Source: Xenophilus sp. E41
GTDB lineage: Bacteria; Pseudomonadota; Gammaproteobacteria; Burkholderiales; Burkholderiaceae_C
Direction: 5' to 3'
Assembly (NCBI RefSeq): GCF_003671765.1
Contig: NZ_QPIB01000001.1
Coordinates: 124,001 to 188,000, forward strand
Length of the DNA: 64,000 nt
Positions 1 through 64,000 of the stretch are shown here, piece after piece. Both the position numbers and the translations under genes were made by a program. Under the pieces are notes generated by a model. The model was not told the origin of the DNA. It saw only the letters and a list, made by a program, of their open reading frames with translations, and did no database searches. Each line of letters begins with the position of its first letter. Position 1 is the first letter of the stretch.

Positions 1-975
1 CGGTACCGCCGACCGCAGAAGCGCTCGCTCGCGCAGGAGATCGCGCGGCGCGAGGAGCGCGAGCGGCACCTGCAGCAGCAGGTCAACGACCTCTGGCGCA
101 CCGTGCCGCGCGGCAACATGGCGGCGGCCGAGGCCGCCGGGGCCAAGCGCTTCCCGCCCGAGCCGCAGGAGAACCTGCTGTACTTCATCGAGAAGAACGC
201 CGCGCTGCTGGAGCCCTGGCAGCGCGAGGTGGTGCGCATCGTGCGCAAGATCGCCCAGTACTTCTACCCGCAGCGCCAGACGCAGGTCATGAACGAGGGC
301 TGGGCCACCTTCTGGCACTACACCCTGCTCAACACGCTGTACGACCGCGGCCTGCTGGCCGACGGCTTCATGATGGAGTGGCTCGCCTCGCACACCGCGG
401 TGGTGTTCCAGCCGCCGGTGGGCCACCGCGCCTACAGCGGCATCAACCCCTATGCGCTGGGCTTCGCGATGTACACCGACCTGCGCCGCATCTGCGAGAA
501 GCCGACCGAGGAGGACCGCCGCTGGTTCCCCGACATCGCCGGCAGCCCCTGGCTCAAGACGCTCGACTACGCGATGCGGAACTTCAAGGACGAGAGCTTC
601 GTCGGCCAGTTCCTCAGCCCCAAGGTGATGCGCGACTTCCGCATGTTCGCGATCCGCGACGACGAGGACGAGTCCGAGCTCGAGGTGTCGGCCATCCACG
701 ACGACGGCGGCTACCGCGCGCTGCGCGAGTCGCTCTCGCGCCAGTACGACATCGGCAACCGCGAGCCCGACATCCAGGTGTGGAACGTGGACCTGCGCGG
801 CGACCGTTCTCTGACCTTGCGCCACACGCAGCGGCACAACCGGCCGCTGCACGACGACACGCCCGAGGTGCTCAAGCACGTGGCCCGCCTGTGGGGATTC
901 GACGTGCACCTCGAAAGCGTCGACGGCCAGGGCCGCACGAGCTATCGCAAGACGGTCAGTCCCAAGCGCGGCTGA
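1..975 (+). CDS. SpoVR/YcgB family protein, C-terminal part (5' end outside window)
   Basis: The frame is open from base 1, so the gene starts upstream; 324 residues are visible of a family usually about 500 long. The early visible part (QQQVNDLWRTVP) and the following blocks rich in Trp and His (EPWQREVVRIVRKIAQYF, MNEGWATFWHY, NPYALGF) match the SpoVR/YcgB family from memory. In Burkholderiales this gene normally lies downstream of yeaH and a prkA-type kinase, which would be off the left edge. Members are cytoplasmic and of unclear biochemical function (sporulation cortex in Bacillus, stationary-phase/stress role elsewhere). The stop at 973-975 is followed by a perfect 8-bp hairpin. Confidence 0.9.
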   Translation, partial: RYRRPQKRSLAQEIARREERERHLQQQVNDLWRTVPRGNMAAAEAAGAKRFPPEPQENLLYFIEKNAALLEPWQREVVRIVRKIAQYFYPQRQTQVMNEGWATFWHYTLLNTLYDRGLLADGFMMEWLASHTAVVFQPPVGHRAYSGINPYALGFAMYTDLRRICEKPTEEDRRWFPDIAGSPWLKTLDYAMRNFKDESFVGQFLSPKVMRDFRMFAIRDDEDESELEVSAIHDDGGYRALRESLSRQYDIGNREPDIQVWNVDLRGDRSLTLRHTQRHNRPLHDDTPEVLKHVARLWGFDVHLESVDGQGRTSYRKTVSPKRG

Positions 976-982
976 ACCGCCG

Positions 983-1001
983 CCGGCCCCTCAGGGGCCG
1001 G
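983..1001. terminator. Hairpin between convergent genes
   Basis: CCGGCCCC-TCA-GGGGCCGG is a perfect 8-bp stem with a 3-nt loop lying between the convergent SpoVR gene and the minus-strand hypothetical gene. The loop TCA is the stop codon of the minus-strand gene. No T-tract follows on either strand, so intrinsic termination is uncertain. Confidence 0.4.
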
Positions 1002-1365
1002 GTCCGCGCGTCGGGTGGAGGTGCCGGGGCGGCAGCAGCGGGCCCTGGGCGGCGGCGATGTGCTTTTCACCGGCCAGGAGGCGCACCATGCGCTGCACGC
1101 GCTGGCCGGCCATCTGCGTGTGGGCCACCAGCGTGCGCCACTCCTCCAGCAGCACGGCGGGCGAGGAATCGTGCGAAGTGCGCAGCAAGGTCTGGGAGAC
1201 GTCGACCAGCGCCGCCGCGGCCGCCAGGCCTGCGGTCAGCGCCTCATGGGCCGGCGCGCCCTGCTGGATGCCCGAGGGCGTGCCGCTCACGGTCCGTGCC
1301 AGCACGCTCTCGATGGCGAGCAGTGCGCGTTCGAGCGCGGCACGTTCGGAAGGTGGCAGGGGCAT
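991..1365 (-). CDS. Hypothetical small helical protein
   Basis: The 124-residue product starts MPLPPSERAALERAL and is largely helical (Ala/Leu/Glu/Gln-rich to about residue 100) with a Pro/Arg-rich tail. I recognise no family. The ATG at 1365 lies downstream of an AT-rich stretch that could hold its promoter, and the stop sits in the loop of a hairpin, which favours this strand over the overlapping plus-strand frames at 1015-1432. No signal peptide or membrane segment is seen. Confidence 0.5.
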   Translation of the reverse strand: MPLPPSERAALERALLAIESVLARTVSGTPSGIQQGAPAHEALTAGLAAAAALVDVSQTLLRTSHDSSPAVLLEEWRTLVAHTQMAGQRVQRMVRLLAGEKHIAAAQGPLLPPRHLHPTRGPGP

Positions 1366-1414
1366 GGATCGGCTGGATGCGCCGGACCACGGCTGGAACC
1401 GTGCGACATCGAGC

Positions 1415-1472
1415 GCTGAATTCCAATTCTGACACCTTTAGAAACAATCATTTCCAAATAAGTCACACTTAG
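1415..1472 (-). promoter_or_regulatory. AT-rich upstream region of the 991-1365 gene
   Basis: This stretch is markedly A+T-richer than its surroundings and lies 50-105 bp upstream of the minus-strand ATG at 1365. It sits in the 118-bp gap after tag. No convincing -35/-10 pair could be fixed, so only the composition supports a promoter. Confidence 0.25.
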
Positions 1473-1483
1473 CCCGAGTGCGT

Positions 1484-2137
1484 TCAGCCCCGCGGGTCGG
1501 TCATTCGCGCGCGCTCCTCCAGTGCCCGCTGCCGCACGTGGCAGCCCTCGAGGTGGTCGTTGACCAGCCCCATGGCCTGCATGAAGGCGTAGACGGTGGT
1601 GGGCCCGACGAAACTCCATCCGCGCTTCTTCAGGTCCTTGGACATCGCGATGGATTCGGGCGATGTCGTGGCCGCCTGCAGCGCCGCCAGCGTCATGCGT
1701 TTCGGGCGGCTCGCCCGGTCGGGCTCGAAGCCCCAGGCGTAACGCGCGAGCGAGCCGAACTCCTCGCGCAGCTTCAGCACCTGTTTCGCGTTGTTGATCG
1801 CCGATTCGATCTTGCCCCGGTGGCGCACGATGCCCGCATCGCCCAGCAGCCGCGCCACGTCCTTCTCGCCGAAGCGCGCCATGCGCTCGGCGTCGAAGTT
1901 CGCGAAAGCGGCACGAAAGGCCTCGCGCTTGTTGAGGATCGTGAGCCAGCTCAGGCCGGACTGGAAGCCCTCGAGGCAGAGCTTCTCGAACAGCCGCCGC
2001 TCGTCGGTGACGGGAAAGCCCCATTCGTGGTCGTGGTAGTGCCGGTAGGCCGGCGAGGCGGCGCACCAGCGGCAGCGCCATGCGCCGTCCTCGCCCGCCA
2101 GCAGGCCTTCCGGCGGTGCGGCTTCGGCCCGGCTCAT
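1484..2137 (-). CDS. tag: DNA-3-methyladenine glycosylase I
   Basis: Cytoplasmic base-excision-repair enzyme that removes 3-methyladenine from alkylated DNA. The 217-residue product carries the Tag signature: a Zn-binding Cys/His pair near the start (C22 and H35 in RCRWC...[10 protein letters not shown]), the [11 protein letters not shown] block, and the C-terminal DHLEGCHVR element that supplies the other two zinc ligands. It is slightly longer than the E. coli enzyme because of an extra N-terminal ~18 residues. The ATG at 2137 overlaps the stop of the upstream enolase-superfamily gene by 4 bp, so the two are translationally coupled although functionally unrelated. Confidence 0.93.
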
Positions 2138-3246
2138 GCAGCGGCCCGGCGGTACTGCGTCCACGCAGCCTCGGTGGGCGTGGTGCCGGCACCGGGCAGT
2201 TGCGGCAGGCGGAAGTGGCCGTCGACCACCTCGGCCGGCTCGGTGAAGCAGTCCTTGATCCACGGGATGTACTCCAGCACCTCGCAGGCCGGGTGCGCAT
2301 AGCTCAGGTGCACGTGCACCTGGCTCATGTCGCCCGCATGCGGCGCCACCGGCAGGCGGAAGGCATGCGCGGCCTCGCAGACCTGGATCACCTCGGTGAG
2401 GCCGCCCATGCGCGTGCAGTCGGGCTGCACCCAGTGGATCGCCTGCTGCGCGAAGAACTCGCTGAAGGCGTCGGCCGTGTACAGCTGCTCGCCCAGCGCG
2501 ACCGGGATGTGCGTGCTGCGCGCCAGCTGCGCATGGCCCTTCACGTCGTCGTGCCACAGGGGCTCCTCGAACCAGAAGACGTCGAAGGGCGCCGCGCCGC
2601 GGCAGAAGCGCAGGCAGCTCGCCAGGTCCCATTTGCCGTTGCCGTCGACGGCCAGCGTCACGTCGGGGCCGATGGCCTCGCGCACGGCGGCCAGGCGGCG
2701 CAGGTCGCGCTCCACCGTGGAGCCGACCTTGATCTTGATGCCGGTGAAGCCCTGTCCCACCGCCCGACGCGCGCCTTCGACCAGCTTGTCGTCGGCGATG
2801 CTGAGCCAGCCGATGTCGGTGTTGTAGGCGCGGACCTTCTCGCGCACCTGGCCGCCCAGCAGCTTCCACAGCGGCACGTCGGCGGCCTTGGCCTTGAGGT
2901 CCCACAGCGCGACGTCGATGGCCGCGAGCGACAGCGTCGTGATGCCCGCTCGCCCGATCCACTGCAGTGCCGGATCGCGCGCCAGCTTGCGCCACAGCCG
3001 GTGCACGTCGTTCGCGTCCTCGCCCACCAGCAGCGGCGCGTGGCAGGTCTCGATGCAACGCGTGATGAGCTGGTCGCTCGGCAGGTGCGCGTGCGTGCCG
3101 GTGAAGCCATAGCCCGACAGGCCGTCCTCGGTGTCGATCTTCGCGCCCACCACGCCCCAGTGCGTGATGGTGTGCGTGCTGTCGGCGATCTGCGAACCCG
3201 TGACGGGCACGTGCAGGATGAAGGGGGTGACCGAGCTGATCTTCAC
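2134..3246 (-). CDS. Mandelate racemase/muconate lactonizing enzyme family protein
   Basis: Enolase-superfamily enzyme that abstracts a proton alpha to a carboxylate; the substrate cannot be told from sequence. With the GTG start at 3246 it has 370 residues. Catalytic Lys pair K171-x-K173 (GIKIKVG), metal ligands D201 (AVDGNGKW), E227 (FEEPL) and E253 (ALGEQ), and a basic H303 (APHAGDMS) are visible. GTG at 3246 is preferred because GGAG lies 6 nt upstream and homologues begin K-I-x-SVTPF; an in-frame ATG at 3273 falls inside a dispersed repeat and is probably not used. aroQ lies just upstream on the same strand, so a link to shikimate/quinate or sugar-acid metabolism is possible. Confidence 0.88.
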
Positions 3247-3257
3247 AGGCGTCTCCG

Positions 3258-3313
3258 TTGCTATATTTTTCATAGCTGCTTGCGCCCGTGCCACGGGCGC
3301 TGCAGGCCGATTC
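3258..3313 (+). repeat. Dispersed intergenic repeat, copy 1
   Basis: Core TTGCTAT...CATAGCTGCTTGCGC followed by a GCGCCCG/CGGGCGC stem and GGCCGATTC. It shares this order with copies near 7.1, 14.7, 18.5, 27.3, 30.5, 34.7, 38.6, 51.0, 52.2 and 59.2 kb. It lies between aroQ and the enolase-superfamily gene and overlaps the upstream ATG option of the latter. Confidence 0.8.
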
Positions 3314-3335
3314 TCTTCAAGCGCCGTGCGCGGGC

Positions 3336-5284
<1,949 letters not shown>

Positions 5285-5303
5285 TGGCGCACACTCGGCG
5301 CCC

Positions 5304-6245
5304 ATGACCAGCTCCAGCGCCATCGCCCCCTCCCTCGGCAGCCTGCACCGCGTTCGCGCGGGCGTGCTCGACGTCGCCTTCTGCGAAAGCGGGCCGGCCG
5401 ACGGCACGCCGGTGCTGCTGATGCACGGCTTTCCGTACGACGTGCATGCGTACGCCGAGGTGGCGCCGCGGCTCGCGGCACAGGGCTGTCGCGTCATCGT
5501 GCCCTTCCTGCGCGGCTACGGACCGACCGGCTTCGTCGATGCCGCCACGCCGCGCTCGGGCGAGCAGGCAGCCCTGGGCGCCGACCTGCTCGCGCTGCTC
5601 GACGCGCTGGCCATCCCGCGCGCGGTCCTGGCGGGCTACGACTGGGGCGGGCGCGCCTGCTGCGTCGTCGCGGCGCTGTGGCCCGAGCGCTGCATGGGCC
5701 TGGTGTCCCTCAACAGCTACAACATCCAGCACATCGCCTCCGCGATGACGCCGGCGGCGCCCGAGAACGAGCTGCGCTACTGGTACCAGTACTACTTCCA
5801 TGGCGAGCGCGGCCGCGCCGGGCTGCAGGCGAACCGCGCCGAACTGTGCGAGCTGCTGTGGCGCCTGTGGTCACCCACCTGGCGCTTCGACGCGGCCACC
5901 TACGCGCGCACCGCCGCGGCCTTCGACAACCCGGACTTCGTCGATGTGGTGATCCACTCGTACCGCCACCGCTTCGGCCTGGTGCCGGGCGATCCGGCCG
6001 TCGCGGGCATCGAGTCACGACTCGCGCTGCAGCCCCCCATCACCGTGCCGGCCATCACCCTGGACGGCGCCGACGACGGCGTGATGCCCATCGGCGGCAG
6101 CGCGGCGCATGCCCATCACTTCACCGGCCCGCACGTGCACCGCGTGGTGCCCGGCGCCGGCCACAACCTGCCGCAGGAGCAACCCGAGGCCTTCGCCCGG
6201 GCCCTGCTCGACCTGCTGCGGCCCGAGACCCTCGACCTGCCATGA
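5304..6245 (+). CDS. Alpha/beta-fold hydrolase (Asp-nucleophile type)
   Basis: A 313-residue hydrolase between frmA and fghA, transcribed with both and overlapping fghA by 4 bp. The oxyanion motif is HGFP (41-44), the nucleophile elbow GYDWGG gives D113, and the C-terminal GAGHNLPQE holds the catalytic His. An Asp nucleophile is typical of haloalkane dehalogenases and soluble epoxide hydrolases, not of esterases. No signal peptide is seen, so it is cytoplasmic. Its place inside a formaldehyde operon suggests a reaction that yields or handles a one-carbon aldehyde, but this is inference. Confidence 0.85.
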   Translation: MTSSSAIAPSLGSLHRVRAGVLDVAFCESGPADGTPVLLMHGFPYDVHAYAEVAPRLAAQGCRVIVPFLRGYGPTGFVDAATPRSGEQAALGADLLALLDALAIPRAVLAGYDWGGRACCVVAALWPERCMGLVSLNSYNIQHIASAMTPAAPENELRYWYQYYFHGERGRAGLQANRAELCELLWRLWSPTWRFDAATYARTAAAFDNPDFVDVVIHSYRHRFGLVPGDPAVAGIESRLALQPPITVPAITLDGADDGVMPIGGSAAHAHHFTGPHVHRVVPGAGHNLPQEQPEAFARALLDLLRPETLDLP

Positions 6246-7126
6246 GCGACACCGCCGCCCCTTTCCAGACCCTCTCGTCGCACGCCTGCTTCGGCGGCAC
6301 GCAGCATTTCTTCTCGCACGATTCGCGCGAGATCGGACTGCCGATGCGCTTTTCCGTCTACCTGCCGCCACAGGCCGCGCAGCGCCCGGTGCCGGCCCTG
6401 GTGTACCTGGCAGGCCTGACCTGCAACGAGGAGACCTTCGCGATCAAGGCCGGCGCGCAGCGGCTGGCGGCCGAGCACGGCATCGCCCTCGTCGCGCCCG
6501 ACACGAGCCCGCGCGGCCCCGCGGTCGAGCAACTGCCCGGCGCCACCGAGAGCTGGGACTTCGGCATCGCCGCGGGCTTCTACCTCGACGCCACCGCCGA
6601 ACCCTGGGCCAGGCACTTCCGCATGGAAAGCTGGATCGTGCAGGAGCTGCTGCCCCTGCTGGCGCAGCAGCTGCCGATCGACGCCCGGCGCATCGGTCTC
6701 TTCGGCCATTCGATGGGCGGGCACGGCGCGCTGACGCTGGCGCTGCGGCACCCGGGGCGCTTCGCATCGCTGTCGGCTTTCGCGCCCATCTGCGCGCCCA
6801 GCGAGTGCCCGTGGGGCGAGAAGGCCTTCGGCCGCTACTTCGGCACTTCGGAAGAGGCGCGCGCGCTGTGGCTGGCGCACGACGCCACGGCGCTCATGCA
6901 GTCGCAGACCGCTGCGCCCTACCCCGACGGCATCCTGGTCGACCAGGGCCTGGCCGACAAATTCCTGGCCGAGCAGCTGCACCCGGAGCGCCTCGAAGCC
7001 GCCTGCGCCGCCGCGGGCCAGGCGCTCACGCTGCGCCGCCACGCCGGCTACGACCACGGCTACTACTTCATCCAGAGCTTCATGGCCGACCACTTCGCGC
7101 ACCACGCGCGCACGCTGTGCCGCTGA
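6242..7126 (+). CDS. fghA: S-formylglutathione hydrolase
   Basis: Serine hydrolase that releases formate and glutathione from S-formylglutathione, completing the pathway begun by frmA. The 294 residues fit the esterase-D family. The triad is visible: S157 in GHSMGGHG, Asp in DQGLADKF, and His in YDHGYYF. The YLAGLTCNEETF block is the family oxyanion-hole region. ATG 6242 overlaps the preceding TGA (ATGA), so the hydrolase and fghA are coupled. A dispersed repeat begins 2 bp after the stop. Confidence 0.96.
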   Translation: MSDTAAPFQTLSSHACFGGTQHFFSHDSREIGLPMRFSVYLPPQAAQRPVPALVYLAGLTCNEETFAIKAGAQRLAAEHGIALVAPDTSPRGPAVEQLPGATESWDFGIAAGFYLDATAEPWARHFRMESWIVQELLPLLAQQLPIDARRIGLFGHSMGGHGALTLALRHPGRFASLSAFAPICAPSECPWGEKAFGRYFGTSEEARALWLAHDATALMQSQTAAPYPDGILVDQGLADKFLAEQLHPERLEAACAAAGQALTLRRHAGYDHGYYFIQSFMADHFAHHARTLCR

Positions 7127-7127
7127 T

Positions 7128-7188
7128 TGCTATCGATTTCATAGCTGCTCGCGCTCACCGGCCGGGGGCCGCGGGCATTTTTTGCTTG
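7128..7188 (+). repeat. Dispersed intergenic repeat, copy 2
   Basis: TTGCTATCGATTTCATAGCT core followed by GCTCGCGC, a GGCCGGGGGCC-type stem and a T6 run at 7178-7183. It fills the gap between fghA and the acetyltransferase and could act as the operon's terminator. Confidence 0.8.
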
Positions 7189-7196
7189 TGAATCGC

Positions 7197-7694
7197 ATGG
7201 CGCTCGCCGACTCCGACCGCTTGCAGCTGCATCCGTGGAGCGGCCACCGGGCGGAGCAGGTCGCACTCGCCGGCATCTGGCGCCGGGCCTGGTGCGCGGC
7301 ACAGGGCCACGGCGCCCCGCACATCGAGCCCATCGGGCACTGGCTGGCACGGGTACAGGCCGAGTTCGTGGGCCCGGCCGAGGTCCACGTCGCCGAGCGT
7401 GGCGGCCAGCTGCTCGCCTTCATGGTGATGCTGCCGGATCGGGCCTATGTGGCGCAGCTGTACGTCGACCCGCATCGGCACGGCCAGGGCCTCGGCCGGC
7501 GCCTGCTCGACGCGGCCTGCCGGCGCATGCCGGCCGGCTGGCGCCTGCATGTGGCCACGGCCAACGCGATGGGCCAACGCTTCTACGAGCGCTATGGCCT
7601 CGCGCGCGGCGCGGTCGATCGCCACCCGGCCACCGGCCGGGAGCGCGTCGCGTTCAACTGGCACCCCCCTGCCGACGGGGCAGCCGACGCATGA
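7197..7694 (+). CDS. GNAT family N-acetyltransferase
   Basis: A 165-residue acetyl-CoA-dependent acyltransferase of unknown substrate. The central acetyl-CoA-binding motif QLYVDPHRHGQGLGRRLLDAA is family-typical (RxGxxG as HGQGLG), followed by ATANAMGQRFYERYG. ATG 7197 is taken; GTG 7188 and TTG 7182 are in frame but lie in the tail of the dispersed repeat. The stop overlaps the start of the exonuclease gene by 4 bp. Confidence 0.85.
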   Translation: MALADSDRLQLHPWSGHRAEQVALAGIWRRAWCAAQGHGAPHIEPIGHWLARVQAEFVGPAEVHVAERGGQLLAFMVMLPDRAYVAQLYVDPHRHGQGLGRRLLDAACRRMPAGWRLHVATANAMGQRFYERYGLARGAVDRHPATGRERVAFNWHPPADGAADA

Positions 7695-8356
7695 GCGAGA
7701 ACCCGCCCGCCTCCCCGAAGCCCACCGCGCCTGCCCCGCGCCGTCGTCCCACCGCGCCCGCCGTCCCCACGCGCGACGAGATCGCGCTGCTGCCGCTCTT
7801 CGACGGCCTGCCGCTGGACGCGATCACCCTCGTGCGCACCCCGGACGATGCGGCACGCGCGCGCGATGCGTTGCTGGCCGCCGGCGTGTGCGGCTTCGAC
7901 ACCGAATCGAAACCCACCTTCCGCAAGGACGAGGTCAACACCGGCCCGCACGTGCTGCAGTTCGCCACGCGCGAGCAGGCCTGGCTGTTCCAGCTGATGC
8001 GCGCCGACTGCCTGCCCGTGGCGGCCGAACTGCTGGCGTCGCCGGCCCTGGTGAAGGTGGGCTTCGGCCTGGACACCGACCGCACGCTCGTTCGCAACCG
8101 GCTCGCGGTCGAACCCGCCGCCGTGATCGACCTCGACCACGAATTCCGCCGCCGCGGCCACCGCCAGTCGGTCGGCGTGAAGAGCGCCGTCGCCCTGGTC
8201 TTCGGGCAGCGCTTCGTCAAGTCGCGCAAGGCCACCACCTCCAACTGGGCCGCGGCGCGGCTGAGCGAGGCGCAGCTGCGCTACGCGGCCAACGACGCGT
8301 ACGCGGCGCTGCGGGTGTACGAGGCGCTGGGCCTCACGCCGCCCGCACCGCGTTGA
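7691..8356 (+). CDS. DEDDy 3'-5' exonuclease domain protein (RNase D/WRN-like)
   Basis: A 221-residue nuclease-fold protein. Exo I is seen as GFDTESKP (DxE), Exo II around FGLDTDR, and Exo III as RYAANDAYAA (Y-x3-D), which makes it a DEDDy enzyme. Residues 1-30 are a Pro/Ala-rich low-complexity leader. There is no HRDC domain, so it is shorter than RNase D and closer to stand-alone WRN-type exonucleases. It is translationally coupled (ATGA) to the acetyltransferase. Confidence 0.88.
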   Translation: MSENPPASPKPTAPAPRRRPTAPAVPTRDEIALLPLFDGLPLDAITLVRTPDDAARARDALLAAGVCGFDTESKPTFRKDEVNTGPHVLQFATREQAWLFQLMRADCLPVAAELLASPALVKVGFGLDTDRTLVRNRLAVEPAAVIDLDHEFRRRGHRQSVGVKSAVALVFGQRFVKSRKATTSNWAAARLSEAQLRYAANDAYAALRVYEALGLTPPAPR

Positions 8357-8516
8357 GCTGCGGCGCCACGGTTCGGCGGCGGTCCGTTACCCGAAGCGGT
8401 GTCGATGCCAGTCGCCAATCGCGACAGCCGCGCAGGGACGCCGGCAACGGGCACCGACGCGCGCCCGGCACCCTCGGCACAATGGCCCCGTCCCGTTGAA
8501 AGGAAAGCAAGACACC

Positions 8517-9941
8517 ATGAGCGACAGCAAGAGCGATTTCGGCCTCATCGGCCTGGCCGTGATGGGCCAGAACCTGGTGTTGAACGTGGAAAGCCGCGGC
8601 TTCCAGGTCAGCGTCTACAACCGCACCGCCAGCGTCACCGATGCCTTCGTGGCCAGGAACCCCGGCAAGAAGCTGGTCGGCTGCGACACGCTCGAGGCCT
8701 TCGTGCAGAGCCTGGCCAGCCCCCGAAAGATCATGGTGATGGTCAAGGCCGGCGCGCCGGTCGACCAGGTGATCGAACAACTGATTCCGCTCTTGGAGAA
8801 GGACGACATCGTCATCGACGGCGGCAACAGCCTCTACACCGACACCGAGCGGCGCGACGCCTACCTGTCGGGCAAGGGCCTGCGCTTCATCGGCGCCGGC
8901 GTGTCGGGCGGCGAGGAAGGCGCGCGCAAGGGCCCGGCGATCATGCCCGGCGGTCCCGCGTCCACCTGGGAGGTGATGAAGCCGATCTTCGAGAGCATCG
9001 CCGCCAAGGTCGACGGCCAGCCCTGCGTGATCCACATCGGGCCCGGCGGCGCGGGTCACTACGTGAAGATGATCCACAACGGCATCGAGTACGGCGACAT
9101 GCAGCTCATCTGCGAGGCCTACGCGCTGTTCAAGGCGGCGGGCTTCACGACCGACGAGATGGCGGCCGTCTTCAACCAGTGGAACGAAGGCGACCTGCAG
9201 AGCTACCTGATTCAGATCACCGGCAAGGCGCTGGAGCAGAAGGACCCGGAGACCGGCAAGCCGCTGGTCGACGTGATCCTCGACAAGGCGGGCCAGAAGG
9301 GCACCGGCCAGTGGACATTGATCAACGCGGCCGAACAGGCCGTGGTGATCAGCACCATCAATGCCGCCGTGGAGGCGCGCGTGCTTTCGTCGCAGAAGAA
9401 GCAGCGCGTGGCTGCCAGCAGCGTGCTGCAGGGCCCGACGCCCGCCCTGTCGCTGGAGAAGAAGGCGCTGGTCGACAAGGTGCACGACGCGCTCTATGCC
9501 TCCAAGGTCATCAGCTACACCCAGGGCTTCGACCTGATCAAGACGATGGGCGAGAAGCGCCAATGGGGGCTGGACCTGGGTGGCATCGCGTCGATCTGGC
9601 GCGGCGGCTGCATCATCCGCGCGCGCTTCCTCAACCGCATCACCGAGGCCTACCGCGGCGACGCGTCGCTCGCCAACCTGATGCTCGCGCCCTTCTTCAA
9701 GGAGCTGCTCAACCGCACGCAGCAGAACTGGCGCGAGGTGGTGGCCCTGGCCGTGAGCAACGGCATCCCGGTGCCGGCCTTCAGCGCGTCGCTCGCCTAT
9801 TACGACAGCTACCGCTCGGCCCGCCTGCCGGCCAACCTGCTGCAGGCGCAGCGCGACTTCTTCGGCGCCCACACCTACGAGCGCCTCGACAAGCCCGAAG
9901 GCCAGTTCTTCCACACGGAATGGCCCGAGGTGATCGAGTAA
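8517..9941 (+). CDS. gnd: NADP-dependent 6-phosphogluconate dehydrogenase, decarboxylating
   Basis: Converts 6-phosphogluconate to ribulose 5-phosphate with CO2 and NADPH release (oxidative pentose phosphate pathway). The 474 residues match the long dimeric form. The dinucleotide motif GLAVMGQNL is at the N-terminus with NRT next (NADP-type). The catalytic signature GAGVSGGEEGARKGP, the catalytic Lys in GHYVKMIHNGIEYG, and the C-terminal GLDLGGIASIWRGGCIIR block are all present. AAAGGAAAG 12-20 bp upstream of ATG 8517 is the ribosome-binding site. It stands alone, convergent with the DUF2894 gene 12 bp away. Confidence 0.97.
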   Translation: MSDSKSDFGLIGLAVMGQNLVLNVESRGFQVSVYNRTASVTDAFVARNPGKKLVGCDTLEAFVQSLASPRKIMVMVKAGAPVDQVIEQLIPLLEKDDIVIDGGNSLYTDTERRDAYLSGKGLRFIGAGVSGGEEGARKGPAIMPGGPASTWEVMKPIFESIAAKVDGQPCVIHIGPGGAGHYVKMIHNGIEYGDMQLICEAYALFKAAGFTTDEMAAVFNQWNEGDLQSYLIQITGKALEQKDPETGKPLVDVILDKAGQKGTGQWTLINAAEQAVVISTINAAVEARVLSSQKKQRVAASSVLQGPTPALSLEKKALVDKVHDALYASKVISYTQGFDLIKTMGEKRQWGLDLGGIASIWRGGCIIRARFLNRITEAYRGDASLANLMLAPFFKELLNRTQQNWREVVALAVSNGIPVPAFSASLAYYDSYRSARLPANLLQAQRDFFGAHTYERLDKPEGQFFHTEWPEVIE

Positions 9942-9953
9942 GGCCGCGCAGCG

Positions 9954-10595
9954 TCAGGCCGATTTGCCGCGGCCACGCCCGGACTTGCGCGCCCCGCCGG
10001 CCGTGCCGCGCGGCGCGGGCGCCGGCGCCGCTGCGGCCGCCTGCATCTGCTCCAGGGCCGCGAGCGCGTCCACCCGCGCCATGAAGCGGTGCAGGCAGCC
10101 GGGCGCGACCTCGCGCATGAGCGTGAGCGAGCGGTGCAGCAGGTGCTGCGAATTGAGCGGTCCCGGGTTCTCGGGCAATGCATCCACCGACTGCGAGAGG
10201 CGCCGCTCGGCGCTCAGGCCGGCCCAGACGCGGCGGACGTGCGCGAGCACCTTCGGCTCGGGCATGGCGGCGAGGCCCGCGCCCGGTGGGCTGGGCAGGG
10301 GCGCTTCGCCGCGCGCCGCTGCCTGAGCGGCGAGCCGCGCCGTCAACGCGCCGAGCCCACCGTCCTGAACGTCGACCGCCTGCGGTGCTGCAGCGGCTAC
10401 GGCCGGCGGCTCGAACTCGGCCACCAAGGCGCGAATCCGGACATCGATGCGCGCTCGTGCCTCGCCCTGGTGAAGCGCCGCGCGCCGCGCCATCGCAGCC
10501 ACGAGGCCGAAGCGCAGCGGCTGCGCGACGTCGGCGCCGGCCTGGCGCAGGCGTTCGAGCGCGGGTGCGTGCTCCTCAGCCACGGGTCGGCGCAC
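9954..10595 (-). CDS. DUF2894-type protein, last gene of the motor-like cluster
   Basis: A 213-residue cytoplasmic protein without signal or membrane segment, helical, with low-complexity Ala/Pro linkers (residues ~62-105) and a basic tail of Gly/Arg/Lys (GGARKSGRGRGKSA). It matches what I remember as DUF2894, always found next to DUF3348/DUF802/OmpA genes in Burkholderiales. The GTG at 10595 overlaps the stop of the OmpA-like gene by 20 bp; GTG 10583 is an alternative. The basic tail could contact nucleic acid or membrane. No function is known. Confidence 0.8.
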   Translation of the reverse strand: MRRPVAEEHAPALERLRQAGADVAQPLRFGLVAAMARRAALHQGEARARIDVRIRALVAEFEPPAVAAAAPQAVDVQDGGLGALTARLAAQAAARGEAPLPSPPGAGLAAMPEPKVLAHVRRVWAGLSAERRLSQSVDALPENPGPLNSQHLLHRSLTLMREVAPGCLHRFMARVDALAALEQMQAAAAAPAPAPRGTAGGARKSGRGRGKSA

Positions 10596-11232
10596 CGGGC
10601 TTGGCGGGACGGGGCGTCGGCGCCATCTCGACGCGGCGGTTGCGCGCGCGCCCTTCCGCTTCGGCGTTGGAGGCGACGGCCTGCTCCGAGCCGAAGGCGG
10701 CGGCGAACACCGACGAGGACGGCACGCCCTCCTCGATCAGCGCGCGCGTCACGGTGAGGGCGCGCTGCGCCGACAGCTCCCAGTTGTCGGCGAAGGGCTT
10801 GTTGCCACCGCGCACCTGGCGGTCGTCGGTGAAGCCGCTCACCATGAGGATGTCGTCGCGCGCCTTCAGGTAGGCAGTCAGCGGCGCCGCCAGGCCCTTG
10901 AGCAGTTGCCGGCCCTCGGGCTGCAGCTCGGCCGAGTTGAGCGCGAACAGCACGCTGCCGCTGATGCCGATGCGACCGTCGGTCAGCGTCACGCGCCCGG
11001 CGGCGAGCGGGCCGGCCAGGGCTTCTTCGAGCGTCTTGCGGCGCTGCACCTCGGCCTGGCGTTGCTGCGTCTCGGTCTCCAGCTTTGCGGCGAGTTCGAG
11101 CTGCACGCCCAGCGCACAGACGAGGATCAGCACGAAGGCGCCAAGCAGCCCGGCCATCAGGTCGCCGAAGACGGCCCAGACCGGCACGTCGGATTCGACG
11201 CCGGTCTCGATGTCGATCGCGTCCTGGTGCAT
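10576..11232 (-). CDS. MotB/ZorB-like OmpA-domain stator protein
   Basis: A 218-residue inner-membrane protein with one N-terminal helix (about residues 17-43) and a periplasmic OmpA/MotB-type peptidoglycan-binding domain. The helix begins PVWAVFGDLMAGLLGAFVL; D24 sits where MotB keeps its proton-binding Asp. A short charged linker (50-75) follows. The OmpA domain holds VSGFTDDRQVRGG, NWELSAQRALTVTRALIEEG and GRARNRRVEM. The ATG overlaps the stop of the MotA-like gene by one base (TGATG). Together the two look like an ion-driven A/B stator pair. Confidence 0.87.
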   Translation of the reverse strand: MHQDAIDIETGVESDVPVWAVFGDLMAGLLGAFVLILVCALGVQLELAAKLETETQQRQAEVQRRKTLEEALAGPLAAGRVTLTDGRIGISGSVLFALNSAELQPEGRQLLKGLAAPLTAYLKARDDILMVSGFTDDRQVRGGNKPFADNWELSAQRALTVTRALIEEGVPSSSVFAAAFGSEQAVASNAEAEGRARNRRVEMAPTPRPAKPGAPTRG

Positions 11233-13637
11233 CAGGCCTCGCTGTCGGCGGTGGCGTTGGTGGCGGCGGGTTCGACGCGCGCCGGCGGCCGTGCCGCGAG
11301 CTGCTGCAGGTCGTCGAGGATCTGCTTTTGCGACAGGATGCTCAGGTCCACCACTTCGCGTGCCTGCGCGACGTAGTAGGCCAGCTGCTCGTCGCTGCGC
11401 GCCATGCTCTTGTCCAGCGCACCCTCGATGCGCTGCAGGCTGCCGGTGAGGCGCTCGCTGGCCGAACCGAAGTGCTCGACCGCGGCACCGAAGGCCTCGC
11501 CCAGGCTCGCGACCTCGACGGCACTGCCCGTGACCTGCGCCGACACCGCCGCCAGGCGCTCGCCCTGCGCATCGACCGTCGCCGCGAAGCGACTGCCCTG
11601 CGCGTCGACGGCTTCGGCAAAGCGCTCGCCGGCGCGCTGCAGCACCTCGGACGAGGCGCTCACCAGCGCGTCGATGGCCGCGCGCTGCTCGGTGGAGGCA
11701 TGGTTCACGGCATCGAGCAGCGTGGCCAGCGTGTCGAGGATGCGGGTGCGCTCCTCCAGCATGGCGTTGTCGCGCACCATGCTGTCGGACAGCTTCTGGC
11801 GCAATTCGGCAATGACTTCGGCGGCCGCGCGGGGCGCCTCGGCCGCCGTTTCGACCAGGCGGCCGATCTCGGCGATGGTGCCTTGCGCATGGGCTTCGGT
11901 CTGCGCCGAGATGTCGCGTGCGGTGCGTGCCAGCGTGTCGCAGATCTCGGCCTGCTGCCGCGCGGTCTGCGCACCGGCTTCCTGCCAGCTCGCCTTCAGG
12001 CCATCGGCCAGCTGGGCCAGCGACTGCGTCCAGGCGTCCAGGCGCTGCGTGTCGCGCGCGGCCAGCGTGGTCTGCAGTTCGGCGTGCGCGCGGTCGACGG
12101 TCTGCAGCAGCGCGGCGGCCTGCTCGCCGAAGCCGCCGGCCGCGGCGGCCAGGGCCTGCTCGTTGCGCGCCGCCAGCTGCTCGCCGGCGACGCGCTGCGC
12201 ATCGAGCGCCTCGCTCCAGCGCTGCGAAAGCTGGCCGGCGATGCCGTCCAGGCGCGCCGCCACGCCGTCGACCAGCGCTTCGGAGCGCTGCCCGAACTGC
12301 TCGGTGGCGGCATCGACTGCCGTGCGGTGCTCTGCGGCGGCGCCGTCGACGCTGCGCAGCAGTGCGGCTGCCTGCTGCTCGAAGCTGGCCGCCGCCTGGC
12401 CCAGCGCCTCGCGCGTGTGCAGGGCCAGCGTCTCGCTGGTTTCGCGCTGCTGGTCCAGCGCGCCGCCCCAGGCCTGCGACAGGCGCTCGGCCGTGCCGTC
12501 CAGCCGCTGGGCCACGCCGTCGACGAGCGCTGCGGAGCGCTGGTCGAAGCGTTCGGCCACGCCGGCCAGCATGTCGCGCAATTCGGCGGCCAGCGCCTGG
12601 CTGCCGCGCTGGTGGGTGTCGAGTGCGCCCTGCCAGGTCTGGGCCACGCCGGCGGTGGTGCGCTCGAAGCCGCTCGTCAGCCCATCGAGCTGGCGCTGGA
12701 CCGACTGGCCCAGCGTGTCGTGCAGCGCGCCGGTCTCGCGCGCGATCTGCGCCATGGTGGCCTCGACCACGGGCTGGATGGCCGCGGCCGCGGTCTTCGC
12801 GCTGTCGGTGAGGCTGCGGGTGAGCGACCGGTCCACCGATTCGGCCAGCGCGGTGTAGGCGCCGGCAGCCTGCGCATGGAACTCGGTCTGACCCGCGGCC
12901 AGCCGCTGGGCCAGCGCGTCGTGCTGCTGTTCCATGCGTTCCATCAGCGTCTGCAGGCGCTCTACGATCTGCGGCATGGCCTGCGCCTGCTGCTCCATGA
13001 GCCGGAATCCCTGCTCGCGCTGATGCGCGGCCGAGAAGGGCCGCAGCGTGGTCGCGATGTGCGCATCGAGCGCCAGCGCGGCCTGCGCCCGCTCGCGCCG
13101 GTACAGCGCCGACACCAGCCCCAGCATGGCGGACGCCGCCACGCCCGCCACCGAGGTGCCGAAGGCCAGGCCCAGCCCCTGCACCGGCTGCGACAGGGCC
13201 GAGCGCATGGCCTGCAGGTCGGTCGTGCCGGCAAGCGCGGCGCCGGTGCCGTTGAGCGTGACCACCATGCCGAGGAAGGTGCCCAGCATGCCCAGCAGCA
13301 CCAGCAGGCCGGCCAGGTAGGGCGTCATGGCCGGACCGGGCAGCGCCGCGCGCTGGCCTTCGATGCGCAGGCGCACCGCCGGCCGCAGCGAGGGGTGCAG
13401 CGTCTCGAGCCAGGCGGGCAGGCTGGCCGGCGGCGTGCCGAGCGCGGCCACGGCCTGCCGGAGCGTGGCGGTCGCCTGACGGAAGCGGTGCAGCTCCAGC
13501 GCTCCCATGACGTAGAAGGCAGCGATGACCAGCGTCACGGCCAGCGCGAGCAAGTGGCTGCCGAGGTAGCCGGCGCCGACCCAGGCGATCACGGCCAGGC
13601 CGGCGAGGAATGCGAGAGGAGAAAGGAATCTAGGCAT
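11232..13637 (-). CDS. MotA/TolQ/ExbB-like membrane protein with ~600-residue coiled tail (DUF802)
   Basis: An 801-residue protein. Four membrane helices at about 8-26, 28-48, 104-127 and 152-178; the last two (LLGMLGTFLGMVV and GLAFGTSVAGVAASAMLGL) resemble the proton-channel helices of TolQ/ExbB/MotA. From ~180 to the end it is an Ala/Gln/Glu/Arg-rich helical tail with tandem repeats: FDQRSAALVDGVAQRLDG at 364 and FGQRSEALVDGVAARLDG at 448 (84-residue period), and Trp-centred units at W335, W390, W474 and W551. The start ATG 13637 overlaps the DUF3348 gene by 8 bp. The architecture is that of ZorA, but the partner genes differ. Confidence 0.87.
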   Translation of the reverse strand: MPRFLSPLAFLAGLAVIAWVGAGYLGSHLLALAVTLVIAAFYVMGALELHRFRQATATLRQAVAALGTPPASLPAWLETLHPSLRPAVRLRIEGQRAALPGPAMTPYLAGLLVLLGMLGTFLGMVVTLNGTGAALAGTTDLQAMRSALSQPVQGLGLAFGTSVAGVAASAMLGLVSALYRRERAQAALALDAHIATTLRPFSAAHQREQGFRLMEQQAQAMPQIVERLQTLMERMEQQHDALAQRLAAGQTEFHAQAAGAYTALAESVDRSLTRSLTDSAKTAAAAIQPVVEATMAQIARETGALHDTLGQSVQRQLDGLTSGFERTTAGVAQTWQGALDTHQRGSQALAAELRDMLAGVAERFDQRSAALVDGVAQRLDGTAERLSQAWGGALDQQRETSETLALHTREALGQAAASFEQQAAALLRSVDGAAAEHRTAVDAATEQFGQRSEALVDGVAARLDGIAGQLSQRWSEALDAQRVAGEQLAARNEQALAAAAGGFGEQAAALLQTVDRAHAELQTTLAARDTQRLDAWTQSLAQLADGLKASWQEAGAQTARQQAEICDTLARTARDISAQTEAHAQGTIAEIGRLVETAAEAPRAAAEVIAELRQKLSDSMVRDNAMLEERTRILDTLATLLDAVNHASTEQRAAIDALVSASSEVLQRAGERFAEAVDAQGSRFAATVDAQGERLAAVSAQVTGSAVEVASLGEAFGAAVEHFGSASERLTGSLQRIEGALDKSMARSDEQLAYYVAQAREVVDLSILSQKQILDDLQQLAARPPARVEPAATNATADSEA

Positions 13638-14409
13638 GCGTGAGGGGGGAGCCCACAGCGGGCTGGCGAAGCGCTTCGAGCAGCGCGTCGACCGGTTGAA
13701 ATCGGAAGTCCAGTTCGGCCAGCAGCAAGGCCTGCATGTCCTGGCAGAAGGCGTCGAGCCAGGCGGTGGCGGGCGGCGGCGGCTCGGCGCGCGATTCGGC
13801 CAGGGCAACGGCCTCGGCCGCGGCGCTGCGCAGCCGCTTGAAGTGCGCCTCCAGCGTGGCGGGCACCGTGGCCAGCAAGGTGCGCTCGCGCGCGTCGAGC
13901 ACCTGGCTGAGCACCGCCTCGACCGCGGCCAGTCGCGCCGCCTGGGGCGAACGCGCGGCCAGCCGGCCGCGCAGGCGCGCGCACAGCGCGTCGACACCGG
14001 CTTCCATCGCCTGCTGCCGCGTGAGGTAGCGCTGGCGGTAGGGCGCGAAATCCGTCGCCGGCGGCGCGGGCGTCTCGCCGGGCAGCAACTGGCGTGGCGC
14101 GCGGCCGGGCGCGGCGCTGAGCACGTTGTCGTCGCGGATCGATCGGGCCAGGGCCTGGCGCAGCGCGGCGCACTCGCGCGCGTCCGCATCGGCGGCGGGC
14201 CGCAGTCCCTGCGAGGGCGCCTGCGCTGCAGGCGCATTGAGCACCGCCGACAGCGAGATCGCGTCCGTCCAGCCCAGCCAAAGGCTCAGGCGCTCGACGA
14301 AGGGCAACGGCGCCGCCGGCATGGCCGCGGCGCGTGTGCCTTCGGCCTCGCGCAGCCGCCCGAGGAGGCGGATCAGCGGCGAGTCGGCAAAAGCTGTGCG
14401 CGTGGTCAC
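13630..14409 (-). CDS. DUF3348 family protein, first gene of the motor-like cluster
   Basis: A 259-residue soluble protein. The conserved-looking block FVERLSLWLGWTDAISLSAVL (residues ~35-55) and DFAPYRQRYLTRQQAMEA match DUF3348 from memory. No catalytic motif, signal or membrane helix is visible. GTG 14409 is chosen because AGGA lies 7 nt upstream and the product then starts with the DSPLIRLLGRLRE helix; the frame also extends upstream to 14496 through a MITE-like repeat, which argues against the longer form. It leads a four-gene run with overlaps at every junction, so the products should be made in concert. Confidence 0.82.
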   Translation of the reverse strand: MTTRTAFADSPLIRLLGRLREAEGTRAAAMPAAPLPFVERLSLWLGWTDAISLSAVLNAPAAQAPSQGLRPAADADARECAALRQALARSIRDDNVLSAAPGRAPRQLLPGETPAPPATDFAPYRQRYLTRQQAMEAGVDALCARLRGRLAARSPQAARLAAVEAVLSQVLDARERTLLATVPATLEAHFKRLRSAAAEAVALAESRAEPPPPATAWLDAFCQDMQALLLAELDFRFQPVDALLEALRQPAVGSPLTHA

Positions 14410-14421
14410 GTGGACGTCCTG

Positions 14422-14582
14422 GGGATGCTCTTCACGAATCGAGCGAGCCTGTGGTTGTACGGATCGGGATGGGATGCAAGGCGAAAAACGCAGCAATAGC
14501 TGGCTATTGCGAGGCTTTTCAACGCCGCAGACCGCCCGAGTCCGTGCAAGCGCAGGCCGCGGGCATTTGTGAAGAGCATCCC
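14422..14582. repeat. MITE-like element with 18-bp terminal inverted repeats
   Basis: The left end GGGATGCTCTTCACGAAT (14422-14439) is the reverse complement of the right end (14565-14582) at 17 of 18 positions. Inside, 14473-14530 holds a second near-palindrome centred on CAATAGC-TGG-GCTATTG-like arms with flanking AAAAACG/TTTTCAACG. It has no coding capacity and ends 12 bp upstream of the DUF3348 start. The nested palindrome suggests a mobile non-autonomous element or a large RNA hairpin. Confidence 0.6.
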
Positions 14583-14592
14583 GGCTCCCCAG

Positions 14593-14618
14593 AAAAAACC
14601 GGGCAGTTTAACTGCCGG
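14593..14618 (-). terminator. Intrinsic-terminator-like hairpin on the minus strand
   Basis: On the minus strand CCGGCAGT-TAA-ACTGCCCGG is followed by T6 (A6 at 14593-14598 on the plus strand). No minus-strand gene ends here, so it may insulate or attenuate transcription entering the DUF3348 cluster. Confidence 0.45.
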
Positions 14619-14691
14619 CCCCTCGTGCGCCCGGGTCCGGCGGCCGTGCGCAGGTGGTGCGGGCGACGACGAATTCGATGCATAGAATCGG

Positions 14692-14740
14692 GCTCCGACG
14701 CCCGCCCCGCCTGTGCAAGCAGCTATCAATTCCGTAGCAC
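14692..14740 (-). repeat. Dispersed intergenic repeat, copy 3
   Basis: Minus-strand reading GTGCTACGGAATTGATAGCT, then GCTTGCACAGGCGGGGCGGGC. Same core and order as the other copies, here inverted. It ends 17 bp upstream of the VOC gene start. Confidence 0.78.
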
Positions 14741-14757
14741 CCGAGCCCCTGTCCACC

Positions 14758-15147
14758 ATGCGCATCGACCACATCGCCCTCTGGACCGACGACCTCGCGC
14801 GCTGCACCCGCTTCTACGTGGAGTACTTCGGCGCGCAGGCCGGCGCGGGCTACGAGAACAAGGCCAAGGGCTTCCGATCCTGTTTCCTGAGCTTCGACGG
14901 CGGCGCGCGCATCGAGGCCATGAGCACCGACACCCTCGCGCCGCAACGCGCGGAGCCGGGCGCCCAGCGCATGGGCTGGACGCACCTGGCCATCGCGCTG
15001 GGCTCGGAAGCGGCGGTCGACGCCCTCACGGCCCGGCTGCGCGGCGACGGTTTTCCCGTGCTCGACGGCCCGCGCCGCACCGGCGACGGCTACTACGAGA
15101 GCGTGGTGCTCGACCCCGACGGCAACCGCGTCGAGATCACGGCCTGA
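14758..15147 (+). CDS. VOC (glyoxalase/bleomycin-resistance) family protein
   Basis: A 129-residue single-domain member of the vicinal-oxygen-chelate fold. It begins MRIDHIALWTDDLARC (metal-ligand His in beta1), holds GWTHLAIALGS in the second half, and ends VVLDPDGNRVEITA with the terminal Glu ligand. Substrate unknown. ATG 14758 was preferred to the ATG at 14713, which lies inside a dispersed repeat. The DM13 gene follows after 8 bp. Confidence 0.88.
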   Translation: MRIDHIALWTDDLARCTRFYVEYFGAQAGAGYENKAKGFRSCFLSFDGGARIEAMSTDTLAPQRAEPGAQRMGWTHLAIALGSEAAVDALTARLRGDGFPVLDGPRRTGDGYYESVVLDPDGNRVEITA

Positions 15148-15155
15148 GCCCTCCC

Positions 15156-15647
15156 ATGCCACGCTGGCTGCTCCCCCTGGGCACGCACGCCGCCACGCTG
15201 GCGGTGGGCCTGGGCATCGGCACGGCGCTCGGCATCTACTGGCTGCCGATCCTCACGGCGCCGACGCCGCCTGCGTCGGCGGCGCTGGCGAGCGCCGAGG
15301 CCGAGGCGCTGTACCGCGGCCGCTTCCGGCGCGACCTGAAGGACAGCGACTGGCTGCACTGGGGCGAAGGCGAAGTCCTGGTGGGCGCGCGCAGCATCGC
15401 CCTGCGCGGAAAGCTCGCGCCCGGGCCGGACTACAAGCTGTACCTCTCGCCGGCCTTCGTCGAGACCGAGGCCGACTTCCTGCGCCACAAGCCCTCGATG
15501 CGGCGCGTGGGGGACGTGAAGACCTTCGAGAACTTCCTGGTGGCGGTGCCCGAGGGCCTGGACGTGCGCCGCTTCACCACCGTCGTGGTGTGGTGCGAAA
15601 CCTTCGGCCAATTCATCACTGCCGCACGCTACCGGAGCGCCGAATGA
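15156..15647 (+). CDS. DM13 domain membrane-anchored protein
   Basis: A 163-residue protein with an N-terminal hydrophobic helix (about 10-32, signal anchor) followed by a DM13 domain, seen in LYLSPAFVETEADF and VVWCETFGQFITAARY. DM13 domains are thought to act in redox or electron-transfer reactions, with one near-invariant Cys (here in VWCETF). The predicted location is periplasmic, tethered to the inner membrane. It overlaps the TfoX gene by 4 bp. Confidence 0.82.
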   Translation: MPRWLLPLGTHAATLAVGLGIGTALGIYWLPILTAPTPPASAALASAEAEALYRGRFRRDLKDSDWLHWGEGEVLVGARSIALRGKLAPGPDYKLYLSPAFVETEADFLRHKPSMRRVGDVKTFENFLVAVPEGLDVRRFTTVVVWCETFGQFITAARYRSAE

Positions 15648-16045
15648 GCCAGTTCACCGATGCCCTGCCCGAACTCTTCGAGTCGCTCGGCCGCGTGACC
15701 ATCAAGCGCATGTTCGGCGGCGCCGGCCTGTGGCACGACGGCCTGATGTGCGCCCTGGTCGTGCGCGACACGCTCTACCTCAAGACCGACGAAACGACGC
15801 GGCCCTTCTTCGATGCGCTGGAGCTCCCGGCCTTCAGCTACGAGCGCGGCGGCAAGGTGATGGAGACCTCGTACCGCCAGCCGCCCGAGACGGTTTTCGA
15901 GGATCGGCAGGAGGCCGCACTGTGGGTGCGCCGCGCCTACGAGGCGGCCCTGCGCGTGGCCAATGCCAGGCCGGTGCGCGCGGCCCCGCGCAGGAAGGCA
16001 CCGACGAAGAAGAAGCCCGTGGCGCGCAAGACCGCCGGACGCTAG
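15644..16045 (+). CDS. TfoX/Sxy family protein (N-terminal domain only)
   Basis: A 133-residue protein with the TfoX N-terminal domain: LGRVTIKRMFGGAGLWHDG, then FSYERGGKVMETSYRQPPE. It lacks the C-terminal TfoX domain of competence regulators, and ends in a Lys/Arg/Ala-rich tail (APRRKAPTKKKPVARKTAGR). Such short proteins are common and unstudied, so a role in competence should not be assumed. It is coupled by ATGA to the DM13 gene and converges with the radical SAM gene. Confidence 0.85.
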   Translation: MSQFTDALPELFESLGRVTIKRMFGGAGLWHDGLMCALVVRDTLYLKTDETTRPFFDALELPAFSYERGGKVMETSYRQPPETVFEDRQEAALWVRRAYEAALRVANARPVRAAPRRKAPTKKKPVARKTAGR

Positions 16046-16093
16046 AGCACCGCAGCTCCAGCGCCGAGGCGGCCACCGGCGCCGGGCGCAGCC

Positions 16094-17188
16094 TCAGAAC
16101 AGGCTGCCCTGCCCCTGCGCACCCGGCGGCCGGAAGGCCGTGAGGTCGTGCGCGATGCGCTCGCGGTTGAAGCCCAGGCGCTGCACGGTCTTCGCGAACC
16201 GCTGGCCGATCAGCTCGGACCACAGGCCGCTGCCCTTCATGCGAGTGGCGAAGTCGGCGTCGTAGTCCTTGCCGCCGCGCATCTCGCGGATGCGGGCCAT
16301 GATGCGCGGCGCGCGCTGCGGGTAGTGCAGCTCGAGCCATTCCTTGAAGAGCGGCGCCACCTCCCAGGGCAGGCGGATCACCGTGTAGAAGGCCGAGCGC
16401 GCACCGGCCTCCCACGCCGCCTCCAGCACCTGCTCCATGTCTTCGGTGACGAAGGGGATCTGCGGCGCCACGCTCACGCCCACGGGCACGCCCGCCTCGG
16501 CCAGGGTGCGGATGGTGCGCAGGCGCCGGTGCGGTGCGGCGGCACGAGGCTCGAGCTTGCGGGCCAGCTCGCCGTCGAGCGTGGTCACGGTCACGTACAC
16601 CGCCGCCAGGCGTTGCGCGGCCATCGGCGCGATGAGGTCCAGGTCGTGTTCGACGGCGCTGGACTTGGTCACCAGCGCGAAGGGGTGCCTCGCCTCCTGC
16701 AGCACCTCGATCACGGAACGTGTGAGCCTGAGCTCGCGCTCGATCGGCTGGTAGCAGTCGGTGGCGGTGCCGATGGCGATCTCGGCCGGCCGGTAGGCGC
16801 GCTGTCCGATCTCCCGGCGCAGCACCTCGGCGACGTTGCGCTTGGCGATGAGCTTGGTCTCGAAGTCCAGCCCCGGCGACAGGTTGAGGTAGCTGTGCGT
16901 GGGCCGCGCGAAGCAGTAGATGCAGCCGTGCTCGCAGCCGCGGTAGGGATTGAGCGAACGCTCGAAAGGGATGTCGGGCGAATCGTTGTGGCTCAGCACC
17001 GACTTCACGTCCTCGAAGCGCACCTCGGTCTGCAGCGGTGCGGCCTCCGACGCGCCTTGCACCTCTTCGTCCATCGTGCCCCAGCCGTCGTCGAAGTCGT
17101 CGCGCACGTCCTTCTCGAAGCGGTGCGCGAGCCGCGAGGCCGCGCCGCGGCCCTTGATCGCGTGCAGGGGGATGTGGGCGTCGGCCAT
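16094..17188 (-). CDS. PA0069 family radical SAM protein (SPL-like)
   Basis: A 364-residue radical SAM enzyme. The cluster motif is GCEHGCIYCFARP (C-x3-C-x2-C), followed by a TIM-barrel-like core (VTKSSAVEHDLDLI, VGVSVAPQIPFVTEDME) and a C-terminal block ending FRPPGAQGQGSLF. The family is related to spore photoproduct lyase and its substrate is unknown. ATG 17188 is preferred over ATG 17203 because the latter lies inside the LexA-type box. The box at 17196-17211 predicts SOS control, which suits a DNA-damage function. Confidence 0.9.
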   Translation of the reverse strand: MADAHIPLHAIKGRGAASRLAHRFEKDVRDDFDDGWGTMDEEVQGASEAAPLQTEVRFEDVKSVLSHNDSPDIPFERSLNPYRGCEHGCIYCFARPTHSYLNLSPGLDFETKLIAKRNVAEVLRREIGQRAYRPAEIAIGTATDCYQPIERELRLTRSVIEVLQEARHPFALVTKSSAVEHDLDLIAPMAAQRLAAVYVTVTTLDGELARKLEPRAAAPHRRLRTIRTLAEAGVPVGVSVAPQIPFVTEDMEQVLEAAWEAGARSAFYTVIRLPWEVAPLFKEWLELHYPQRAPRIMARIREMRGGKDYDADFATRMKGSGLWSELIGQRFAKTVQRLGFNRERIAHDLTAFRPPGAQGQGSLF

Positions 17189-17195
17189 GAAAACA

Positions 17196-17211
17196 CTGTA
17201 CATAAAAACAG
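17196..17211. promoter_or_regulatory. LexA (SOS) box
   Basis: CTGT-ACATAAAA-ACAG matches the proteobacterial LexA consensus CTGT-N8-ACAG with an A/T-rich centre. It ends 8 bp from the radical SAM ATG at 17188 on the minus strand, a position where LexA would block transcription or initiation. Confidence 0.75.
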
Positions 17212-17257
17212 TATTCGCCGATGAAAACTTTTCTCAGCAAAGGTTCGCCGCCAACAA

Positions 17258-17283
17258 TTTCTTTGTTGACAGAAATTTCGAAA
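17258..17283. promoter_or_regulatory. Operator/promoter copy A of the GbsR operon
   Basis: TTGACAGAAATTTCGAAA at its 3' half contains a perfect TTTCGAAA palindrome and TTTC/GAAA arms around a -35-like TTGACA. A second copy at 17924-17949 matches at 23 of 26 positions. The end of copy A is 17 bp upstream of the regulator's ATG. Confidence 0.6.
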
Positions 17284-17300
17284 ACGATAAGCTCCAAGCC

Positions 17301-17897
17301 ATGGAACTGACCGAACTGCAACGCAAGTTCGTCCTGCACTGGGGCGAAATGGGCTCGATGTGGGGCGTCAACCGCACCGTCTCGCAGATCCACGCCCTGC
17401 TCTTCGTGCACGGCAAGCCCCTGCATGCCGAGGAACTGTCGGAGACGCTCAACGTCGCCCGCTCCAACGTGAGCAACAGCCTGAAGGAACTGCAGGCCTG
17501 GAACCTGGTGCGCGTGACGCACATGCTGGGCGACCGGCGCGACTACTTCGAGACCAGCGTCGACGTGTGGGAGCTGTTCCGCACCGTCGTGCGCGAGCGC
17601 AAGGAGCGCGAGTTCGACCCCACCACCCGCATGCTGCGCGAGATCGTCGCCCACCCCGACTTCGCCCGCGAACCGGCCGACGCCCAGGACCGCATCCGCG
17701 CCACGATGGAACTCATGGGCAAGCTGGGCGCGTGGGCCGACGAGATGCTGCGGCTGTCGCCCGGCACGCTCGACAAAGTGCTGAGCCTGGGCGCAAGCGT
17801 CCAGCGCTTCGTGCGTGGCGACGCCGCGGGGGCGCCTGCGGAGGCCCGCAAGCCCGGGGAAGATGACCATTTGCAGGGCGGCCTGCCGATGATCTGA
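17301..17897 (+). CDS. GbsR/MarR family transcriptional regulator
   Basis: A 198-residue regulator with a winged helix near residues 25-85 (FVHGKPLHAEELSETLNVARSNVSNSLKELQAW) and helical dimerisation segments after it. GbsR-type features are the WGVNRTVSQIHALLF block and the LGDRRDYFE wing. ATG 17301 gives the common GbsR N-terminus; the frame is open further upstream but runs through the operator. The same operator lies before the next gene, so it probably controls both itself and the four genes downstream. The effector is unknown. Confidence 0.88.
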   Translation: MELTELQRKFVLHWGEMGSMWGVNRTVSQIHALLFVHGKPLHAEELSETLNVARSNVSNSLKELQAWNLVRVTHMLGDRRDYFETSVDVWELFRTVVRERKEREFDPTTRMLREIVAHPDFAREPADAQDRIRATMELMGKLGAWADEMLRLSPGTLDKVLSLGASVQRFVRGDAAGAPAEARKPGEDDHLQGGLPMI

Positions 17898-17923
17898 AGC
17901 GCCGTGTTTTTTTTGCCTCAATA

Positions 17924-17949
17924 TTTCTGTTTTGACTGAAATTTCGAAA
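17924..17949. promoter_or_regulatory. Operator/promoter copy B, before the DCC gene
   Basis: TTGACTGAAATTTCGAAA with the same upstream TTTCT as copy A; 23 of 26 positions agree. It ends 9 bp before the DCC-protein ATG, too close for a normal promoter plus ribosome-binding site, which favours an operator or a leaderless/short-leader start. Confidence 0.55.
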
Positions 17950-17958
17950 GCATCAACC

Positions 17959-18432
17959 ATGCACAGTCGTCACATGCCCGTCTACCCCGTCACTCTCTAC
18001 TACGACGGCAGCTGCCGCCTGTGCAGCGGCGAAATGCGCAACCTGCGCGTCCGCGACACCGCGGGCCGCCTTGCCTTCGTCGACTGCTCGCCCGAGGACT
18101 TCACCGGCGGCCCGGCACCACGTGCCGCGCTGATGACCACGATCCACGCCGTCGACGCGGCGGGCCACGTGTACACCGGCATCGAGAGCTTCCGCGAGGC
18201 CCATGCGGCGGTCGGGCTGCCGATCGTCAGCGCCCTGCTGGGCCTGCCCGGCATTTCGCACGCCGCCGCGCGCGCCTACCCGCTGCTCGCACGCCATCGC
18301 CGGCGGCTCCCGGCCTGGCTCGTCGAACCCTTCCTCGATCGCGCAGCACGCCGTGCCGCCCGGCACGCCGACTCGTGCCGCGACGGCGCCTGCACCCTGC
18401 CCGGCCGCGCGGGCAGCGAGGGAGGCCGGTGA
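17959..18432 (+). CDS. DCC family thiol-disulfide oxidoreductase-like protein (DUF393)
   Basis: A 157-residue protein with the family signature YYDGSCRLCSGEM (D-x2-C-x2-C) at residues 14-26, then FVDCSPEDF and a GIESFREAHAAVG block. The family is thioredoxin-like, and the paired Cys suggest thiol redox chemistry, though activity is largely unproven. It is the first structural gene after the GbsR regulator, with an operator copy just upstream, and its TGA shares a base with the methyltransferase ATG. Confidence 0.87.
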   Translation: MHSRHMPVYPVTLYYDGSCRLCSGEMRNLRVRDTAGRLAFVDCSPEDFTGGPAPRAALMTTIHAVDAAGHVYTGIESFREAHAAVGLPIVSALLGLPGISHAAARAYPLLARHRRRLPAWLVEPFLDRAARRAARHADSCRDGACTLPGRAGSEGGR

Positions 18433-18507
18433 TGCGCACGAATTTCATGCCGAATCAGGCCGCAGCGCCCGCCCCGCTTGCGCGAGCAGCTATCGATTCC
18501 ATAGCAG
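18432..18507 (-). repeat. Dispersed repeat, copy 4, lying inside a coding sequence
   Basis: Read on the minus strand: TGCTATGGAATCGATAGCTG, CTCGCGC, GGGGCGGGCGCTGCGGCC, then GATTCGGCATGAAATTCG. This last block matches the 3' extension of copy 5 (GATTCGGCCCGAAATTCG). On the plus strand the element encodes residues 1-25 of the methyltransferase, including both candidate start codons. Confidence 0.75.
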
Positions 18508-19391
18508 ACAACGCCATCACCCCGCGTGACACGCAGGACTACTTCACCGAGGTGGCGCACGACTACCGCGCCTGGAGCCCGGCCTACAACATGCACTTCG
18601 GCTATTGGCGCGCCGGGCTCAACCCGCTGCGGCGCGAGTCGATGCTCGACGCGATGAACCACGTGGTGGGCGACGCGCTGCGCATCGACGGCAGACAGCC
18701 TGCCTGCGTGGTCGACCTGGGCTGCGGCGCCGGCGCCACCACGCGCGCGCTGCTGCAGCGCTGGCCGCGGCTGCATGCGGTGACGGTGACCAACGTGCCC
18801 GTGCAGAACGGCATCGCCCGCCGGCTCGACGCCGCCGCCGGCGTGGCGGAGCGCGCCGTGCACCTGGAAGCCGACTTCACCCGCACCGGCCTGCCGGCCG
18901 CACAGGCCGACGGCGCCTGGGCGGTGGAGAGCGCCTGCTACGCGCCGGGCACCGACAAGCGCGCCTTCTGCCGCGAGGCGGCGCGCCTGCTCAAGCCCGG
19001 CGCGCGGCTGGTGGTGCTCGACGGTTTTCTTCTGCGCGAGCGTCCGGGCCGGCTGGCGGGCTGGCTGCACCGCCTGTGGGCCGACAGCTGGGCCGTGCCC
19101 ACCCTGGCGCAGCGTGACGACTTCCTGGCTGCGCTGCGTGCCGAAGGCTTCGAGGACGTGCGCTTCCGCTCGCTGCGCTGGCGCATCGCGCCCAGCGCGC
19201 TGCACGTGCCCTTCCTGGCCACGCGCTTCGCGATCGCCGAGCTGTGGAAGGCACGCGGCCGGCTCACGCCCTGGCGGCGCAAGCACATCGTGGCCAGCTA
19301 CTGCGCGCTGGCGCTGGGCCTCTTCTGGCGCGACTTCGACTACGGCCTGGTCACGGCCGTGCGGCGCAGCGATGCGAGGGTGCCGGCATGA
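18432..19391 (+). CDS. SAM-dependent methyltransferase (class I), repeat-derived N-terminus
   Basis: A 319-residue methyltransferase with motif I VVDLGCGAGATTRALL near residue 95, acidic loop AVHLEADF, and motif III LLKPGARLVVLDGFLL. The sequence YFTEVAHDYRAWSPAYNMHFGYW before the fold is typical of small-molecule/lipid methyltransferases. The first ~25 residues are encoded by a dispersed repeat, and no in-frame start exists between the repeat and the conserved domain before M57, so translation must begin in the repeat (ATG 18432, overlapping the previous TGA, or ATG 18447). Substrate unknown. Confidence 0.85.
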   Translation: MRTNFMPNQAAAPAPLARAAIDSIADNAITPRDTQDYFTEVAHDYRAWSPAYNMHFGYWRAGLNPLRRESMLDAMNHVVGDALRIDGRQPACVVDLGCGAGATTRALLQRWPRLHAVTVTNVPVQNGIARRLDAAAGVAERAVHLEADFTRTGLPAAQADGAWAVESACYAPGTDKRAFCREAARLLKPGARLVVLDGFLLRERPGRLAGWLHRLWADSWAVPTLAQRDDFLAALRAEGFEDVRFRSLRWRIAPSALHVPFLATRFAIAELWKARGRLTPWRRKHIVASYCALALGLFWRDFDYGLVTAVRRSDARVPA

Positions 19392-20425
19392 ACGACGAGA
19401 CCACACGTCCCTCGGCCCTGCCGCCGGCACCGGTCGCGGCCGACACCGCGGTGCCGCCGGCCGCCAACCTGCCCTTCTCGGGCTGGGTCCCGCTGCTGGT
19501 GGGCGCGGGCGTGGCCTTCGTGATCCGGCTGCTCTTCTGGGGTGCGCCGGGCCAACGCTTCTCGGCCATGCTCGGTGCGTTCATCTACCTGGCGCCTGCG
19601 GTGTGCGGCGCGGTCACCGTGTACGCCGCCGAGCGCATCCGCCGCCGCAGCATCGGCTACTACCTCTGGGCGCCCTGGGTGGCGACGGCACTGTTCGTCG
19701 CCGGCACGCTGGTGGTCTTCATCGAAGGGATCATCTGCGCCATCGTCATCGTCCCGCTCTTCGCGGTGATGGGCAGCCTGGGCGGGCTGGCGATGGGCCT
19801 GGTGTGCCGCATCACGAACTGGCCGAAGCAGGCGGTCTATTCCTTCGCCTTGCTGCCCCTGGCGCTGGGCGCGCTCGAGCCGATGATGCCCAACCCCGAC
19901 CGGTTCTCGTCCACCACCCGCAGCGTCTTCATCGCCGCCCCGGCCGACACGGTGTGGCACGAACTGAACAACGCCCGCGACATCCGCCCGGCCGAGATCG
20001 GTGGCGCCTGGGCCTGGCGCATCGGCGTGCCAATGCCGGTGGAGGGCGTGACCCGGGAAGGCCCCGAAGGCCGCGTGCGCGAGGTGCGCTGGCAGAAGAA
20101 CGTGCACTTCGAGGAGGTAGTGGCCGAATGGTCGCCGCCGCATCGCCTGCGCTGGACCTACCGCTTCTCGCCCGACTCCTTCCCGAAGGGCGCGCTGGAC
20201 GACCACGTGCTGATCGGCGGCCACTACTTCGATCTGCGCGAGACCACCTACACGCTGACGCCGCGCGCAGGCGGCACCGATCTGCGCATCGACGTCGCCT
20301 GGCGCGTCAGCACCCGCTTCAACTGGTACGCGGACCGCGTCGCACACTTCCTCCTGGGCGATTTCTCCGAGCACATCCTCGGCCTGTACAAGGCCCGTGC
20401 GGAACGGGCGACGATCGCGGGATGA
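19388..20425 (+). CDS. Membrane protein with C-terminal SRPBCC (START-like) domain
   Basis: A 345-residue protein: Pro/Ala-rich start, about four to five hydrophobic helices between residues 30 and 170 (e.g. WVPLLVGAGVAFVIRLLFW, AIVIVPLFAVMGSLGG), then a cytosolic or periplasmic SRPBCC domain beginning STTRSVFIAAPADTVWHELNN and ending at ~340. SRPBCC domains bind hydrophobic ligands. It overlaps both neighbours by 4 bp, so its product likely acts with the methyltransferase and DUF4166 protein on a lipid-like substrate. Confidence 0.82.
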   Translation: MNDETTRPSALPPAPVAADTAVPPAANLPFSGWVPLLVGAGVAFVIRLLFWGAPGQRFSAMLGAFIYLAPAVCGAVTVYAAERIRRRSIGYYLWAPWVATALFVAGTLVVFIEGIICAIVIVPLFAVMGSLGGLAMGLVCRITNWPKQAVYSFALLPLALGALEPMMPNPDRFSSTTRSVFIAAPADTVWHELNNARDIRPAEIGGAWAWRIGVPMPVEGVTREGPEGRVREVRWQKNVHFEEVVAEWSPPHRLRWTYRFSPDSFPKGALDDHVLIGGHYFDLRETTYTLTPRAGGTDLRIDVAWRVSTRFNWYADRVAHFLLGDFSEHILGLYKARAERATIAG

Positions 20426-21036
20426 CGCACACACCCGTCTTCCAGGACGTGCTCGGCAACGCCGACTGGCAGCGGCTGGGCGCGGTGGTGCGGCGCCACT
20501 ACGGCCTGCGCCCGTACTCCGACGACCGCATGACCGTGCGCGGCCGCATGGACGAGGTCTGGCGCGCACGCTGGGCCGCGCTGCTGATGCCGGCCGGCGG
20601 CCTCTTCGGTACGCTGGTGCCGCATACCGGCCGCGACGTGCCGATCGAAGTGCACTACCGCTGCCAGCCGCAGGACGCCGCCCTGTACTGGGACCGCTGC
20701 TTCCACTTCCCGGGCCGGCCGGTGTTCCACTTCCGCTCGCACATGACGGTGGCCGATGCCGCACGCCACGAGGTCGTCGAGTGGGTGCGCTTCGGGCTCG
20801 GCCTGCGCCTGCGCGTCACGGCCGAGGACGGCGCGCTGGTCTTCCGCGATCTGGGCACTGTGTGGCGCCTGGGTCGGTGGCACCTGCCGCTGCCGCTGCA
20901 CCTGCTGCTGGGCCGTGCCCATGTGGAGGAACGCCCCGTGGCAGGCGACGAGGGCGCCTTCACGATGAAGATGGCCATCCGCCATCCGCTGTGGGGCGAG
21001 GTGTTCCGCTACAGCGGGCGCTTCCGGCTGGACTGA
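20422..21036 (+). CDS. DUF4166 family protein
   Basis: A 204-residue soluble protein with the DUF4166 pattern: FQDVLGNADWQRLGAVVRRHY at the start, MPAGGLFGTLVPHTGRDVP, YWDRCFHFPGRPVFHFRSHM, and a C-terminal HPLWGEVFRYSGRF. The end resembles a lipocalin-like barrel strand. The family often accompanies NAD-dependent epimerases and DCC proteins; here it closes the GbsR-controlled operon and converges with cysE. No biochemical function is established. Confidence 0.83.
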   Translation: MTHTPVFQDVLGNADWQRLGAVVRRHYGLRPYSDDRMTVRGRMDEVWRARWAALLMPAGGLFGTLVPHTGRDVPIEVHYRCQPQDAALYWDRCFHFPGRPVFHFRSHMTVADAARHEVVEWVRFGLGLRLRVTAEDGALVFRDLGTVWRLGRWHLPLPLHLLLGRAHVEERPVAGDEGAFTMKMAIRHPLWGEVFRYSGRFRLD

Positions 21037-21043
21037 CGGCGGC

Positions 21044-21829
21044 TCACTTGCCGACTAGCTGCGTGAGCCGGTCGGCCTCGAAGCCGCTCTCGCGCGCGGC
21101 CTCGGCCGGCACGCAGTCGCCGCGCGGCACGCGCACGCGCTCGGACAGCGCCTCCAGCGCCTGCCACAGCAGCGCGATCTGCTGCTCCTGATTGGCGGCG
21201 TTGTCGATCAGGCCGCGCATCGCCTGGCTCAGCGGGTCGTCGTCGGGCGTGATGCCGTAGGCCGAGAAGCGCGGGGCGGCCATCGCGGCGTCGCCTGCGT
21301 GCGCAGCGTCTCCCTTCGGCAGGATGATCCGCGCCGGGATGCCCACCGCGGTCGCGCCCGCGGGCACCGGCTTGAGGACCACCGCGTTGGAGCCGATCTT
21401 GGCACCGTCCCCCACGGTGAATCCGCCCAGCACCTTGGCGCCCGCGCTCACCACCACGTCGCGGCCCAACGTGGGGTGCCGCTTGGTGCCCTTGTAGAGC
21501 GAGGTGCCGCCCAGGGTCACGCCCTGGTAGATGGTGCAGCCGTCGCCGATCTCGGCGGTCTCGCCCACCACCACGCCCATGGCATGGTCGAAGAAGACCC
21601 GCTCGCCCAGCTTGGCGCCGGGGTGGATCTCGATGCCCGTGAGCCAGCGCGAGGCCTGCGAGATCGCGCGTCCCACCCAGCGCAGCCGGTGGGTCCAGCA
21701 CCAGTGCGCCGCCCGGTGCAGGACCACCGCATGCAGGCCGGGATAGAGCGTGAGCACCTCCCAGGCACTGCGTGCAGCCGGGTCCCGCTCGAGGATGCAG
21801 CGGATGTCGGAGCGCAGGCGGCTGAACAT
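21044..21829 (-). CDS. cysE: Serine O-acetyltransferase
   Basis: Makes O-acetylserine from serine and acetyl-CoA, the first step of cysteine synthesis; cytoplasmic trimer or hexamer. The 261-residue product has a helical N-terminal domain ([21 protein letters not shown]) and a left-handed beta-helix of hexapeptide repeats with the catalytic region [34 protein letters not shown] ~75-residue C-terminal extension, ending LTQLVGK, is longer than in E. coli CysE. ATG 21829 gives the conserved start; ATG 21853 is nine codons upstream. Confidence 0.94.
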
Positions 21830-21938
21830 GATGGATGTTCTGGCTATGAGCAAATGGGCTGGCGAGTCTAAGGGCGGGTCCGCGCGCCCATCGGCCGCTG
21901 CGCGGGAGACCTTGCTCGCGGTGCGCCCGTTCCGCGCT

Positions 21939-22661
21939 TCAGCGCCGCCGCGTGTCCGCCATCGCCTTGGCGATGCCGCGCAGGATGTGGATCTCCTCCG
22001 GCGTAGGCTGCGCGCGGTTGAAGAGCTGCGTGAGCCTCGGCATCAGCTTCTTCGGCGCGGCCGGGTCGAGGAAACCGATCTCGACCAGCGAGCGCTCCCA
22101 GTGCTCGAGCATGCCGGCCAGCGCCGCGGCGTCCGCCGCCGGCGGCACCGGCGTCGCGTCCTTCACCTCGAAGCCGCCCAGCGCCTGCCGCCATTCGTAG
22201 GCGATCAGCTGGATCGCAGCGCCGAGGTTGAGCGAGCCGAAGGCCGGATCGGTGGGAATCGACAGGGCGACGTGGCACCGGTACACGTCCTCGTTGCGCA
22301 TGCCGAAGCGCTCCGAGCCGAAGAGCAGCCCCACGTGCTGCGGCGTGCCGGCCGCCACCAGCGATTCGAAATGCGGCCGCGGCGCCCGCGTGGGTGGGCC
22401 GAAGTCGCGCGGCACCATCGCGGTGGCGCACAAGTGCGTGAGCCCGTCCAGCGCCTCGTCCAGCGTGTCGACGATGCGCGCCTTCTCCAGCACGTCGAGG
22501 GCGCCGCTGGCGCGCTGGATGGTCTCTTCGCGCCGCAGCACGTTGGGCCAGCGCGGCGCCACCAGCACGAGATCGTCGAAGCCCATGGTGCGCATCGCGC
22601 GCGCGGCCGCGCCCACGTTGCCGGCATGGCTGGTCTGGATCAGGATGAAGCGGGTGCGCAT
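21939..22661 (-). CDS. trmJ: tRNA (cytidine/uridine-2'-O)-methyltransferase TrmJ
   Basis: SPOUT-class enzyme that methylates the 2'-OH of nucleotide 32 in tRNA. The 240 residues include the N-terminal motif [24 protein letters not shown], motif 2 [16 protein letters not shown] and motif 3 [22 protein letters not shown], which form the SAM-binding knot. The C-terminal ~75 residues are the TrmJ helical extension. It is divergent from suhB with 141 bp between the starts, a neighbourhood conserved in Burkholderiales. Confidence 0.94.
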
Positions 22662-22802
22662 GGGGGGCTGCGGGGAGCGGAGGGCCGAATCGGTAAAATC
22701 GCGGATTCTCGCCGCCCGCATCGCCGGCCCGGCGCGCCCGCTCTTCCAGCCAGTCCACGAACCAGCGCCACCCGCGGCGCGGTTCCGCCCACTCGAAAAT
22801 CC

Positions 22803-23852
22803 ATGTCGTCCAACCTGCACCCCATGCTCAACGTGGCCATCAAGGCCGCACGCGCCGCCGGCGCCATCATCAACCGCGCGGCGCTCGACGTCGAAGCCGT
22901 GCGCGTGTCGCAAAAGCAGGTGAACGACTTCGTGACCGAGGTGGACCACGCGAGCGAGGCCGCGATCATCGACACGCTGCTCACGGCCTACCCCGGCCAC
23001 GGCATCCTGGCCGAGGAATCGGGCACCGAGCGCGGCGCCAAGGATTCCGAATTCGTCTGGATCATCGATCCGCTGGACGGCACCACCAACTTCATCCACG
23101 GCTTTCCCGTCTACTGCGTGTCGATCGCGCTCGCGGTGCGCGGCAAGGTCGAGCAGGCCGTGGTGTACGACCCCACGCGCAACGACCTCTTCACCGCCTC
23201 GCGCGGGCGCGGCGCCTTCCTCAACGAGCGGCGCATCCGCGTGTCCAAGCGCACGCGGCTCGAAGAGAGCCTGATCTCCACCGGCTTCCCCTTCCGCGCG
23301 GGCGACAACTTCAAGCAGTACTTGGCCATCATGGCCGACCTGATGCCGCGCGCAGCCGGCCTGCGCCGCCCCGGCGCCGCCGCGCTGGACCTGGCCTACG
23401 TCGCCGCCGGTTTCGCCGAGGCCTTCTTCGAGAACGGCCTGAACCCCTGGGACGTGGCCGCGGGCTCGCTGCTCGTGACGGAGGCCGGCGGCCTGATCAG
23501 CAATTTCACCGGCGAGGGCGAGTACCTCGACCAGCGCGAGGTGCTGGCCGGCGCGCCGCGCATCTATGGCCAGCTGGTGCCCATCTTGTCCAAGTACAGC
23601 AAGTTCGCCGGCGTCGATGCCAAGCTCGCCGCCAGCGAACGCATCCGCGCGACCGACCCCACGCGCCAGGCGGCCGGCGGCGGCGACGACGTCTATGCAC
23701 GGTCCACGGTCGAGTTGAGCCCGGCGGCGCCCGACACCGAATCCGCACCCGCGTCGGCCCCGGCGCCCGCGCGCAAGATGATCCGCGCCAAGCGCCCGAC
23801 CGACACCCCCGCCGCCGGCGGCGACACCGCACCCGGCACCGCCAGCGAGTGA
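22803..23852 (+). CDS. suhB: Inositol-1-monophosphatase family protein with C-terminal extension
   Basis: Li+-sensitive metal-dependent phosphatase of the IMPase family; SuhB also acts in rRNA transcription antitermination in E. coli. Metal motifs: GILAEESG (E), [15 protein letters not shown], and the C-terminal [17 protein letters not shown]. The core ends near residue 270. Residues ~280-349 are an extra low-complexity Ala/Pro/Thr/Asp tail with one basic patch ([10 protein letters not shown]). Such a tail is absent from E. coli SuhB. The GTG of the FUSC gene overlaps its stop by 4 bp. Confidence 0.92.
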
Positions 23853-26110
23853 TCGCCAGCGGCCCGCTCAGCCACCTCTCGCAGCGCACGCGCTCGGCGC
23901 TGCGCATGCTGCTGAGCGCCGACGTGGCCTGCGGCCTGTCGGTCGCGCTGGGCCTGCTGCTGATCTCGGGCGGCGTGCACCTGTGGCTGGGCGCGCTGGC
24001 CGGTGCCGCGGCCGCCACCGGCGTCATCGTCGCCAGCCCGCCCGACCGGCCCGGCCCGCGCCGCGGCAAGCTGCGGCAGATGCTGCCGGCGCCGCTGCTG
24101 GGCCTGCCCCTGTTCTTCGCGGTGCAGATGCTGCACCACGCGCCGTGGCGCCTGGGCCTGCTGCTGGTACCCGCGACCTTCCTCGCCTTCCTGGCCATGG
24201 CCTGGGGTAAGCGCGGCATCCCGATCGCGATCGCGGTGATGCTCGCCATGGTGTTCTCGCTCGCCACGCCGCCGCCCGAGGGCCTGCACCAGGCGCTGGT
24301 GCGCACGCTGCACATGGCGCTGGGCGCGGGCCTGTACGTGGTCTACGCGACGCTGGCCAACCTCGCGCTCAATGCGCGCTACCGCGTGCAGATGATGGCC
24401 GACCTGCTGCTGTCGGTGTCGGCGCTGATGCGCACGCAGGCGCGCCAGTTCCGCGCGCCCGACGAGTCGGACGACGTGCGCGAGATCGCCGCCCCGCTGC
24501 TGGGCCAGCTGCTGCGCGAGCAGGCCGCGCTGGCCGACCAGCTGCAGTCCACGCGCGACCTGGTGCTGGAGTCGCCGCGCACCGAACGGCGCCAGCGCCT
24601 GGCCGGCATGCTGATGACGGTGCTCGAGATGCGCGACCACCTGCTGGCCAGCGAACTCGACCTCGAATCGCTGCGCAGCCACCCGCGCCATGCCTCGGCA
24701 CTCAAGGCGATCCGCGGCGTGCTCGAGGCGGTGGCCGACGACGTCGAGCACCTGGCCGACGCGCTCTTCCTGTTCCGCCGGCCGGCCGCCATCATCGACC
24801 GCCGCCCGGAACTGGCCGCCATCCGCTCGCAGCACGAAGAGGCGCACGAAGAAAGCAACCGTCCCGGCCCCTCGGCCGCCATGCTGGCGCGCGGCCTGGC
24901 CAGCCGCCTGGGCCACCTCAACGACGAGGCGGTACGCCTTGCGGGCCTGGCACGCGGCGAGGTGGCGCCCGACCTGGCCGTGGTGCGCGCCAACTGGCAG
25001 ATGTTCGTCAGCCCCACCGACTGGTCGATCCGGCCCTTCCTGGCGCTGTGGCGCTGGGACGCGCCGCCGCTGCGCCACGCCATCCGCGCCGCGCTGGCGC
25101 TGGCCGCGGGCTACCTGATCGCGGTGGCCATGCCTTGGGGCTCGCACGACTACTGGATCCTGCTGACCATCGTGGTCGTGCTGCGCGGCAGCCTGGCGCA
25201 GACGCTGGAGCGCCGCAACCAGCGCGTGGCCGGCACGCTGTTCGGCTGCGTGCTGGCGGTGGCGCTGCTGTCCTCGCACCCGGGCCCGCTGGAACTGCTC
25301 ATCGTCATGACGCTGGCGCAGGCGGTGGCGCACGGCTTCGCGGTGCGCAAGTACACGGTCACTGCCGTCGGCGCCACCGTGCTGGGCCTGGTGCAGGCCC
25401 ACATGCTCTTCGCCGGGGCGAGCCCGACCTTCGCGCTGCTGGAGCGCATCGGCGACACGCTCATCGGCGCCTCGCTGGCCTGGGCCTTCTGCTACGTGCT
25501 GCCCTCGTGGGAGCGCACGCAGATCCCGGCGCTGGTCACGCGCACGCTGGCCGCGCAGGCGCGCCACGCCCGGCTGGCGCTGGCCCTGGGCCAGCTGCAG
25601 TCGGTCGACAGCAGCCCCGAACTCGAATGGCGCCTGGCGCGGCGCGAGGCCTTCGACAGCCTGTCGGCGCTGGTGCAGGCCACGCAGCGCTCGCTGTCGG
25701 AACCGCGCGCCGTGCGCCCGCCGCTGGAACCCCTGCAGCGCCTGCAGGCGCACAGCTACCAGCTGCTGGCGCAGCTCAGCGCCGTGAAGTCGATGCTGGT
25801 GCTGCGGCGCGACCGCCTCACGCTGGCGACGATCGAAGGGCCGCTGGCGCGCGGCGCCGCCCGTATCGAGGCGGTGATCGGCGCGGCCGCCGCCGGCCGC
25901 ATGTCGGACGTCGACGACACGCTCGCGCCGCCCTCGCTGCCTGCGGGGCCGATCCCCTTGCCCGATCCTTTCGACAACGACGTCAGTCCCTGGCTGCTGC
26001 GCCGCCTCGACCTGGCCATCGGCCTGGCGACGCAGCTGCAGGCCGACGCGGCACGCATCGTGCAGACGATGGCGGCCGAGTCGCCGACACCCCAGGCCTC
26101 CGCGGCCTGA
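23849..26110 (+). CDS. FUSC family inner-membrane transporter (YccS/YhfK-like)
   Basis: A 753-residue protein with two membrane blocks: about six helices in residues 20-185 and a second set after ~395 (FUSC-like [22 protein letters not shown]). A large cytoplasmic helical region lies between (~190-390) and another at the C-terminus. FUSC proteins include aromatic-acid (AaeB) and fusaric-acid exporters. GTG 23849 overlaps the suhB stop; no better start is seen. Substrate unknown. A terminator-like hairpin follows the stop. Confidence 0.85.
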
Positions 26111-26125
26111 TCCGCTCCGCCAACC

Positions 26126-26149
26126 GGGCCGCCCGCCTGGTGGCGGCCC
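26126..26149 (+). terminator. Hairpin after the FUSC gene
   Basis: GGGCCGCC-CGCCTGGT-GGCGGCCC forms an 8-bp perfect stem 16 bp after the FUSC stop. The downstream TGTCGTTCC is only weakly T-rich. Confidence 0.4.
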
Positions 26150-26189
26150 TGTCGTTCCGGCCCTTGCGGCCGCATCACCGGAGAACCCA

Positions 26190-27269
26190 TTGAGTTTCGA
26201 CACGGTCCTCGCCCATCCCTGGTTCCACACCTGGCTGGCCGCCCTGGTCGCCATCGTCGCGGCCTCGGCCGTCCACCGCATCGCGCAGGCGGTCTTTGCC
26301 CGCGTCACGCGTCCAATGCCCCTGATCCACGCGATGGTGCTGGCGGTGCGCACGCCCGCCGCCTTCGTGCTGCCGCTGATCGCGCTGCAGGGCGTGTGGC
26401 AGGCCGCGCCCGACGACCTGCACTTCATCGGCCGCGTGCGCCACCTCAACGGCCTGCTGCTCATCGCCTGCATGACCTGGCTGGTGGTGCGGCTGATCCG
26501 CGGCTTCGCCAACGGCATCATCGCGGCGCATCCGGTGGACGTGGAAGACAACATGAACGCCCGCCGCATCCTCACGCAGACGCGCGTGATCGCGCGCAGC
26601 GCCATGAGCGTCGCGGTGGTGATCGGCGCGGCCATGATGCTGATGACCTTCCCCGGCGCCAAGCAGGTCGGGGCCAGCCTGCTGGCCTCGGCCGGGGTGA
26701 TCGGCATCGTCGGCGGCCTGGCCGCCAAGCCGGTGTTCAGCAACCTCATCGCCGGCCTGCAGATCGCGCTGGCGCAGCCCATCCGCATCGACGACGTGCT
26801 GATCGTGGAAGGCGAATGGGGCCGCGTGGAGGAAATTACCGGCAGCTACGTGGTGCTGAAGATCTGGGACGACCGGCGGCTCATCATCCCGCTGCAGTAC
26901 TTCATCGAGAAGCCGTTCCAGAACTGGACGCGAAACAGCTCGCAGCTGCTGGGCTCGGTGTTCTTCTACGTCGACTTCGGCATGCCGATCGCGCCGCTGC
27001 GCGCCGAGGTCGAGCGCATCGTGAACGCGTCGGCCAACTGGGACCGGCGCTTCTTCAACCTGGCGGTGACCGACACCACCGAGCGCACCATGCAGCTGCG
27101 GGTGCTGTGCACCGCGGCCTCGTCGGGCCAGGCCTTCGACCTGCGCTGCCAGGTGCGCGAGGGGCTGATCGACTTCATGCAGCGCGAGTACCCGCAGTTC
27201 CTGCCGCGCACGCGCATCGAGGCCGACCGGCCGGCCGTCCAGCCGGCGCCGGAGCCGCAGCCGGCCTGA
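26190..27269 (+). CDS. MscS family mechanosensitive channel
   Basis: A 359-residue inner-membrane protein with four hydrophobic helices in the first ~185 residues. The pore-lining helix VGASLLASAGVIGIVGGLAAKPVFSNLIAGLQIAL and the following beta domain (PIRIDDVLIVEGEWGRVEEI, the MscS signature) are clear. The C-terminal alpha/beta vestibule domain ends with a Pro/Ala-rich tail. The start is TTG at 26190, chosen because GGAGAA precedes it at 8 bp and no ATG or GTG in frame fits. Expected role: tension-gated solute release on osmotic downshift. Confidence 0.9.
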   Translation: MSFDTVLAHPWFHTWLAALVAIVAASAVHRIAQAVFARVTRPMPLIHAMVLAVRTPAAFVLPLIALQGVWQAAPDDLHFIGRVRHLNGLLLIACMTWLVVRLIRGFANGIIAAHPVDVEDNMNARRILTQTRVIARSAMSVAVVIGAAMMLMTFPGAKQVGASLLASAGVIGIVGGLAAKPVFSNLIAGLQIALAQPIRIDDVLIVEGEWGRVEEITGSYVVLKIWDDRRLIIPLQYFIEKPFQNWTRNSSQLLGSVFFYVDFGMPIAPLRAEVERIVNASANWDRRFFNLAVTDTTERTMQLRVLCTAASSGQAFDLRCQVREGLIDFMQREYPQFLPRTRIEADRPAVQPAPEPQPA

Positions 27270-27306
27270 CGGCCGCCGGGGGGGCAAGCCCGGGCCGCCC
27301 CTGCCC

Positions 27307-27379
27307 TGCTATTGAATTCATAGCTGCACGCGCCCGCCTCACGGGCGCTGGAGGCCGATTCGGCCCGAAATTCGCGCGT
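27307..27379 (+). repeat. Dispersed intergenic repeat, copy 5 (longest)
   Basis: TGCTATTGAATTCATAGCTG, CACGCGCCCGCCTCACGGGCGC stem, TGGAGGCCGATTCGGCCCG, then AAATTCGCGCG. It shows the fullest form of the element, including the 3' block shared with copy 4. It lies in the 278-bp gap upstream of the next operon. Confidence 0.82.
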
Positions 27380-27431
27380 GCAGCCGTGCCGCGCACGGCC
27401 CGCCGGCGCGCCGCCGCCCATCCGCCGGCGG

Positions 27432-27461
27432 TGCATTTCGTCCCCCGTTCCTGCACTTCGT
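27432..27461 (+). promoter_or_regulatory. Direct repeats fitting a LytTR-regulator site
   Basis: TGCATTTCGT and TGCACTTCGT (9 of 10 alike) are spaced 20 bp start to start. LytTR regulators such as YpdB bind paired direct repeats of about this length and period, with a similar GCATTTC core. They lie 86 bp upstream of the first gene of an operon that ends with a LytTR response regulator. Confidence 0.5.
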
Positions 27462-27547
27462 CGCACGCCGCTGGTCCGGTGTCCGGGCGGCGCGCACAGT
27501 CACGCCATCGACTTCCGTCACCCCCACACCGCACCAAGGAGCTTCCC

Positions 27548-28069
27548 ATGCTGATCGAGATCCTGACCCACACCCCGACCTGGGTTTTCGTCGTCTTCGG
27601 CCTGCTGGCCTGGCTGGGCGGCAAGCAGCTGGCCGCCGGCAGCGCGCACCTGAACCGCGTGATCGCGATGCCGCTGGCCATGGTCGGCTTCGCCGTCTAC
27701 GGCTTGGCGACCGCCTTCGGCCAGTCGCCCGCCGGCCTGAGCGCGCTGGCCGGCTGGGCCGCCGCTGCGGCCGTGGCGCTGGCCGTGGTCAGCCGCATCC
27801 CGCTGAACCCCGCCGTGCGCTACGACACCGCCGCGCGCCGCTTCTTCCAGCCCGGCAGCGCCGTGCCGCTGGCGCTCATGATGGGCATCTTCTTCACCAA
27901 GTACGTGGTCGGCGTGACGCTCGCCTTCCACCCCGAGTACGCGCACCAGACCGGCTTCGCCGTCGGCATCAGCGCGCTGTACGGTCTGTTCAGCGGCATC
28001 TTCGCCGGCCGCGCCCTGCGCCTGTGGAAGCTGGCCTTCCGCGGCCATGCCGCCACCGCCGCCGCCTGA
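27548..28069 (+). CDS. Five-helix membrane protein (resembles DUF6622)
   Basis: A 173-residue inner-membrane protein starting MLIEILTHTPTWVFVVFGLLAWLGGKQ, with about five hydrophobic segments and few charged residues between them. The HTPxWV start followed by a helix resembles proteins annotated DUF6622, from memory. It lacks catalytic motifs. Good Shine-Dalgarno AAGGAGCTTCCC precedes ATG 27548. It is followed after 32 bp by a 2TM protein and probably begins the operon that runs to 31381. Confidence 0.75.
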   Translation: MLIEILTHTPTWVFVVFGLLAWLGGKQLAAGSAHLNRVIAMPLAMVGFAVYGLATAFGQSPAGLSALAGWAAAAAVALAVVSRIPLNPAVRYDTAARRFFQPGSAVPLALMMGIFFTKYVVGVTLAFHPEYAHQTGFAVGISALYGLFSGIFAGRALRLWKLAFRGHAATAAA

Positions 28070-28101
28070 GCCCCACCACCCGATTACCGAGGAATCCCGC
28101 C

Positions 28102-28416
28102 ATGAACACCGCCGCCACCCCCCGCCTCTCGCCCGCCGACGAAGCCCGACTCGACCTCCTCGCCCAGCGCCGCGCCAAGGCCAAGCTGGGCTGGTACCTG
28201 CACGCCGCCGTCTACGTGGTGGTGAACCTCGGCCTCGTCGCGCTGTCGGTCGCCAACGGCCGCCACTGGGCCATCTTCCCGCTGCTGGGCTGGGGCCTGG
28301 GCCTGTTCTTCCACGGCATGGCCGTGTGGGTCTTCGCGCCGGGCAATCCGATGCTCGGCCGCATGGTGGCGCGCGAACGGGCCCGCTTGCGCACCGCCGG
28401 CACCGACCCGTGGTGA
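28102..28416 (+). CDS. 2TM domain protein
   Basis: A 104-residue protein with a helical, basic N-terminus and two membrane helices (YLHAAVYVVVNLGLVALSV and WAIFPLLGWGLGLFFHGMAVWVF), the 2TM-domain pattern. Such domains are often encoded next to, or fused to, LytS-type histidine kinases; here the kinase gene is two genes downstream. ATG 28102 follows GAGGAATCCCGCC. Confidence 0.82.
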   Translation: MNTAATPRLSPADEARLDLLAQRRAKAKLGWYLHAAVYVVVNLGLVALSVANGRHWAIFPLLGWGLGLFFHGMAVWVFAPGNPMLGRMVARERARLRTAGTDPW

Positions 28417-28494
28417 GCGGCCGGGTATCCACGCACGGATCGTCCGCTTTTTTGTGAAGAATCGACGGGCTGCAGGCACCACCACGACAACACC

Positions 28495-29448
28495 ATGCCC
28501 ACGCTCCTCGTCACCATCCTCAAGCTCGCCGTCGTCACGGTGCTGCTGTGCTCGCTGGCCGAGGCGATCGTGCTGTCGCTGCGGCGCGGCGTGAACGCCG
28601 CCGCCGGAGGCTACGACTGGAAGGCGGCCGGCATCTCGGTCTTCGACTTCCTGGTGCGCGAATACCCGCTGCGCTGGCTGCTGCCGCTGGGCTTCTGGCT
28701 GGGCTGGATGGACTGGCTCTACGCGCACCGCCTGTTCGACATCCGCATGGACCACTGGAGCGGCTGGGCCGCGGCCTTCCTCGCGCAGGAGTTCTGCTAC
28801 TACTGGTACCACCGCGCGGCGCACCGGGTGCGCTGGTTCTGGTGCACGCACTCGATCCACCACACGCCCAACCAGCTCAATCTGTCGGCCGCCTACCGCT
28901 TCGGCTGGACCGGCAAGCTCACCGGCACGCTGGGCTTCTTCCTGCTGCCGCCGCTGCTGGGCCTGCCGCCGCGGGTGGTGCTGGTGCTGTTCACGCTCAA
29001 CCTGCTCTACCAGTTCTGGATCCACGCGACCTGGATCCCGCGGCTCGGCCCGCTCGAATGGGTGCTCAACACCCCCTCGGCGCACCGCGTGCACCACGCG
29101 AGCAACCTGGCCTACCTCGACGGCAACTACGGCGGCGTGCTGATCGTCTTCGACCGCCTCTTCGGCACCTACATCCCCGAGCGCGCCGAGGAGCCGCCGC
29201 GCTACGGGCTGGTCCATCCCATCCGCGGCTACAACCTGCTGCAGATCGAGTTCGGCCAGTGGCAGGCGCTGTGGCGCGACCTGCGCGGCGCACGCTCGGT
29301 GGGCGAGGCGCTGGGCTACCTGTGGCGCCCGCCCGGCTGGCGGCCCGGCGGCGGCGACACGACCGAGGAACTGCGTGCCCGCGCAGCCGTGCCCGCCGCG
29401 GTGGACACGCCGCCCGCCACCGCCGCGCTGCCCCTGGCCACCCCATGA
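28495..29448 (+). CDS. Sterol desaturase/fatty acid hydroxylase superfamily protein
   Basis: A 317-residue integral-membrane diiron enzyme candidate. The histidine boxes are in place: HRAAHRVRWFWCTHSIHH (HxxxH and HxxHH, residues ~107-124) and HRVHHASN (HxxHH, ~200). Several hydrophobic helices flank them. The family hydroxylates or desaturates lipids or sterol-like compounds, with the active site facing the cytoplasm. It overlaps the kinase gene by 4 bp, which is an unusual direct coupling of a lipid-modifying enzyme to a sensor kinase. Confidence 0.88.
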   Translation: MPTLLVTILKLAVVTVLLCSLAEAIVLSLRRGVNAAAGGYDWKAAGISVFDFLVREYPLRWLLPLGFWLGWMDWLYAHRLFDIRMDHWSGWAAAFLAQEFCYYWYHRAAHRVRWFWCTHSIHHTPNQLNLSAAYRFGWTGKLTGTLGFFLLPPLLGLPPRVVLVLFTLNLLYQFWIHATWIPRLGPLEWVLNTPSAHRVHHASNLAYLDGNYGGVLIVFDRLFGTYIPERAEEPPRYGLVHPIRGYNLLQIEFGQWQALWRDLRGARSVGEALGYLWRPPGWRPGGGDTTEELRARAAVPAAVDTPPATAALPLATP

Positions 29449-30524
29449 GTCCCCTGTGGCGCGACGCCGCCCGCCACTGGCTGCAGGTGCTGGCGCTGTG
29501 CAGCGTGGTGGCGGTGTTCACCACGCTGCTGTGGCCCAACCGCACCTACGTCTCGCAGCTGGTGTATTCGGTGTGCATCGGCAGCCTGTGCTGGGCCACC
29601 ATGGAGTTCGGCCGCTACCTCATCCCCGCGAAGTACTGCCACGTCGACCCGGAAGGCGGCCGCGGCTGGCCGCAGGGCTGGCGCGGGCTGGTGCTCACGG
29701 CGGTCGGGATCGCCGTCGGCTTCTATGTCGGCGACTGGCTGGCCTTCCAGCTCATCGGCCCGGCCTCGCCCGGGCGCACCGCCAGTTCGCGCGACAGCGC
29801 CGCCAGCCTCTACGTCACCATCGCCGCCGGCGCGATCGGGGCCTACTACTTCCACAGCCGCGGCAAGGCGGCGGCGCTGGCGGCCGAGATCGCGAAAGCC
29901 GAGCGCGACGCCAGCGAGGCCAAGCTCAAGCTGCTGGAGACGCAGCTGGAGCCGCACATGCTGTTCAACACGCTGGCCAACCTGCGCGTGCTCATCACGC
30001 TCGACCCACCGCGCGCCGTGGCCATGCTCGACCGCCTCAACGGCTACCTGCGCGCCACGCTGGCCGGCTCGCGCGCCACGCAGCATCCGCTGGCGCAGGA
30101 GTTCGCACGCCTGGCCGACTACCTGGAACTGATGGCCGTACGCATGGGCGATCGCCTGCACTTCACGCTCGACCTGCCGGACGGCCTGCGCGAGGTGCCC
30201 GTGCCGCCGCTGCTGCTGCAGCCGCTGGTGGAGAACGCCATCCGCCACGGGCTGGAGCCCAAGGTGGACGGCGGCGAAATCCGCGTGAGCGCCCGCCGTG
30301 CCTCGGCGGCCGACGGCGCGCGGCTGGTGCTCGAGGTGGCCGACACCGGCGTCGGCCTGCCGCCCGATGCAGTCGCTCCCGCCGCTGCGCGCGAGGACGG
30401 CGGCGGATTCGGCGTGCAGCAGGTGCGCGAACGGCTGCACACGCTGTACGGGGAGCGGGCCACTATGGAATTGATAGCTGCTCCCGCCGGCGGGACGCGG
30501 GCTACCGTCACTTTTCCCTTGTAA
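29445..30524 (+). CDS. LytS/YehU-type sensor histidine kinase
   Basis: A 359-residue kinase with about four N-terminal membrane helices (residues ~10-135) and no large sensor domain. The phospho-acceptor box is LEPHMLFNTLANL; the ATPase region has PLVENAIRHGL (N box) and DTGVGLPP (G1). The last ~18 residues are encoded by a dispersed repeat, which overwrites the usual C-terminal end of the HATPase fold (APAGGTRATVTFPL still fits the terminal strand). The cognate regulator starts 8 bp after the stop. The signal may be membrane lipid state, given the adjacent hydroxylase; this is inference. Confidence 0.88.
   Translation: MSPLWRDAARHWLQVLALCSVVAVFTTLLWPNRTYVSQLVYSVCIGSLCWATMEFGRYLIPAKYCHVDPEGGRGWPQGWRGLVLTAVGIAVGFYVGDWLAFQLIGPASPGRTASSRDSAASLYVTIAAGAIGAYYFHSRGKAAALAAEIAKAERDASEAKLKLLETQLEPHMLFNTLANLRVLITLDPPRAVAMLDRLNGYLRATLAGSRATQHPLAQEFARLADYLELMAVRMGDRLHFTLDLPDGLREVPVPPLLLQPLVENAIRHGLEPKVDGGEIRVSARRASAADGARLVLEVADTGVGLPPDAVAPAAAREDGGGFGVQQVRERLHTLYGERATMELIAAPAGGTRATVTFPL
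30461..30518 (+). repeat. Dispersed repeat, copy 6, inside the kinase 3' end
   Basis: CACTATGGAATTGATAGCTG, CTCCCGCCGGCGGGACGCGG, then a T-rich ACTTTTCC. Same core as the intergenic copies, but translated here as part of the histidine kinase. Confidence 0.7.
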
Positions 30525-30532
30525 GTTCTGCC

Positions 30533-31381
30533 ATGCCCACCGCCCTCATCGCCGAAGACGAACCCCTGCTGGCCCAGGCCCTGAAGGCCGAGCTCGCCCA
30601 AGCCTGGCCCGCGCTGCAGGTCGTCGCCACCGTGGGCGACGGCGCCAGCGCCGCCCGCGAGGCCCTGGCGCGCCGGCCCGACGTGCTCTTCTTCGACATC
30701 CGCATGCCGGGCCAGGACGGCCTCGCCGCCGCCGCCGAAGTGGCCGACCGCTGGCCGCACGACGACGCGCCGATGCCGCAGCTGGTCTTCGTCACCGCCT
30801 ACGACGAGTACGCTGTCCGCGCCTTCGACGCCCAGGCGCTCGACTACGTGCTCAAGCCCGTGCAGCCCGAGCGCCTGCGCCGTACGGTGGCGCGCCTGCA
30901 GCAGGCCCTGGTGGCCGACCAGGCGGCGCCCGCCGGCAACGCCGCGACCTCGGACGCCCTGGAACACACGCTCGCCCAATGGCGCCAGCTGCTGGCCGCC
31001 GCGGGCGGGGCGCTGCCGGCGGCCGGCCTGCCCGCGCTGGCCGGCGCAGCACCCCTGAAGTTCATCACCGCCAGCGACGCCGTGGGCACCGTGCGCATGG
31101 TGCCGATCGACGAGGTCATCTACTTCGAGGCGGCGGACAAGTACATCCGCGTGCTCACCGCCACGCAGGAGCACCTCATCCGCACGCCGCTGAAGCAGCT
31201 GCTGCCCCAGCTCGACCCGCAGGTGTTCTGGCAGGTGCACCGCGCGGTGGTGGTGCGCGCCAGTGCGATCGATCGGGTGCAGCGCGACGAGGCCGGCAAG
31301 CTGCATCTGAGCCTGCGCGGACGGGCGGGCGAGGACATCGTCGTAAGCCGGCTCTATGCGCACCTCTTCAAGGCGATGTGA
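30533..31381 (+). CDS. LytTR family response regulator
   Basis: A 282-residue regulator: receiver domain 1-~125 with acidic pocket EDE (residues 8-10), phospho-acceptor Asp in LFFDIRMPGQDG, and Lys in DYVLKPVQPERL; a ~45-residue Ala-rich linker; then a LytTR DNA-binding domain from ~175 (VPIDEVIYFEAADKYIRVLT, QVFWQVHRAVVVRASAID). LytTR regulators bind direct repeats, and a fitting pair lies at 27432-27461 upstream of the same operon. A strong minus-strand terminator, perhaps bidirectional, follows the stop. Confidence 0.92.
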   Translation: MPTALIAEDEPLLAQALKAELAQAWPALQVVATVGDGASAAREALARRPDVLFFDIRMPGQDGLAAAAEVADRWPHDDAPMPQLVFVTAYDEYAVRAFDAQALDYVLKPVQPERLRRTVARLQQALVADQAAPAGNAATSDALEHTLAQWRQLLAAAGGALPAAGLPALAGAAPLKFITASDAVGTVRMVPIDEVIYFEAADKYIRVLTATQEHLIRTPLKQLLPQLDPQVFWQVHRAVVVRASAIDRVQRDEAGKLHLSLRGRAGEDIVVSRLYAHLFKAM

Positions 31382-31387
31382 GGCGGC

Positions 31388-31426
31388 AAAAAAAGAAGGC
31401 CGTCCCCGCTTGCGCGGGGACGGCCT
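31388..31426 (-). terminator. Intrinsic terminator for the 31535-31858 gene
   Basis: Stem AGGCCGTCCCCGC/GCGGGGACGGCCT (13 bp, 4-nt loop), and on the minus strand it is followed by TTCTTTTTTT. It terminates minus-strand transcription from the secreted-protein gene and may also stop the LytTR operon from the other side. Confidence 0.85.
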
Positions 31427-31534
31427 GTTCAGCCCGGAAGTCGGCGAGAGCCTTGGAATCCCTCGCCCTGGCGCGCCAGTCGGTGGTCGACCCTCGTTGC
31501 TCGTGAGTGAGGCGCGCCTGGCTCGGGCTCAACC

Positions 31535-31858
31535 TTAACGCCAGTGGTGGTGATGGCGGTAGTAGCCGGGGCCGGGGCGGTAGTAGCCGCGCGGGCCGTA
31601 GTAGGGACGGGGACCGTAGTACACCGGAGCGGGCGGCGCGTAGTACACCGGGGCCGGGCGGTAGTACACCGGGGGCGGCGGCGCCACGTACACCGGGGCC
31701 GGCGCGTAATAACCGGGGTTGCCCACGCCGACCGCGACGCCCGGGGCGCTGATGCCGACCGACCAGCCCACCTGTGCGCTCGCCGTACCGGCGGCGAACA
31801 AGGCACCGGCCGCCACGGCACCGGCTGCGGCCCACTTGAACAATGTCGAACGTGTCAT
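31535..31858 (-). CDS. Secreted Pro/Tyr/Gly-rich repeat protein
   Basis: A 107-residue protein with a clean Sec signal peptide (MTRSTLFKW, hydrophobic core, cleavage after ASA at ~26). The mature part has a short VGWSVGISAPGVAVGVG stretch and then many PVYY/PxYYxP units, ending with a His run (YRHHHHWR) that could bind metal. Similar small envelope proteins are common in Burkholderiales and have no known role. GGAGAACCAAC precedes ATG 31858. It has its own strong terminator, so it is monocistronic and likely abundant. Confidence 0.82.
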   Translation of the reverse strand: MTRSTLFKWAAAGAVAAGALFAAGTASAQVGWSVGISAPGVAVGVGNPGYYAPAPVYVAPPPPVYYRPAPVYYAPPAPVYYGPRPYYGPRGYYRPGPGYYRHHHHWR

Positions 31859-32090
31859 GTTGGTTCTCCTTGAACAGAGGCGGCTCGGGTGGGGCACCTG
31901 CCCCAGAACGATCTGCCCATGTGCGTATTGAACGCGTCAGTTGTAAATCAGGATCACGCGGCTTGGTGAAGATCGTTACCAAAAGTGAAGCGCGCCACCC
32001 GTTTGCGTGAAATTCTGCGCCGGCCCAGCCACTTGCGCCAGCCCGCCTGCGCCCCAGGTGAGAGTAGGCACCGACCCATAGAATTCCCCA

Positions 32091-33962
32091 ATGACCTCCC
32101 CGAACGCCAAAACCGGCGGTAACAAAGAACATCCCGATTCGGCCACGCCGGCCGCACCGAGCAACTTCCTGCGCCACGTCATCGAGCACGACATCGCCGA
32201 AGGCACCTACGCCACCCGCCGCTGGGGCGGCTCGCCCGGCGACGGCCCGCACCACCTGGCCGGCATGCCCGACCCGGCGAAGATCCGCACCCGCTTCCCG
32301 CCCGAGCCCAACGGGTACCTGCACATCGGCCACGCCAAGAGCATCTGGCTGAACTTCGAGCTGGCCAAGGAATACGGCGGCGTGTGCCACCTGCGCTTCG
32401 ACGACACCAACCCCGAGAAGGAAGAGCAGGAGTACGTCGATTCGATCCGCGAAGCCATCGCCTGGCTGGGCTACGAGACCCTGCTGGCCGACGACCCCAC
32501 GCACCGCGGCGTGATGCGCGAGCACGAATACTTCGCCAGCAACTACTTCGACTTCATGTACCGCGCGGCCGAGTACCTCGTGACCGCTGGCCACGCGTAT
32601 GTCGACGAACAGAGCCCCGAGGAAATGCGCGCCAACCGCGGCGACTTCGGCAAGCCCGGCACCGACAGCCCGTACCGCAGCCGCACGCCCGCAGAGAACC
32701 TCGCTCGCCTGCGGCAGATGAAGAACGGCGAGCTGCCCGACGGCGCCGCCGTGCTGCGCGCCAAGATCGACATGGCGAGCCCCAACATCAACCTGCGCGA
32801 CCCCACGCTGTACCGCATCCGCCGCGCCACGCACCACAACACCGGCGACCGGTGGTGCATCTACCCCATGTACACCTTCGCGCACCCCATCGAGGACGCG
32901 CTGGAGCAGATCACGCACTCGATCTGCACGCTGGAGTTCGAGGACCAGCGGCCGTTTTACGACTGGCTGATGGATCGTTTGTGCGAAGGCGGTTTGCTCG
33001 TCGCCCCGCCGCCGCACCAGTACGAGTTCGCGCGCCTCAACGTCACCCACGTCATCACCAGCAAGCGCAAGCTGCGCCAGCTGGTCGAGGAAGGCCACGT
33101 CGACGGCTGGGACGACCCCCGCATGCCCACCCTGGCGGGCCTGCGCCGCCGCGGCTACACGCCCGAGGCGCTGAAACTGTTCTGCGAGCGCAGCGGCACC
33201 ACCAAGACCGGCGGTGCCTGGACCGAATACGCGGCGCTGGAAGCGGCGCTGCGCGACACGCTGGACCCGGTCGCGCCGCGGGCGATGGCGGTGCTGGACC
33301 CGCTGGCGCTGGAGATCACGAACTGGGACGCCACCATGGGCGCCGGCCACCTGGAGCCATGCCACGCCCCGGTGAACCCGCACGACGAATCCGCCGGCCA
33401 GCGCCACTTCAGCTTCGGCAAGACGCTGTGGATCGAACGCGAGGACTTTCAGGCCGTGCCCGAGAAGGGCTATCGCCGGCTTTACCCGCCGCACACGAAT
33501 GCCAGCAACCAGGCCATCGATGGCAACAAGGTGCGGCTGAAGTACGGTTACGTCGTGCAGTGCACGGGCTTCGAGCAGGACGCCGACGGCAAGGTTACCA
33601 AGGTCTTCGCCGAAGTGCTGCCCGAGACGAAGAGCGGCACGCCCGGCGCCGACAGTGTGAAGGTCAAGGGCGTGATCGGCTGGGTCGGCGCACACGATGC
33701 GGTTTCGGCGGAGTTCAGGCTGTACGAGCGGCTGTTTGCGGCAGAGCAGCCAGGGGCAGCGGAGAACGTGACCGAGGAGTTGAATTCGGGCAGTCTGCAC
33801 GTCGTGTCGGGCTATACAGAGCCGGGCCTGGGCGGTGCCAAGGCTGGCGCGAGCTACCAGTTCGAGCGCCTGGGGTACTTTGTGGTGGACACGAGATCGG
33901 ACCGGAGCGGCCACTTGGTGTTCAACCGAACGAGCGGATTGAAGGACAGTTGGGGCAAGTAG
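32091..33962 (+). CDS. glnS: Glutaminyl-tRNA synthetase
   Basis: Class Ib aminoacyl-tRNA synthetase that charges tRNA-Gln; cytoplasmic. The 623-residue product has the HIGH motif in EPNGYLHIGHAKS (near residue 75), the GlnRS-typical RFDDTNPEKEEQEYVDSI, the KMSKS-equivalent VITSKRKLRQ, and C-terminal anticodon-binding barrels. An extra ~45-residue N-terminal leader precedes the catalytic core compared with E. coli. ATG 32091 lies 12 bp after a CATAGAAT stretch. The divergent 232-bp gap to the secreted-protein gene should hold both promoters. Confidence 0.97.
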   Translation: MTSPNAKTGGNKEHPDSATPAAPSNFLRHVIEHDIAEGTYATRRWGGSPGDGPHHLAGMPDPAKIRTRFPPEPNGYLHIGHAKSIWLNFELAKEYGGVCHLRFDDTNPEKEEQEYVDSIREAIAWLGYETLLADDPTHRGVMREHEYFASNYFDFMYRAAEYLVTAGHAYVDEQSPEEMRANRGDFGKPGTDSPYRSRTPAENLARLRQMKNGELPDGAAVLRAKIDMASPNINLRDPTLYRIRRATHHNTGDRWCIYPMYTFAHPIEDALEQITHSICTLEFEDQRPFYDWLMDRLCEGGLLVAPPPHQYEFARLNVTHVITSKRKLRQLVEEGHVDGWDDPRMPTLAGLRRRGYTPEALKLFCERSGTTKTGGAWTEYAALEAALRDTLDPVAPRAMAVLDPLALEITNWDATMGAGHLEPCHAPVNPHDESAGQRHFSFGKTLWIEREDFQAVPEKGYRRLYPPHTNASNQAIDGNKVRLKYGYVVQCTGFEQDADGKVTKVFAEVLPETKSGTPGADSVKVKGVIGWVGAHDAVSAEFRLYERLFAAEQPGAAENVTEELNSGSLHVVSGYTEPGLGGAKAGASYQFERLGYFVVDTRSDRSGHLVFNRTSGLKDSWGK

Positions 33963-34033
33963 GGCTGCGGCTACGCCCCGAGGGATGCTCTTTGCGATGT
34001 GCCCGGCCGACTCCCAGCACTAAACTCGCTCGT

Positions 34034-34324
34034 ATGCGTCCTTCCGCAGCCGTCCATCAACACCGCGACGCGATCTATCGCGCCGCAAGCCGCTTTCGCG
34101 CCGCCAATCCGCGCGTGTTCGGTTCGGTCTTGCACGGCAATGACGGCGAGGACAGCGACCTCGATCTGCTGGTGGACGCGCTGCCCGGTGCCACGTTGTT
34201 CGATCTGGGCGGCCTGCAGGACGAACTGGAGCAGTTGCTCGGTGTGCGCGTCGACGTGGTGACCCCGCGCGACCTGCCTGCGCGCTTTCGCGATGTGGTG
34301 TTGGCCGAGGCGCGTCAGGTGTGA
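34034..34324 (+). CDS. mntA: MntA-type nucleotidyltransferase antitoxin
   Basis: A 96-residue minimal nucleotidyltransferase with the full signature GSVLHGNDGEDSDLDLLVD (G30-S31 and catalytic D42-x-D44), followed by LDELEQLLGVRVDVVTP. In characterised HEPN-MNT (type VII) toxin-antitoxin pairs, MntA adds AMP to a Tyr of the HEPN toxin and silences it. The stop overlaps the HEPN gene start by 4 bp. Here the nucleotidyltransferase precedes the toxin. Confidence 0.9.
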   Translation: MRPSAAVHQHRDAIYRAASRFRAANPRVFGSVLHGNDGEDSDLDLLVDALPGATLFDLGGLQDELEQLLGVRVDVVTPRDLPARFRDVVLAEARQV

Positions 34325-34671
34325 ACGACCCGCGGCTGTCGGACTACCTCGAGCACATGCGGCAGGCTGCCGCAGACGCTTGCGCGTTTGTTGATGGCAT
34401 GGAACAGACTGCTTTTCAGCAGGACAGGCGAACGCAGCAGGCGGTGGTCATGAGCCTCATCGTGCTGGGCGAGGCCGCGACCAAGGTGATGGAGCGCCAT
34501 CCGGCGTTCGCCGAAGCGCACGGCGAGATTCCCTGGCGGAACATGCGCGGCATGCGCAACCGCATTGCGCACGGCTACTTCGACATCGATCTCGATGTGG
34601 TGTGGGAGACGGTGCAAACCGCGCTGCCCGTGCTGCGGGCGCACCTCGCGGATTTGACGCCCAGCGACTGA
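34321..34671 (+). CDS. hepT: HepT-like HEPN ribonuclease toxin (DUF86)
   Basis: A 116-residue all-helical HEPN protein. The RNase motif R79-N-x3-H84 is followed by G-Y86 (RNRIAHGYF), the HxY form whose Tyr is the AMPylation target in known MntA/HepT pairs. LGEAATKV at ~49-56 is a second conserved DUF86 element. GTG 34321 overlaps mntA (GTGA). Activity would be mRNA or tRNA cleavage kept in check by MntA. A dispersed repeat follows 11 bp after the stop. Confidence 0.92.
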   Translation: MNDPRLSDYLEHMRQAAADACAFVDGMEQTAFQQDRRTQQAVVMSLIVLGEAATKVMERHPAFAEAHGEIPWRNMRGMRNRIAHGYFDIDLDVVWETVQTALPVLRAHLADLTPSD

Positions 34672-34682
34672 TGCACTCCCAC

Positions 34683-34746
34683 TTGCTATCAGATATGTAG
34701 CGCCCGGCGTCCGACTGGCGGGTGTTTCCAGCCCATTTGGCCCCAA
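34683..34746 (+). repeat. Dispersed intergenic repeat, copy 7 (degenerate)
   Basis: TTGCTATCAGATATGTAGCG, CCCGGCGTCC...GGCGGGTG, then TTTCCAGCCCATTTGGCCCC. The core has drifted, but order and spacing are those of the family. It separates hepT from the tannase gene. Confidence 0.65.
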
Positions 34747-34808
34747 AGCGCCAATGCTCCTATAGTCGTTTCGCGCTTCGCGCCAACGACAACGACCAGG
34801 AGACTTTT

Positions 34809-36593
34809 ATGCACCCGAACACGCCAACCCGCGCGTCCACGCAACGCACGGGCCGCTCGCACGCCCTTGCCGACGCCGCCGCAATCCGCCGCACCGCACT
34901 CCTCACAGCAACGGCCGCCCTCATCGCCGGCTGCGCCAGCAACCCACCCCCCGCGCTACCGCCCAACTCACCCCCCATCGGCGCCGCACCCCTCGCCTGC
35001 GCCGACATGGCCACCCTCACCGTCCCGGCCTCCGCCATCGGCCTCCCCACCCGCGGCGCCAAGGTCACCTCGGCCACACTGGTTGCCCCGGGCGGCACGG
35101 GCGCCGCGGCGCTGCCCGAGTACTGCAAGGTGCTGGCCGACATCGCGCCTGTCGATCCCTCGGCGCCGGCCATCAAGCTGGAGCTGGACCTGCCGACGCA
35201 GTGGAACCGCAAGTTCCTGATGTTCGGCGGTGGCGGCTACAACGGCCTGATCCGGCTGCCGCCCAACGGCAACGTGCCGGCCGGCCCGGCCGACCAGCCG
35301 TACCCGCTGGGGCGCGGCTATGCCACCGTGGTCAGCGACTCGGGCCACCAGGCCGGGCCGATGGGCGCGCTGGACGGCTCCTTCGGCGTCAACGACGAGG
35401 CGGTGCGCAACTTCTCGCGCGACGCGCTGAAGAAGACGCGCGACGTGGCAATCGCCCTGCTGCGCCAGCGCTATGCGGTGGCGGGGCCCGAGCGGGCCTA
35501 CTTCGCGGGCGGCTCGACCGGCGGGCGCGAGGCGCTGGCCGTGATCCAGAACTGGCCCGATGACTGGAACGGCGCCATCGCGCTCTACCCGGCCGGCGCG
35601 GCCGCGAGCCTCGATCTGCAGTTCGGCCGCATCTCGCAGGCGCTGGCGCGCCCGGGCGCGTACCCCAACGCCGCCAAGCGCAAGCGGCTCTTCGACGCGG
35701 CGCTGCAGGCCTGCGACGAGCTGGACGGGGTGAAGGACGGGATCATCGGCGCCACGCGCGCCTGCCACGCCCGCTTCGACCCGGCCACGGCGATGGTGGA
35801 CGGCGCGCCGCTGCGCTGCGCCAACGGCGCGGAGGGCGGCGACCGCTGCCTGTCCGACGCGCAGATCGCCGCGCTCAAGGTGTACGACACGCCCATCCGC
35901 TTCGGCTACCCCGTGGCCAGCGGCGAGACCGGGTACCCCGGCTTCAACATCTGGGGCTCCGACCTCGGCATGGACGGCCCGCTGCCCGCCCAGGCGACGG
36001 TGACGACCCTGGCACTGGGCAGCGAACAGCCTGCGTCACCCATGCCACCCAAGGCGCCCTTCGGCCCCGCCTTCTGGGACCAGTGGGCGCGCTTCTTCGT
36101 CACGCGCGACCCGGCCTTCAACTCGATGACGCTCGATCCCACCCAGCCGGGCCGCTGGCAGGCGCGCATCAGCGAGCTCACCGCGCTGCAGGACATCAAC
36201 AAGACCGACCTGGGCGCCTTCCAGTCGCGCGGCGGCAAGCTGCTGATGGCGCACGGCACCAACGACGTGCTGGTGAGCACCCGCGCCAGCGAGGACTACT
36301 TCCAGCGCCTGCGCAAGACGATGGGCGCCGACCGCGTCGACGCCTTCGTGCGCTACTACGAGATCCCGGGCTACGGGCACGCCGTGAGCACGACCTTCAA
36401 CGCCGCCTGGGACTCGCTCACCACGCTGGAGAACTGGGTCGAGCGCGGCATCGCCCCGCCGCCGCAGACCGTGGCCGACACCCTGGGCGTGCCCGGCCGC
36501 ACGCGGCCGCTGTGCCCCTACCCCGGCTACCCGCGCTACAACGGCAGCGGGGACGTGAACCGGGCGGCGAGCTTCAGTTGCGCGCAGCCTTGA
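34809..36593 (+). CDS. Tannase/feruloyl esterase family lipoprotein
   Basis: A 594-residue secreted esterase. After a long basic leader, the hydrophobic segment ends in the lipobox LIAGC (Cys ~43), so it is probably a lipoprotein. Tannase-fold landmarks: FLMFGGGGYNG, SDSGHQAG, nucleophile GGSTGGREAL, KLLMAHGTNDVLV with the Asp, and GYGHAVS with the His. Several Cys (ALQACDELDGVKDGII, CANGAEGGDRC) match the disulfide-bonded lid. Expected substrates are esters of gallic, ferulic or related plant phenolic acids. ATG 34809 follows AGGAGAC. Confidence 0.9.
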   Translation: MHPNTPTRASTQRTGRSHALADAAAIRRTALLTATAALIAGCASNPPPALPPNSPPIGAAPLACADMATLTVPASAIGLPTRGAKVTSATLVAPGGTGAAALPEYCKVLADIAPVDPSAPAIKLELDLPTQWNRKFLMFGGGGYNGLIRLPPNGNVPAGPADQPYPLGRGYATVVSDSGHQAGPMGALDGSFGVNDEAVRNFSRDALKKTRDVAIALLRQRYAVAGPERAYFAGGSTGGREALAVIQNWPDDWNGAIALYPAGAAASLDLQFGRISQALARPGAYPNAAKRKRLFDAALQACDELDGVKDGIIGATRACHARFDPATAMVDGAPLRCANGAEGGDRCLSDAQIAALKVYDTPIRFGYPVASGETGYPGFNIWGSDLGMDGPLPAQATVTTLALGSEQPASPMPPKAPFGPAFWDQWARFFVTRDPAFNSMTLDPTQPGRWQARISELTALQDINKTDLGAFQSRGGKLLMAHGTNDVLVSTRASEDYFQRLRKTMGADRVDAFVRYYEIPGYGHAVSTTFNAAWDSLTTLENWVERGIAPPPQTVADTLGVPGRTRPLCPYPGYPRYNGSGDVNRAASFSCAQP

Positions 36594-36630
36594 TCCCTGC
36601 CGCCCGTGCGCCTGGCTGGCGCCCTTCGGC

Positions 36631-36936
36631 GTGCTGTCGCTCGCGCCGTGGGGCCTGTGGGCGATCGCGCCGTGCGCGCCGGTCATCGGCTGGATCAACA
36701 AGCGCGAGCTGATGCAGGCGCAGATGGCCGGATGGTCGCCGGCCGTCTGGGCCGCGGTGGTGGGCGCGCCGATGCTGATCCTCGGCGCACGTCTGTCCCT
36801 GAGCGCCTGGCTGAGCCGCCGCCGCATCGAAGTGCATGCCGACCGCGTGACCGTGCGCGGCGTGCTGCGCGACGCAGCGCAACCGGCTGTTCGATGCAGC
36901 GATGGACGCCGGGTCATTGAATATTTAAGCCTTTGA
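36631..36936 (+). pseudogene. Remnant of a small membrane/PH-like-domain protein
   Basis: From GTG 36631 (open from ~36592) the frame encodes two hydrophobic helices (LSLAPWGLWAIAPCAPVIGW, WAAVVGAPMLILGARLSL) followed by RRRIEVHADRVTVRGVLRDA, like the start of a bacterial PH-type domain, and then breaks into unrelated residues ending at 36936. There is no ribosome-binding site and the G+C-rich coding texture stops near 36915, where AT-rich sequence begins. I read it as a truncated gene at the edge of an inserted segment; it could also be a short real gene. Confidence 0.4.
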
Positions 36937-36985
36937 TTTTTAACACTTTTCCGTGTAAATTCGATTTTTCTGATTTTCGACGGAA

Positions 36986-37936
36986 ATGCTTGAATTCCAA
37001 GACATCGGCGACGACGCGCGGCGGCAGTACATCGACGCGCGGTCTGCCTTCGAGGCGCTGGAGGCCGCGCGGGCCGAGTCGGCCGCCTTGCGTGGCGGCA
37101 TGTACTGGAAGGCGGTCAACGGCAGCGATTACCTCGTGCGGACTTCCGCCCGCAACGCGCAGAAGAGCCTGGGCCCGCGCAGTGCCGAGACAGAAGCGAT
37201 GTACACCAGCTTCACGGCGCGCAAGGAGCAAGCCGATGCACGGCTGAAGGACCTGACCGCGACGGTGCAACGCCATCAGCGCATGAACCGCGCACTCTTC
37301 GTCGGGCGGGTGCCCACGGTCGTGGTCGACATCCTGAACATGATGCACAGGCAAAACGTCGCCGAGCACTTCACGGTGGTGGGCACCCACGCCGTCTACG
37401 CCTATGAGGCAGCAGCCGGCGTGCGCGTCGAGAGCGCCGCCATCGCCACGCGCGACGTCGACCTGCTGTGGGACACCCGCAAGCGCTTCAAGCTCGCCAC
37501 GCAGCTGAAGCGCCTGGATTCGTCGATGCTGGCGCTGCTGCGCAAGGTGGACAAGACCTTCAAGCTCCGCGACGGGCAGCTCTACACCGCGGTGAACAGC
37601 CAGGGTTTCGAAGTCGACATCCTGCGGCGCGAGGTGCAGGAGCAGGACCCGCATCCCGCGCAACTGAGCGACACGGAAGAAGACTTCTGGGTCGTGCAGG
37701 CGCGCAATGCCGAGCAGCTCGTGAGCGCACCACGCTTCTCGTCGGTCGTGGTTGCCGCCAACGGCACCATGGCACGAATGAACACGGTGCATCCGCTGGC
37801 CTTCGTGCGTTTCAAGCGCTGGCTCGCGCAGCGACCGGATCGCGACCCGCTCAAGGTCGCGCGGGACAAGCTGCAGGCCGACACCGTCGTGCAACTGGTG
37901 GACGAGTACCTGCCGCAACTCTCGTTGCACCCATGA
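36986..37936 (+). CDS. Nucleotidyltransferase-fold protein (GSU2403 type)
   Basis: A 316-residue protein with a helical N-terminal half (residues 1-105) and a nucleotidyltransferase-like core: FTVVGTHAVYAYEAAAGVR (the GG/GS-equivalent strand), TRDVDLLWDTRKRFK with the D-x-D pair, and a third acidic position around GFEVDILRRE. This matches what I recall as the GSU2403 family, related to AbiEii-like and other stand-alone nucleotidyltransferases. The upstream 70 bp are unusually AT-rich with TTTCCGT/ACGGAAA arms. It overlaps the UDG-like gene by 4 bp. Function unproven. Confidence 0.8.
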   Translation: MLEFQDIGDDARRQYIDARSAFEALEAARAESAALRGGMYWKAVNGSDYLVRTSARNAQKSLGPRSAETEAMYTSFTARKEQADARLKDLTATVQRHQRMNRALFVGRVPTVVVDILNMMHRQNVAEHFTVVGTHAVYAYEAAAGVRVESAAIATRDVDLLWDTRKRFKLATQLKRLDSSMLALLRKVDKTFKLRDGQLYTAVNSQGFEVDILRREVQEQDPHPAQLSDTEEDFWVVQARNAEQLVSAPRFSSVVVAANGTMARMNTVHPLAFVRFKRWLAQRPDRDPLKVARDKLQADTVVQLVDEYLPQLSLHP

Positions 37937-38649
37937 AGCACGACCCATTCACGCAGCTAAGTCTGACGAACGCCCGGCGCGCCGCCTTCCTCCAGCTCGC
38001 CGAACACACCCCCGGCATCGACCGCGAGGCCTACGACGCCTTCGGCCGCGACTGGCGCGAGCCGATCATCGGCCTGGGCCCGCGTGACGCGCAGCTGTGC
38101 ATCTTCGGCCGCGACCCGGGGCGCACGGAGGTCGAACACGCCCTGCCCTTCGTCGGCAAGGGCGGGCAGCTGGTGCGTGCGGCGTTGCATCGGCTTCGGC
38201 ACGGCGCCGAGGCGGCGGTGCCGGACTTCGCGGCTTCGGTCGCGGCCGGCCGCGAGGTGTTCTGGCTCAACACCGTGCCCTACAAGCCGGTGGGCAACCG
38301 CGCCTGGTCGATGGCGGTGAAGCGGCGCTTCCAGCCCTTGATGGCCGAACTGCTGCTGGGGGCTTGGCAGGGCCGCGATGGCGAGCGCACCGTGATCGCG
38401 CTGGGGCGCGAGGCCTTCTTCTGGTTCGGCATCGCGCAGCCGGCTGAGGTCGGCGCGGCGCTCGACGCTTTCTGGGCGCAGGGTGATGCGCGTCACCGGC
38501 GCACGCTGCGGATCGGCTACCGGGCCGGGGATGCGACGCATGCGATCACGCTGGCGCCTTTGCCGCATCCCTCGCCGGCCAACGCGGTGTGGTTTGCACG
38601 CTTTGCGGCGCTGATGGACGAGCGGTTGAAAGCGCTATCGAATTCGTAG
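37933..38649 (+). CDS. Uracil-DNA glycosylase superfamily-like protein
   Basis: A 238-residue protein of the UDG fold: motif 1 region IFGRDPGRTEVEHALPFVGKGGQLVRAAL (like GEAPG...PFVG), NTVPYKPVGN, and motif 2 region APLPHPSPANAVWF (HPSP). Family 4-type Fe-S cysteines are not evident. The first half resembles family-4/5 enzymes, with GRDPG in place of GEAPG, so real glycosylase activity is uncertain. The last four residues and stop come from a dispersed repeat. Coupling to the nucleotidyltransferase gene (ATGA) suggests a two-gene module. Confidence 0.8.
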   Translation: MKHDPFTQLSLTNARRAAFLQLAEHTPGIDREAYDAFGRDWREPIIGLGPRDAQLCIFGRDPGRTEVEHALPFVGKGGQLVRAALHRLRHGAEAAVPDFAASVAAGREVFWLNTVPYKPVGNRAWSMAVKRRFQPLMAELLLGAWQGRDGERTVIALGREAFFWFGIAQPAEVGAALDAFWAQGDARHRRTLRIGYRAGDATHAITLAPLPHPSPANAVWFARFAALMDERLKALSNS

Positions 38650-38688
38650 CCGCTTGCACAGGCGGGACGGGCGCTACGGACGAAGTTC
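38632..38688 (+). repeat. Dispersed repeat, copy 8, supplying the UDG-like stop codon
   Basis: GCGCTATCGAATTCGTAGCC, then GCTTGCACAGGCGGGACGGGCGC. The TAG inside the core is the stop codon of the UDG-like gene. Confidence 0.75.
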
Positions 38689-38739
38689 ACCTGAAACTTG
38701 TCGCGGGAGAAATGGATGACCTGAGCCGCAATCTTGCCA

Positions 38740-38764
38740 ATTCGAATCATTTTTTGATCCGAAT
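38740..38764. promoter_or_regulatory. Inverted repeat upstream of the Fic gene
   Basis: ATTCGAATCA-N5-TGATCCGAAT: 10-bp arms with one mismatch around TTTTT. It ends 8 bp before the Fic ATG and lies in AT-rich sequence, so it is a likely operator for an autoregulatory protein. Confidence 0.5.
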
Positions 38765-38772
38765 TCTTTAGA

Positions 38773-39966
38773 ATGCGCTGCATGTCCTCCCCACGGCCCC
38801 GCTACATCTGGCAATTGCCCAACTGGCCGCGCCTGCACTTCGACTTCACCGCCGCCGGACCGGCACTTCTGCGGGCGCGGGAGCGCAAAGGCATTGCCCA
38901 GGGCATGGCGCGGGCCATCGGCCTCGACCGGGTCGACGAGGTGTCGCAGGAGCTGTGGATGCAGGAGGCCATGTCTACGGCGGCCATCGAGGGTGAATCG
39001 CTGGACCTCGCGGCCGTGCGCTCGTCGGTGCTGCGGCACCTGGGCGGCGAGAGCGCCGGGCCGGTCGAGCGCCACGTCGACGGGCTGGTCGAGGTGATCC
39101 GGGACGCGACGCTCAACCACGCCGAGCCGCTGGATGCGGACCGGCTCTGCCGCTGGCAGTCGGCCCTCTTTCCCGGCGGCACGGCGGGCATCCGCCGCAT
39201 TGCGGTCGGGCGCTTTCGCGACCACGCCGATCCGATGCAGATCGTCAGCGGCCGGCCGGGCCGCGAGGTGGTGCACTACACGGCGCCGCCCTCGGCCGAG
39301 GTGCCGCGCGAAATGGCGGCTTTTCTTGGCTGGTTCGCGGCCACAGCGCCCGCCGAGGGCCGTCCGCCGGTACTCGATGGCATCGCGCGGGCCGCGATCG
39401 CGCATCTCTGGTTCGAAACCATCCACCCCTTCGAGGACGGCAACGGCCGCCTCGGTCGCGCGGTGGCCGACATGGCGCTGGCACAGGACAGCGCATCGGT
39501 CATCGGTAACGCGACGCGGCTGTACAGCCTCTCGCGCCAATTGCTCACCGGCCGCGCTGGCTACTACGCCGCGCTCGAGCAGGCCCAGACCGGCGGGACC
39601 GACGTGACTGCGTTCGTCGAGTGGTTCGCGAACGTGTTCGCACAGGCCTGCGACGCGGCGGGCGAGGTGATCCAGGCCTCGCTCACACGTTCGCGCTTCT
39701 GGGCCGCACAGGCGCAGCGCGGGACCATCAACGAGCGGCAACGCAAGCTGCTGCAGCGGCTGCTCCTGGTCGGCGACGGTGGCTTCCTGGGCGGGCTCAA
39801 CGTCGAGAAGTACCTGAAGATGGTCGATGCGTCCAAGGCCACGGCCACGCGTGACCTGTCCGACCTGGTGCGCCAGGGCCTGCTGCACACGCGCGGGCAG
39901 GGCAAGGCGCTGCGCTACTACATCAGCGTGCCAGGATGGACGCACGGAATCGACGCCGATGACTGA
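38773..39966 (+). CDS. Fic family AMP-transferase with N-terminal inhibitory helix and C-terminal HTH
   Basis: A 397-residue class II Fic protein. It begins with a DUF4172-like region ([15 protein letters not shown]), has the inhibitory motif TAAIEG ([S/T]xxxEG), the catalytic loop [12 protein letters not shown], and a winged-helix-like end (LLLVGDGG...[14 protein letters not shown]). Class II enzymes are held inactive by the Glu of the inhibitory helix. The C-terminal domain and the inverted repeat upstream suggest self-regulation. ATG 38782 is an alternative start. rluE begins before its stop. Confidence 0.92.
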
Positions 39967-40552
39967 GCGCCCCACCCCACCCCGCCTCATCCGCTTCCAC
40001 AAGCCCTACGGCGTGCTCAGCCAGTTCACACCCGAGGGCCGCTGGCGCGGGCTGAAGGACTTCATCGAGCTGCCGGGTGTGTACGTGGCGGGCCGGCTCG
40101 ACGCCGACAGCGAGGGCCTGCTGCTGCTCACCGGCGACGGGGCGCTGCAGGCGCGCATCGCCGACCCGCGGCACAAGATGGCCAAGACCTACTGGGTGCA
40201 GGTGGAAGGCGAGCCCGACGAGGCGGCGCTGGCGGCGCTGCGCGCGGGCGTCACGCTCAATGACGGCCCCACGCGGCCCGCGCGGGCGCGGCGGCTCGAG
40301 CCGGCGCCCAAGGTGCCGCCGCGCGATCCGCCGATCCGCGAGCGCAGGAGCATCCCCACGGCATGGATCGAACTTGTGATCCGCGAAGGCCGCAACCGCC
40401 AGGTGCGGCGCATGACGGCCGCGGTGGGCTTTCCCACGCTGCGGCTCATCCGCGTGGCGATCGGGCCCTACACGCTCGACGGGCTGGTGCCCGGGCAGTG
40501 GGCGGCGCAGCCGGTGCTGGGGCCGGGCTCAGGCAGCGAGCACGCCGGCTGA
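39959..40552 (+). CDS. rluE: 23S rRNA pseudouridine synthase of the RsuA/RluE group
   Basis: A 197-residue pseudouridine synthase without S4 domain: [11 protein letters not shown] at the start, catalytic Asp in [26 protein letters not shown], and the RsuA-family motif [26 protein letters not shown]. The absence of S4 and the short N-terminus fit RluE (U2457 in E. coli 23S rRNA) better than RluB or RsuA. The start overlaps the Fic stop by 8 bp and the 3' end overlaps the next minus-strand gene by 24 bp. Confidence 0.9.
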
Positions 40553-40876
40553 CGCACTGCTGCGCGCGACACGTGCGGGCCGCGCCGGCGCGATGTAGAT
40601 GCCGCGGGCCTCGTGCACGCGCTCCTCGCGCAGCGCATCGCGCGCCTCGTCGTCGGCGCAGGCGGCACGCAGCAGCCGATCGACCTCGTGCAGCGGCCGG
40701 GTGAAGAGATGCTCCACGGACGCACGCTGCGCGGCCGTCAGCACGCGTTCGCGTGCCAGGCGGTCGAGCTGCCGGCGCGCCTCGTGCGGCGCGAAGTCCA
40801 GCAGATCGAGCAGCTCGATCACGTGGCGCATCTGCGCGCCGTCGAAGGTGGGGGTGGCGAATTCGTCGTGTGTCAT
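40529..40876 (-). CDS. Hypothetical protein
   Basis: A 115-residue protein starting [16 protein letters not shown] with an acidic N-terminus and a helical body ([30 protein letters not shown]). AGGAGCTACCCC upstream of ATG 40876 is a good ribosome-binding site, which makes it likely real. No family recognised; no signal or membrane helix. Its 3' end overlaps rluE tail to tail by 24 bp. Confidence 0.6.
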
Positions 40877-41151
40877 GGGGTAGCTCCTGCCCGTCGGGGC
40901 GATGTGTATGGAGACCAGTCTCGGCACGCCGGCTTAGGCGGAGCTGAAGCCGCGCCCAGGCCACGCGCGACCTTCGCGACACGGACCGCACCACGACCGG
41001 GCGGCAGGCTCGCCCGCCGCTTACATCGGTGCAAACCCCGGCGCGCGCTCGCACCAAATTAAGTACCTTCTCCACTTTAGTGAAGTAAACACTCCACAAA
41101 ACGGCTGGCATGGCTCGTGCTGAAGAGCCTTGCCGCAGGAGCCCCGCAACG

Positions 41152-42183
41152 ATGAACCGCTACGCCCTCAACGCCTGGTACCCGCTCGCATGGTCGCGCG
41201 ACATTGGCCGCGCCCTCACCACCCGCCGCGTGCTGGAAGAAGACCTCGTCGTCTTCCGCACTGAAGCCGGCGTCGTGGCCGCACTGGAAGACGCCTGTCC
41301 ACACCGGCTCGCGCCGCTGTCCATCGGCCGGCTGCGCGGCGACGCCGTGGAATGCGGCTACCACGGCCTGACCTTTGACTGCGAGGGCACGTGCACGCAC
41401 GCCCCAGGCATGCCGCGCCCTCCGGCATCGGCGCGCGTGCGCAGCTACCCGACGGCCGAGAGCATGGGCATGGCGTGGGTGTGGATGGGCGACGCCGCCA
41501 GGGCCGACCGGTCGCAAGTCTTCCATCTGCCGCAGTACGACGACCCGACTTACAGCGTGGTCGAAGGCGACGCGCTGCCAGTGCAGGCCAACTACCTGAG
41601 CCTGGCCGACAACCTGTGCGACCCGACGCATGTGGTCTTCGTGCACCAGACCACGCTGGCCAGCTCGGGACGCGAAGAGACGCGCGTGCAGAACGAACGG
41701 CAGGGCACCAAGGTCGTGACCTGGCGTTGGGTCATCGACGGCCCGCTGATCCCGGTCTTCGAAGGCCTGAAGGACTTCGGCGGCAACGTGGACCGCTGGC
41801 ACTACTACCACTACCACGCGCCGAGCATCGCGGTCATCGACTTCGGTTCGGCGAGGACCGGCACCGGCGCCCCCGAAGGCAATCGCGAGGACTGCATCCA
41901 GATGTACGCCTGCCACTTCATCACGCCGGTGGACGAACGCACCTGCGTACAGCACTGGCTGGTGCTGAAGAACTCGCCGGCCGACCGTGCAGTGGACGAG
42001 CGGCTGCGCGCCAACCTGCGGCACGCCTTCGACGAGGACAAGCGCGTGCTCGAGGCCATCCAGCGCAACGAGGACAAGCCGCGCGAATGGAAGCGCGTGC
42101 GCCTGGCGCTCGACGCGTCGTCCATCAAGATGCGCAGCATCGTCGACGAGATGGCGGCGGCCGACAGCCCGCCCGCCGCCTGA
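41152..42183 (+). CDS. Rieske non-heme iron aromatic ring-hydroxylating oxygenase, alpha subunit (VanA-like)
   Basis: A 343-residue oxygenase with an N-terminal Rieske [2Fe-2S] domain (CPHRLAPLS and CGYHGLTF, C-x-H...C-x2-H) and a C-terminal catalytic domain with the mononuclear iron ligands in DNLCDPTHVVFVH. The start NRYALNAWYPLAWSRDI is typical of VanA/DdmC O-demethylases. It needs a reductase partner, which is not nearby. ATG 41152 follows GCAGGAGCCCC; the 275-bp gap upstream holds an AT-rich promoter-like stretch around 41055-41100. Likely substrate: a methoxylated or other aromatic acid. Confidence 0.92.
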   Translation: MNRYALNAWYPLAWSRDIGRALTTRRVLEEDLVVFRTEAGVVAALEDACPHRLAPLSIGRLRGDAVECGYHGLTFDCEGTCTHAPGMPRPPASARVRSYPTAESMGMAWVWMGDAARADRSQVFHLPQYDDPTYSVVEGDALPVQANYLSLADNLCDPTHVVFVHQTTLASSGREETRVQNERQGTKVVTWRWVIDGPLIPVFEGLKDFGGNVDRWHYYHYHAPSIAVIDFGSARTGTGAPEGNREDCIQMYACHFITPVDERTCVQHWLVLKNSPADRAVDERLRANLRHAFDEDKRVLEAIQRNEDKPREWKRVRLALDASSIKMRSIVDEMAAADSPPAA

Positions 42184-42222
42184 CCACCGCCCGCCACTCA
42201 TTCCTTGCCACGGAGCTCCACG

Positions 42223-43437
42223 ATGTCCCACTTTCGACGCCTCGGCCTCTCCACTGTCTCGCTCGGATCGCTGGCCTTCGCGCTGGTGGCGGGCCCTGCG
42301 CTCGCGCAGGCGACGATCAAGATCGGCGAGATCAACAGCTACAAGGCCCTGCCGCAGAACCTGGTGCCCTACAAGCAAGGCTGGCTGCTGGCGCAGGAAG
42401 AAGTCAACGCAGCCGGCGGCGTGCTCGGCAAGAAGCTGGAGACCGTGTTCCGCGACGACAACGCCAACCCCGGCGACGCGGTGCGCATGGCCGAGGAACT
42501 GCTGGCGCGCGAGAACGTCGACCTGCTCTCTGGCGTGACGCTGTCGCACGTCGGGCTGGCGCTCACCGACTTCGCCAAGCAGCGCAAGATGTTCTTCCTC
42601 GCCTCCGGGCCACTGAGCGACAAGGTGGTGTGGGAGAACGGCAACCGCTACACGTACCGCCTGCGCTCGGGCACCTACGCGCTGGCCACCTCGGTGGTGG
42701 CCGAAGCGGCCAGGCTCAAGAAGAAGCGCTGGGCGCTGATCTACCCCAATTACGAATACGGCCAGGCCGCCGTTGCGGCCTTCAAGGAGAACCTGAAGAA
42801 GGTGCAGCCCGACGTGGAGTTCGTGGCCGAGCAGGCACCACCGCTGGGCAAGATCGACGCCGGTGCCGTGTCACAGGCCATCGCCGACGCCAAGCCCGAC
42901 GCCATCTTCAACGTGATGTTCGGCAGCGACCTGACCAAGCTGGCGCGTGAAGGCAAGACGCGCGGGCTGTTCAACGGCCGCGAAGTGGTGAGCCTGCTGA
43001 CGGGCGAACCGGAGTACCTCGATCCGCTGAAGGACGATGCGCCCGCGGGCTGGATCGTCACCGGCTACCCCTACGCGAACATCGACACGCCGGAGCACAA
43101 GGCCTTCATCGCGGCCTACCAGAAGAAGTACAACGACTATCCGCGGCTGAACTCGGTGGTGGGCTACGCGACGGTCAAGGCGCTGGCCGCGGGCATCCAG
43201 AAGGCCGGCTCGACCGACACCGAAAAGCTAATCGCCGCCTTCAAGGGCCTAGAGTTCGGCACGCCCTTCGGCAAGGCCGTCTTCCGCCCGCAGGACAACC
43301 AGTCGACGCTGGGCATCTTCGTCGGCCGCACCGAGGTGAAGGACGGCAAGGGCGTCATGCCCGGCGGTACCTACCTCGACGGCGCGAAGCTGCAACCCAG
43401 CGACGAGCAGGTGCGCAAGCTGCGCAACCCCTCGTGA
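42223..43437 (+). CDS. ABC transporter substrate-binding protein (branched-chain amino acid/aromatic type)
   Basis: A 404-residue periplasmic protein with a Sec signal peptide (cleavage after ALA, ~30) and the Leu/Ile/Val-binding-protein fold: IKIGEINSYKALP, KQGWLLAQEEVNAAGGVLGKK, DDNANPGDAVRMAEELL, GYATVKALAAGIQKAGS. HAAT-family receptors often carry aromatic acids. No permease or ATPase genes lie beside it, so it must serve a remote transporter. It follows the Rieske gene by 39 bp and overlaps the TIM-barrel gene. Confidence 0.93.
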   Translation: MSHFRRLGLSTVSLGSLAFALVAGPALAQATIKIGEINSYKALPQNLVPYKQGWLLAQEEVNAAGGVLGKKLETVFRDDNANPGDAVRMAEELLARENVDLLSGVTLSHVGLALTDFAKQRKMFFLASGPLSDKVVWENGNRYTYRLRSGTYALATSVVAEAARLKKKRWALIYPNYEYGQAAVAAFKENLKKVQPDVEFVAEQAPPLGKIDAGAVSQAIADAKPDAIFNVMFGSDLTKLAREGKTRGLFNGREVVSLLTGEPEYLDPLKDDAPAGWIVTGYPYANIDTPEHKAFIAAYQKKYNDYPRLNSVVGYATVKALAAGIQKAGSTDTEKLIAAFKGLEFGTPFGKAVFRPQDNQSTLGIFVGRTEVKDGKGVMPGGTYLDGAKLQPSDEQVRKLRNPS

Positions 43438-44492
43438 ACGCGCTGCCGCCGATCGGCTGCAACGGGCGTGGCGCACAGCAATCCTCGCTGGAGTGGCCGG
43501 TCTCGCTGACCGAGCCGCCGCTGGAGGAGCAGTTCCGCCTGGTCAAGGAGGCCGACGTGTTCGACGGCTTCGACCGGTTGCCCGGCGCAGGCGAGGTCGA
43601 GCGCTACCGCGACTGTATCGCCCGCCACGCCCTGCCCGTGCACACGGCGAGCTGGTTCTACGCCGTGGGCCGCGACGAGGCACAGTTGCCCGCCAAGATC
43701 GAACTGGCCGCCGACGTGGGCGCCAAGGCGCACAACATCATGCTGTACTGGCACGATGGCAGCGGCCGCCCGATCACCGACGACGAGGTGGCCGACTTCT
43801 ACCTGCGCGCCTATGACCTCGGCATGGCGCGCGGCGTGGAACCGATGCTCGAATACCACGTCAACATGTGGAGCGAGGACCCGCGCCGGGTCGCCCGCGT
43901 GGCCGAGCGCGTGCGTGCGCGCGGCGTGCACTTCTGGTTCACGCTCGACTACAGCCATGCGATCTTCAAGATCGGGAATGCGCAGGAGCTCGCCATCTGC
44001 GGGCTCACCGACGACGTGGCAACCGGGCGTGCGGTGCTCGACCCTCGGTGCGACGACAGCTTCGTCGATCGATGGCTGGCCATGGGCATCGTGCGCTGGC
44101 TACAGGTGCGCGCCGTGGCGCCCAACGGGCCGCGCAATGTATGGTCGATCGCCGATCCGACCCTGGCCGTGGCCGCGGTGCCGGAGCACTCGATCTTTCC
44201 CTACCGCGCGGGCGAGCCGGGCCGCGGCATTCTCTACCCTTTCACCGAGCCGGCCGAGGGAGAGTGGCATTCGCCCTGGCACGATGCGGCGCTGGACTGC
44301 ACGCGCGCCGTGGTGCGCAAGGTGCTGCAGCACCACCACGGCCATGCCGATTCGCCGTTGCGCTGGATCACCACGGAAATGATCAACCTGCCCGACTACG
44401 CCCACAACGCGCGCTTCTCGCTGATCGGGCAGAACGCAGCCATTGCCGCCTACCTGCGGCGCACCTGGGACGAGATCGCAGCCCCAGCCTGA
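43434..44492 (+). CDS. Xylose isomerase-like TIM-barrel protein
   Basis: A 352-residue protein with AP-endonuclease-2/xylose-isomerase-like features: VHTASWFYAVGRDE, EPMLEYHVNMWSEDPRRV, HFWFTLDYSHAIFKIGN (metal-binding Asp/His positions), then WLQVRAVAPNGPRNVW. Sugar-phosphate isomerases, epimerases and some aromatic-pathway enzymes share this fold. GTG 43434 overlaps the preceding TGA. Co-transcription with the Rieske enzyme and binding protein points to a common catabolic pathway. Exact reaction unknown. Confidence 0.8.
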   Translation: MNALPPIGCNGRGAQQSSLEWPVSLTEPPLEEQFRLVKEADVFDGFDRLPGAGEVERYRDCIARHALPVHTASWFYAVGRDEAQLPAKIELAADVGAKAHNIMLYWHDGSGRPITDDEVADFYLRAYDLGMARGVEPMLEYHVNMWSEDPRRVARVAERVRARGVHFWFTLDYSHAIFKIGNAQELAICGLTDDVATGRAVLDPRCDDSFVDRWLAMGIVRWLQVRAVAPNGPRNVWSIADPTLAVAAVPEHSIFPYRAGEPGRGILYPFTEPAEGEWHSPWHDAALDCTRAVVRKVLQHHHGHADSPLRWITTEMINLPDYAHNARFSLIGQNAAIAAYLRRTWDEIAAPA

Positions 44493-44495
44493 GAC

Positions 44496-45212
44496 TCAGG
44501 CGCGCGGCGCACCGGTCGCCAGGTGGTCCAGCACCACGCGGCAGATGTGCGCGCGCCAAGCCGTGCGGCGCGACTTCTTCATCAGGTCGCCACCGAGCCA
44601 GACGGAGCAGGTGTACTGGTTCGACAGGTAGAAGAAGCCCAGCGACATGATCGTCATGAGCGTGTGCTCGGGCGTGGCGTCGGCACGGAAGACGCCGCGC
44701 GCCTGGCCCGCCTCCAGGATGCGCGTCACCGTCTGGACGAGCGGGAAGGAGGTCGGTCCGATCTGCTCCGACTGCTCGATGTGCCGCCCCCGCAGCAGGT
44801 TCTCGTTCATGAGCAGACGCACCAGCTTCGGGCTGGCCGCATAGTGGTCCCACGAATGTTCGATGAGCTGACGCATCGCTGCCACGGGGTCGTCGGGCTG
44901 CACGAAATTGCGCTGCGCGCCGATCATGTCGGCATAGATCTGCTCCAGCACGGCCTGGTAGAGCCGCTCCTTGTTGCCGTAGTAGTAATACAGCATGCGG
45001 TCGACCGTGCCCGCCTGGCTGCTGATGCGTTCGATGCGTGCGCCGGCAAAGCCATGCTCGGCAAATTCTTCCATGGCGGCCGCCAGGATGCGGTTCTCGA
45101 TCTGGTCGCCCGGATCGCGCTGCAACTTGCGCCGGGTCGGGCCGCCGGCGCTGGAAGCCGGGCCCGGGGCGGCGGTCGGGGCGCGGACGGGCTGTCGAGG
45201 TTTCGCTGGCAC
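44496..45212 (-). CDS. TetR family transcriptional regulator
   Basis: A 238-residue regulator with a Pro/Ala-rich leader of ~35 residues and the TetR HTH at ~40-85 (IENRILAAAMEEFAEHGFAGARIERISSQAGTVDRMLYYYYGNKERLYQAV, quoted in parts: ILAAAMEEFAEHGFAG and MLYYYYGNKERLY). The C-terminal ligand domain resembles TetR_C of RutR/CadR type. It is convergent with the Rieske cluster (3 bp between stops) and is its probable regulator. GTG 45212 is the best start; its upstream side is shared with the divergent kinase gene. Confidence 0.85.
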   Translation of the reverse strand: MPAKPRQPVRAPTAAPGPASSAGGPTRRKLQRDPGDQIENRILAAAMEEFAEHGFAGARIERISSQAGTVDRMLYYYYGNKERLYQAVLEQIYADMIGAQRNFVQPDDPVAAMRQLIEHSWDHYAASPKLVRLLMNENLLRGRHIEQSEQIGPTSFPLVQTVTRILEAGQARGVFRADATPEHTLMTIMSLGFFYLSNQYTCSVWLGGDLMKKSRRTAWRAHICRVVLDHLATGAPRA

Positions 45213-45299
45213 GTGAGGGAGGTCCTTCGGATGGCTCAAGAGGCATTGTCCATGAGCAGCCCGGGTACAGTGCCGCCGCTGCTGGTAGGCTCGCCCCCC

Positions 45300-46679
45300 G
45301 TGAACCTGCGCACCAAGATCGTCGCCCTGGCCGTGGCCCCGCTGCTGGTGGCGCTGCTTCTGGTGGCGCTGGCCGTGCGCCACCAGGAGCGCGACCTGGC
45401 GCAGCGTGAACGGGTGCTGATCGAGCAGAGCTACATGGCGCAGCGCCGCAGCGAGTTGCGCAGCTACGTCGACCTCGCAGTGAGCATCGTGCGGCCGCTG
45501 TACGAGGCCGGCCAGGACGACGAGGCCACGCGCGCCGAGGCGCTGCGGCGGCTGGCCGCGCTGGACTACGGCAGCGACGGCTATTTCTTCGTCTACGACC
45601 TGCAGGGCCGCTCGCTGATGCATTCGCGCCAGCCCGAGCTGGTGGGCCAGAACCTGTGGGACCTGCGCGATTCGCAGGGCCGCTACACCATCCGCGAGCT
45701 CATCGCCGGCGCGCAGCGCGGCGGCGGCAGCTACGTCGAATACGAATGGCGCAAGCCCTCGCTGGGCACGGCCGCCCCCAAGCTGGGCTACGTGACGGCC
45801 TTCCCGCGCTGGAACTGGATGGTCGGCACCGGCCTGTACCAGGACGACATTCAGTCCACCATGGATTCGCTGGACCGGCAGATCAGCAGCAATGTGACGA
45901 CCACGCTGCTGTGGATCGCCGGCATCGCCGCGCTGTGCCTGGCGGCCGTGAGCGCGGGCGGACTGGCGCTCAACCTCAGCGAACACCGCGTGGCCGAGGC
46001 GAAGTTGCGCCTCCTGGCGCGGCGCGTGGTGCAGTCGCAGGAAGAGGAGCGCGGCCACCTCGCGCGCGAGTTGCACGACGGCACGAGCCAGACGCTGGTG
46101 TCGGCCAAGCTGCTGATCGAATCGGCCGTCGATGCGCTGGCGCGCGAGCAGCGGCCGGTACCGCCGGCGCTGCCCAAGGCGCTGCAGCGGCTGGGCGATT
46201 CGCTCACCGAGGTGCGTCGCATCTCGCACCGGCTGCGCCCTGCCCTGCTCGACACGTTGGGCCTGCCGGCCGCCATCGAGCGGCTGGTCGACGAGTTCGG
46301 CGAGGACGGCACGCTGACGGCCACCCTCGACGTGCAGGGCGAGCCCTTCGAGCTGTCGCCCGACGTGAAGACCGCGCTCTTCCGTGTCGCACAGGAGGCG
46401 CTGACCAACGTGCACAAACATGCGCGCGCCCGCCGGGTGCACATCGTGCTGCGCTTCGATGCCGCCACGGGCGTGCGGCTCGACGTGGAGGACGACGGCG
46501 CCGGCTTCGACGTCGAGGCCACGCAGGCCGACCCTCGCCGCGGCATCGGCCTGCGCAACATGCGCGAGCGCCTGGGCGCCATCGATGGCCAGCTCCACAT
46601 GCGCTCGGGCGCGGGCCGCACCACCATCACCGCCGAGGTGCCCGCCGCGAGCGCCCGCGCGGAAGGAGCCAGCGCATGA
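45300..46679 (+). CDS. Cache-domain sensor histidine kinase (NarL-partner type)
   Basis: A 459-residue kinase: N-terminal helix (~5-25), periplasmic single-cache domain with LAALDYGSDGYFFVYDLQGR and GYVTAFPRWNWMVGTGLYQDD, second helix (~200-222), then HisKA_3 (QEEERGHLARELHDGTSQ, His in ELHDG) and HATPase (AQEALTNVHKHA, DDGAGFD, GIGLRNMRERL). GTG 45300 is preferred because it gives the usual short N-terminus and leaves room for divergent promoters; ATG 45231 has a better Shine-Dalgarno, and ATG 45252 is also in frame. Cache domains of this type bind small carboxylates. Confidence 0.88.
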   Translation: MNLRTKIVALAVAPLLVALLLVALAVRHQERDLAQRERVLIEQSYMAQRRSELRSYVDLAVSIVRPLYEAGQDDEATRAEALRRLAALDYGSDGYFFVYDLQGRSLMHSRQPELVGQNLWDLRDSQGRYTIRELIAGAQRGGGSYVEYEWRKPSLGTAAPKLGYVTAFPRWNWMVGTGLYQDDIQSTMDSLDRQISSNVTTTLLWIAGIAALCLAAVSAGGLALNLSEHRVAEAKLRLLARRVVQSQEEERGHLARELHDGTSQTLVSAKLLIESAVDALAREQRPVPPALPKALQRLGDSLTEVRRISHRLRPALLDTLGLPAAIERLVDEFGEDGTLTATLDVQGEPFELSPDVKTALFRVAQEALTNVHKHARARRVHIVLRFDAATGVRLDVEDDGAGFDVEATQADPRRGIGLRNMRERLGAIDGQLHMRSGAGRTTITAEVPAASARAEGASA

Positions 46680-47314
46680 GCACTGCAGCGCCCGTGCGAC
46701 TCTTCCTCGTCGACGACCACCCGCTGGTGCGCGACGGCCTGCGCGCGCGCCTGGGCGCGATGCCGGGGCTGGAGATCGTGGGCGAGGCGGGCAGCGCCGC
46801 CGAGGCGCTGGCACAGGTCGACGCCTTGCGCCCCGACCTGATGCTGGTCGACGTCGGCATGAAGGACATGAACGGCATCGAGCTGGCCGCGCTGCTGCTG
46901 CAGCGTTCCGCGCCGCCGCACGTCGTGATGCTGAGCATGTACGACAACCCCGAGTACGTGCAGCGCGCGCTGCAGGCGGGCGCGCACGGCTACGTGCTCA
47001 AGGACGCGCCCGCCTCGGAAATCGTGGCCGCGATCGAGGCGGTGTCGGCCGGCGGCACCTTCCTCAGCCCCGCGGTATCGAAGAAGCTGTTTCGCAACCA
47101 GGCGGCACGGCCCTTGCTCACGCCCCGGGAGGCCGAGATCCTCACCGCGCTGGGCCGCGGCGAATCGAGCAAGCAGATCGCCCGCAGCCTGGGCCTGAGC
47201 GTGCGCACCGTCGACGCCCACCGCCAGAGCATCAAGCGCCGCCTGGGCATCGACGGCCAGGCCGAGCTCATCAAGTACGCGGTGGAGCACACGCGGCAGT
47301 TCGGCGGCGGCTGA
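46676..47314 (+). CDS. NarL/FixJ-type response regulator
   Basis: A 212-residue regulator: receiver domain with DD (residues 13-14), phospho-acceptor Asp in LMLVDVGMKDMNG and Lys in GYVLKDAPASE; C-terminal LuxR HTH with LTPREAEILTALGRGESSKQIARSLGLS (given here as LTPREAEIL and SSKQIARSLGLS). It overlaps the kinase gene by 4 bp. cstA starts 127 bp downstream with an inverted-repeat site between, so this pair probably controls cstA-ybdD. Confidence 0.93.
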   Translation: MSTAAPVRLFLVDDHPLVRDGLRARLGAMPGLEIVGEAGSAAEALAQVDALRPDLMLVDVGMKDMNGIELAALLLQRSAPPHVVMLSMYDNPEYVQRALQAGAHGYVLKDAPASEIVAAIEAVSAGGTFLSPAVSKKLFRNQAARPLLTPREAEILTALGRGESSKQIARSLGLSVRTVDAHRQSIKRRLGIDGQAELIKYAVEHTRQFGGG

Positions 47315-47329
47315 ACCGCGGGGCGCATC

Positions 47330-47348
47330 CCTAGGGTTGTCCCTTAGG
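47330..47348. promoter_or_regulatory. Inverted repeat upstream of cstA
   Basis: CCTAGGG-TTGT-CCCTTAGG: arms match apart from one inserted base. It lies 15 bp after the response-regulator stop and 94 bp before the cstA ATG, a fitting place for an activator site of the NarL-type regulator. Confidence 0.5.
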
Positions 47349-47441
47349 CAATCCTGCGCAAGCCGCCTGCGCACTGCAACCGATGCGCCGCCGCCTTGCA
47401 CAAGAAAGACTCCCGGGGTTCCAACCCGAGGAGACATCATC

Positions 47442-49508
47442 ATGCACAGCATCCGCCGCCACCTGGTGTGGCTGGTCGTGGCCGTGGTCGGCGCCTTCGC
47501 GCTCGGCACCGTGGCCCTCAGCCGGGGCGAAAGCATCAACGCGTTGTGGGTGGTCACGGCCGCCATCTGCGTCTACCTGATCGCCTACCGCTACTACAGC
47601 CTCTTCATCGCCGACAAGGTGCTCGGCCTGGACGGCAGCCGCAAGACGCCGGCGCACCGCCACAACGACGGCCTGGACTACGTGCCGACCGACAAGAACG
47701 TGCTGTTCGGCCACCACTTCGCGGCCATCGCGGGCGCGGGCCCGCTGGTGGGCCCGGTGCTGGCGGCGCAGATGGGCTACCTGCCCGGCCTGCTGTGGGT
47801 GCTGGCGGGCGTGGTGTTCGCCGGCGCGGTGCAGGACTTCATCATCCTTTTCATCTCCACGCGGCGCGACGGCCGCTCGCTGGGCGACCTGGTCAAGCAG
47901 GAGATGGGCGTGGTGCCCGGCATGATCGCCCTCTTCGGCACCTTCATGATCATGATCATCATCCTGGCGGTGCTGGCCCTGATCGTGGTGAAGGCGCTGG
48001 CCGAGTCTCCCTGGGGCACCTTCACCGTGGCGGCGACCATTCCGGTGGCGGTGTTCATGGGCCTGTACCTGCGCTACATCCGCCCGGGCCGCATCGGCGA
48101 AGTCTCCATCATCGGCTTCGTGCTGCTGATGGCGGCCATCTTCGGCGGCCAGGCCGTGAGCCAGAGCCCGACGTGGGCGCCGCTCTTCACCTTCGACGGC
48201 AAGGCGCTCACCTGGATGCTGGTGGGCTACGGCTTCGTGGCCGCCAGCCTGCCGGTGTGGCTGCTGCTGGCGCCGCGCGACTACCTCTCGACCTTCCTGA
48301 AGATCGGCACCATCGTCGCGCTGGCCATCGGCATCGTGTTCGTGATGCCCACGCTGCAGATGCCGGCGCTTACGCAGTTCGCGCAGGGCAACGGGCCGGT
48401 GTGGTCGGGCAGCCTGTTCCCCTTCCTCTTCATCACCATCGCCTGCGGCGCGGTGTCGGGCTTCCACGCGCTGATCTCCTCGGGGACCACGCCCAAGATG
48501 CTGGACAACGAGAAGCACGCCCGCTTCATCGGCTACGGAGGCATGCTGGCCGAGTCCTTCGTCGCGGTGATGGCACTCGTCGCGGCCTCGTGCATCGAGC
48601 CGGGCGTGTACTTCGCGATGAACAGCCCCGCCGCGCTGGTCGGCAGCACGCCCGAAGCCGTGGCGAAGGTGATCTCCGGCTGGGGCTTCACCGTCACGCC
48701 CGACATGCTGCTGCAGACCGCCAAGGACGTGGGCGAAAGCACCATCCTCGGCCGCGCCGGCGGCGCGCCGACCCTGGCCGTGGGCATGGCCCACATCCTG
48801 CACCAGGCCATCGGCGGCCCCGCCATGATGGCCTTCTGGTACCACTTCGCGATCCTGTTCGAGGCGCTGTTCATCCTCACCGCCGTCGACGCCGGCACCC
48901 GCGCCGGCCGCTTCATGCTGCAGGACCTGATGGGCAGCTTCGTGCCCGCGCTCAAGCGCACCGACTCGCTGCCCGCCAACCTCTTCGCCACCGCACTCAC
49001 CGTGGCGGCCTGGGGCTACTTCCTCTACCAGGGCGTGGTCGATCCGCTGGGCGGCATCAACACGCTGTGGCCGCTGTTCGGCATCTCCAACCAGATGCTG
49101 GCCGCCGTGGCGCTGATGCTGGGCGTGGTGGTGCTGTTCCGCATGAAGCGCGAGCGCTACGCCTGGGTGGCGGCAGCGCCGGCGGCCTGGCTGCTGGCCT
49201 GCACGCTCACGGCCGGCTGGCAGAAGATCTTCTCGGCCGACCCGAAGGTGGGCTTCCTGTCGCACGCCGCGCGCTACACCGAGGGCCTGGCCAACGGCGT
49301 GCTGGTGGCGCCGGCCAAGACGCCCGAGGCGATGGCCCGCATCGTCTTCAACGACCGGCTCGACGCCGGGCTGTGCGCCCTGTTCATGTTCGTGGTGCTG
49401 AGCGTGCTGGTCTACAGCATCAAGGCCTGCCTGGCCGCGCGCGCCGCCAACCGGCCGACCGTGCACGAGACGCCCTACGAGCCGCTCGCGGCAGCGCCCG
49501 CGCGATGA
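47442..49508 (+). CDS. cstA: CstA/BtsT family pyruvate/peptide transporter
   Basis: A 688-residue inner-membrane protein with about 16-18 hydrophobic helices. CstA landmarks: GHHFAAIAGAGPLVGPVLAAQMGYLPG, GAVQDFIILFISTRRDGRSLG, TIACGAVSGFHALISSGTTPKML and LFGISNQMLAAVAL (all in the order seen in E. coli CstA and BtsT). CstA/BtsT import pyruvate and were named for carbon-starvation peptide uptake. CGAGGAGACATCATC is the ribosome-binding region. It is coupled to ybdD by ATGA and sits behind a two-component system. Confidence 0.95.
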   Translation: MHSIRRHLVWLVVAVVGAFALGTVALSRGESINALWVVTAAICVYLIAYRYYSLFIADKVLGLDGSRKTPAHRHNDGLDYVPTDKNVLFGHHFAAIAGAGPLVGPVLAAQMGYLPGLLWVLAGVVFAGAVQDFIILFISTRRDGRSLGDLVKQEMGVVPGMIALFGTFMIMIIILAVLALIVVKALAESPWGTFTVAATIPVAVFMGLYLRYIRPGRIGEVSIIGFVLLMAAIFGGQAVSQSPTWAPLFTFDGKALTWMLVGYGFVAASLPVWLLLAPRDYLSTFLKIGTIVALAIGIVFVMPTLQMPALTQFAQGNGPVWSGSLFPFLFITIACGAVSGFHALISSGTTPKMLDNEKHARFIGYGGMLAESFVAVMALVAASCIEPGVYFAMNSPAALVGSTPEAVAKVISGWGFTVTPDMLLQTAKDVGESTILGRAGGAPTLAVGMAHILHQAIGGPAMMAFWYHFAILFEALFILTAVDAGTRAGRFMLQDLMGSFVPALKRTDSLPANLFATALTVAAWGYFLYQGVVDPLGGINTLWPLFGISNQMLAAVALMLGVVVLFRMKRERYAWVAAAPAAWLLACTLTAGWQKIFSADPKVGFLSHAARYTEGLANGVLVAPAKTPEAMARIVFNDRLDAGLCALFMFVVLSVLVYSIKACLAARAANRPTVHETPYEPLAAAPAR

Positions 49509-49735
49509 TAATGAAGCTTGGCGGCCTCGACCTGCCCGAGGCGGGGCGCTACCTCGCCCGCTCGACGCGCGCGCTGGGCCAGTCGCTCCGGCTGATGGTG
49601 GGGCTGCCCGACTACGACACCTACCTGTCGCACATGGCGGCCACCCACCCGGACCGCGCGCCGATGAGCTACGAGGCCTTCTTCCGCGAGCGGCTGGAGG
49701 CACGCTACGGCGCGGGCAAGGGACGCTGCTGCTAG
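49505..49735 (+). CDS. ybdD: YbdD/YjiX family small protein
   Basis: A 76-residue cytoplasmic protein with the family pattern: LRLMVGLPDYDTYLSHM, HPDRAPMSYEAFFRERLEARYG, and a C-terminal GRCC. It always accompanies cstA-like genes and was suggested to support CstA/BtsT function; its mechanism is unknown. ATG 49505 overlaps the cstA stop. The stop codon lies in a short tandem of two 10-bp units. Confidence 0.93.
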   Translation: MIMKLGGLDLPEAGRYLARSTRALGQSLRLMVGLPDYDTYLSHMAATHPDRAPMSYEAFFRERLEARYGAGKGRCC

Positions 49736-49811
49736 CTGCTGCTAGCTGCCGACTTGGGCCCTTGTGCCGCGTCAAGGGTCCGCCGTGTGCACCGGCCCAC
49801 AATGGCGGCCG

Positions 49812-50918
49812 ATGAACAGGCGAACCCTTCTGGCGGCCGGCGTGGGAACGGCCGCCCTGGCGGCGGCGATTGCGGTGACGTGGCGTCGTGGCATGGGCTC
49901 AGCAGCGCGCTACGACACCTGGGCGCGCGGCCTGCGCTCGCCGCTGTCGCCGGCGCTGGGCGCTGCGGAATGGGTGCGCTATGCGACGCTGGCCGCGAAC
50001 AGCCACAACACGCAGCCCTGGCACTTCGCGCTTGACGGATCGGCCGCGCGGCCTCGCGCCATCACGCTGATGCCGGCCCCCGATCGCCGCACGCCGGTGG
50101 TGGATCGGGACGACCACCACCTGCATGTGAGCCTGGGTTGCGCGGCGGAGAACCTCTTGCTGGCCGCCACCCTGTCGGCCCAGGCAGGCACGCTCGAGTC
50201 CGCCGGCCCGACCGGCGTGCGCTGCGCCTTCACGGCCTCGGGGACGTCCACGGCCCACGCTCTGGCCGAGGCCATCCCCTGGCGGCAGTCCACCCGCGCC
50301 GCCTACGACCCCCAGCCGTTGGCACCCGCCGAGCTGGCGCAGCTCGAGCAGGCCGCCACCCTGCCCGGCGTCGATGTCGTGATCCTCACCGACCGCGCGC
50401 GGCGGGCCCGCCTGCGCGACCTGGTGGTGGCCGGCAACACGGCGCAGTGGCGTGACGCCGCTTTCGTCGCCGAGGTGCAGCAATGGCTGCGTTTCAACCC
50501 GGCGCAGGCCATGGCGCGGGGCGATGGCCTGTACAGCGCCACGACCGGCAATCCCAGCCTGCCGGCCTGGCTGGGACCGCTGGCTTTCCGGCTGGCGGTG
50601 CGGCCCGCGTCGGACAGCGCCCGCCAGGCGGCGCTGCTCGATGCGTCGGCAGGCGCGGTGTTGCTGTTCGCCCAGCAGGACAACGCCGCCGGCTGGGTGC
50701 AGGTCGGTCGTGCCAGCCAGCGCCTGCAACTTGCGGCCACGCGCCTGGACGTGCGGACCAGCTTCCTGAACCAGCCGGTGGAGGTGCCTTCCCTGCGCGC
50801 CGAACTGGCCGTGCTGGCCGGCCTGCCCGGGCGTCGGCCCGACCTGGTGCTGCGCTTCGGCAGAGGGCCGCGCATGCCCTGGTCGCCCCGGCGGCCGGTG
50901 GCACAGGTTCTGGCCTGA
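49812..50918 (+). CDS. Nitroreductase-like (Acg-type) FMN protein with Tat-like leader
   Basis: A 368-residue protein starting MNRRTLLAAGVGTAALAAAI, a twin-Arg leader-like segment, so it may be exported folded with FMN. The family landmark is YATLAANSHNTQPWHF, and the second nitroreductase half has LGPLAFRLAVRP and SQRLQLAATRLDV. Mycobacterial Acg is a related flavin-sequestering protein. Substrate unknown. ATG 49812 is chosen to start at the leader; ATG 49803 and an upstream ATG at 49764 are also possible. Confidence 0.82.
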   Translation: MNRRTLLAAGVGTAALAAAIAVTWRRGMGSAARYDTWARGLRSPLSPALGAAEWVRYATLAANSHNTQPWHFALDGSAARPRAITLMPAPDRRTPVVDRDDHHLHVSLGCAAENLLLAATLSAQAGTLESAGPTGVRCAFTASGTSTAHALAEAIPWRQSTRAAYDPQPLAPAELAQLEQAATLPGVDVVILTDRARRARLRDLVVAGNTAQWRDAAFVAEVQQWLRFNPAQAMARGDGLYSATTGNPSLPAWLGPLAFRLAVRPASDSARQAALLDASAGAVLLFAQQDNAAGWVQVGRASQRLQLAATRLDVRTSFLNQPVEVPSLRAELAVLAGLPGRRPDLVLRFGRGPRMPWSPRRPVAQVLA

Positions 50919-50953
50919 GCGCGGGCGGCCAACGATGCCGGCACCGAATCCGA

Positions 50954-51019
50954 TTTGTTATTGATTTCCTAGCTGCTCGCGGCCATGGGACGGGCGCCGC
51001 AGCCACTTTTTGCTCGAAA
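50954..51019 (+). repeat. Dispersed intergenic repeat, copy 9
   Basis: TTTGTTATTGATTTCCTAGC, TGCTCGCGGCC..GGGCGCCGC, then CACTTTTTGCTCGAAA. It sits between the nitroreductase-like gene and the convergent TetR gene. Confidence 0.75.
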
Positions 51020-51033
51020 CGCCGACGCGGCGC

Positions 51034-51660
51034 TCAGTCCGCCAGCTTGCGCAGCAGCCAGGCCATCGCCGCCTGCTGCGCCTTGAGGTCGCCACCCGCA
51101 TCGACCGCCAGCGCCGCGCGGTCGAAGGCCGCCGACAAGAGGTCGGCGAGGACCGGCAGCGCCACGCCGCGCGGCGTGACGCCAGCGGCGGTCAGCCCCT
51201 CGGCGAGCGTGGCCGCGGCGGCAGCCCCATCCATCGCCAGCACCTCCGCCAGGCCCAGCACGGCCGGCCCGTCGACCAGCAACAGCCGCGTGCGGCCCGG
51301 CGCCGTCATCGCACGCAGGTAGGCGTCGCTGCCGGCGACCAGCGCCTTCAGCGGCGGCAGGCCCTCGCGCGCGGCGGCGCGGATGTCCTCGGCCACGGCC
51401 GCCATCTCGCGCGCCAGCACGGCGCGGAACAGGTCGCGCTTGTCGACGAAATGGTGGTACAGCGCGCCGCGCGTGGTGCCCGCCGCGGCCACCACCTCCG
51501 GCGTGGAGGTGTCGGCATAGCCCTTCTCGACAAAGAGCCTTCGCGCCGCATCCATCAGCGCACCCCGCGTGGCCTCGGTGCGTTCGCGGTTGCTGCGCGG
51601 GGCGGGCGGGTCGACCTCGGCGGTCATGGACTTGCGATCGGCAGGGTCATCCACTGACAT
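51034..51660 (-). CDS. TetR family transcriptional regulator (AcrR-like)
   Basis: A 208-residue regulator. HTH at ~22-65: TRGALMDAARRLFVEKGYAD, TPEVVAAAGTTRGALYHHF, VDKRDLFRAV. C-terminal domain unclassified and Ala/Leu-rich. ATG 51660 is immediately beside the first of two operator-like palindromes; ATG 51627 is the alternative. Its divergent neighbour is a VOC gene whose promoter holds both palindromes, so it probably represses itself and that gene. Confidence 0.9.
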   Translation of the reverse strand: MSVDDPADRKSMTAEVDPPAPRSNRERTEATRGALMDAARRLFVEKGYADTSTPEVVAAAGTTRGALYHHFVDKRDLFRAVLAREMAAVAEDIRAAAREGLPPLKALVAGSDAYLRAMTAPGRTRLLLVDGPAVLGLAEVLAMDGAAAAATLAEGLTAAGVTPRGVALPVLADLLSAAFDRAALAVDAGGDLKAQQAAMAWLLRKLAD

Positions 51661-51708
51661 ACATACAGCCTGTACGTTAATCTTGAATAAAACATGCGGC
51701 CTGTATGT
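51661..51708. promoter_or_regulatory. Twin TetR-type operators in the divergent promoter
   Basis: ACATACAG-C-CTGTACGT (51661-51677) and ACATGCGG-C-CTGTATGT (51692-51708) are imperfect palindromes of 17 bp, both followed by TAAT, 31 bp apart (about three helical turns). They fill the gap between the tetR and VOC starts. Confidence 0.7.
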
Positions 51709-51734
51709 TAATTCAACCCTTTCGAGGAGAAGCC

Positions 51735-52178
51735 ATGTCGGCACCCTTCAAGGTCAGCAGCTACTACCCCGTCGTCATGACCCGCGACGTCGCCGGCACC
51801 GCCGCGTTCTGGCGCACGCACTTCGGCTTCGTGCCGCTGTTCACGAGCGACTGGTACGTCCACCTGCAGCTCGAAGGCGACGCCGCCGTCAACCTGGCGG
51901 TGCTCGACGGCCGCCACGCCACCATCCCCGAGGCCGCGCGCGGGCAGGTCGCGGCCGGCCTGCTGCTGAATTTCGAGGTGGAGGACGTGGACGCCTTCCA
52001 TGCCCGCGTGCAGGCCGCCGGCCTGCCGGTGCTGCTGCCGCTGCGCGACGAGGCCTTCGGCCAGCGGCACTTCATCACCCGCGACCCCAACGGCGTGCTG
52101 ATCGACGTGATCACGCCGATTCCGCCGACGGGCGAGTTCGTGCAGCAGTACGAGGCGTCGGCCCTGCCGCAGGGGTGA
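51735..52178 (+). CDS. VOC family protein under TetR control
   Basis: A 147-residue glyoxalase-fold protein: [25 protein letters not shown] at the start and [20 protein letters not shown] at the end, typical of the dioxygenase/bleomycin-resistance branch. AGGAGAAGCC lies 5 bp upstream of ATG 51735. The adjacent TetR gene and twin operators imply induction by a ligand, perhaps a toxic compound that it binds or modifies. Confidence 0.88.
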
Positions 52179-52198
52179 CGCACGGCGGGGGCCGCAGC

Positions 52199-52263
52199 CG
52201 CTATAGACTTCATAGCGTGCCGTGCCCGCCCCGTGGGCGTGAGCGGCCCATTCGCCCCCAAAT
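52199..52263 (+). repeat. Dispersed intergenic repeat, copy 10
   Basis: GCTATAGACTTCATAGCGTG, CCGTGCCCGCCCCGTGGGCG, TGAGCGGCCCATTCGCCCCC. It lies in the 97-bp gap before the M23 peptidase gene. Confidence 0.72.
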
Positions 52264-52275
52264 CCCGCGCCCTGC

Positions 52276-53160
52276 ATGACATCCGCCTCCCCCGCCCCTT
52301 CGCTGCCCCGCCGCCATGTGATCGCCGGCCTGGCCGCCAGCCTTGCCACCCCTGCCGTCTGGGCCGCGCGCGCCAAGGCCGCGCCCCCTGCTCCGCCCGC
52401 GCCCCCGCTGTGGCCGAAGGCGCTGGCCGTGCCGGGCGGCGTGGCGCGGCTGTCCCTCGGGCCGGCGGCCGACCGGCCCACGGCACACACCCGCGTGGGC
52501 GACGCGCAGGTGCCGCTGCTGGTGGTGGGCGATGCGATCGACTGGACTGCGCTGGTCGGCATTCCCCTGGCGGCCACGCCGGGCGAGGCGGCCATCACCA
52601 GGGCCGGGCGCAGCATCCCGTACACCGTCGCCCCCAAGCAGTACCGCGAGCAGCACCTGAAGGTGGCGCCGGGCACCGTCGACCTGTCCGCGGAGGACAC
52701 GGCGCGCTACGAGCGCGAGCGCACCCACCTGGCGGGCGTGATGGCGACCTTCACCGACGCACCGCCTGCGACGCTGCACATGGCAGTGCCCGTGCCCGGC
52801 CGGCGCTCCAGCTCCTTCGGCCTGCGCCGCGTCTTCAACGGGCAGTCGCGCAATCCGCACAGCGGCATGGACATCGCGGCCGGCACCGGCACGCCCGTCC
52901 GCGCGCCGCTCGCGGGCCGGGTGATCGACACCGGCGACTACTTCTTCAACGGCGGCACCGTGTGGCTCGACCATGGCGCGGGCCTGCTCAGCATGTACTG
53001 CCACCTGAGCCGCATCGACTGCAAGGTGGGCGACAGGGTCAAGCCCGGCGACGCCTTCTGCGCGGTGGGCGCCACCGGCCGCGTAACGGGCCCGCACCTG
53101 CACTGGTCGGTGATGCTGAATCGCGCCATGGTCGACCCCGCCCTGTTCATCGACGCCTGA
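52276..53160 (+). CDS. M23 family metallopeptidase (LytM/LasA-type)
   Basis: A 294-residue peptidoglycan endopeptidase or regulator. A leader with RRHVIAGLAASLATPAVWA suggests export (Tat-like). The C-terminal M23 domain (residues ~175-294) keeps the zinc ligands: first His and Asp in HSGMDIAAG and the HxH in GPHLHWSVML, so it should be catalytically active. The N-terminal region is a beta-rich domain (DUF with KQYREQHLKV) often seen before M23. It acts in the periplasm on peptide crosslinks. Confidence 0.92.
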   Translation: MTSASPAPSLPRRHVIAGLAASLATPAVWAARAKAAPPAPPAPPLWPKALAVPGGVARLSLGPAADRPTAHTRVGDAQVPLLVVGDAIDWTALVGIPLAATPGEAAITRAGRSIPYTVAPKQYREQHLKVAPGTVDLSAEDTARYERERTHLAGVMATFTDAPPATLHMAVPVPGRRSSSFGLRRVFNGQSRNPHSGMDIAAGTGTPVRAPLAGRVIDTGDYFFNGGTVWLDHGAGLLSMYCHLSRIDCKVGDRVKPGDAFCAVGATGRVTGPHLHWSVMLNRAMVDPALFIDA

Positions 53161-53233
53161 GAGACCGGCGCCGCACCGATTGACGAGCGCGCCGGTTGCA
53201 CCTTAAAAGGGCGTCAAACAGGAGTCGGGCGCG

Positions 53234-53740
53234 ATGGCCGTTGAACCGTTGGAAGAAGCACTCGGGCGTGCGGCTGCATTGCCCGCGGATGCGCCTGCCG
53301 AGCGCATCGATCGCGCGGTGCACGAGGTGGTGCGGCTCATGCGCGAGCATATGCAGATGGACGTGGCCTTCGTCTCGCACCTGCACGGCGGGCGGCGCTA
53401 CTTCATCACCGTCGACACGCGCGCCGGCGCCGAGGTGATCGCCACTGGCGACTCGGACCCGGCGGAAGAAAGCTTCTGCCAGCGTGTGATCGACGGCCGC
53501 CTGCCGCAGAGCATCCAGGACGTTCGCCTGCTGCCCGGCGCCGCCGAGCTGCCGGCACCGTCCTTCAGCATCGGTTCGCACCTGAGCACACCCGTCGTGC
53601 TGGGTGACGGCAGCATCTACGGCACGATGTGCTGCTTCAGCTTCGAGGCGGCACGGCCGCTTGTCGATCGCGACCTCAAGCGCCTGCGGATGGCGGCCGA
53701 CCTGACGGCACGCCTGATCGACCAGCGGCACCGCACCTGA
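53234..53740 (+). CDS. GAF domain protein
   Basis: A 168-residue protein made almost wholly of one GAF domain: VVRLMREHMQMDVAFVSHLHGGRRYFITVD, ATGDSDPAEESFCQRVIDGRLPQSIQDV, GSHLSTPVVLGDGSIYGTMCCF. Stand-alone GAF proteins bind cyclic nucleotides, haem, tetrapyrroles or other small molecules. No output domain is present. It lies between the M23 gene and an ABC ATPase gene on the same strand, with no overlap. Confidence 0.87.
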   Translation: MAVEPLEEALGRAAALPADAPAERIDRAVHEVVRLMREHMQMDVAFVSHLHGGRRYFITVDTRAGAEVIATGDSDPAEESFCQRVIDGRLPQSIQDVRLLPGAAELPAPSFSIGSHLSTPVVLGDGSIYGTMCCFSFEAARPLVDRDLKRLRMAADLTARLIDQRHRT

Positions 53741-53817
53741 CAGGGGGGCGCACCGCGGCGCTACGACAATGCGGTCCTCCGACGACCGCCCTGCGGCGTT
53801 GAAGACGAGTCCGCGCC

Positions 53818-54459
53818 ATGACTGACCCCTCCTCCGCTCCCGTCCTCCAGATCCACCGCTTGCGGGTGGCCTTCCCCGGAGAAGCGCCGTTGATCTCCTG
53901 TGAGTCGCTCGCCCTGCCTGCAGGCCTCACGCTGGTCGAGGGCGACACCGGCTCGGGCAAAAGCACGCTGCTGCGCGTTCTGGCCGGCAAACAACCCGCG
54001 CAGGGCACGCTGGTGCTGGGCGCCATCGAGCTCGCGCATGCACCACAGGCCTACCGGCATGCCGTGTTCCATGTCGATGCGCGCGACGCGGCGCTCGATG
54101 CGCTCACGCCGCGCGACTGCACCGCCACCTGGCGTGAGCACGACCCGGGCTTCGATGCAGCGCGCTGGTCCTCGATCGTCGAGGGCTTCGCGCTGGGCGA
54201 GCACCTCGACAAGCGCATGGACATGCTCTCCACCGGCTCGCGGCGCAAGGTGGCGCTGGCCGCCGCGCTGGCCAGCGGCCGCGCGCTGGTGCTGCTCGAC
54301 GAGCCCACGGCCGCACTCGACAAGGCCTCGGTGCGCTGGCTGTGGCAGGTGCTGGCCGAGCGCGCGAGCCAGGGCATGCGCCAGGCCGTGGTCCTGGCCA
54401 GCAGCTTGCCCGTACAGGGCCTGCCGCTGGCCGCAGTACTCACCCTTCCGCTTCGCTGA
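53818..54459 (+). CDS. Lone ABC-type ATPase
   Basis: A 213-residue ATP-binding protein: Walker A GDTGSGKST (residues 43-51), degenerate signature LSTGSRRK in place of LSGGQ, Walker B LVLLDEPTAALD. No transmembrane partner is encoded nearby; the downstream gene encodes a secreted 157-residue protein and overlaps it. It may energise a remote permease or act in a non-transport role like CcmA or haem/lipid maturation ATPases, which it resembles in size. Confidence 0.85.
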   Translation: MTDPSSAPVLQIHRLRVAFPGEAPLISCESLALPAGLTLVEGDTGSGKSTLLRVLAGKQPAQGTLVLGAIELAHAPQAYRHAVFHVDARDAALDALTPRDCTATWREHDPGFDAARWSSIVEGFALGEHLDKRMDMLSTGSRRKVALAAALASGRALVLLDEPTAALDKASVRWLWQVLAERASQGMRQAVVLASSLPVQGLPLAAVLTLPLR

Positions 54460-54932
54460 TGCCGCTGCACGCTCGCACCCCCTCGTCCGACTCCCGCCGC
54501 CGCTGGCTCCTGTGGGCCGCCGCCATGGCATGGCTGCCGGTCGCGGCGCCGGCGCAGGTCAAGACGTCCGCCGCGCCCGCCGCCCGGGTGCCATCGCTGC
54601 GCGTGCGCTTCTCCCGGCGGGGTGGCCAGCGGCTGCTGCGCGGCCGGCTGCAGGCGCCGGCGCACAGCGTGCGCGACTACCTCATCCAGGGGCGCGCCGG
54701 GCAGTCGCTCGAAGTGGAACTGGAGACGCTCGCACCTGGCGCATCGTTCAAGGTGCTGGGCCCGCAACACAAGGACGCGCTCTTCATGAGCGAGTTCTCG
54801 GCCCTGCCGCTGTGGCAGGGGCGGCTGGCGGCCGATGGCGACTACCGCGTTCGCGTGTCGCTCAACCCGGTGCAGCGCGCCCGCGGCGAGTCGATGGATT
54901 TCATCCTGCGGCTGGCCCTGCGCGCCGCCTGA
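54459..54932 (+). CDS. Periplasmic hypothetical protein
   Basis: A 157-residue protein with a signal peptide (RRRWLLWAAAMAWLPVAAPAQ, cleavage near residue 32). The mature part is beta-rich: VRFSRRGGQRLLRGRLQAPAHSVRDYLIQG and a closing GDYRVRVSLNPVQRARGES..DFILRLAL, like the DIxG-type beta-sandwich found in some inhibitor proteins. I recognise no family with certainty. Its ATG shares a base with the ATPase stop (TGATG), so the pair may work together. Confidence 0.72.
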   Translation: MPLHARTPSSDSRRRWLLWAAAMAWLPVAAPAQVKTSAAPAARVPSLRVRFSRRGGQRLLRGRLQAPAHSVRDYLIQGRAGQSLEVELETLAPGASFKVLGPQHKDALFMSEFSALPLWQGRLAADGDYRVRVSLNPVQRARGESMDFILRLALRAA

Positions 54933-54945
54933 AGTCCGCCGCCCC

Positions 54946-56592
54946 TCAGGAGCGCGTGCCGGTGGCGCCGTCGAGTGCCATGCGCACGCGCAACGCCAGG
55001 TCCGACAGGCGGTACGGCTTCTTGAGGATGTCGAACTCCGAGGGCGCGACCTGGTCGATGTTGCCCATGTCGCGGTCGTAGCCGGTGGTCAGCAGCACAT
55101 GGACCGAGGGCAGCAGGCGCCGGACCTCGCGCGCCAGCGTGTAGCCGTTGATGCCGCCGGGCATCACGACGTCGGAGAACAGCAGGTCGGGCATGCGGTC
55201 GGGCGGCAGCGAGCGCACCAGCTCCAGCGCGGCGCGGCCCGAGTCGGCGACGTGCACGCGGTAGCCCAGGCCCTCGAGCATGTCGCGCGCCAGTTCCGAC
55301 ACCTCGGGCCGGTCTTCCACCACGAGGATGGTCTCGCTCCCACCCCGCTCGTTGGGACGCAAGCCGCTCTCGCCCTCGATCCGCACGGCATTGCGCACCG
55401 CCGGGAAGAACATGCGCACCGTGGTGCCCTGACCCGGCTCGGACGAGACCGTCGCCGTGCCGCCCGACTGCTTCGCGAAGCCGTACACCATCGACAGGCC
55501 CAGGCCCGTGCCCTTGCCCTCGTCCTTGGTGGTGAAGAACGGGTCCATCACACGCGCGATGATGTCCGCCGGGATGCCGGTGCCGGTGTCGGTGACGGAC
55601 AGCGCCGCATAAGCGCCGGGGCGCAGGCCGGCGGGCAGTTCGCCGCTGTCGTCGCCCTCGTTGGCGGCCTCGACCGCACGCGTCTCGATGCGGATGCGGC
55701 CACCGTCGGGCATGGCGTCGCGCGCATTCATCAGGACGTTGAGCAGCGCCACCTCGACCTGCGTGGTGTCGAGCTCGCAGTTGGGCAGGTCGGGCGCCAG
55801 GTCGAACTCGAGCTGGATCTGCTCGCCCAGCGTGCGCTGCACCAGCGCCGTCATGCCGGTGGCCAGTGTGTTGAGGTTGATGGTGCGCCCGCGCAGCTGC
55901 TGCTTGCGCGAAAAGGCCAGCAGCTGCTGCGTGAGGGTCGACGCCTTGGTCACCGCGCTGCGGATGCTGCCGATGCCGCGCGCGAGGTCCTCGGGCCCGA
56001 GCTTGTTCAGGCGGGCCCGGGCACTCATGAGGTCGAGGTGCCCCGACATGACCTGCAGCAGGTTGTTGAAGTCGTGCGCGATGCCGCCGGTGAGCTGGCC
56101 CAGCGCCTCCATCTTCTGCGCCTGGGCCAGGCCCTCCTCGGCGTCGCGACGGCGGCTGACGTCGAGCTGCGAGGCGAAGAAAAACACCAGTTCATCGTTG
56201 CGGTCGTAGACCGGCGAGATGAACAGCGCATTCCAGAAGGAGGAGCCGTCCTTGCGGTAGTTGAGCACCTCCAGCGAGATCTCGCGCCGCTGGTCGATCG
56301 CCTGGCGGATGGTCTGCACCGTCTGGCGATCCGTTGCGGGGCCCTGCAGGAAGCGGCAGTTGTGGCCCAGCAACTCGTCGATCGAATAGCCGCTCATCGC
56401 CACGAAGGCGCGGTTGGCGAAGACGATGGGATTGTCGGGCTGGCGCGGATCGGTCACGAGCATGGGCATGCGCGTGGTCTCGATGGCGGCGAAGAAGATG
56501 TCGTCCCGGTGGGAAACGAACTGGGAGGGCCCGCCGTCCTCGACCTGGACAGGGCTGCGGCCGGGAATTGGCGGTTTTTCGGGTTGGCTCAT
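54946..56592 (-). CDS. LOV-domain blue-light hybrid histidine kinase
   Basis: A 548-residue soluble photoreceptor kinase. The PAS domain (~32-145) has the LOV signature GHNCRFLQG with the photoactive C79 and FMN-contacting NYRKDGSSFWN. Next come HisKA with H173 (GGIAHDFNNLL), HATPase (MNARDAMPDGGR, DTGTGIP, GTGLGLSMVYGF) and a C-terminal receiver domain with phospho-acceptor Asp in DLLFSDVVMPGG. No membrane segment. The order LOV-HK-REC is known in Pseudomonas and Xanthomonas photoreceptors. It lies alone, convergent with the preceding gene, and lacks an adjacent effector. Confidence 0.93.
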   Translation of the reverse strand: MSQPEKPPIPGRSPVQVEDGGPSQFVSHRDDIFFAAIETTRMPMLVTDPRQPDNPIVFANRAFVAMSGYSIDELLGHNCRFLQGPATDRQTVQTIRQAIDQRREISLEVLNYRKDGSSFWNALFISPVYDRNDELVFFFASQLDVSRRRDAEEGLAQAQKMEALGQLTGGIAHDFNNLLQVMSGHLDLMSARARLNKLGPEDLARGIGSIRSAVTKASTLTQQLLAFSRKQQLRGRTINLNTLATGMTALVQRTLGEQIQLEFDLAPDLPNCELDTTQVEVALLNVLMNARDAMPDGGRIRIETRAVEAANEGDDSGELPAGLRPGAYAALSVTDTGTGIPADIIARVMDPFFTTKDEGKGTGLGLSMVYGFAKQSGGTATVSSEPGQGTTVRMFFPAVRNAVRIEGESGLRPNERGGSETILVVEDRPEVSELARDMLEGLGYRVHVADSGRAALELVRSLPPDRMPDLLFSDVVMPGGINGYTLAREVRRLLPSVHVLLTTGYDRDMGNIDQVAPSEFDILKKPYRLSDLALRVRMALDGATGTRS

Positions 56593-56692
56593 GGGGCGCG
56601 GCCCGCAAGGGCGCCGGATGATGCGCGATAGCGTACCTTCGGTCTAGCGCGCGGCCTGTCGGATAAAGCGCCGCACAGCGGGCACCGCCCGG

Positions 56693-57004
56693 TCATTCGG
56701 GGCGCTTGTAGACCAGGCCCAGCACGGCGCCGTTCTCGTCGGCCGTGCACACGGCGCTGCGCTTTTGCGGGCCGACGGCCAGGTTGACGGCATAGACGCC
56801 GTCGCGCGGCGTGCTGCTGCTCATCACCGCCACCCCCGCCGGCGGCACCTTGAACTCGCGCACGGCAGCGGCCACGCAGTTCTTCACGCTGACGTCGGGG
56901 GCGCCGCCCGCGCGCACGGCGGTGCTGCTGCAGGCGGACAGGGCCAGGGCGATGCCGGCAGCGGCGGCGAGAGGCGCAGGTCCGAAGCGGTGAAAGGGGG
57001 TCAT
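56693..57004 (-). CDS. Small lipoprotein
   Basis: A 103-residue protein with a lipoprotein signal (ALALSACSST, lipidated Cys ~25). The mature part (VKNCVAAAVREFKVPPAGVAVMSS, DGVYAVNLAVGPQKRSAVCTADENG) has a pair of Cys that could form a disulfide. No family recognised for certain. ATG 57004 follows AAGGAGTTGCCG. Similar small lipoproteins are frequent in this lineage. Confidence 0.8.
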   Translation of the reverse strand: MTPFHRFGPAPLAAAAGIALALSACSSTAVRAGGAPDVSVKNCVAAAVREFKVPPAGVAVMSSSTPRDGVYAVNLAVGPQKRSAVCTADENGAVLGLVYKRPE

Positions 57005-57161
57005 CGGCAACTCCTTGAAAGCGATGGGCCGCAGGCGCGGTGCGCCATCGGTCCGTATTGGAGGCGAGGCGCCCGCGCCGGTTCGCCGGACGCCGCCGGC
57101 ACGCGGGGCCGTCCGACGCCGCGCCCGCCAGTGCTTCGCGGGCCTCGCAGGCGCCGCGGGG

Positions 57162-59108
57162 TCAGGCCGTCGGCCTCCACAGCGCGGCGCCCTCGCGCAG
57201 CGCATCGGCGGCATCGTGCACGACCTGGCGCAGCGCCGCGTCGTGCAGGACAGCGCCGGCCTGGAGCGCAGCCGCCGCGGCGCCCTCGGGGTCCTCTTCG
57301 AAGCCCTGCAGGGCGCGCAGCACGGCTTCGAGCGCGGCGCGCTGGGGGTCGCCCTCGCTGCAGGCGTCGATCGCGTCCTGCAATGTGGTGACGGCATGGC
57401 CCAGGTTCAGCGCCGCCAGCAGGCCCTCCGGCGCGTCGCCGGAGCGGCCGGCGCGCTGCAGGTCCAGCAGCAGGCGCAGGATGCGCCGCGCCGTCTGCGC
57501 GTGCCACTCGCCCGCCACGGCCGCGGCGCGCGTGCGCGGGTGGTCGAAGAGGCGCGCCACGTCGCGCCGGATGTGGCCGGCCAGCGCCTGCGAGCGCGCC
57601 GCCGAACGGTCGGGCGCCAGCAGGAAGGCACTGCCCACCAGCACCGCCCCCGTCATCAGCGCCGCGGCCCCGTTGAGGATCTCCGGGCCGGCGGCCGCCG
57701 GCATGCCGGCCTGGCTGCCGAGCATGAAGCACATGTTGGCATCCAGCGCCGGCATGGCGGTGTGGCGGCTCACGCGCGCCAGCGCGCCGACGGCGATGAA
57801 GGGCACGATGCTGAGCACCAGCGACACCGGGCCGTCCACCTGAGGCTGCACCACGAAGCGGTAGAAGGTGGCGGCCACCACGCCGGCCGCCACGCCGGCG
57901 ATGAGCTTCGGTGCCACCGCGCGCGGCGCCGGCAGCGTTCCCAGGACCATCGAGAAGATGCACACACCCAGCGCCGCCAGCTCGGCCGCCGGCCAGCCGG
58001 AGGCCAGGCCCACGGCCGCGGCGACGAAGGTGCCCAGTCCGGCGGCCGCGGCGTTGCCCGCGGCGCGCTGCCAGTCGCGCTGCGGCGTCAGGTAGGCGCT
58101 CGCGCGCGGTGCGAAACCGCGCTCGTCGGCGGCCGCGTCGACGCGCTGCGCGAACAAGGCCTGTTCGGCCGCCACCAGCCAGGCCATCGCGCGGTGGACG
58201 CGATCCTCGGGCGTGGCCGCCCGGCCCGGGAGCTGGGCCGGGTCCAGCGGCGCCGGCTCCCAGGGTGCAGCCTCGCGGAGCCGGGCGGCCTGGCTGGCGA
58301 GCTGGCCCGCCAGCGCGTCGGGCACCGGCTCGCCGCGCAGGCGCCGGGCGCGCAGCGCCGCCGCGGCGGCCATCAGCGCGATGGAGGCGGCCACCAGCGC
58401 CGTCGTGTAGCGCAGGCGCCGGTAGCCTTCGACCGAACCGGCGGCCACGGTGCGAGCGGCGGTGTCGACCTCGCCCATCTCGGTCAGCACGCGCCGCTCC
58501 AGCGCGGCCGTGTCGCGCGCCGGGCGGCCTGCGGCCGCCTCGGCGGCGAAGCCGGCGGCGTCGGCCGCCAGGTGCCGCACGCGCTGGTAGAACTCGCGCC
58601 GCCGAGCCGAGGGCGTGAAGAAGCCCGTGACCAGCGTGACCACCACGACGCCGATCAGCGTGCACTCCACGCGCGCCACCGCCAGCGGCAGCAGCCGCTC
58701 CGGCGCCAGTACCGAGGGCAGCACGACCACCGCCGCCGTCATGCCGGCCATCAGCGCCGCATACGACACCACGCCGCGCAGCAGCGCCGCGGCCGCGGCG
58801 CCGCCTGCCGCCCACAGGCCCAGCAGCGCCAGCGCCGCATAGGGGCCCGGGACGGCGCGCAGGATCGCGAAACCCGCCGCCGCGCCGACCAGCGTGCCGA
58901 CGATGCGGAAGAAGCCGCGCTCGATGAGCAGGCCGCGCGCGTTCTGCGCGACGACCCACACCGGCATCGCGGCCCAGTAGGCGTTGTGGACGTGGAAGGC
59001 GGCGGCGATGGCGAAGCCCAGCGTGGCGGCCAGGGCCATGCGCAGCGCGAGGGCGGCGCCCGCTGCGTCGATGCCGAGGCGCCGGCCGACGGAGGCGAGC
59101 GTGTTCAT
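57162..59108 (-). CDS. FUSC family efflux protein (AaeB/YccS-like)
   Basis: A 648-residue inner-membrane protein with two sets of about five to six helices (residues ~20-165 and ~360-515) and helical cytoplasmic segments after each. The start ALRMALAATLGFAIAAAFHVHNAYWAAMPVWVV is the FUSC N-terminal pattern, as in AaeB aromatic-acid exporters. AaeB usually needs an AaeA adaptor, which is not adjacent. The divergent TetR gene, with operators 220 bp upstream, may regulate it. This is the second FUSC gene of the window. Confidence 0.87.
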   Translation of the reverse strand: MNTLASVGRRLGIDAAGAALALRMALAATLGFAIAAAFHVHNAYWAAMPVWVVAQNARGLLIERGFFRIVGTLVGAAAGFAILRAVPGPYAALALLGLWAAGGAAAAALLRGVVSYAALMAGMTAAVVVLPSVLAPERLLPLAVARVECTLIGVVVVTLVTGFFTPSARRREFYQRVRHLAADAAGFAAEAAAGRPARDTAALERRVLTEMGEVDTAARTVAAGSVEGYRRLRYTTALVAASIALMAAAAALRARRLRGEPVPDALAGQLASQAARLREAAPWEPAPLDPAQLPGRAATPEDRVHRAMAWLVAAEQALFAQRVDAAADERGFAPRASAYLTPQRDWQRAAGNAAAAGLGTFVAAAVGLASGWPAAELAALGVCIFSMVLGTLPAPRAVAPKLIAGVAAGVVAATFYRFVVQPQVDGPVSLVLSIVPFIAVGALARVSRHTAMPALDANMCFMLGSQAGMPAAAGPEILNGAAALMTGAVLVGSAFLLAPDRSAARSQALAGHIRRDVARLFDHPRTRAAAVAGEWHAQTARRILRLLLDLQRAGRSGDAPEGLLAALNLGHAVTTLQDAIDACSEGDPQRAALEAVLRALQGFEEDPEGAAAAALQAGAVLHDAALRQVVHDAADALREGAALWRPTA

Positions 59109-59231
59109 GGCCGCGGATTGTCGGCCGCGCCGACAGCCGGCGGCCGGACACGCCGCGATGGCGCAGTGGCCGGGTGGGGCGCGCGGCCACGGACTTGCAC
59201 GGCAGCGCGCCATTGACTGCCCACCTTTTGC

Positions 59232-59289
59232 GCTCCTGAATTCATAGCTGCTCGCGCAGACAGGACGCGCACCGGGGGCTGTTTCATCC
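59232..59289 (+). repeat. Dispersed intergenic repeat, copy 11
   Basis: GCTCCTGAATTCATAGCTGC, TCGCGCAGACAGGACGCGC, then GGGGGCTGTTTCATC. The left arm is eroded (CTCCTGAA for CTATTGAA). It lies in the divergent gap between the FUSC and TetR genes. Confidence 0.72.
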
Positions 59290-59328
59290 TCGACTTCGGT
59301 GCAAGTTACATTTTTTCGCTTGCGCCAT

Positions 59329-59369
59329 ACCAATCGGTACGTATAGTCCATACCAACCAATCGGTATGG
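59329..59369. promoter_or_regulatory. TetR operator pair upstream of the 59372 gene
   Basis: ACCAATCGGTA occurs at 59329-59339 and 59356-59366 (27 bp apart). The first is within the palindrome TACC-AATC-GGTA; the second is within CCATACC...GGTATGG arms that span the in-frame ATG at 59366. Both suit autorepression by the adjacent TetR protein. Confidence 0.65.
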
Positions 59370-59371
59370 TC

Positions 59372-60064
59372 ATGAACACCCCCACTTCCCCTGCCCTCCC
59401 GTCGCGCACCCGGCTGCTCGACGCCGCGCTGCAGGTCATCCGCACCAAGGGCTACACCGCGACCACGGTCGACGAGATCTGCCAGGCCGCCGGCGTGACC
59501 AAGGGCAGCTTCTTCCACCACTTCAAGGGCAAGGAAGATCTCGCCATCCAGGCCACGCTGCACTGGAGCGACGTCACCGGTGCCGCCTTCGCCGCCGCCG
59601 ACTACCACCGACTGCCCGACCCGCGCGAGCGCGTGCTGGGCTACATCGACCTGCGGGCCGTCATGCTGGCCGGCGAGCTGCCCGACTTCACCTGCCTGCT
59701 CGGCACCATGGTGCAGGAGACCTTCACCACCCACCCTGCCATCCGCGACGCCTGCAATGCCGGCATCGAGGGGCATGCGCACACGGTGGCGGTGGACATC
59801 GCGCAGGCCCAGGCGCTGTACGTGCCCGACGCCACCTGGGACGCGCAGGAGCTCGCGCTCTACACCCAGGCCGCGCTGCAGGGCGCCTTCGTGCTGGCCA
59901 AGGCGCAGGGCGGCGCGCACATCGCGTCGGTCTGCGTGGCCCACCTGCGCGCCTATGTGCAGGCGCTGCTCACGCCCGGCGCGGCGGTGCAGCTCGCGCC
60001 GCCCGTGCCGGTGGGCGAGCACATTCCGGTTCCCGCATCCCGACACCAAGGAGACACACCATGA
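59372..60064 (+). CDS. TetR family transcriptional regulator
   Basis: A 230-residue regulator. HTH at ~10-55: TRLLDAALQVIRTKGYTAT, VDEICQAAGVTKGSFFHHF, KGKEDLAIQA. The C-terminal domain (AWN-type TetR_C, LPDFTCLLGTMVQETFTTHP with conserved Cys) is typical of NemR/AcuR-like regulators, which sense electrophiles through Cys. ATG 59372 is preferred to ATG 59366 because the latter lies in the operator. It overlaps the GFA gene (ATGA), starting the TetR-GFA-SRPBCC-VOC operon. Confidence 0.9.
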   Translation: MNTPTSPALPSRTRLLDAALQVIRTKGYTATTVDEICQAAGVTKGSFFHHFKGKEDLAIQATLHWSDVTGAAFAAADYHRLPDPRERVLGYIDLRAVMLAGELPDFTCLLGTMVQETFTTHPAIRDACNAGIEGHAHTVAVDIAQAQALYVPDATWDAQELALYTQAALQGAFVLAKAQGGAHIASVCVAHLRAYVQALLTPGAAVQLAPPVPVGEHIPVPASRHQGDTP

Positions 60065-60414
60065 CCCCCACCCACCGCGTGAGCTGCCACTGCGGCGCCG
60101 TGCGCCTCGAAGTCGACGGCACCATCGACTCGGGCATGGCCTGCAACTGCTCGATGTGCCAGCGCAAGGGCTCGCTGCTGTGGTTCGTGCCGCCGCAGCA
60201 GGTGCGCTTCGAGTCCGACGAGAGCAAGGTGGGCCGCTACCTCTTCCACAGGCATGTGATCGCGCACCGCTTCTGCACCGTCTGCGGCATCCATCCCTAC
60301 GCCGACGGGAAGAAGCCCGACGGCTCGCCGATGGTGGCGATCAACCTGCGCTGCGTGGAAGGCATCGACCTCGACGCCATCCCGGTGAAGCACGTGAACG
60401 GCCGAGCCTTCTAG
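60061..60414 (+). CDS. GFA (glutathione-dependent formaldehyde-activating-like) domain protein
   Basis: A 117-residue zinc protein with the GFA cysteine pattern: SCHCGAVRLEVDG (C-x-C), CNCSMCQRKGS (C-x-C-x2-C), and RFCTVCGIHPYADG (C-x2-CG). The Gfa name is historical; most family members do not catalyse formaldehyde-glutathione adduct formation, and this one lies far from the frm operon. Coupled to the TetR gene, it is likely part of an electrophile-response operon. Confidence 0.9.
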   Translation: MTPTHRVSCHCGAVRLEVDGTIDSGMACNCSMCQRKGSLLWFVPPQQVRFESDESKVGRYLFHRHVIAHRFCTVCGIHPYADGKKPDGSPMVAINLRCVEGIDLDAIPVKHVNGRAF

Positions 60415-60509
60415 GCGCACGTCAGCCCCTTTCCTCGTTCCCGCCGAACTTGCGGCCCGCGCGGCTGCAAGCCCTTCCTCACCCTGCTTTTGCAACCCAG
60501 GAGCTCACC

Positions 60510-61019
60510 ATGACCGACACGACGAATCCCGATCCCTGCCGCAACGTCGCCGCGAGCGATGCCCATGCGCTCAGCCTCACGCGCCTGTACGACGCCACGC
60601 CGGAGCAGGTCTTCCGCGCCTGGACCGACCCCGAACTGCTCAAGCAGTGGTTCGTCCCGCGCCCGTGGACCATCTCCAGGGTGCAGCACGACCTGCGCCC
60701 CGGCGGCCAGTCGCTGGTGGTGATGCGCGACCCCGAGGGCAACGAGTACCCGAACGACGGCGTGTTCCTCGAGATCGTGCCCAACCGCAAGCTGGTGTTC
60801 ACGAACGCCTTCACGCCCGGCTGGGTGCCGGCCGATCCGCAGCCGATCAAGATGGTCGCGGTGGTGAGCTTCGAACCCGAAGGCGACGGCAAGACGCGCT
60901 ACACCGCCACCGCCATGCACTGGAGCGCGGCCGACCGCGAGACGCACGAGAAGATGGGCTTCCACGAAGGCTGGGGCCAGTGCGCCGACCAGTTGGCCGA
61001 GCTGCTGGCCAAGCGCTGA
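60510..61019 (+). CDS. SRPBCC (AHSA1-like) family protein
   Basis: A 169-residue START-fold protein: LTRLYDATPEQVFRAWTDPELLKQWFVP at the start and GFHEGWGQCADQLAELLAKR at the end, with DPEGNEYPNDGVFLEIVPNRKLVFT in the middle, typical of the AHSA1 branch that binds hydrophobic ligands. ACCCAGGAGCTCACC precedes ATG 60510. It is followed by a PhnB-type VOC gene after 10 bp, a frequent pairing in stress operons. Confidence 0.9.
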   Translation: MTDTTNPDPCRNVAASDAHALSLTRLYDATPEQVFRAWTDPELLKQWFVPRPWTISRVQHDLRPGGQSLVVMRDPEGNEYPNDGVFLEIVPNRKLVFTNAFTPGWVPADPQPIKMVAVVSFEPEGDGKTRYTATAMHWSAADRETHEKMGFHEGWGQCADQLAELLAKR

Positions 61020-61029
61020 GGAGCACACC

Positions 61030-61503
61030 ATGCGCAAGATCACACCCTGCCTGTGGTTCGACTTCAACGCCGAGGAGGCGGTGGCGCATTACATGCGCAT
61101 CTTCCCGAACTCGCGCGTGCTCGAGACCGCGCATTACAACGATGCCTCGCCCGCGCTCAAGGGCAAGGTGCTGACGATCCGCTTCGAGGTCGAGGGCCAG
61201 GAGCTGCTGGCCCTCAACGCCGGCCCGCAGTTCCCCTTCACCGAGGCGATCTCGCTGTCGGTGGACTGTGCCGACCAGGCGGAGGTCGACCGCCTGTGGT
61301 CGGCGCTGAGCGAGGGCGGCTCCGAGGGCCCCTGCGGCTGGGTGAAGGACCGCTTCGGCCTGTCGTGGCAGATCGTGCCGCGGCCGATGATCGAGATGCT
61401 CCAGGGCCCCGACGCCGCCGGCGCCGCGCGCGCCATGGCGGCGATGATGAAGATGGGCAAGCTCGACATCGCCGCCCTGCGCGCGGCCTACGAAGGCCGC
61501 TGA
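61030..61503 (+). CDS. PhnB-type VOC family protein (3-demethylubiquinone methyltransferase-like)
   Basis: A 157-residue protein of the PhnB branch: ITPCLWFDFNAEEAVAHYMRIFPNSRV, FEVEGQELLALNAGPQF, FTEAISLSVDCADQAEVDRLW and WVKDRFGLSWQIVPR. The name from annotation pipelines (3-demethylubiquinone-9 methyltransferase) is misleading; the fold is VOC and no methyltransferase motif exists. Last gene of the TetR operon, after which a convergent hypothetical gene begins. Confidence 0.9.
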   Translation: MRKITPCLWFDFNAEEAVAHYMRIFPNSRVLETAHYNDASPALKGKVLTIRFEVEGQELLALNAGPQFPFTEAISLSVDCADQAEVDRLWSALSEGGSEGPCGWVKDRFGLSWQIVPRPMIEMLQGPDAAGAARAMAAMMKMGKLDIAALRAAYEGR

Positions 61504-61521
61504 GTGCCGGGCGCGCCGCGC

Positions 61522-61797
61522 TCAGTGCGCGGGGCGCCTATGGCGCTGCACGGACCGCCAGATGTCGACCTTGGCGCGGGCCAGGCGGGCCAGGCGGTTC
61601 GCCACGTCCTCCGGCGTCGCCCGGGGGCTGCCGATGGACAGCCGGCCGCGGAATTCCGCGTCCTCGAACAGGTCGGCGCGGCCGAAAGTGCAGTCGGGCG
61701 TGCGCTCCACGTCGATGCGGATGTCGACGCCGCGGTAGTGCGATGGCGACGGCGAGGGCGATGCGCCCGAAGAGTGGGTCGTCGGATCGATGGTCAT
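61522..61797 (-). CDS. Hypothetical protein upstream of hsp20 genes
   Basis: A 91-residue protein starting MTIDPTTHSSGASPSPSPSH, with a Ser/Pro-rich leader, then GVDIRIDVERTPDCTFGRADLFEDAEFRGRLSIG and a basic helical end. AAAGGAGGCAAGAGC upstream of ATG 61797 is a near-perfect ribosome-binding site. No family recognised. Its promoter region is shared with the divergent hsp20 operon, so it may also be stress-induced. Confidence 0.65.
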   Translation of the reverse strand: MTIDPTTHSSGASPSPSPSHYRGVDIRIDVERTPDCTFGRADLFEDAEFRGRLSIGSPRATPEDVANRLARLARAKVDIWRSVQRHRRPAH

Positions 61798-61913
61798 GCT
61801 CTTGCCTCCTTTTCTCGATGAACCATGCGTCGTGACGAGAGGCGAAATAGGTGCGGCCGGCGGCAATTCAAGAGGGCCTGCCGCCCCCCCGTGCGGACTG
61901 CTGAAATTTCCTA

Positions 61914-61941
61914 CTTGAAGCCCCGGCAAGAGCACCTAGAT
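61914..61941 (+). promoter_or_regulatory. Possible sigma-32 heat-shock promoter for hsp20
   Basis: CTTGAAG, 14 bp, then CCTAGAT, compared with the sigma-32 consensus CTTGAAA-N11-16-CCCCATnT. The -35 half is good and the -10 half weak. It lies 70 bp upstream of the first hsp20 ATG. Confidence 0.4.
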
Positions 61942-62010
61942 GGCCCCTCGGAGCCGCCGCGCTTCGGCCGGCGCGCCCCGTATCACCGTTCGACTTCAGG
62001 AGGTTTCGCC

Positions 62011-62448
62011 ATGTACCGATCGCCGTTCCCGCGCGACATGTTCGCCGAGATGGATCGCCTGCAGCGCGAGATGCAGCAGACCTTCGATCTGTCTCCCACC
62101 ATCCGCGGCATCGCCCGCCAGGGCTTCCCGGCCCTCAACGTCGGCCACACGCCGCAGACGCTCGAGATCTACGCCTTCGTGCCCGGCGTCGACCCGGGCT
62201 CGATCGACGTGCAGCTCGAACGCGGCCTGCTCACCATCTCGGGCGAGCGCAAGGCCGCCCTGCCCGACGCGCAGAGCAAGGCCGCCGTGCACATCAACGA
62301 GCGCTTCGCCGGCAAGTTCCACCGCGCGCTGACGCTGCCCGACGATGCCGACCCCGAGGGGGTCGACGCCCATCTTCAGGACGGCGTGCTGCACATCACC
62401 GTGCGCCGCCGCGCCGCGGCCCAACCGCGCCGCATCGAGATCCACTGA
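62011..62448 (+). CDS. Hsp20/alpha-crystallin small heat-shock protein
   Basis: A 145-residue holdase chaperone with a short N-terminal arm (FAEMDRLQREMQQTFD) and the alpha-crystallin domain (LEIYAFVPGVDPGSIDVQLERGLLTISGERK, F..HRALTLPDDADPEGVDAHLQDGVLHITVRRR). The A-x-x-x-n-G-V-L motif (AHLQDGVLHI) is present. No IxI tail beyond RRIEIH. AGGAGGTTTCGCC is the ribosome-binding site. It is the first of two sHsp genes. Confidence 0.93.
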   Translation: MYRSPFPRDMFAEMDRLQREMQQTFDLSPTIRGIARQGFPALNVGHTPQTLEIYAFVPGVDPGSIDVQLERGLLTISGERKAALPDAQSKAAVHINERFAGKFHRALTLPDDADPEGVDAHLQDGVLHITVRRRAAAQPRRIEIH

Positions 62449-62465
62449 CCCAGGAGGACCCTGCC

Positions 62466-63086
62466 ATGAACGACATCCAGACCCGCAGCCGGGCCACCCC
62501 ATCGACCGGCCAGGCCGAAGCGAACCCGCGTTACGCCGAGGACTACCTGACTCCACCGGTGGACGTGGTCGAGGACGCCCAGGGCATCACGCTCTACGCC
62601 GACCTGCCGGGCGTGGCCAAGGACAAGTTGCAGCTCGAGGTGGAAGCCGGCACGCTGACCATCGAAGGCCAGCTGCACCTGGCCGTGCCCGAGAACCTTC
62701 AGTCCAGCCACAGCGAGGTGGCGGCGCCGCGCTTCCGGCGCGTGTTCACGCTCAGCAAGGAACTGGACACCGAGCAGGTGAGCGCCGAGCTGGCGCAGGG
62801 CGTGCTGACGCTGCGCATCCCCAAGGCGACGCACGCGCAGGCGCGGCGCATCGACATCCGCGTCGGCATGGTGCCCCTGGATACTCAGCGGGCCTGGGCG
62901 GCGCCCGGCCACAGCCGCACGGTCAGCGCGCCCAATGCCGACACGGTGGCCAGCGCGGTCACGCCCATCCAGCCCCATTGCGCCAGGGCCAGCGCACCCA
63001 GTGCGGAGCCGGCCGCCATGCCGGTGAAGGTGCCCACGAAGAGCACCGCGTTGAGGCGGCTGCGGGCACCGGGGTCGATGCTGTAG
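62466..63086 (+). CDS. Second Hsp20 protein with 3' read-through antisense to the MFS gene
   Basis: The Hsp20 part ends near residue 137 (RRIDIRVG at about 62868), as in the family (VDVVEDAQGITLYADLPGVAKDKLQLEV, AELAQGVLTLRIPK). No stop follows; the frame continues for about 70 residues of Ala/Pro/Ser-rich sequence to 63086 and these codons are the complement of the MFS 3' coding region. So the two genes overlap tail to tail by 202 bp. The first gene lies 17 bp upstream; AGGAGGACCCTGCC is the ribosome-binding site. Confidence 0.85.
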   Translation: MNDIQTRSRATPSTGQAEANPRYAEDYLTPPVDVVEDAQGITLYADLPGVAKDKLQLEVEAGTLTIEGQLHLAVPENLQSSHSEVAAPRFRRVFTLSKELDTEQVSAELAQGVLTLRIPKATHAQARRIDIRVGMVPLDTQRAWAAPGHSRTVSAPNADTVASAVTPIQPHCARASAPSAEPAAMPVKVPTKSTALRRLRAPGSML

Positions 63087-64000
63087 ACGATGGTCTGGTG
63101 CGCGATCAGCGCCGCCTGCAGGCCGAGGTCGAAGCCGATCGCGCTCACCACCAGCAGGCCCAGCCGTGCATGCGGCATCAGCAGCGGCGTCAGCGCCATC
63201 AGCGCGAAGGACACGACCACCAGCCCTGCCCCCAGGCGCGTGACCAGTTCGGGCCCGCGCTTGTCGGCGATGCGGCCGGCGATTGGCGCGGCCAGCGCAC
63301 CGGCGGCACCGGCCAGCCCGAAGGCCCCGGCCGCGGCGCTGCCGAGGTGGAAAGGCGCGCCGTGCAGCATCACCGCCAGCGTCGACCAGAAGGCGCTGAA
63401 ACCCACCGACAGGAGGCCCTGCGCCAGGGCGGCGCGACGCAGCGCGCCGTGCTGGCGCCACAGCTTGCCCAGCGAGCCCAGCAATGCGCCGTACGCCAGG
63501 TGCGTCGTCGGCTTGAAGCGCGGCAGCCCGCGCCACGCGGCGGCGCCGATCAGCGCGATGCTGGCGGCCGCGGCCACGAACATCGAGCGCCAGCCGAAAT
63601 GCTCGGCCACGAAACCGCTCACCACGCGCGACAGCAGGATGCCCAGCAGCAGGCCCGTCATCACCGTGCCCACCACCTTGCCGCGGTGCGCCTCGGGCGC
63701 CAGCGTGGCGGCGGCGGGCACGATGTCCTGCGCCAGCGTGGCCGAGAGGCCGATCGCCAGGCTGGCCGCCAGCAGCATCGCGATGGAAGGCGCGGCGCCG
63801 GCCATCAGCAGCGCGGCGCACAGGGCGGCCGCCTTGATCAGGATGATGCGACGGCGGTCGTAGCGGTCGCCCAGCGGCGCGAGCAGCAGGATGCCCAGCG
63901 CGTAGCCCAGTTGCGTGAGCGTGGGCACGAAGCCGACCAGCCGGTCGGAGGCGCCGATGTCGGCGCCCAGCACGCCGAGCATGGGCTGGGCGTAGTAGAG
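62885..64000 (-). CDS. MFS transporter (5' end outside window)
   Basis: The frame is open to the window's edge; the last visible codons read LYYAQPMLG, an N-terminal MFS first-helix motif, so only ~20-40 residues are missing. About eleven helices are visible, with the loop motif GDRYDRRRI between helices 2 and 3 and APIAGRIADKRG in the second half, typical of drug/sugar efflux MFS (YbhR/NarK-like or AraJ type). The substrate is unknown. Stop at 62885-62887 lies within the antisense hsp20 tail. Confidence 0.9.
   Translation of the reverse strand, partial: LYYAQPMLGVLGADIGASDRLVGFVPTLTQLGYALGILLLAPLGDRYDRRRIILIKAAALCAALLMAGAAPSIAMLLAASLAIGLSATLAQDIVPAAATLAPEAHRGKVVGTVMTGLLLGILLSRVVSGFVAEHFGWRSMFVAAAASIALIGAAAWRGLPRFKPTTHLAYGALLGSLGKLWRQHGALRRAALAQGLLSVGFSAFWSTLAVMLHGAPFHLGSAAAGAFGLAGAAGALAAPIAGRIADKRGPELVTRLGAGLVVVSFALMALTPLLMPHARLGLLVVSAIGFDLGLQAALIAHQTIVYSIDPGARSRLNAVLFVGTFTGMAAGSALGALALAQWGWMGVTALATVSALGALTVRLWPGAAQAR

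Follow-up and report, generated by a model that had tools for sequence, protein, structure and literature searches.

Passages of Mariano et al. (2025; PMC11890865) describe the ZorAB units of Zorya types I and II as solved motors of 5:2 composition, and report that ZorB D24, the ZorA tail and binding to the cell wall are required in these types. In the passages found in that paper, type III figures only in a locus drawing, a domain list and a taxonomic distribution. According to passages of Payne et al. (2021; PMC8565338), type III was named on the basis of 6,401 gene pairs that have both flanking genes, the system of Stenotrophomonas nitritireducens, placed in E. coli BL21-AI, lowers the plaquing of one or more phages, and the DUF3348 and DUF2894 proteins were proposed as regulators of ZorAB. 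Excerpts of further papers mention type III in other bacteria. It is among the predicted systems of a Variovorax strain, and a 2026 analysis shows high conservation of the system in R. solanacearum. In B. cenocepacia, infection changed only the first one or two Zorya III genes, and the authors left the system off their list of transcriptionally active ones.

We analysed a window, that is, a whole stretch of DNA of 64,000 nucleotides, from Xenophilus sp. E41. The original prediction for this window had noticed a four-gene cluster and read it as an ion-driven motor with functionally unstudied partners. Here we place the cluster among the known Zorya systems, and describe variation in the tail of its ZorA protein across relatives.

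Assignment of the Operon to Zorya Type III

The four minus-strand genes and their overlaps of 8, 1 and 20 bp were reproduced as predicted:

13630..14409, minus strand: DUF3348 protein of 259 aa with a GTG start (Pfam PF11828, 3.9e-68; PADLOC ZorG3, 2e-74; all-helical in AlphaFold2)
11232..13637, minus strand: ZorA3 of 801 aa, a membrane part of the MotA/TolQ type followed by a long helical tail (Pfam DUF802 in three stretches, 2.5e-34; PADLOC ZorA3, E=0)
10576..11232, minus strand: ZorB3 of 218 aa, one hydrophobic segment containing Asp24, and a peptidoglycan-binding OmpA domain (Pfam OmpA, 3.8e-19; PADLOC ZorB3, 2.7e-111)
9954..10595, minus strand: DUF2894 protein of 213 aa (Pfam PF11445, 1.9e-35; PADLOC ZorF3, 2.8e-53; all-helical in AlphaFold2)

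PADLOC type III models fit all four proteins, those of DUF3348 and DUF2894 included, which rules out a novel system. From these matches, we put the probability that the operon is a member of Zorya type III, with ZorA3 and ZorB3 as its predicted ion-driven motor, at about 0.9. The cluster is already known as a type, and the operon of the window is one more member. The order DUF3348-ZorA-ZorB-DUF2894 on one strand recurred in 110 of 114 loci chosen for the presence of DUF3348, the remaining four comprising three cut by contig ends and one truncated system; an order so conserved points to an arrangement beyond chance. One locus, L020 of X. aerolatus E41, encodes a DUF3348 protein identical to that of the window.

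The reading of the cluster as a ZorAB-type motor that is driven by ions, has a long cytoplasmic tail and comes with two accessory proteins therefore holds, but the description of the cluster as functionally unstudied does not: PADLOC lists all four proteins as Zorya type III, and passages of Payne et al. (2021; PMC8565338) report phage protection. Strict association with a characterised machine, which had been named as an outcome that would speak against the motor, is in effect what we found; the machine is Zorya, and the motor reading still stands. The names of the two partners differ between sources, DUF3348 being ZorG and DUF2894 ZorF in the PADLOC-DB 2.0 copy and the reverse in passages of PMC8565338 and PMC11890865. 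A full-text literature search returned no mention of DUF802.

Motor Proteins ZorA3 and ZorB3

A profile built from the membrane parts of 26 ZorA3 proteins (that of the window and 25 relatives) matched 8vvn_C, a 696-residue PDB chain of the MotA/TolQ/ExbB type, at 8.7e-8, in line with the TolQ/ExbB/MotA-like character predicted for the second protein. For ZorA, it was ZorA models that matched best, and the Pfam and NCBIfam tables contained no MotA, ExbB or TolQ model. ZorB gave weak PDB matches to 8vvn_B (5.6e-5) and 8qyd_F (0.0032) and stronger ones to MotB domains. From the 696-residue length, we take 8vvn and 8qyd to be probable Zorya entries. Passages of Mariano et al. (PMC11890865) give 696 residues for the type I ZorA of Shewanella.

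Invariant columns of ZorA3 include T120, T127, S162 and S169, which we infer to be candidates for a polar ring. In the third protein, as predicted, a single hydrophobic and putatively transmembrane segment was recognised by eye, with Asp24 in FGDLM, besides the OmpA domain. The F-x-D motif was present in 105 of 111 ZorB3 gene calls; in the other six, the start-codon rule had placed the start just behind it. The tail of the second protein, predicted at about 600 residues, measures 593 between the membrane anchor and the C-terminal anchor. Across 111 ZorA3 tails, the hydrophobic period has a median of 3.67 (quartiles 3.66-3.675), which is the hendecad value of 11/3 and is expected for a long helical bundle.

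By homology with the solved systems, ZorA3 and ZorB3 would form an inner-membrane, ion-driven rotary motor of 5:2 composition, with the OmpA domain of ZorB3 as its anchor to peptidoglycan. An infecting phage that disturbs the envelope would lead ZorB3 to grip the wall; ions could then pass Asp24, and the ZorA3 ring would turn the long helical tail, a putative drive shaft through which a signal or torque would reach both all-helical partners.

Distribution, Site and Neighbourhood

Within the genus, 13 of 15 genomes contain DUF3348; the family sample gave 87 of 299 (one below the cut-off), the order sample 18 of 300 (two weak) and the phylum sample 20 of 398 (one weak). For DUF3348, the matches in G448, G693, G233 and G044, the last HlyD-type by eye, were set aside as weak. 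The near-fixation of the operon in the genus counts against a defence role, in that such core-like spread is equally expected of a housekeeping one: the operon could encode a sedentary Tol-Pal- or Mot-like envelope motor, with phage resistance arising incidentally on over-expression in E. coli. The high conservation in R. solanacearum, as given in the excerpt cited above, fits this alternative, as does the small number of defence genes adjoining. The defence island sought around DUF3348 did not materialise: among 123 neighbours scanned (part of 159 listed, from 42 of 114 loci), seven PADLOC families appeared with one or two proteins each. The 54 other window proteins yielded one protein per PADLOC model for SoFic (8.7e-40), mad3 (5e-18) and PDC-S24 (2.6e-13), and the two scans together rule out a defence-island setting. 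The scarcity of DUF3348 on mobile elements agrees with a sedentary motor as well. A plasmid search with the L087 protein found it in 27 of 72,556 records, each of 366 kb or more, and phage records gave no DUF3348 at E 1e-3, so that plasmid- or phage-borne spread is ruled out as the main mode.

Against a housekeeping motor stands the patchiness at family level seen in the counts above, as do the surroundings of the operon. Of 570 candidate stretches, 482 encoded a relative, and the best 80 of these 482 were taken, giving 79 distinct loci. In the resulting 80 neighbourhoods (79 and the window), the four zor genes formed the four largest clusters, and beyond them no gene cluster was common to more than 24 neighbourhoods; the next clusters, in 24, 19 and 15 loci, were by eye LysR, short-chain dehydrogenase and TctC families. 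Neighbours were partly common within, and occasionally between, related genera; one gene, for instance, recurred in eight loci of three genera. The operon of the window lies between gnd and a glyoxalase gene, which flank it in six and five loci, respectively, of the Xenophilus group.

Two relatives further argue against a fixed envelope function. In the congener G005, the flanking blocks are kept, but the stretch between them (5152-8002 of L174) holds MarR, Rieske and TctC-type genes by eye, at the site where the window has GNAT-exonuclease-gnd-zor. The type III system of G005 itself is on another contig, with a DUF3348 protein 48-52% identical. Since that system is elsewhere and the site is otherwise filled, Zorya III occupies different sites within one genus. 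In L046 (Alcaligenaceae; 10690-13089), the DUF3348 gene is present, but zorA breaks off after some 70 bp and unrelated genes follow, which marks a truncated system. Taking both sides together, we consider a housekeeping motor unlikely.

We also observed that full-length gnd (6-phosphogluconate dehydrogenase; 8496-9941 in the window) occurs in only 6 of the 15 genus genomes, those in which a window-type Zorya adjoins it; the other genomes gave weak partial matches only.

Partner Proteins DUF3348 and DUF2894

The two partner families travel together. Both were present in 86 of 299 family genomes (the overlap of two listings, taken by eye), with DUF3348 alone in one genome, below the cut-off, and DUF2894 alone in three, of which two are 65% and 78% complete and one has a match below the cut-off. 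Among 398 phylum genomes, an identical set of 19 has the two families, with one and three weak extras, respectively. For DUF2894, G185, G640, G699 and G960 were set aside as weak. The DUF2894 model also passed the cut-off in the control genome of Corynebacterium glutamicum, outside the type III lineages found here, possibly a chance helical match.

Each of types I and II has a partner acting on DNA, according to passages of Mariano et al. (PMC11890865), and one of the type III partners could likewise be the counterpart of ZorE or ZorD, as a nuclease or another enzyme of nucleic acids. In favour of this, G145, P146 and P165 of DUF2894 are invariant across 77 sequences, and the consensus has a basic C-terminus. 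However, neither protein matched a nuclease or helicase family in Pfam, NCBIfam or PADLOC, DUF3348 giving a sub-threshold match to MCD_N. The AlphaFold2 models are helical and free of strands: that of DUF3348 is an all-helical bundle of good confidence (pLDDT 85.8, pTM 0.82), and that of DUF2894 is weak in global confidence (pLDDT 74.7, pTM 0.36). The columns invariant among 65 DUF3348 sequences (L16, L41, Q132, R147, L160, A231, E232) form, in our judgement, no obvious catalytic set. With no nuclease family match and helical models for both, we rejected nuclease partners, and regard a role of either protein as a nucleic-acid enzyme as improbable.

We instead favour partners that act as adaptors docked on the tail, which would switch the response without being nucleases themselves. 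Their output might be a cellular effector, recruited or released, or the opening of the motor as a leak. We give this adaptor step, taken alone, slightly under an even chance. Whatever is said here of partner action in type III we infer, while membership of the four proteins, gene order, motor residues and helical models without a nuclease match are established by this analysis.

A Ladder of Tail Lengths in ZorA3

The ZorA tail is required in types I and II, according to passages of Mariano et al. (PMC11890865), and for this reason the variation of tail length in type III is of interest. We measured the tail from the transmembrane Gly to the C-terminal Gln in 111 ZorA3 proteins, from the window and 110 loci (75 of the named set and 35 others; the partial L058 and L064 were dropped, and L046 and L055 lack ZorA). 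Only the proteins of the window and L020 were identical. In 59 of the 111, the length was 498 (31 proteins), 585 (12), 672 (10), 759 (4) or 846 (2), a ladder with a step of 87 residues; the other 52 tails were scattered from 393 to 880. A unit of 88 residues (eight hendecads) is ruled out by the measured step of 87.

An HMM of the unit found exactly one, two, three, four and five copies, rung by rung, in the 59 ladder proteins. In the off-ladder proteins it found none (5 proteins), one (36), two (7) or three (4). The window itself is off the ladder, its tail of 593 residues containing one copy:

11793..12047, minus strand: single 87-residue tail unit, ZorA residues 531-615 (unit HMM, 113.9 bits)

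Within the window's own group, L023 has a tail of 880 residues, compared to 593 in the others, and also a single copy; this is another way of tail lengthening. In four arrays, the hydrophobic period peaked at 3.62-3.625, compared to 3.67 for whole tails, and 87/3.625 corresponds to 24 turns.

Ladder lengths occur mainly in Variovorax, Paraburkholderia, Caballeronia and Cupriavidus; among the 35 loci outside the named set, four are on the ladder, all at 498. We also compared sister pairs, using each locus once. Among the 24 pairs more than 15 residues apart, 14 differed by exactly 87 (9 pairs), 174 (4) or 261 (1) residues, and 10 by other lengths.

Such a ladder could be an artefact of collapsed repeats in assembly, or could reflect a few inherited lengths without repeated gain and loss. 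Many of the source assemblies are drafts, in which a 261-bp repeat can collapse. The extra block was nevertheless 83-93% identical to the neighbouring copy in 10 of 12 pairs (of those 14; best values of 45% and 60% in the other two), rather than identical to it, and records given as complete hold two copies (SBC1 and SBC2) and five (the CH34 megaplasmid, L098). As to inherited lengths, one large-plasmid lineage is constant at 611 residues (13 of the 21 plasmid-borne systems examined out of 27, with a ladder length in only two of the 21). Records of the same species are alike, and no difference in copy number was seen within P. caribensis (3/3 equal), P. largidicola (2/2) or C. metallidurans (2/2). 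Yet a quick tree built without the tail, on which 22 of 56 inner branches are open, requires at least 14 rung changes. Given this count and the diverged copies, both explanations are very improbable.

We tentatively propose that the tail of ZorA3 acts as a drive shaft of modular build, its length set by one to five copies of an 87-residue, 24-turn unit and tunable as a motor trait, a proposal that we consider plausible but less likely than not. Copies would be gained or lost in register, and shaft length might be matched to the distance to the partners or the target. An alpha-helix rises 0.15 nm per residue. Each step would shift the reach by about 13 nm (87 x 0.15 nm) and leave the helical seam intact. 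Relatives whose tails are whole units apart provide naturally occurring variants of shaft length, with which the importance of reach, torque or mere presence of the shaft could be tested.

Leader Motif and Inverted-Repeat Element Upstream of DUF3348

Two features precede the first gene of the operon:

14593..14610, minus strand: conserved leader/promoter motif (TAAACTGC, then a T run)
14420..14584, no strand: element of 165 bp that separates the leader motif from the start of DUF3348, with terminal inverted repeats of 14 bp

The motif was searched for as TA[AG]A[AC]T[GT]C, one to six bases, then TTTT, in the 150 nt that precede the called start of DUF3348. It was present in 82 of 113 loci and absent in 31, one locus (L073 or another) too near a contig end having been left out; its commonest distance was 29-30 nt before the start. 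The 4.35 million strand-bases of the 113 loci contain 83 occurrences in all, the 83rd being that of L020, which is displaced as in the window. The motif is possibly a -10 region followed by a T-rich start. A palindromic operator was rejected, the palindromic form being found in 31 of 113 loci even with a loose pattern, compared to 82 of 113 for the form with the T run. As a conserved leader, the motif offers a starting point for studying how expression of the operon is turned on.

The inverted repeats of the element lie at 14422-14435 and 14569-14582. Copies 77-82% identical occur at three other places in the same genome, one of them partial. L020 also has the element, and the sister loci L021, L022, L023 and L025 lack it.

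Comparison with Known Systems

The window shares all four genes, their families and their order with Zorya type III as described in PMC8565338. It differs in that its species carries the inverted-repeat element between leader motif and first gene, and in having a ZorA tail 593 residues long. The passages found of PMC8565338 do not mention the tail ladder, and neither it nor the leader motif was found in the literature searched, outside which lies Hu et al. (2024), cited by Mariano et al. for Zorya structure. As family-wide features, both look like new additions to what is in print.

With types I and II, as described in passages of PMC11890865, the window shares the ZorA/ZorB motor, the ZorB aspartate (D24 in the solved type I structure, D21 in type II), the wall-binding domain and the long ZorA tail. 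In contrast to them, its partners are the DUF3348 and DUF2894 proteins, replacing ZorC/ZorD or ZorE; PADLOC models of ZorC, ZorD and ZorE had no match among the four proteins (E 1) or among the 54 scanned of the 56 other called window proteins (E 1e-10). The window ZorA is also distant in sequence, reaching 45 bits with the NCBIfam ZorA_1 model, compared to a cut-off of 190.

By their layout, MotAB, ExbBD and TolQR form one motor superfamily with ZorAB. The likeness of the window proteins to them extends to the ZorB matches with solved MotB domains. Unlike these motors, the window system has a long tail of hendecad period and two accessory proteins.
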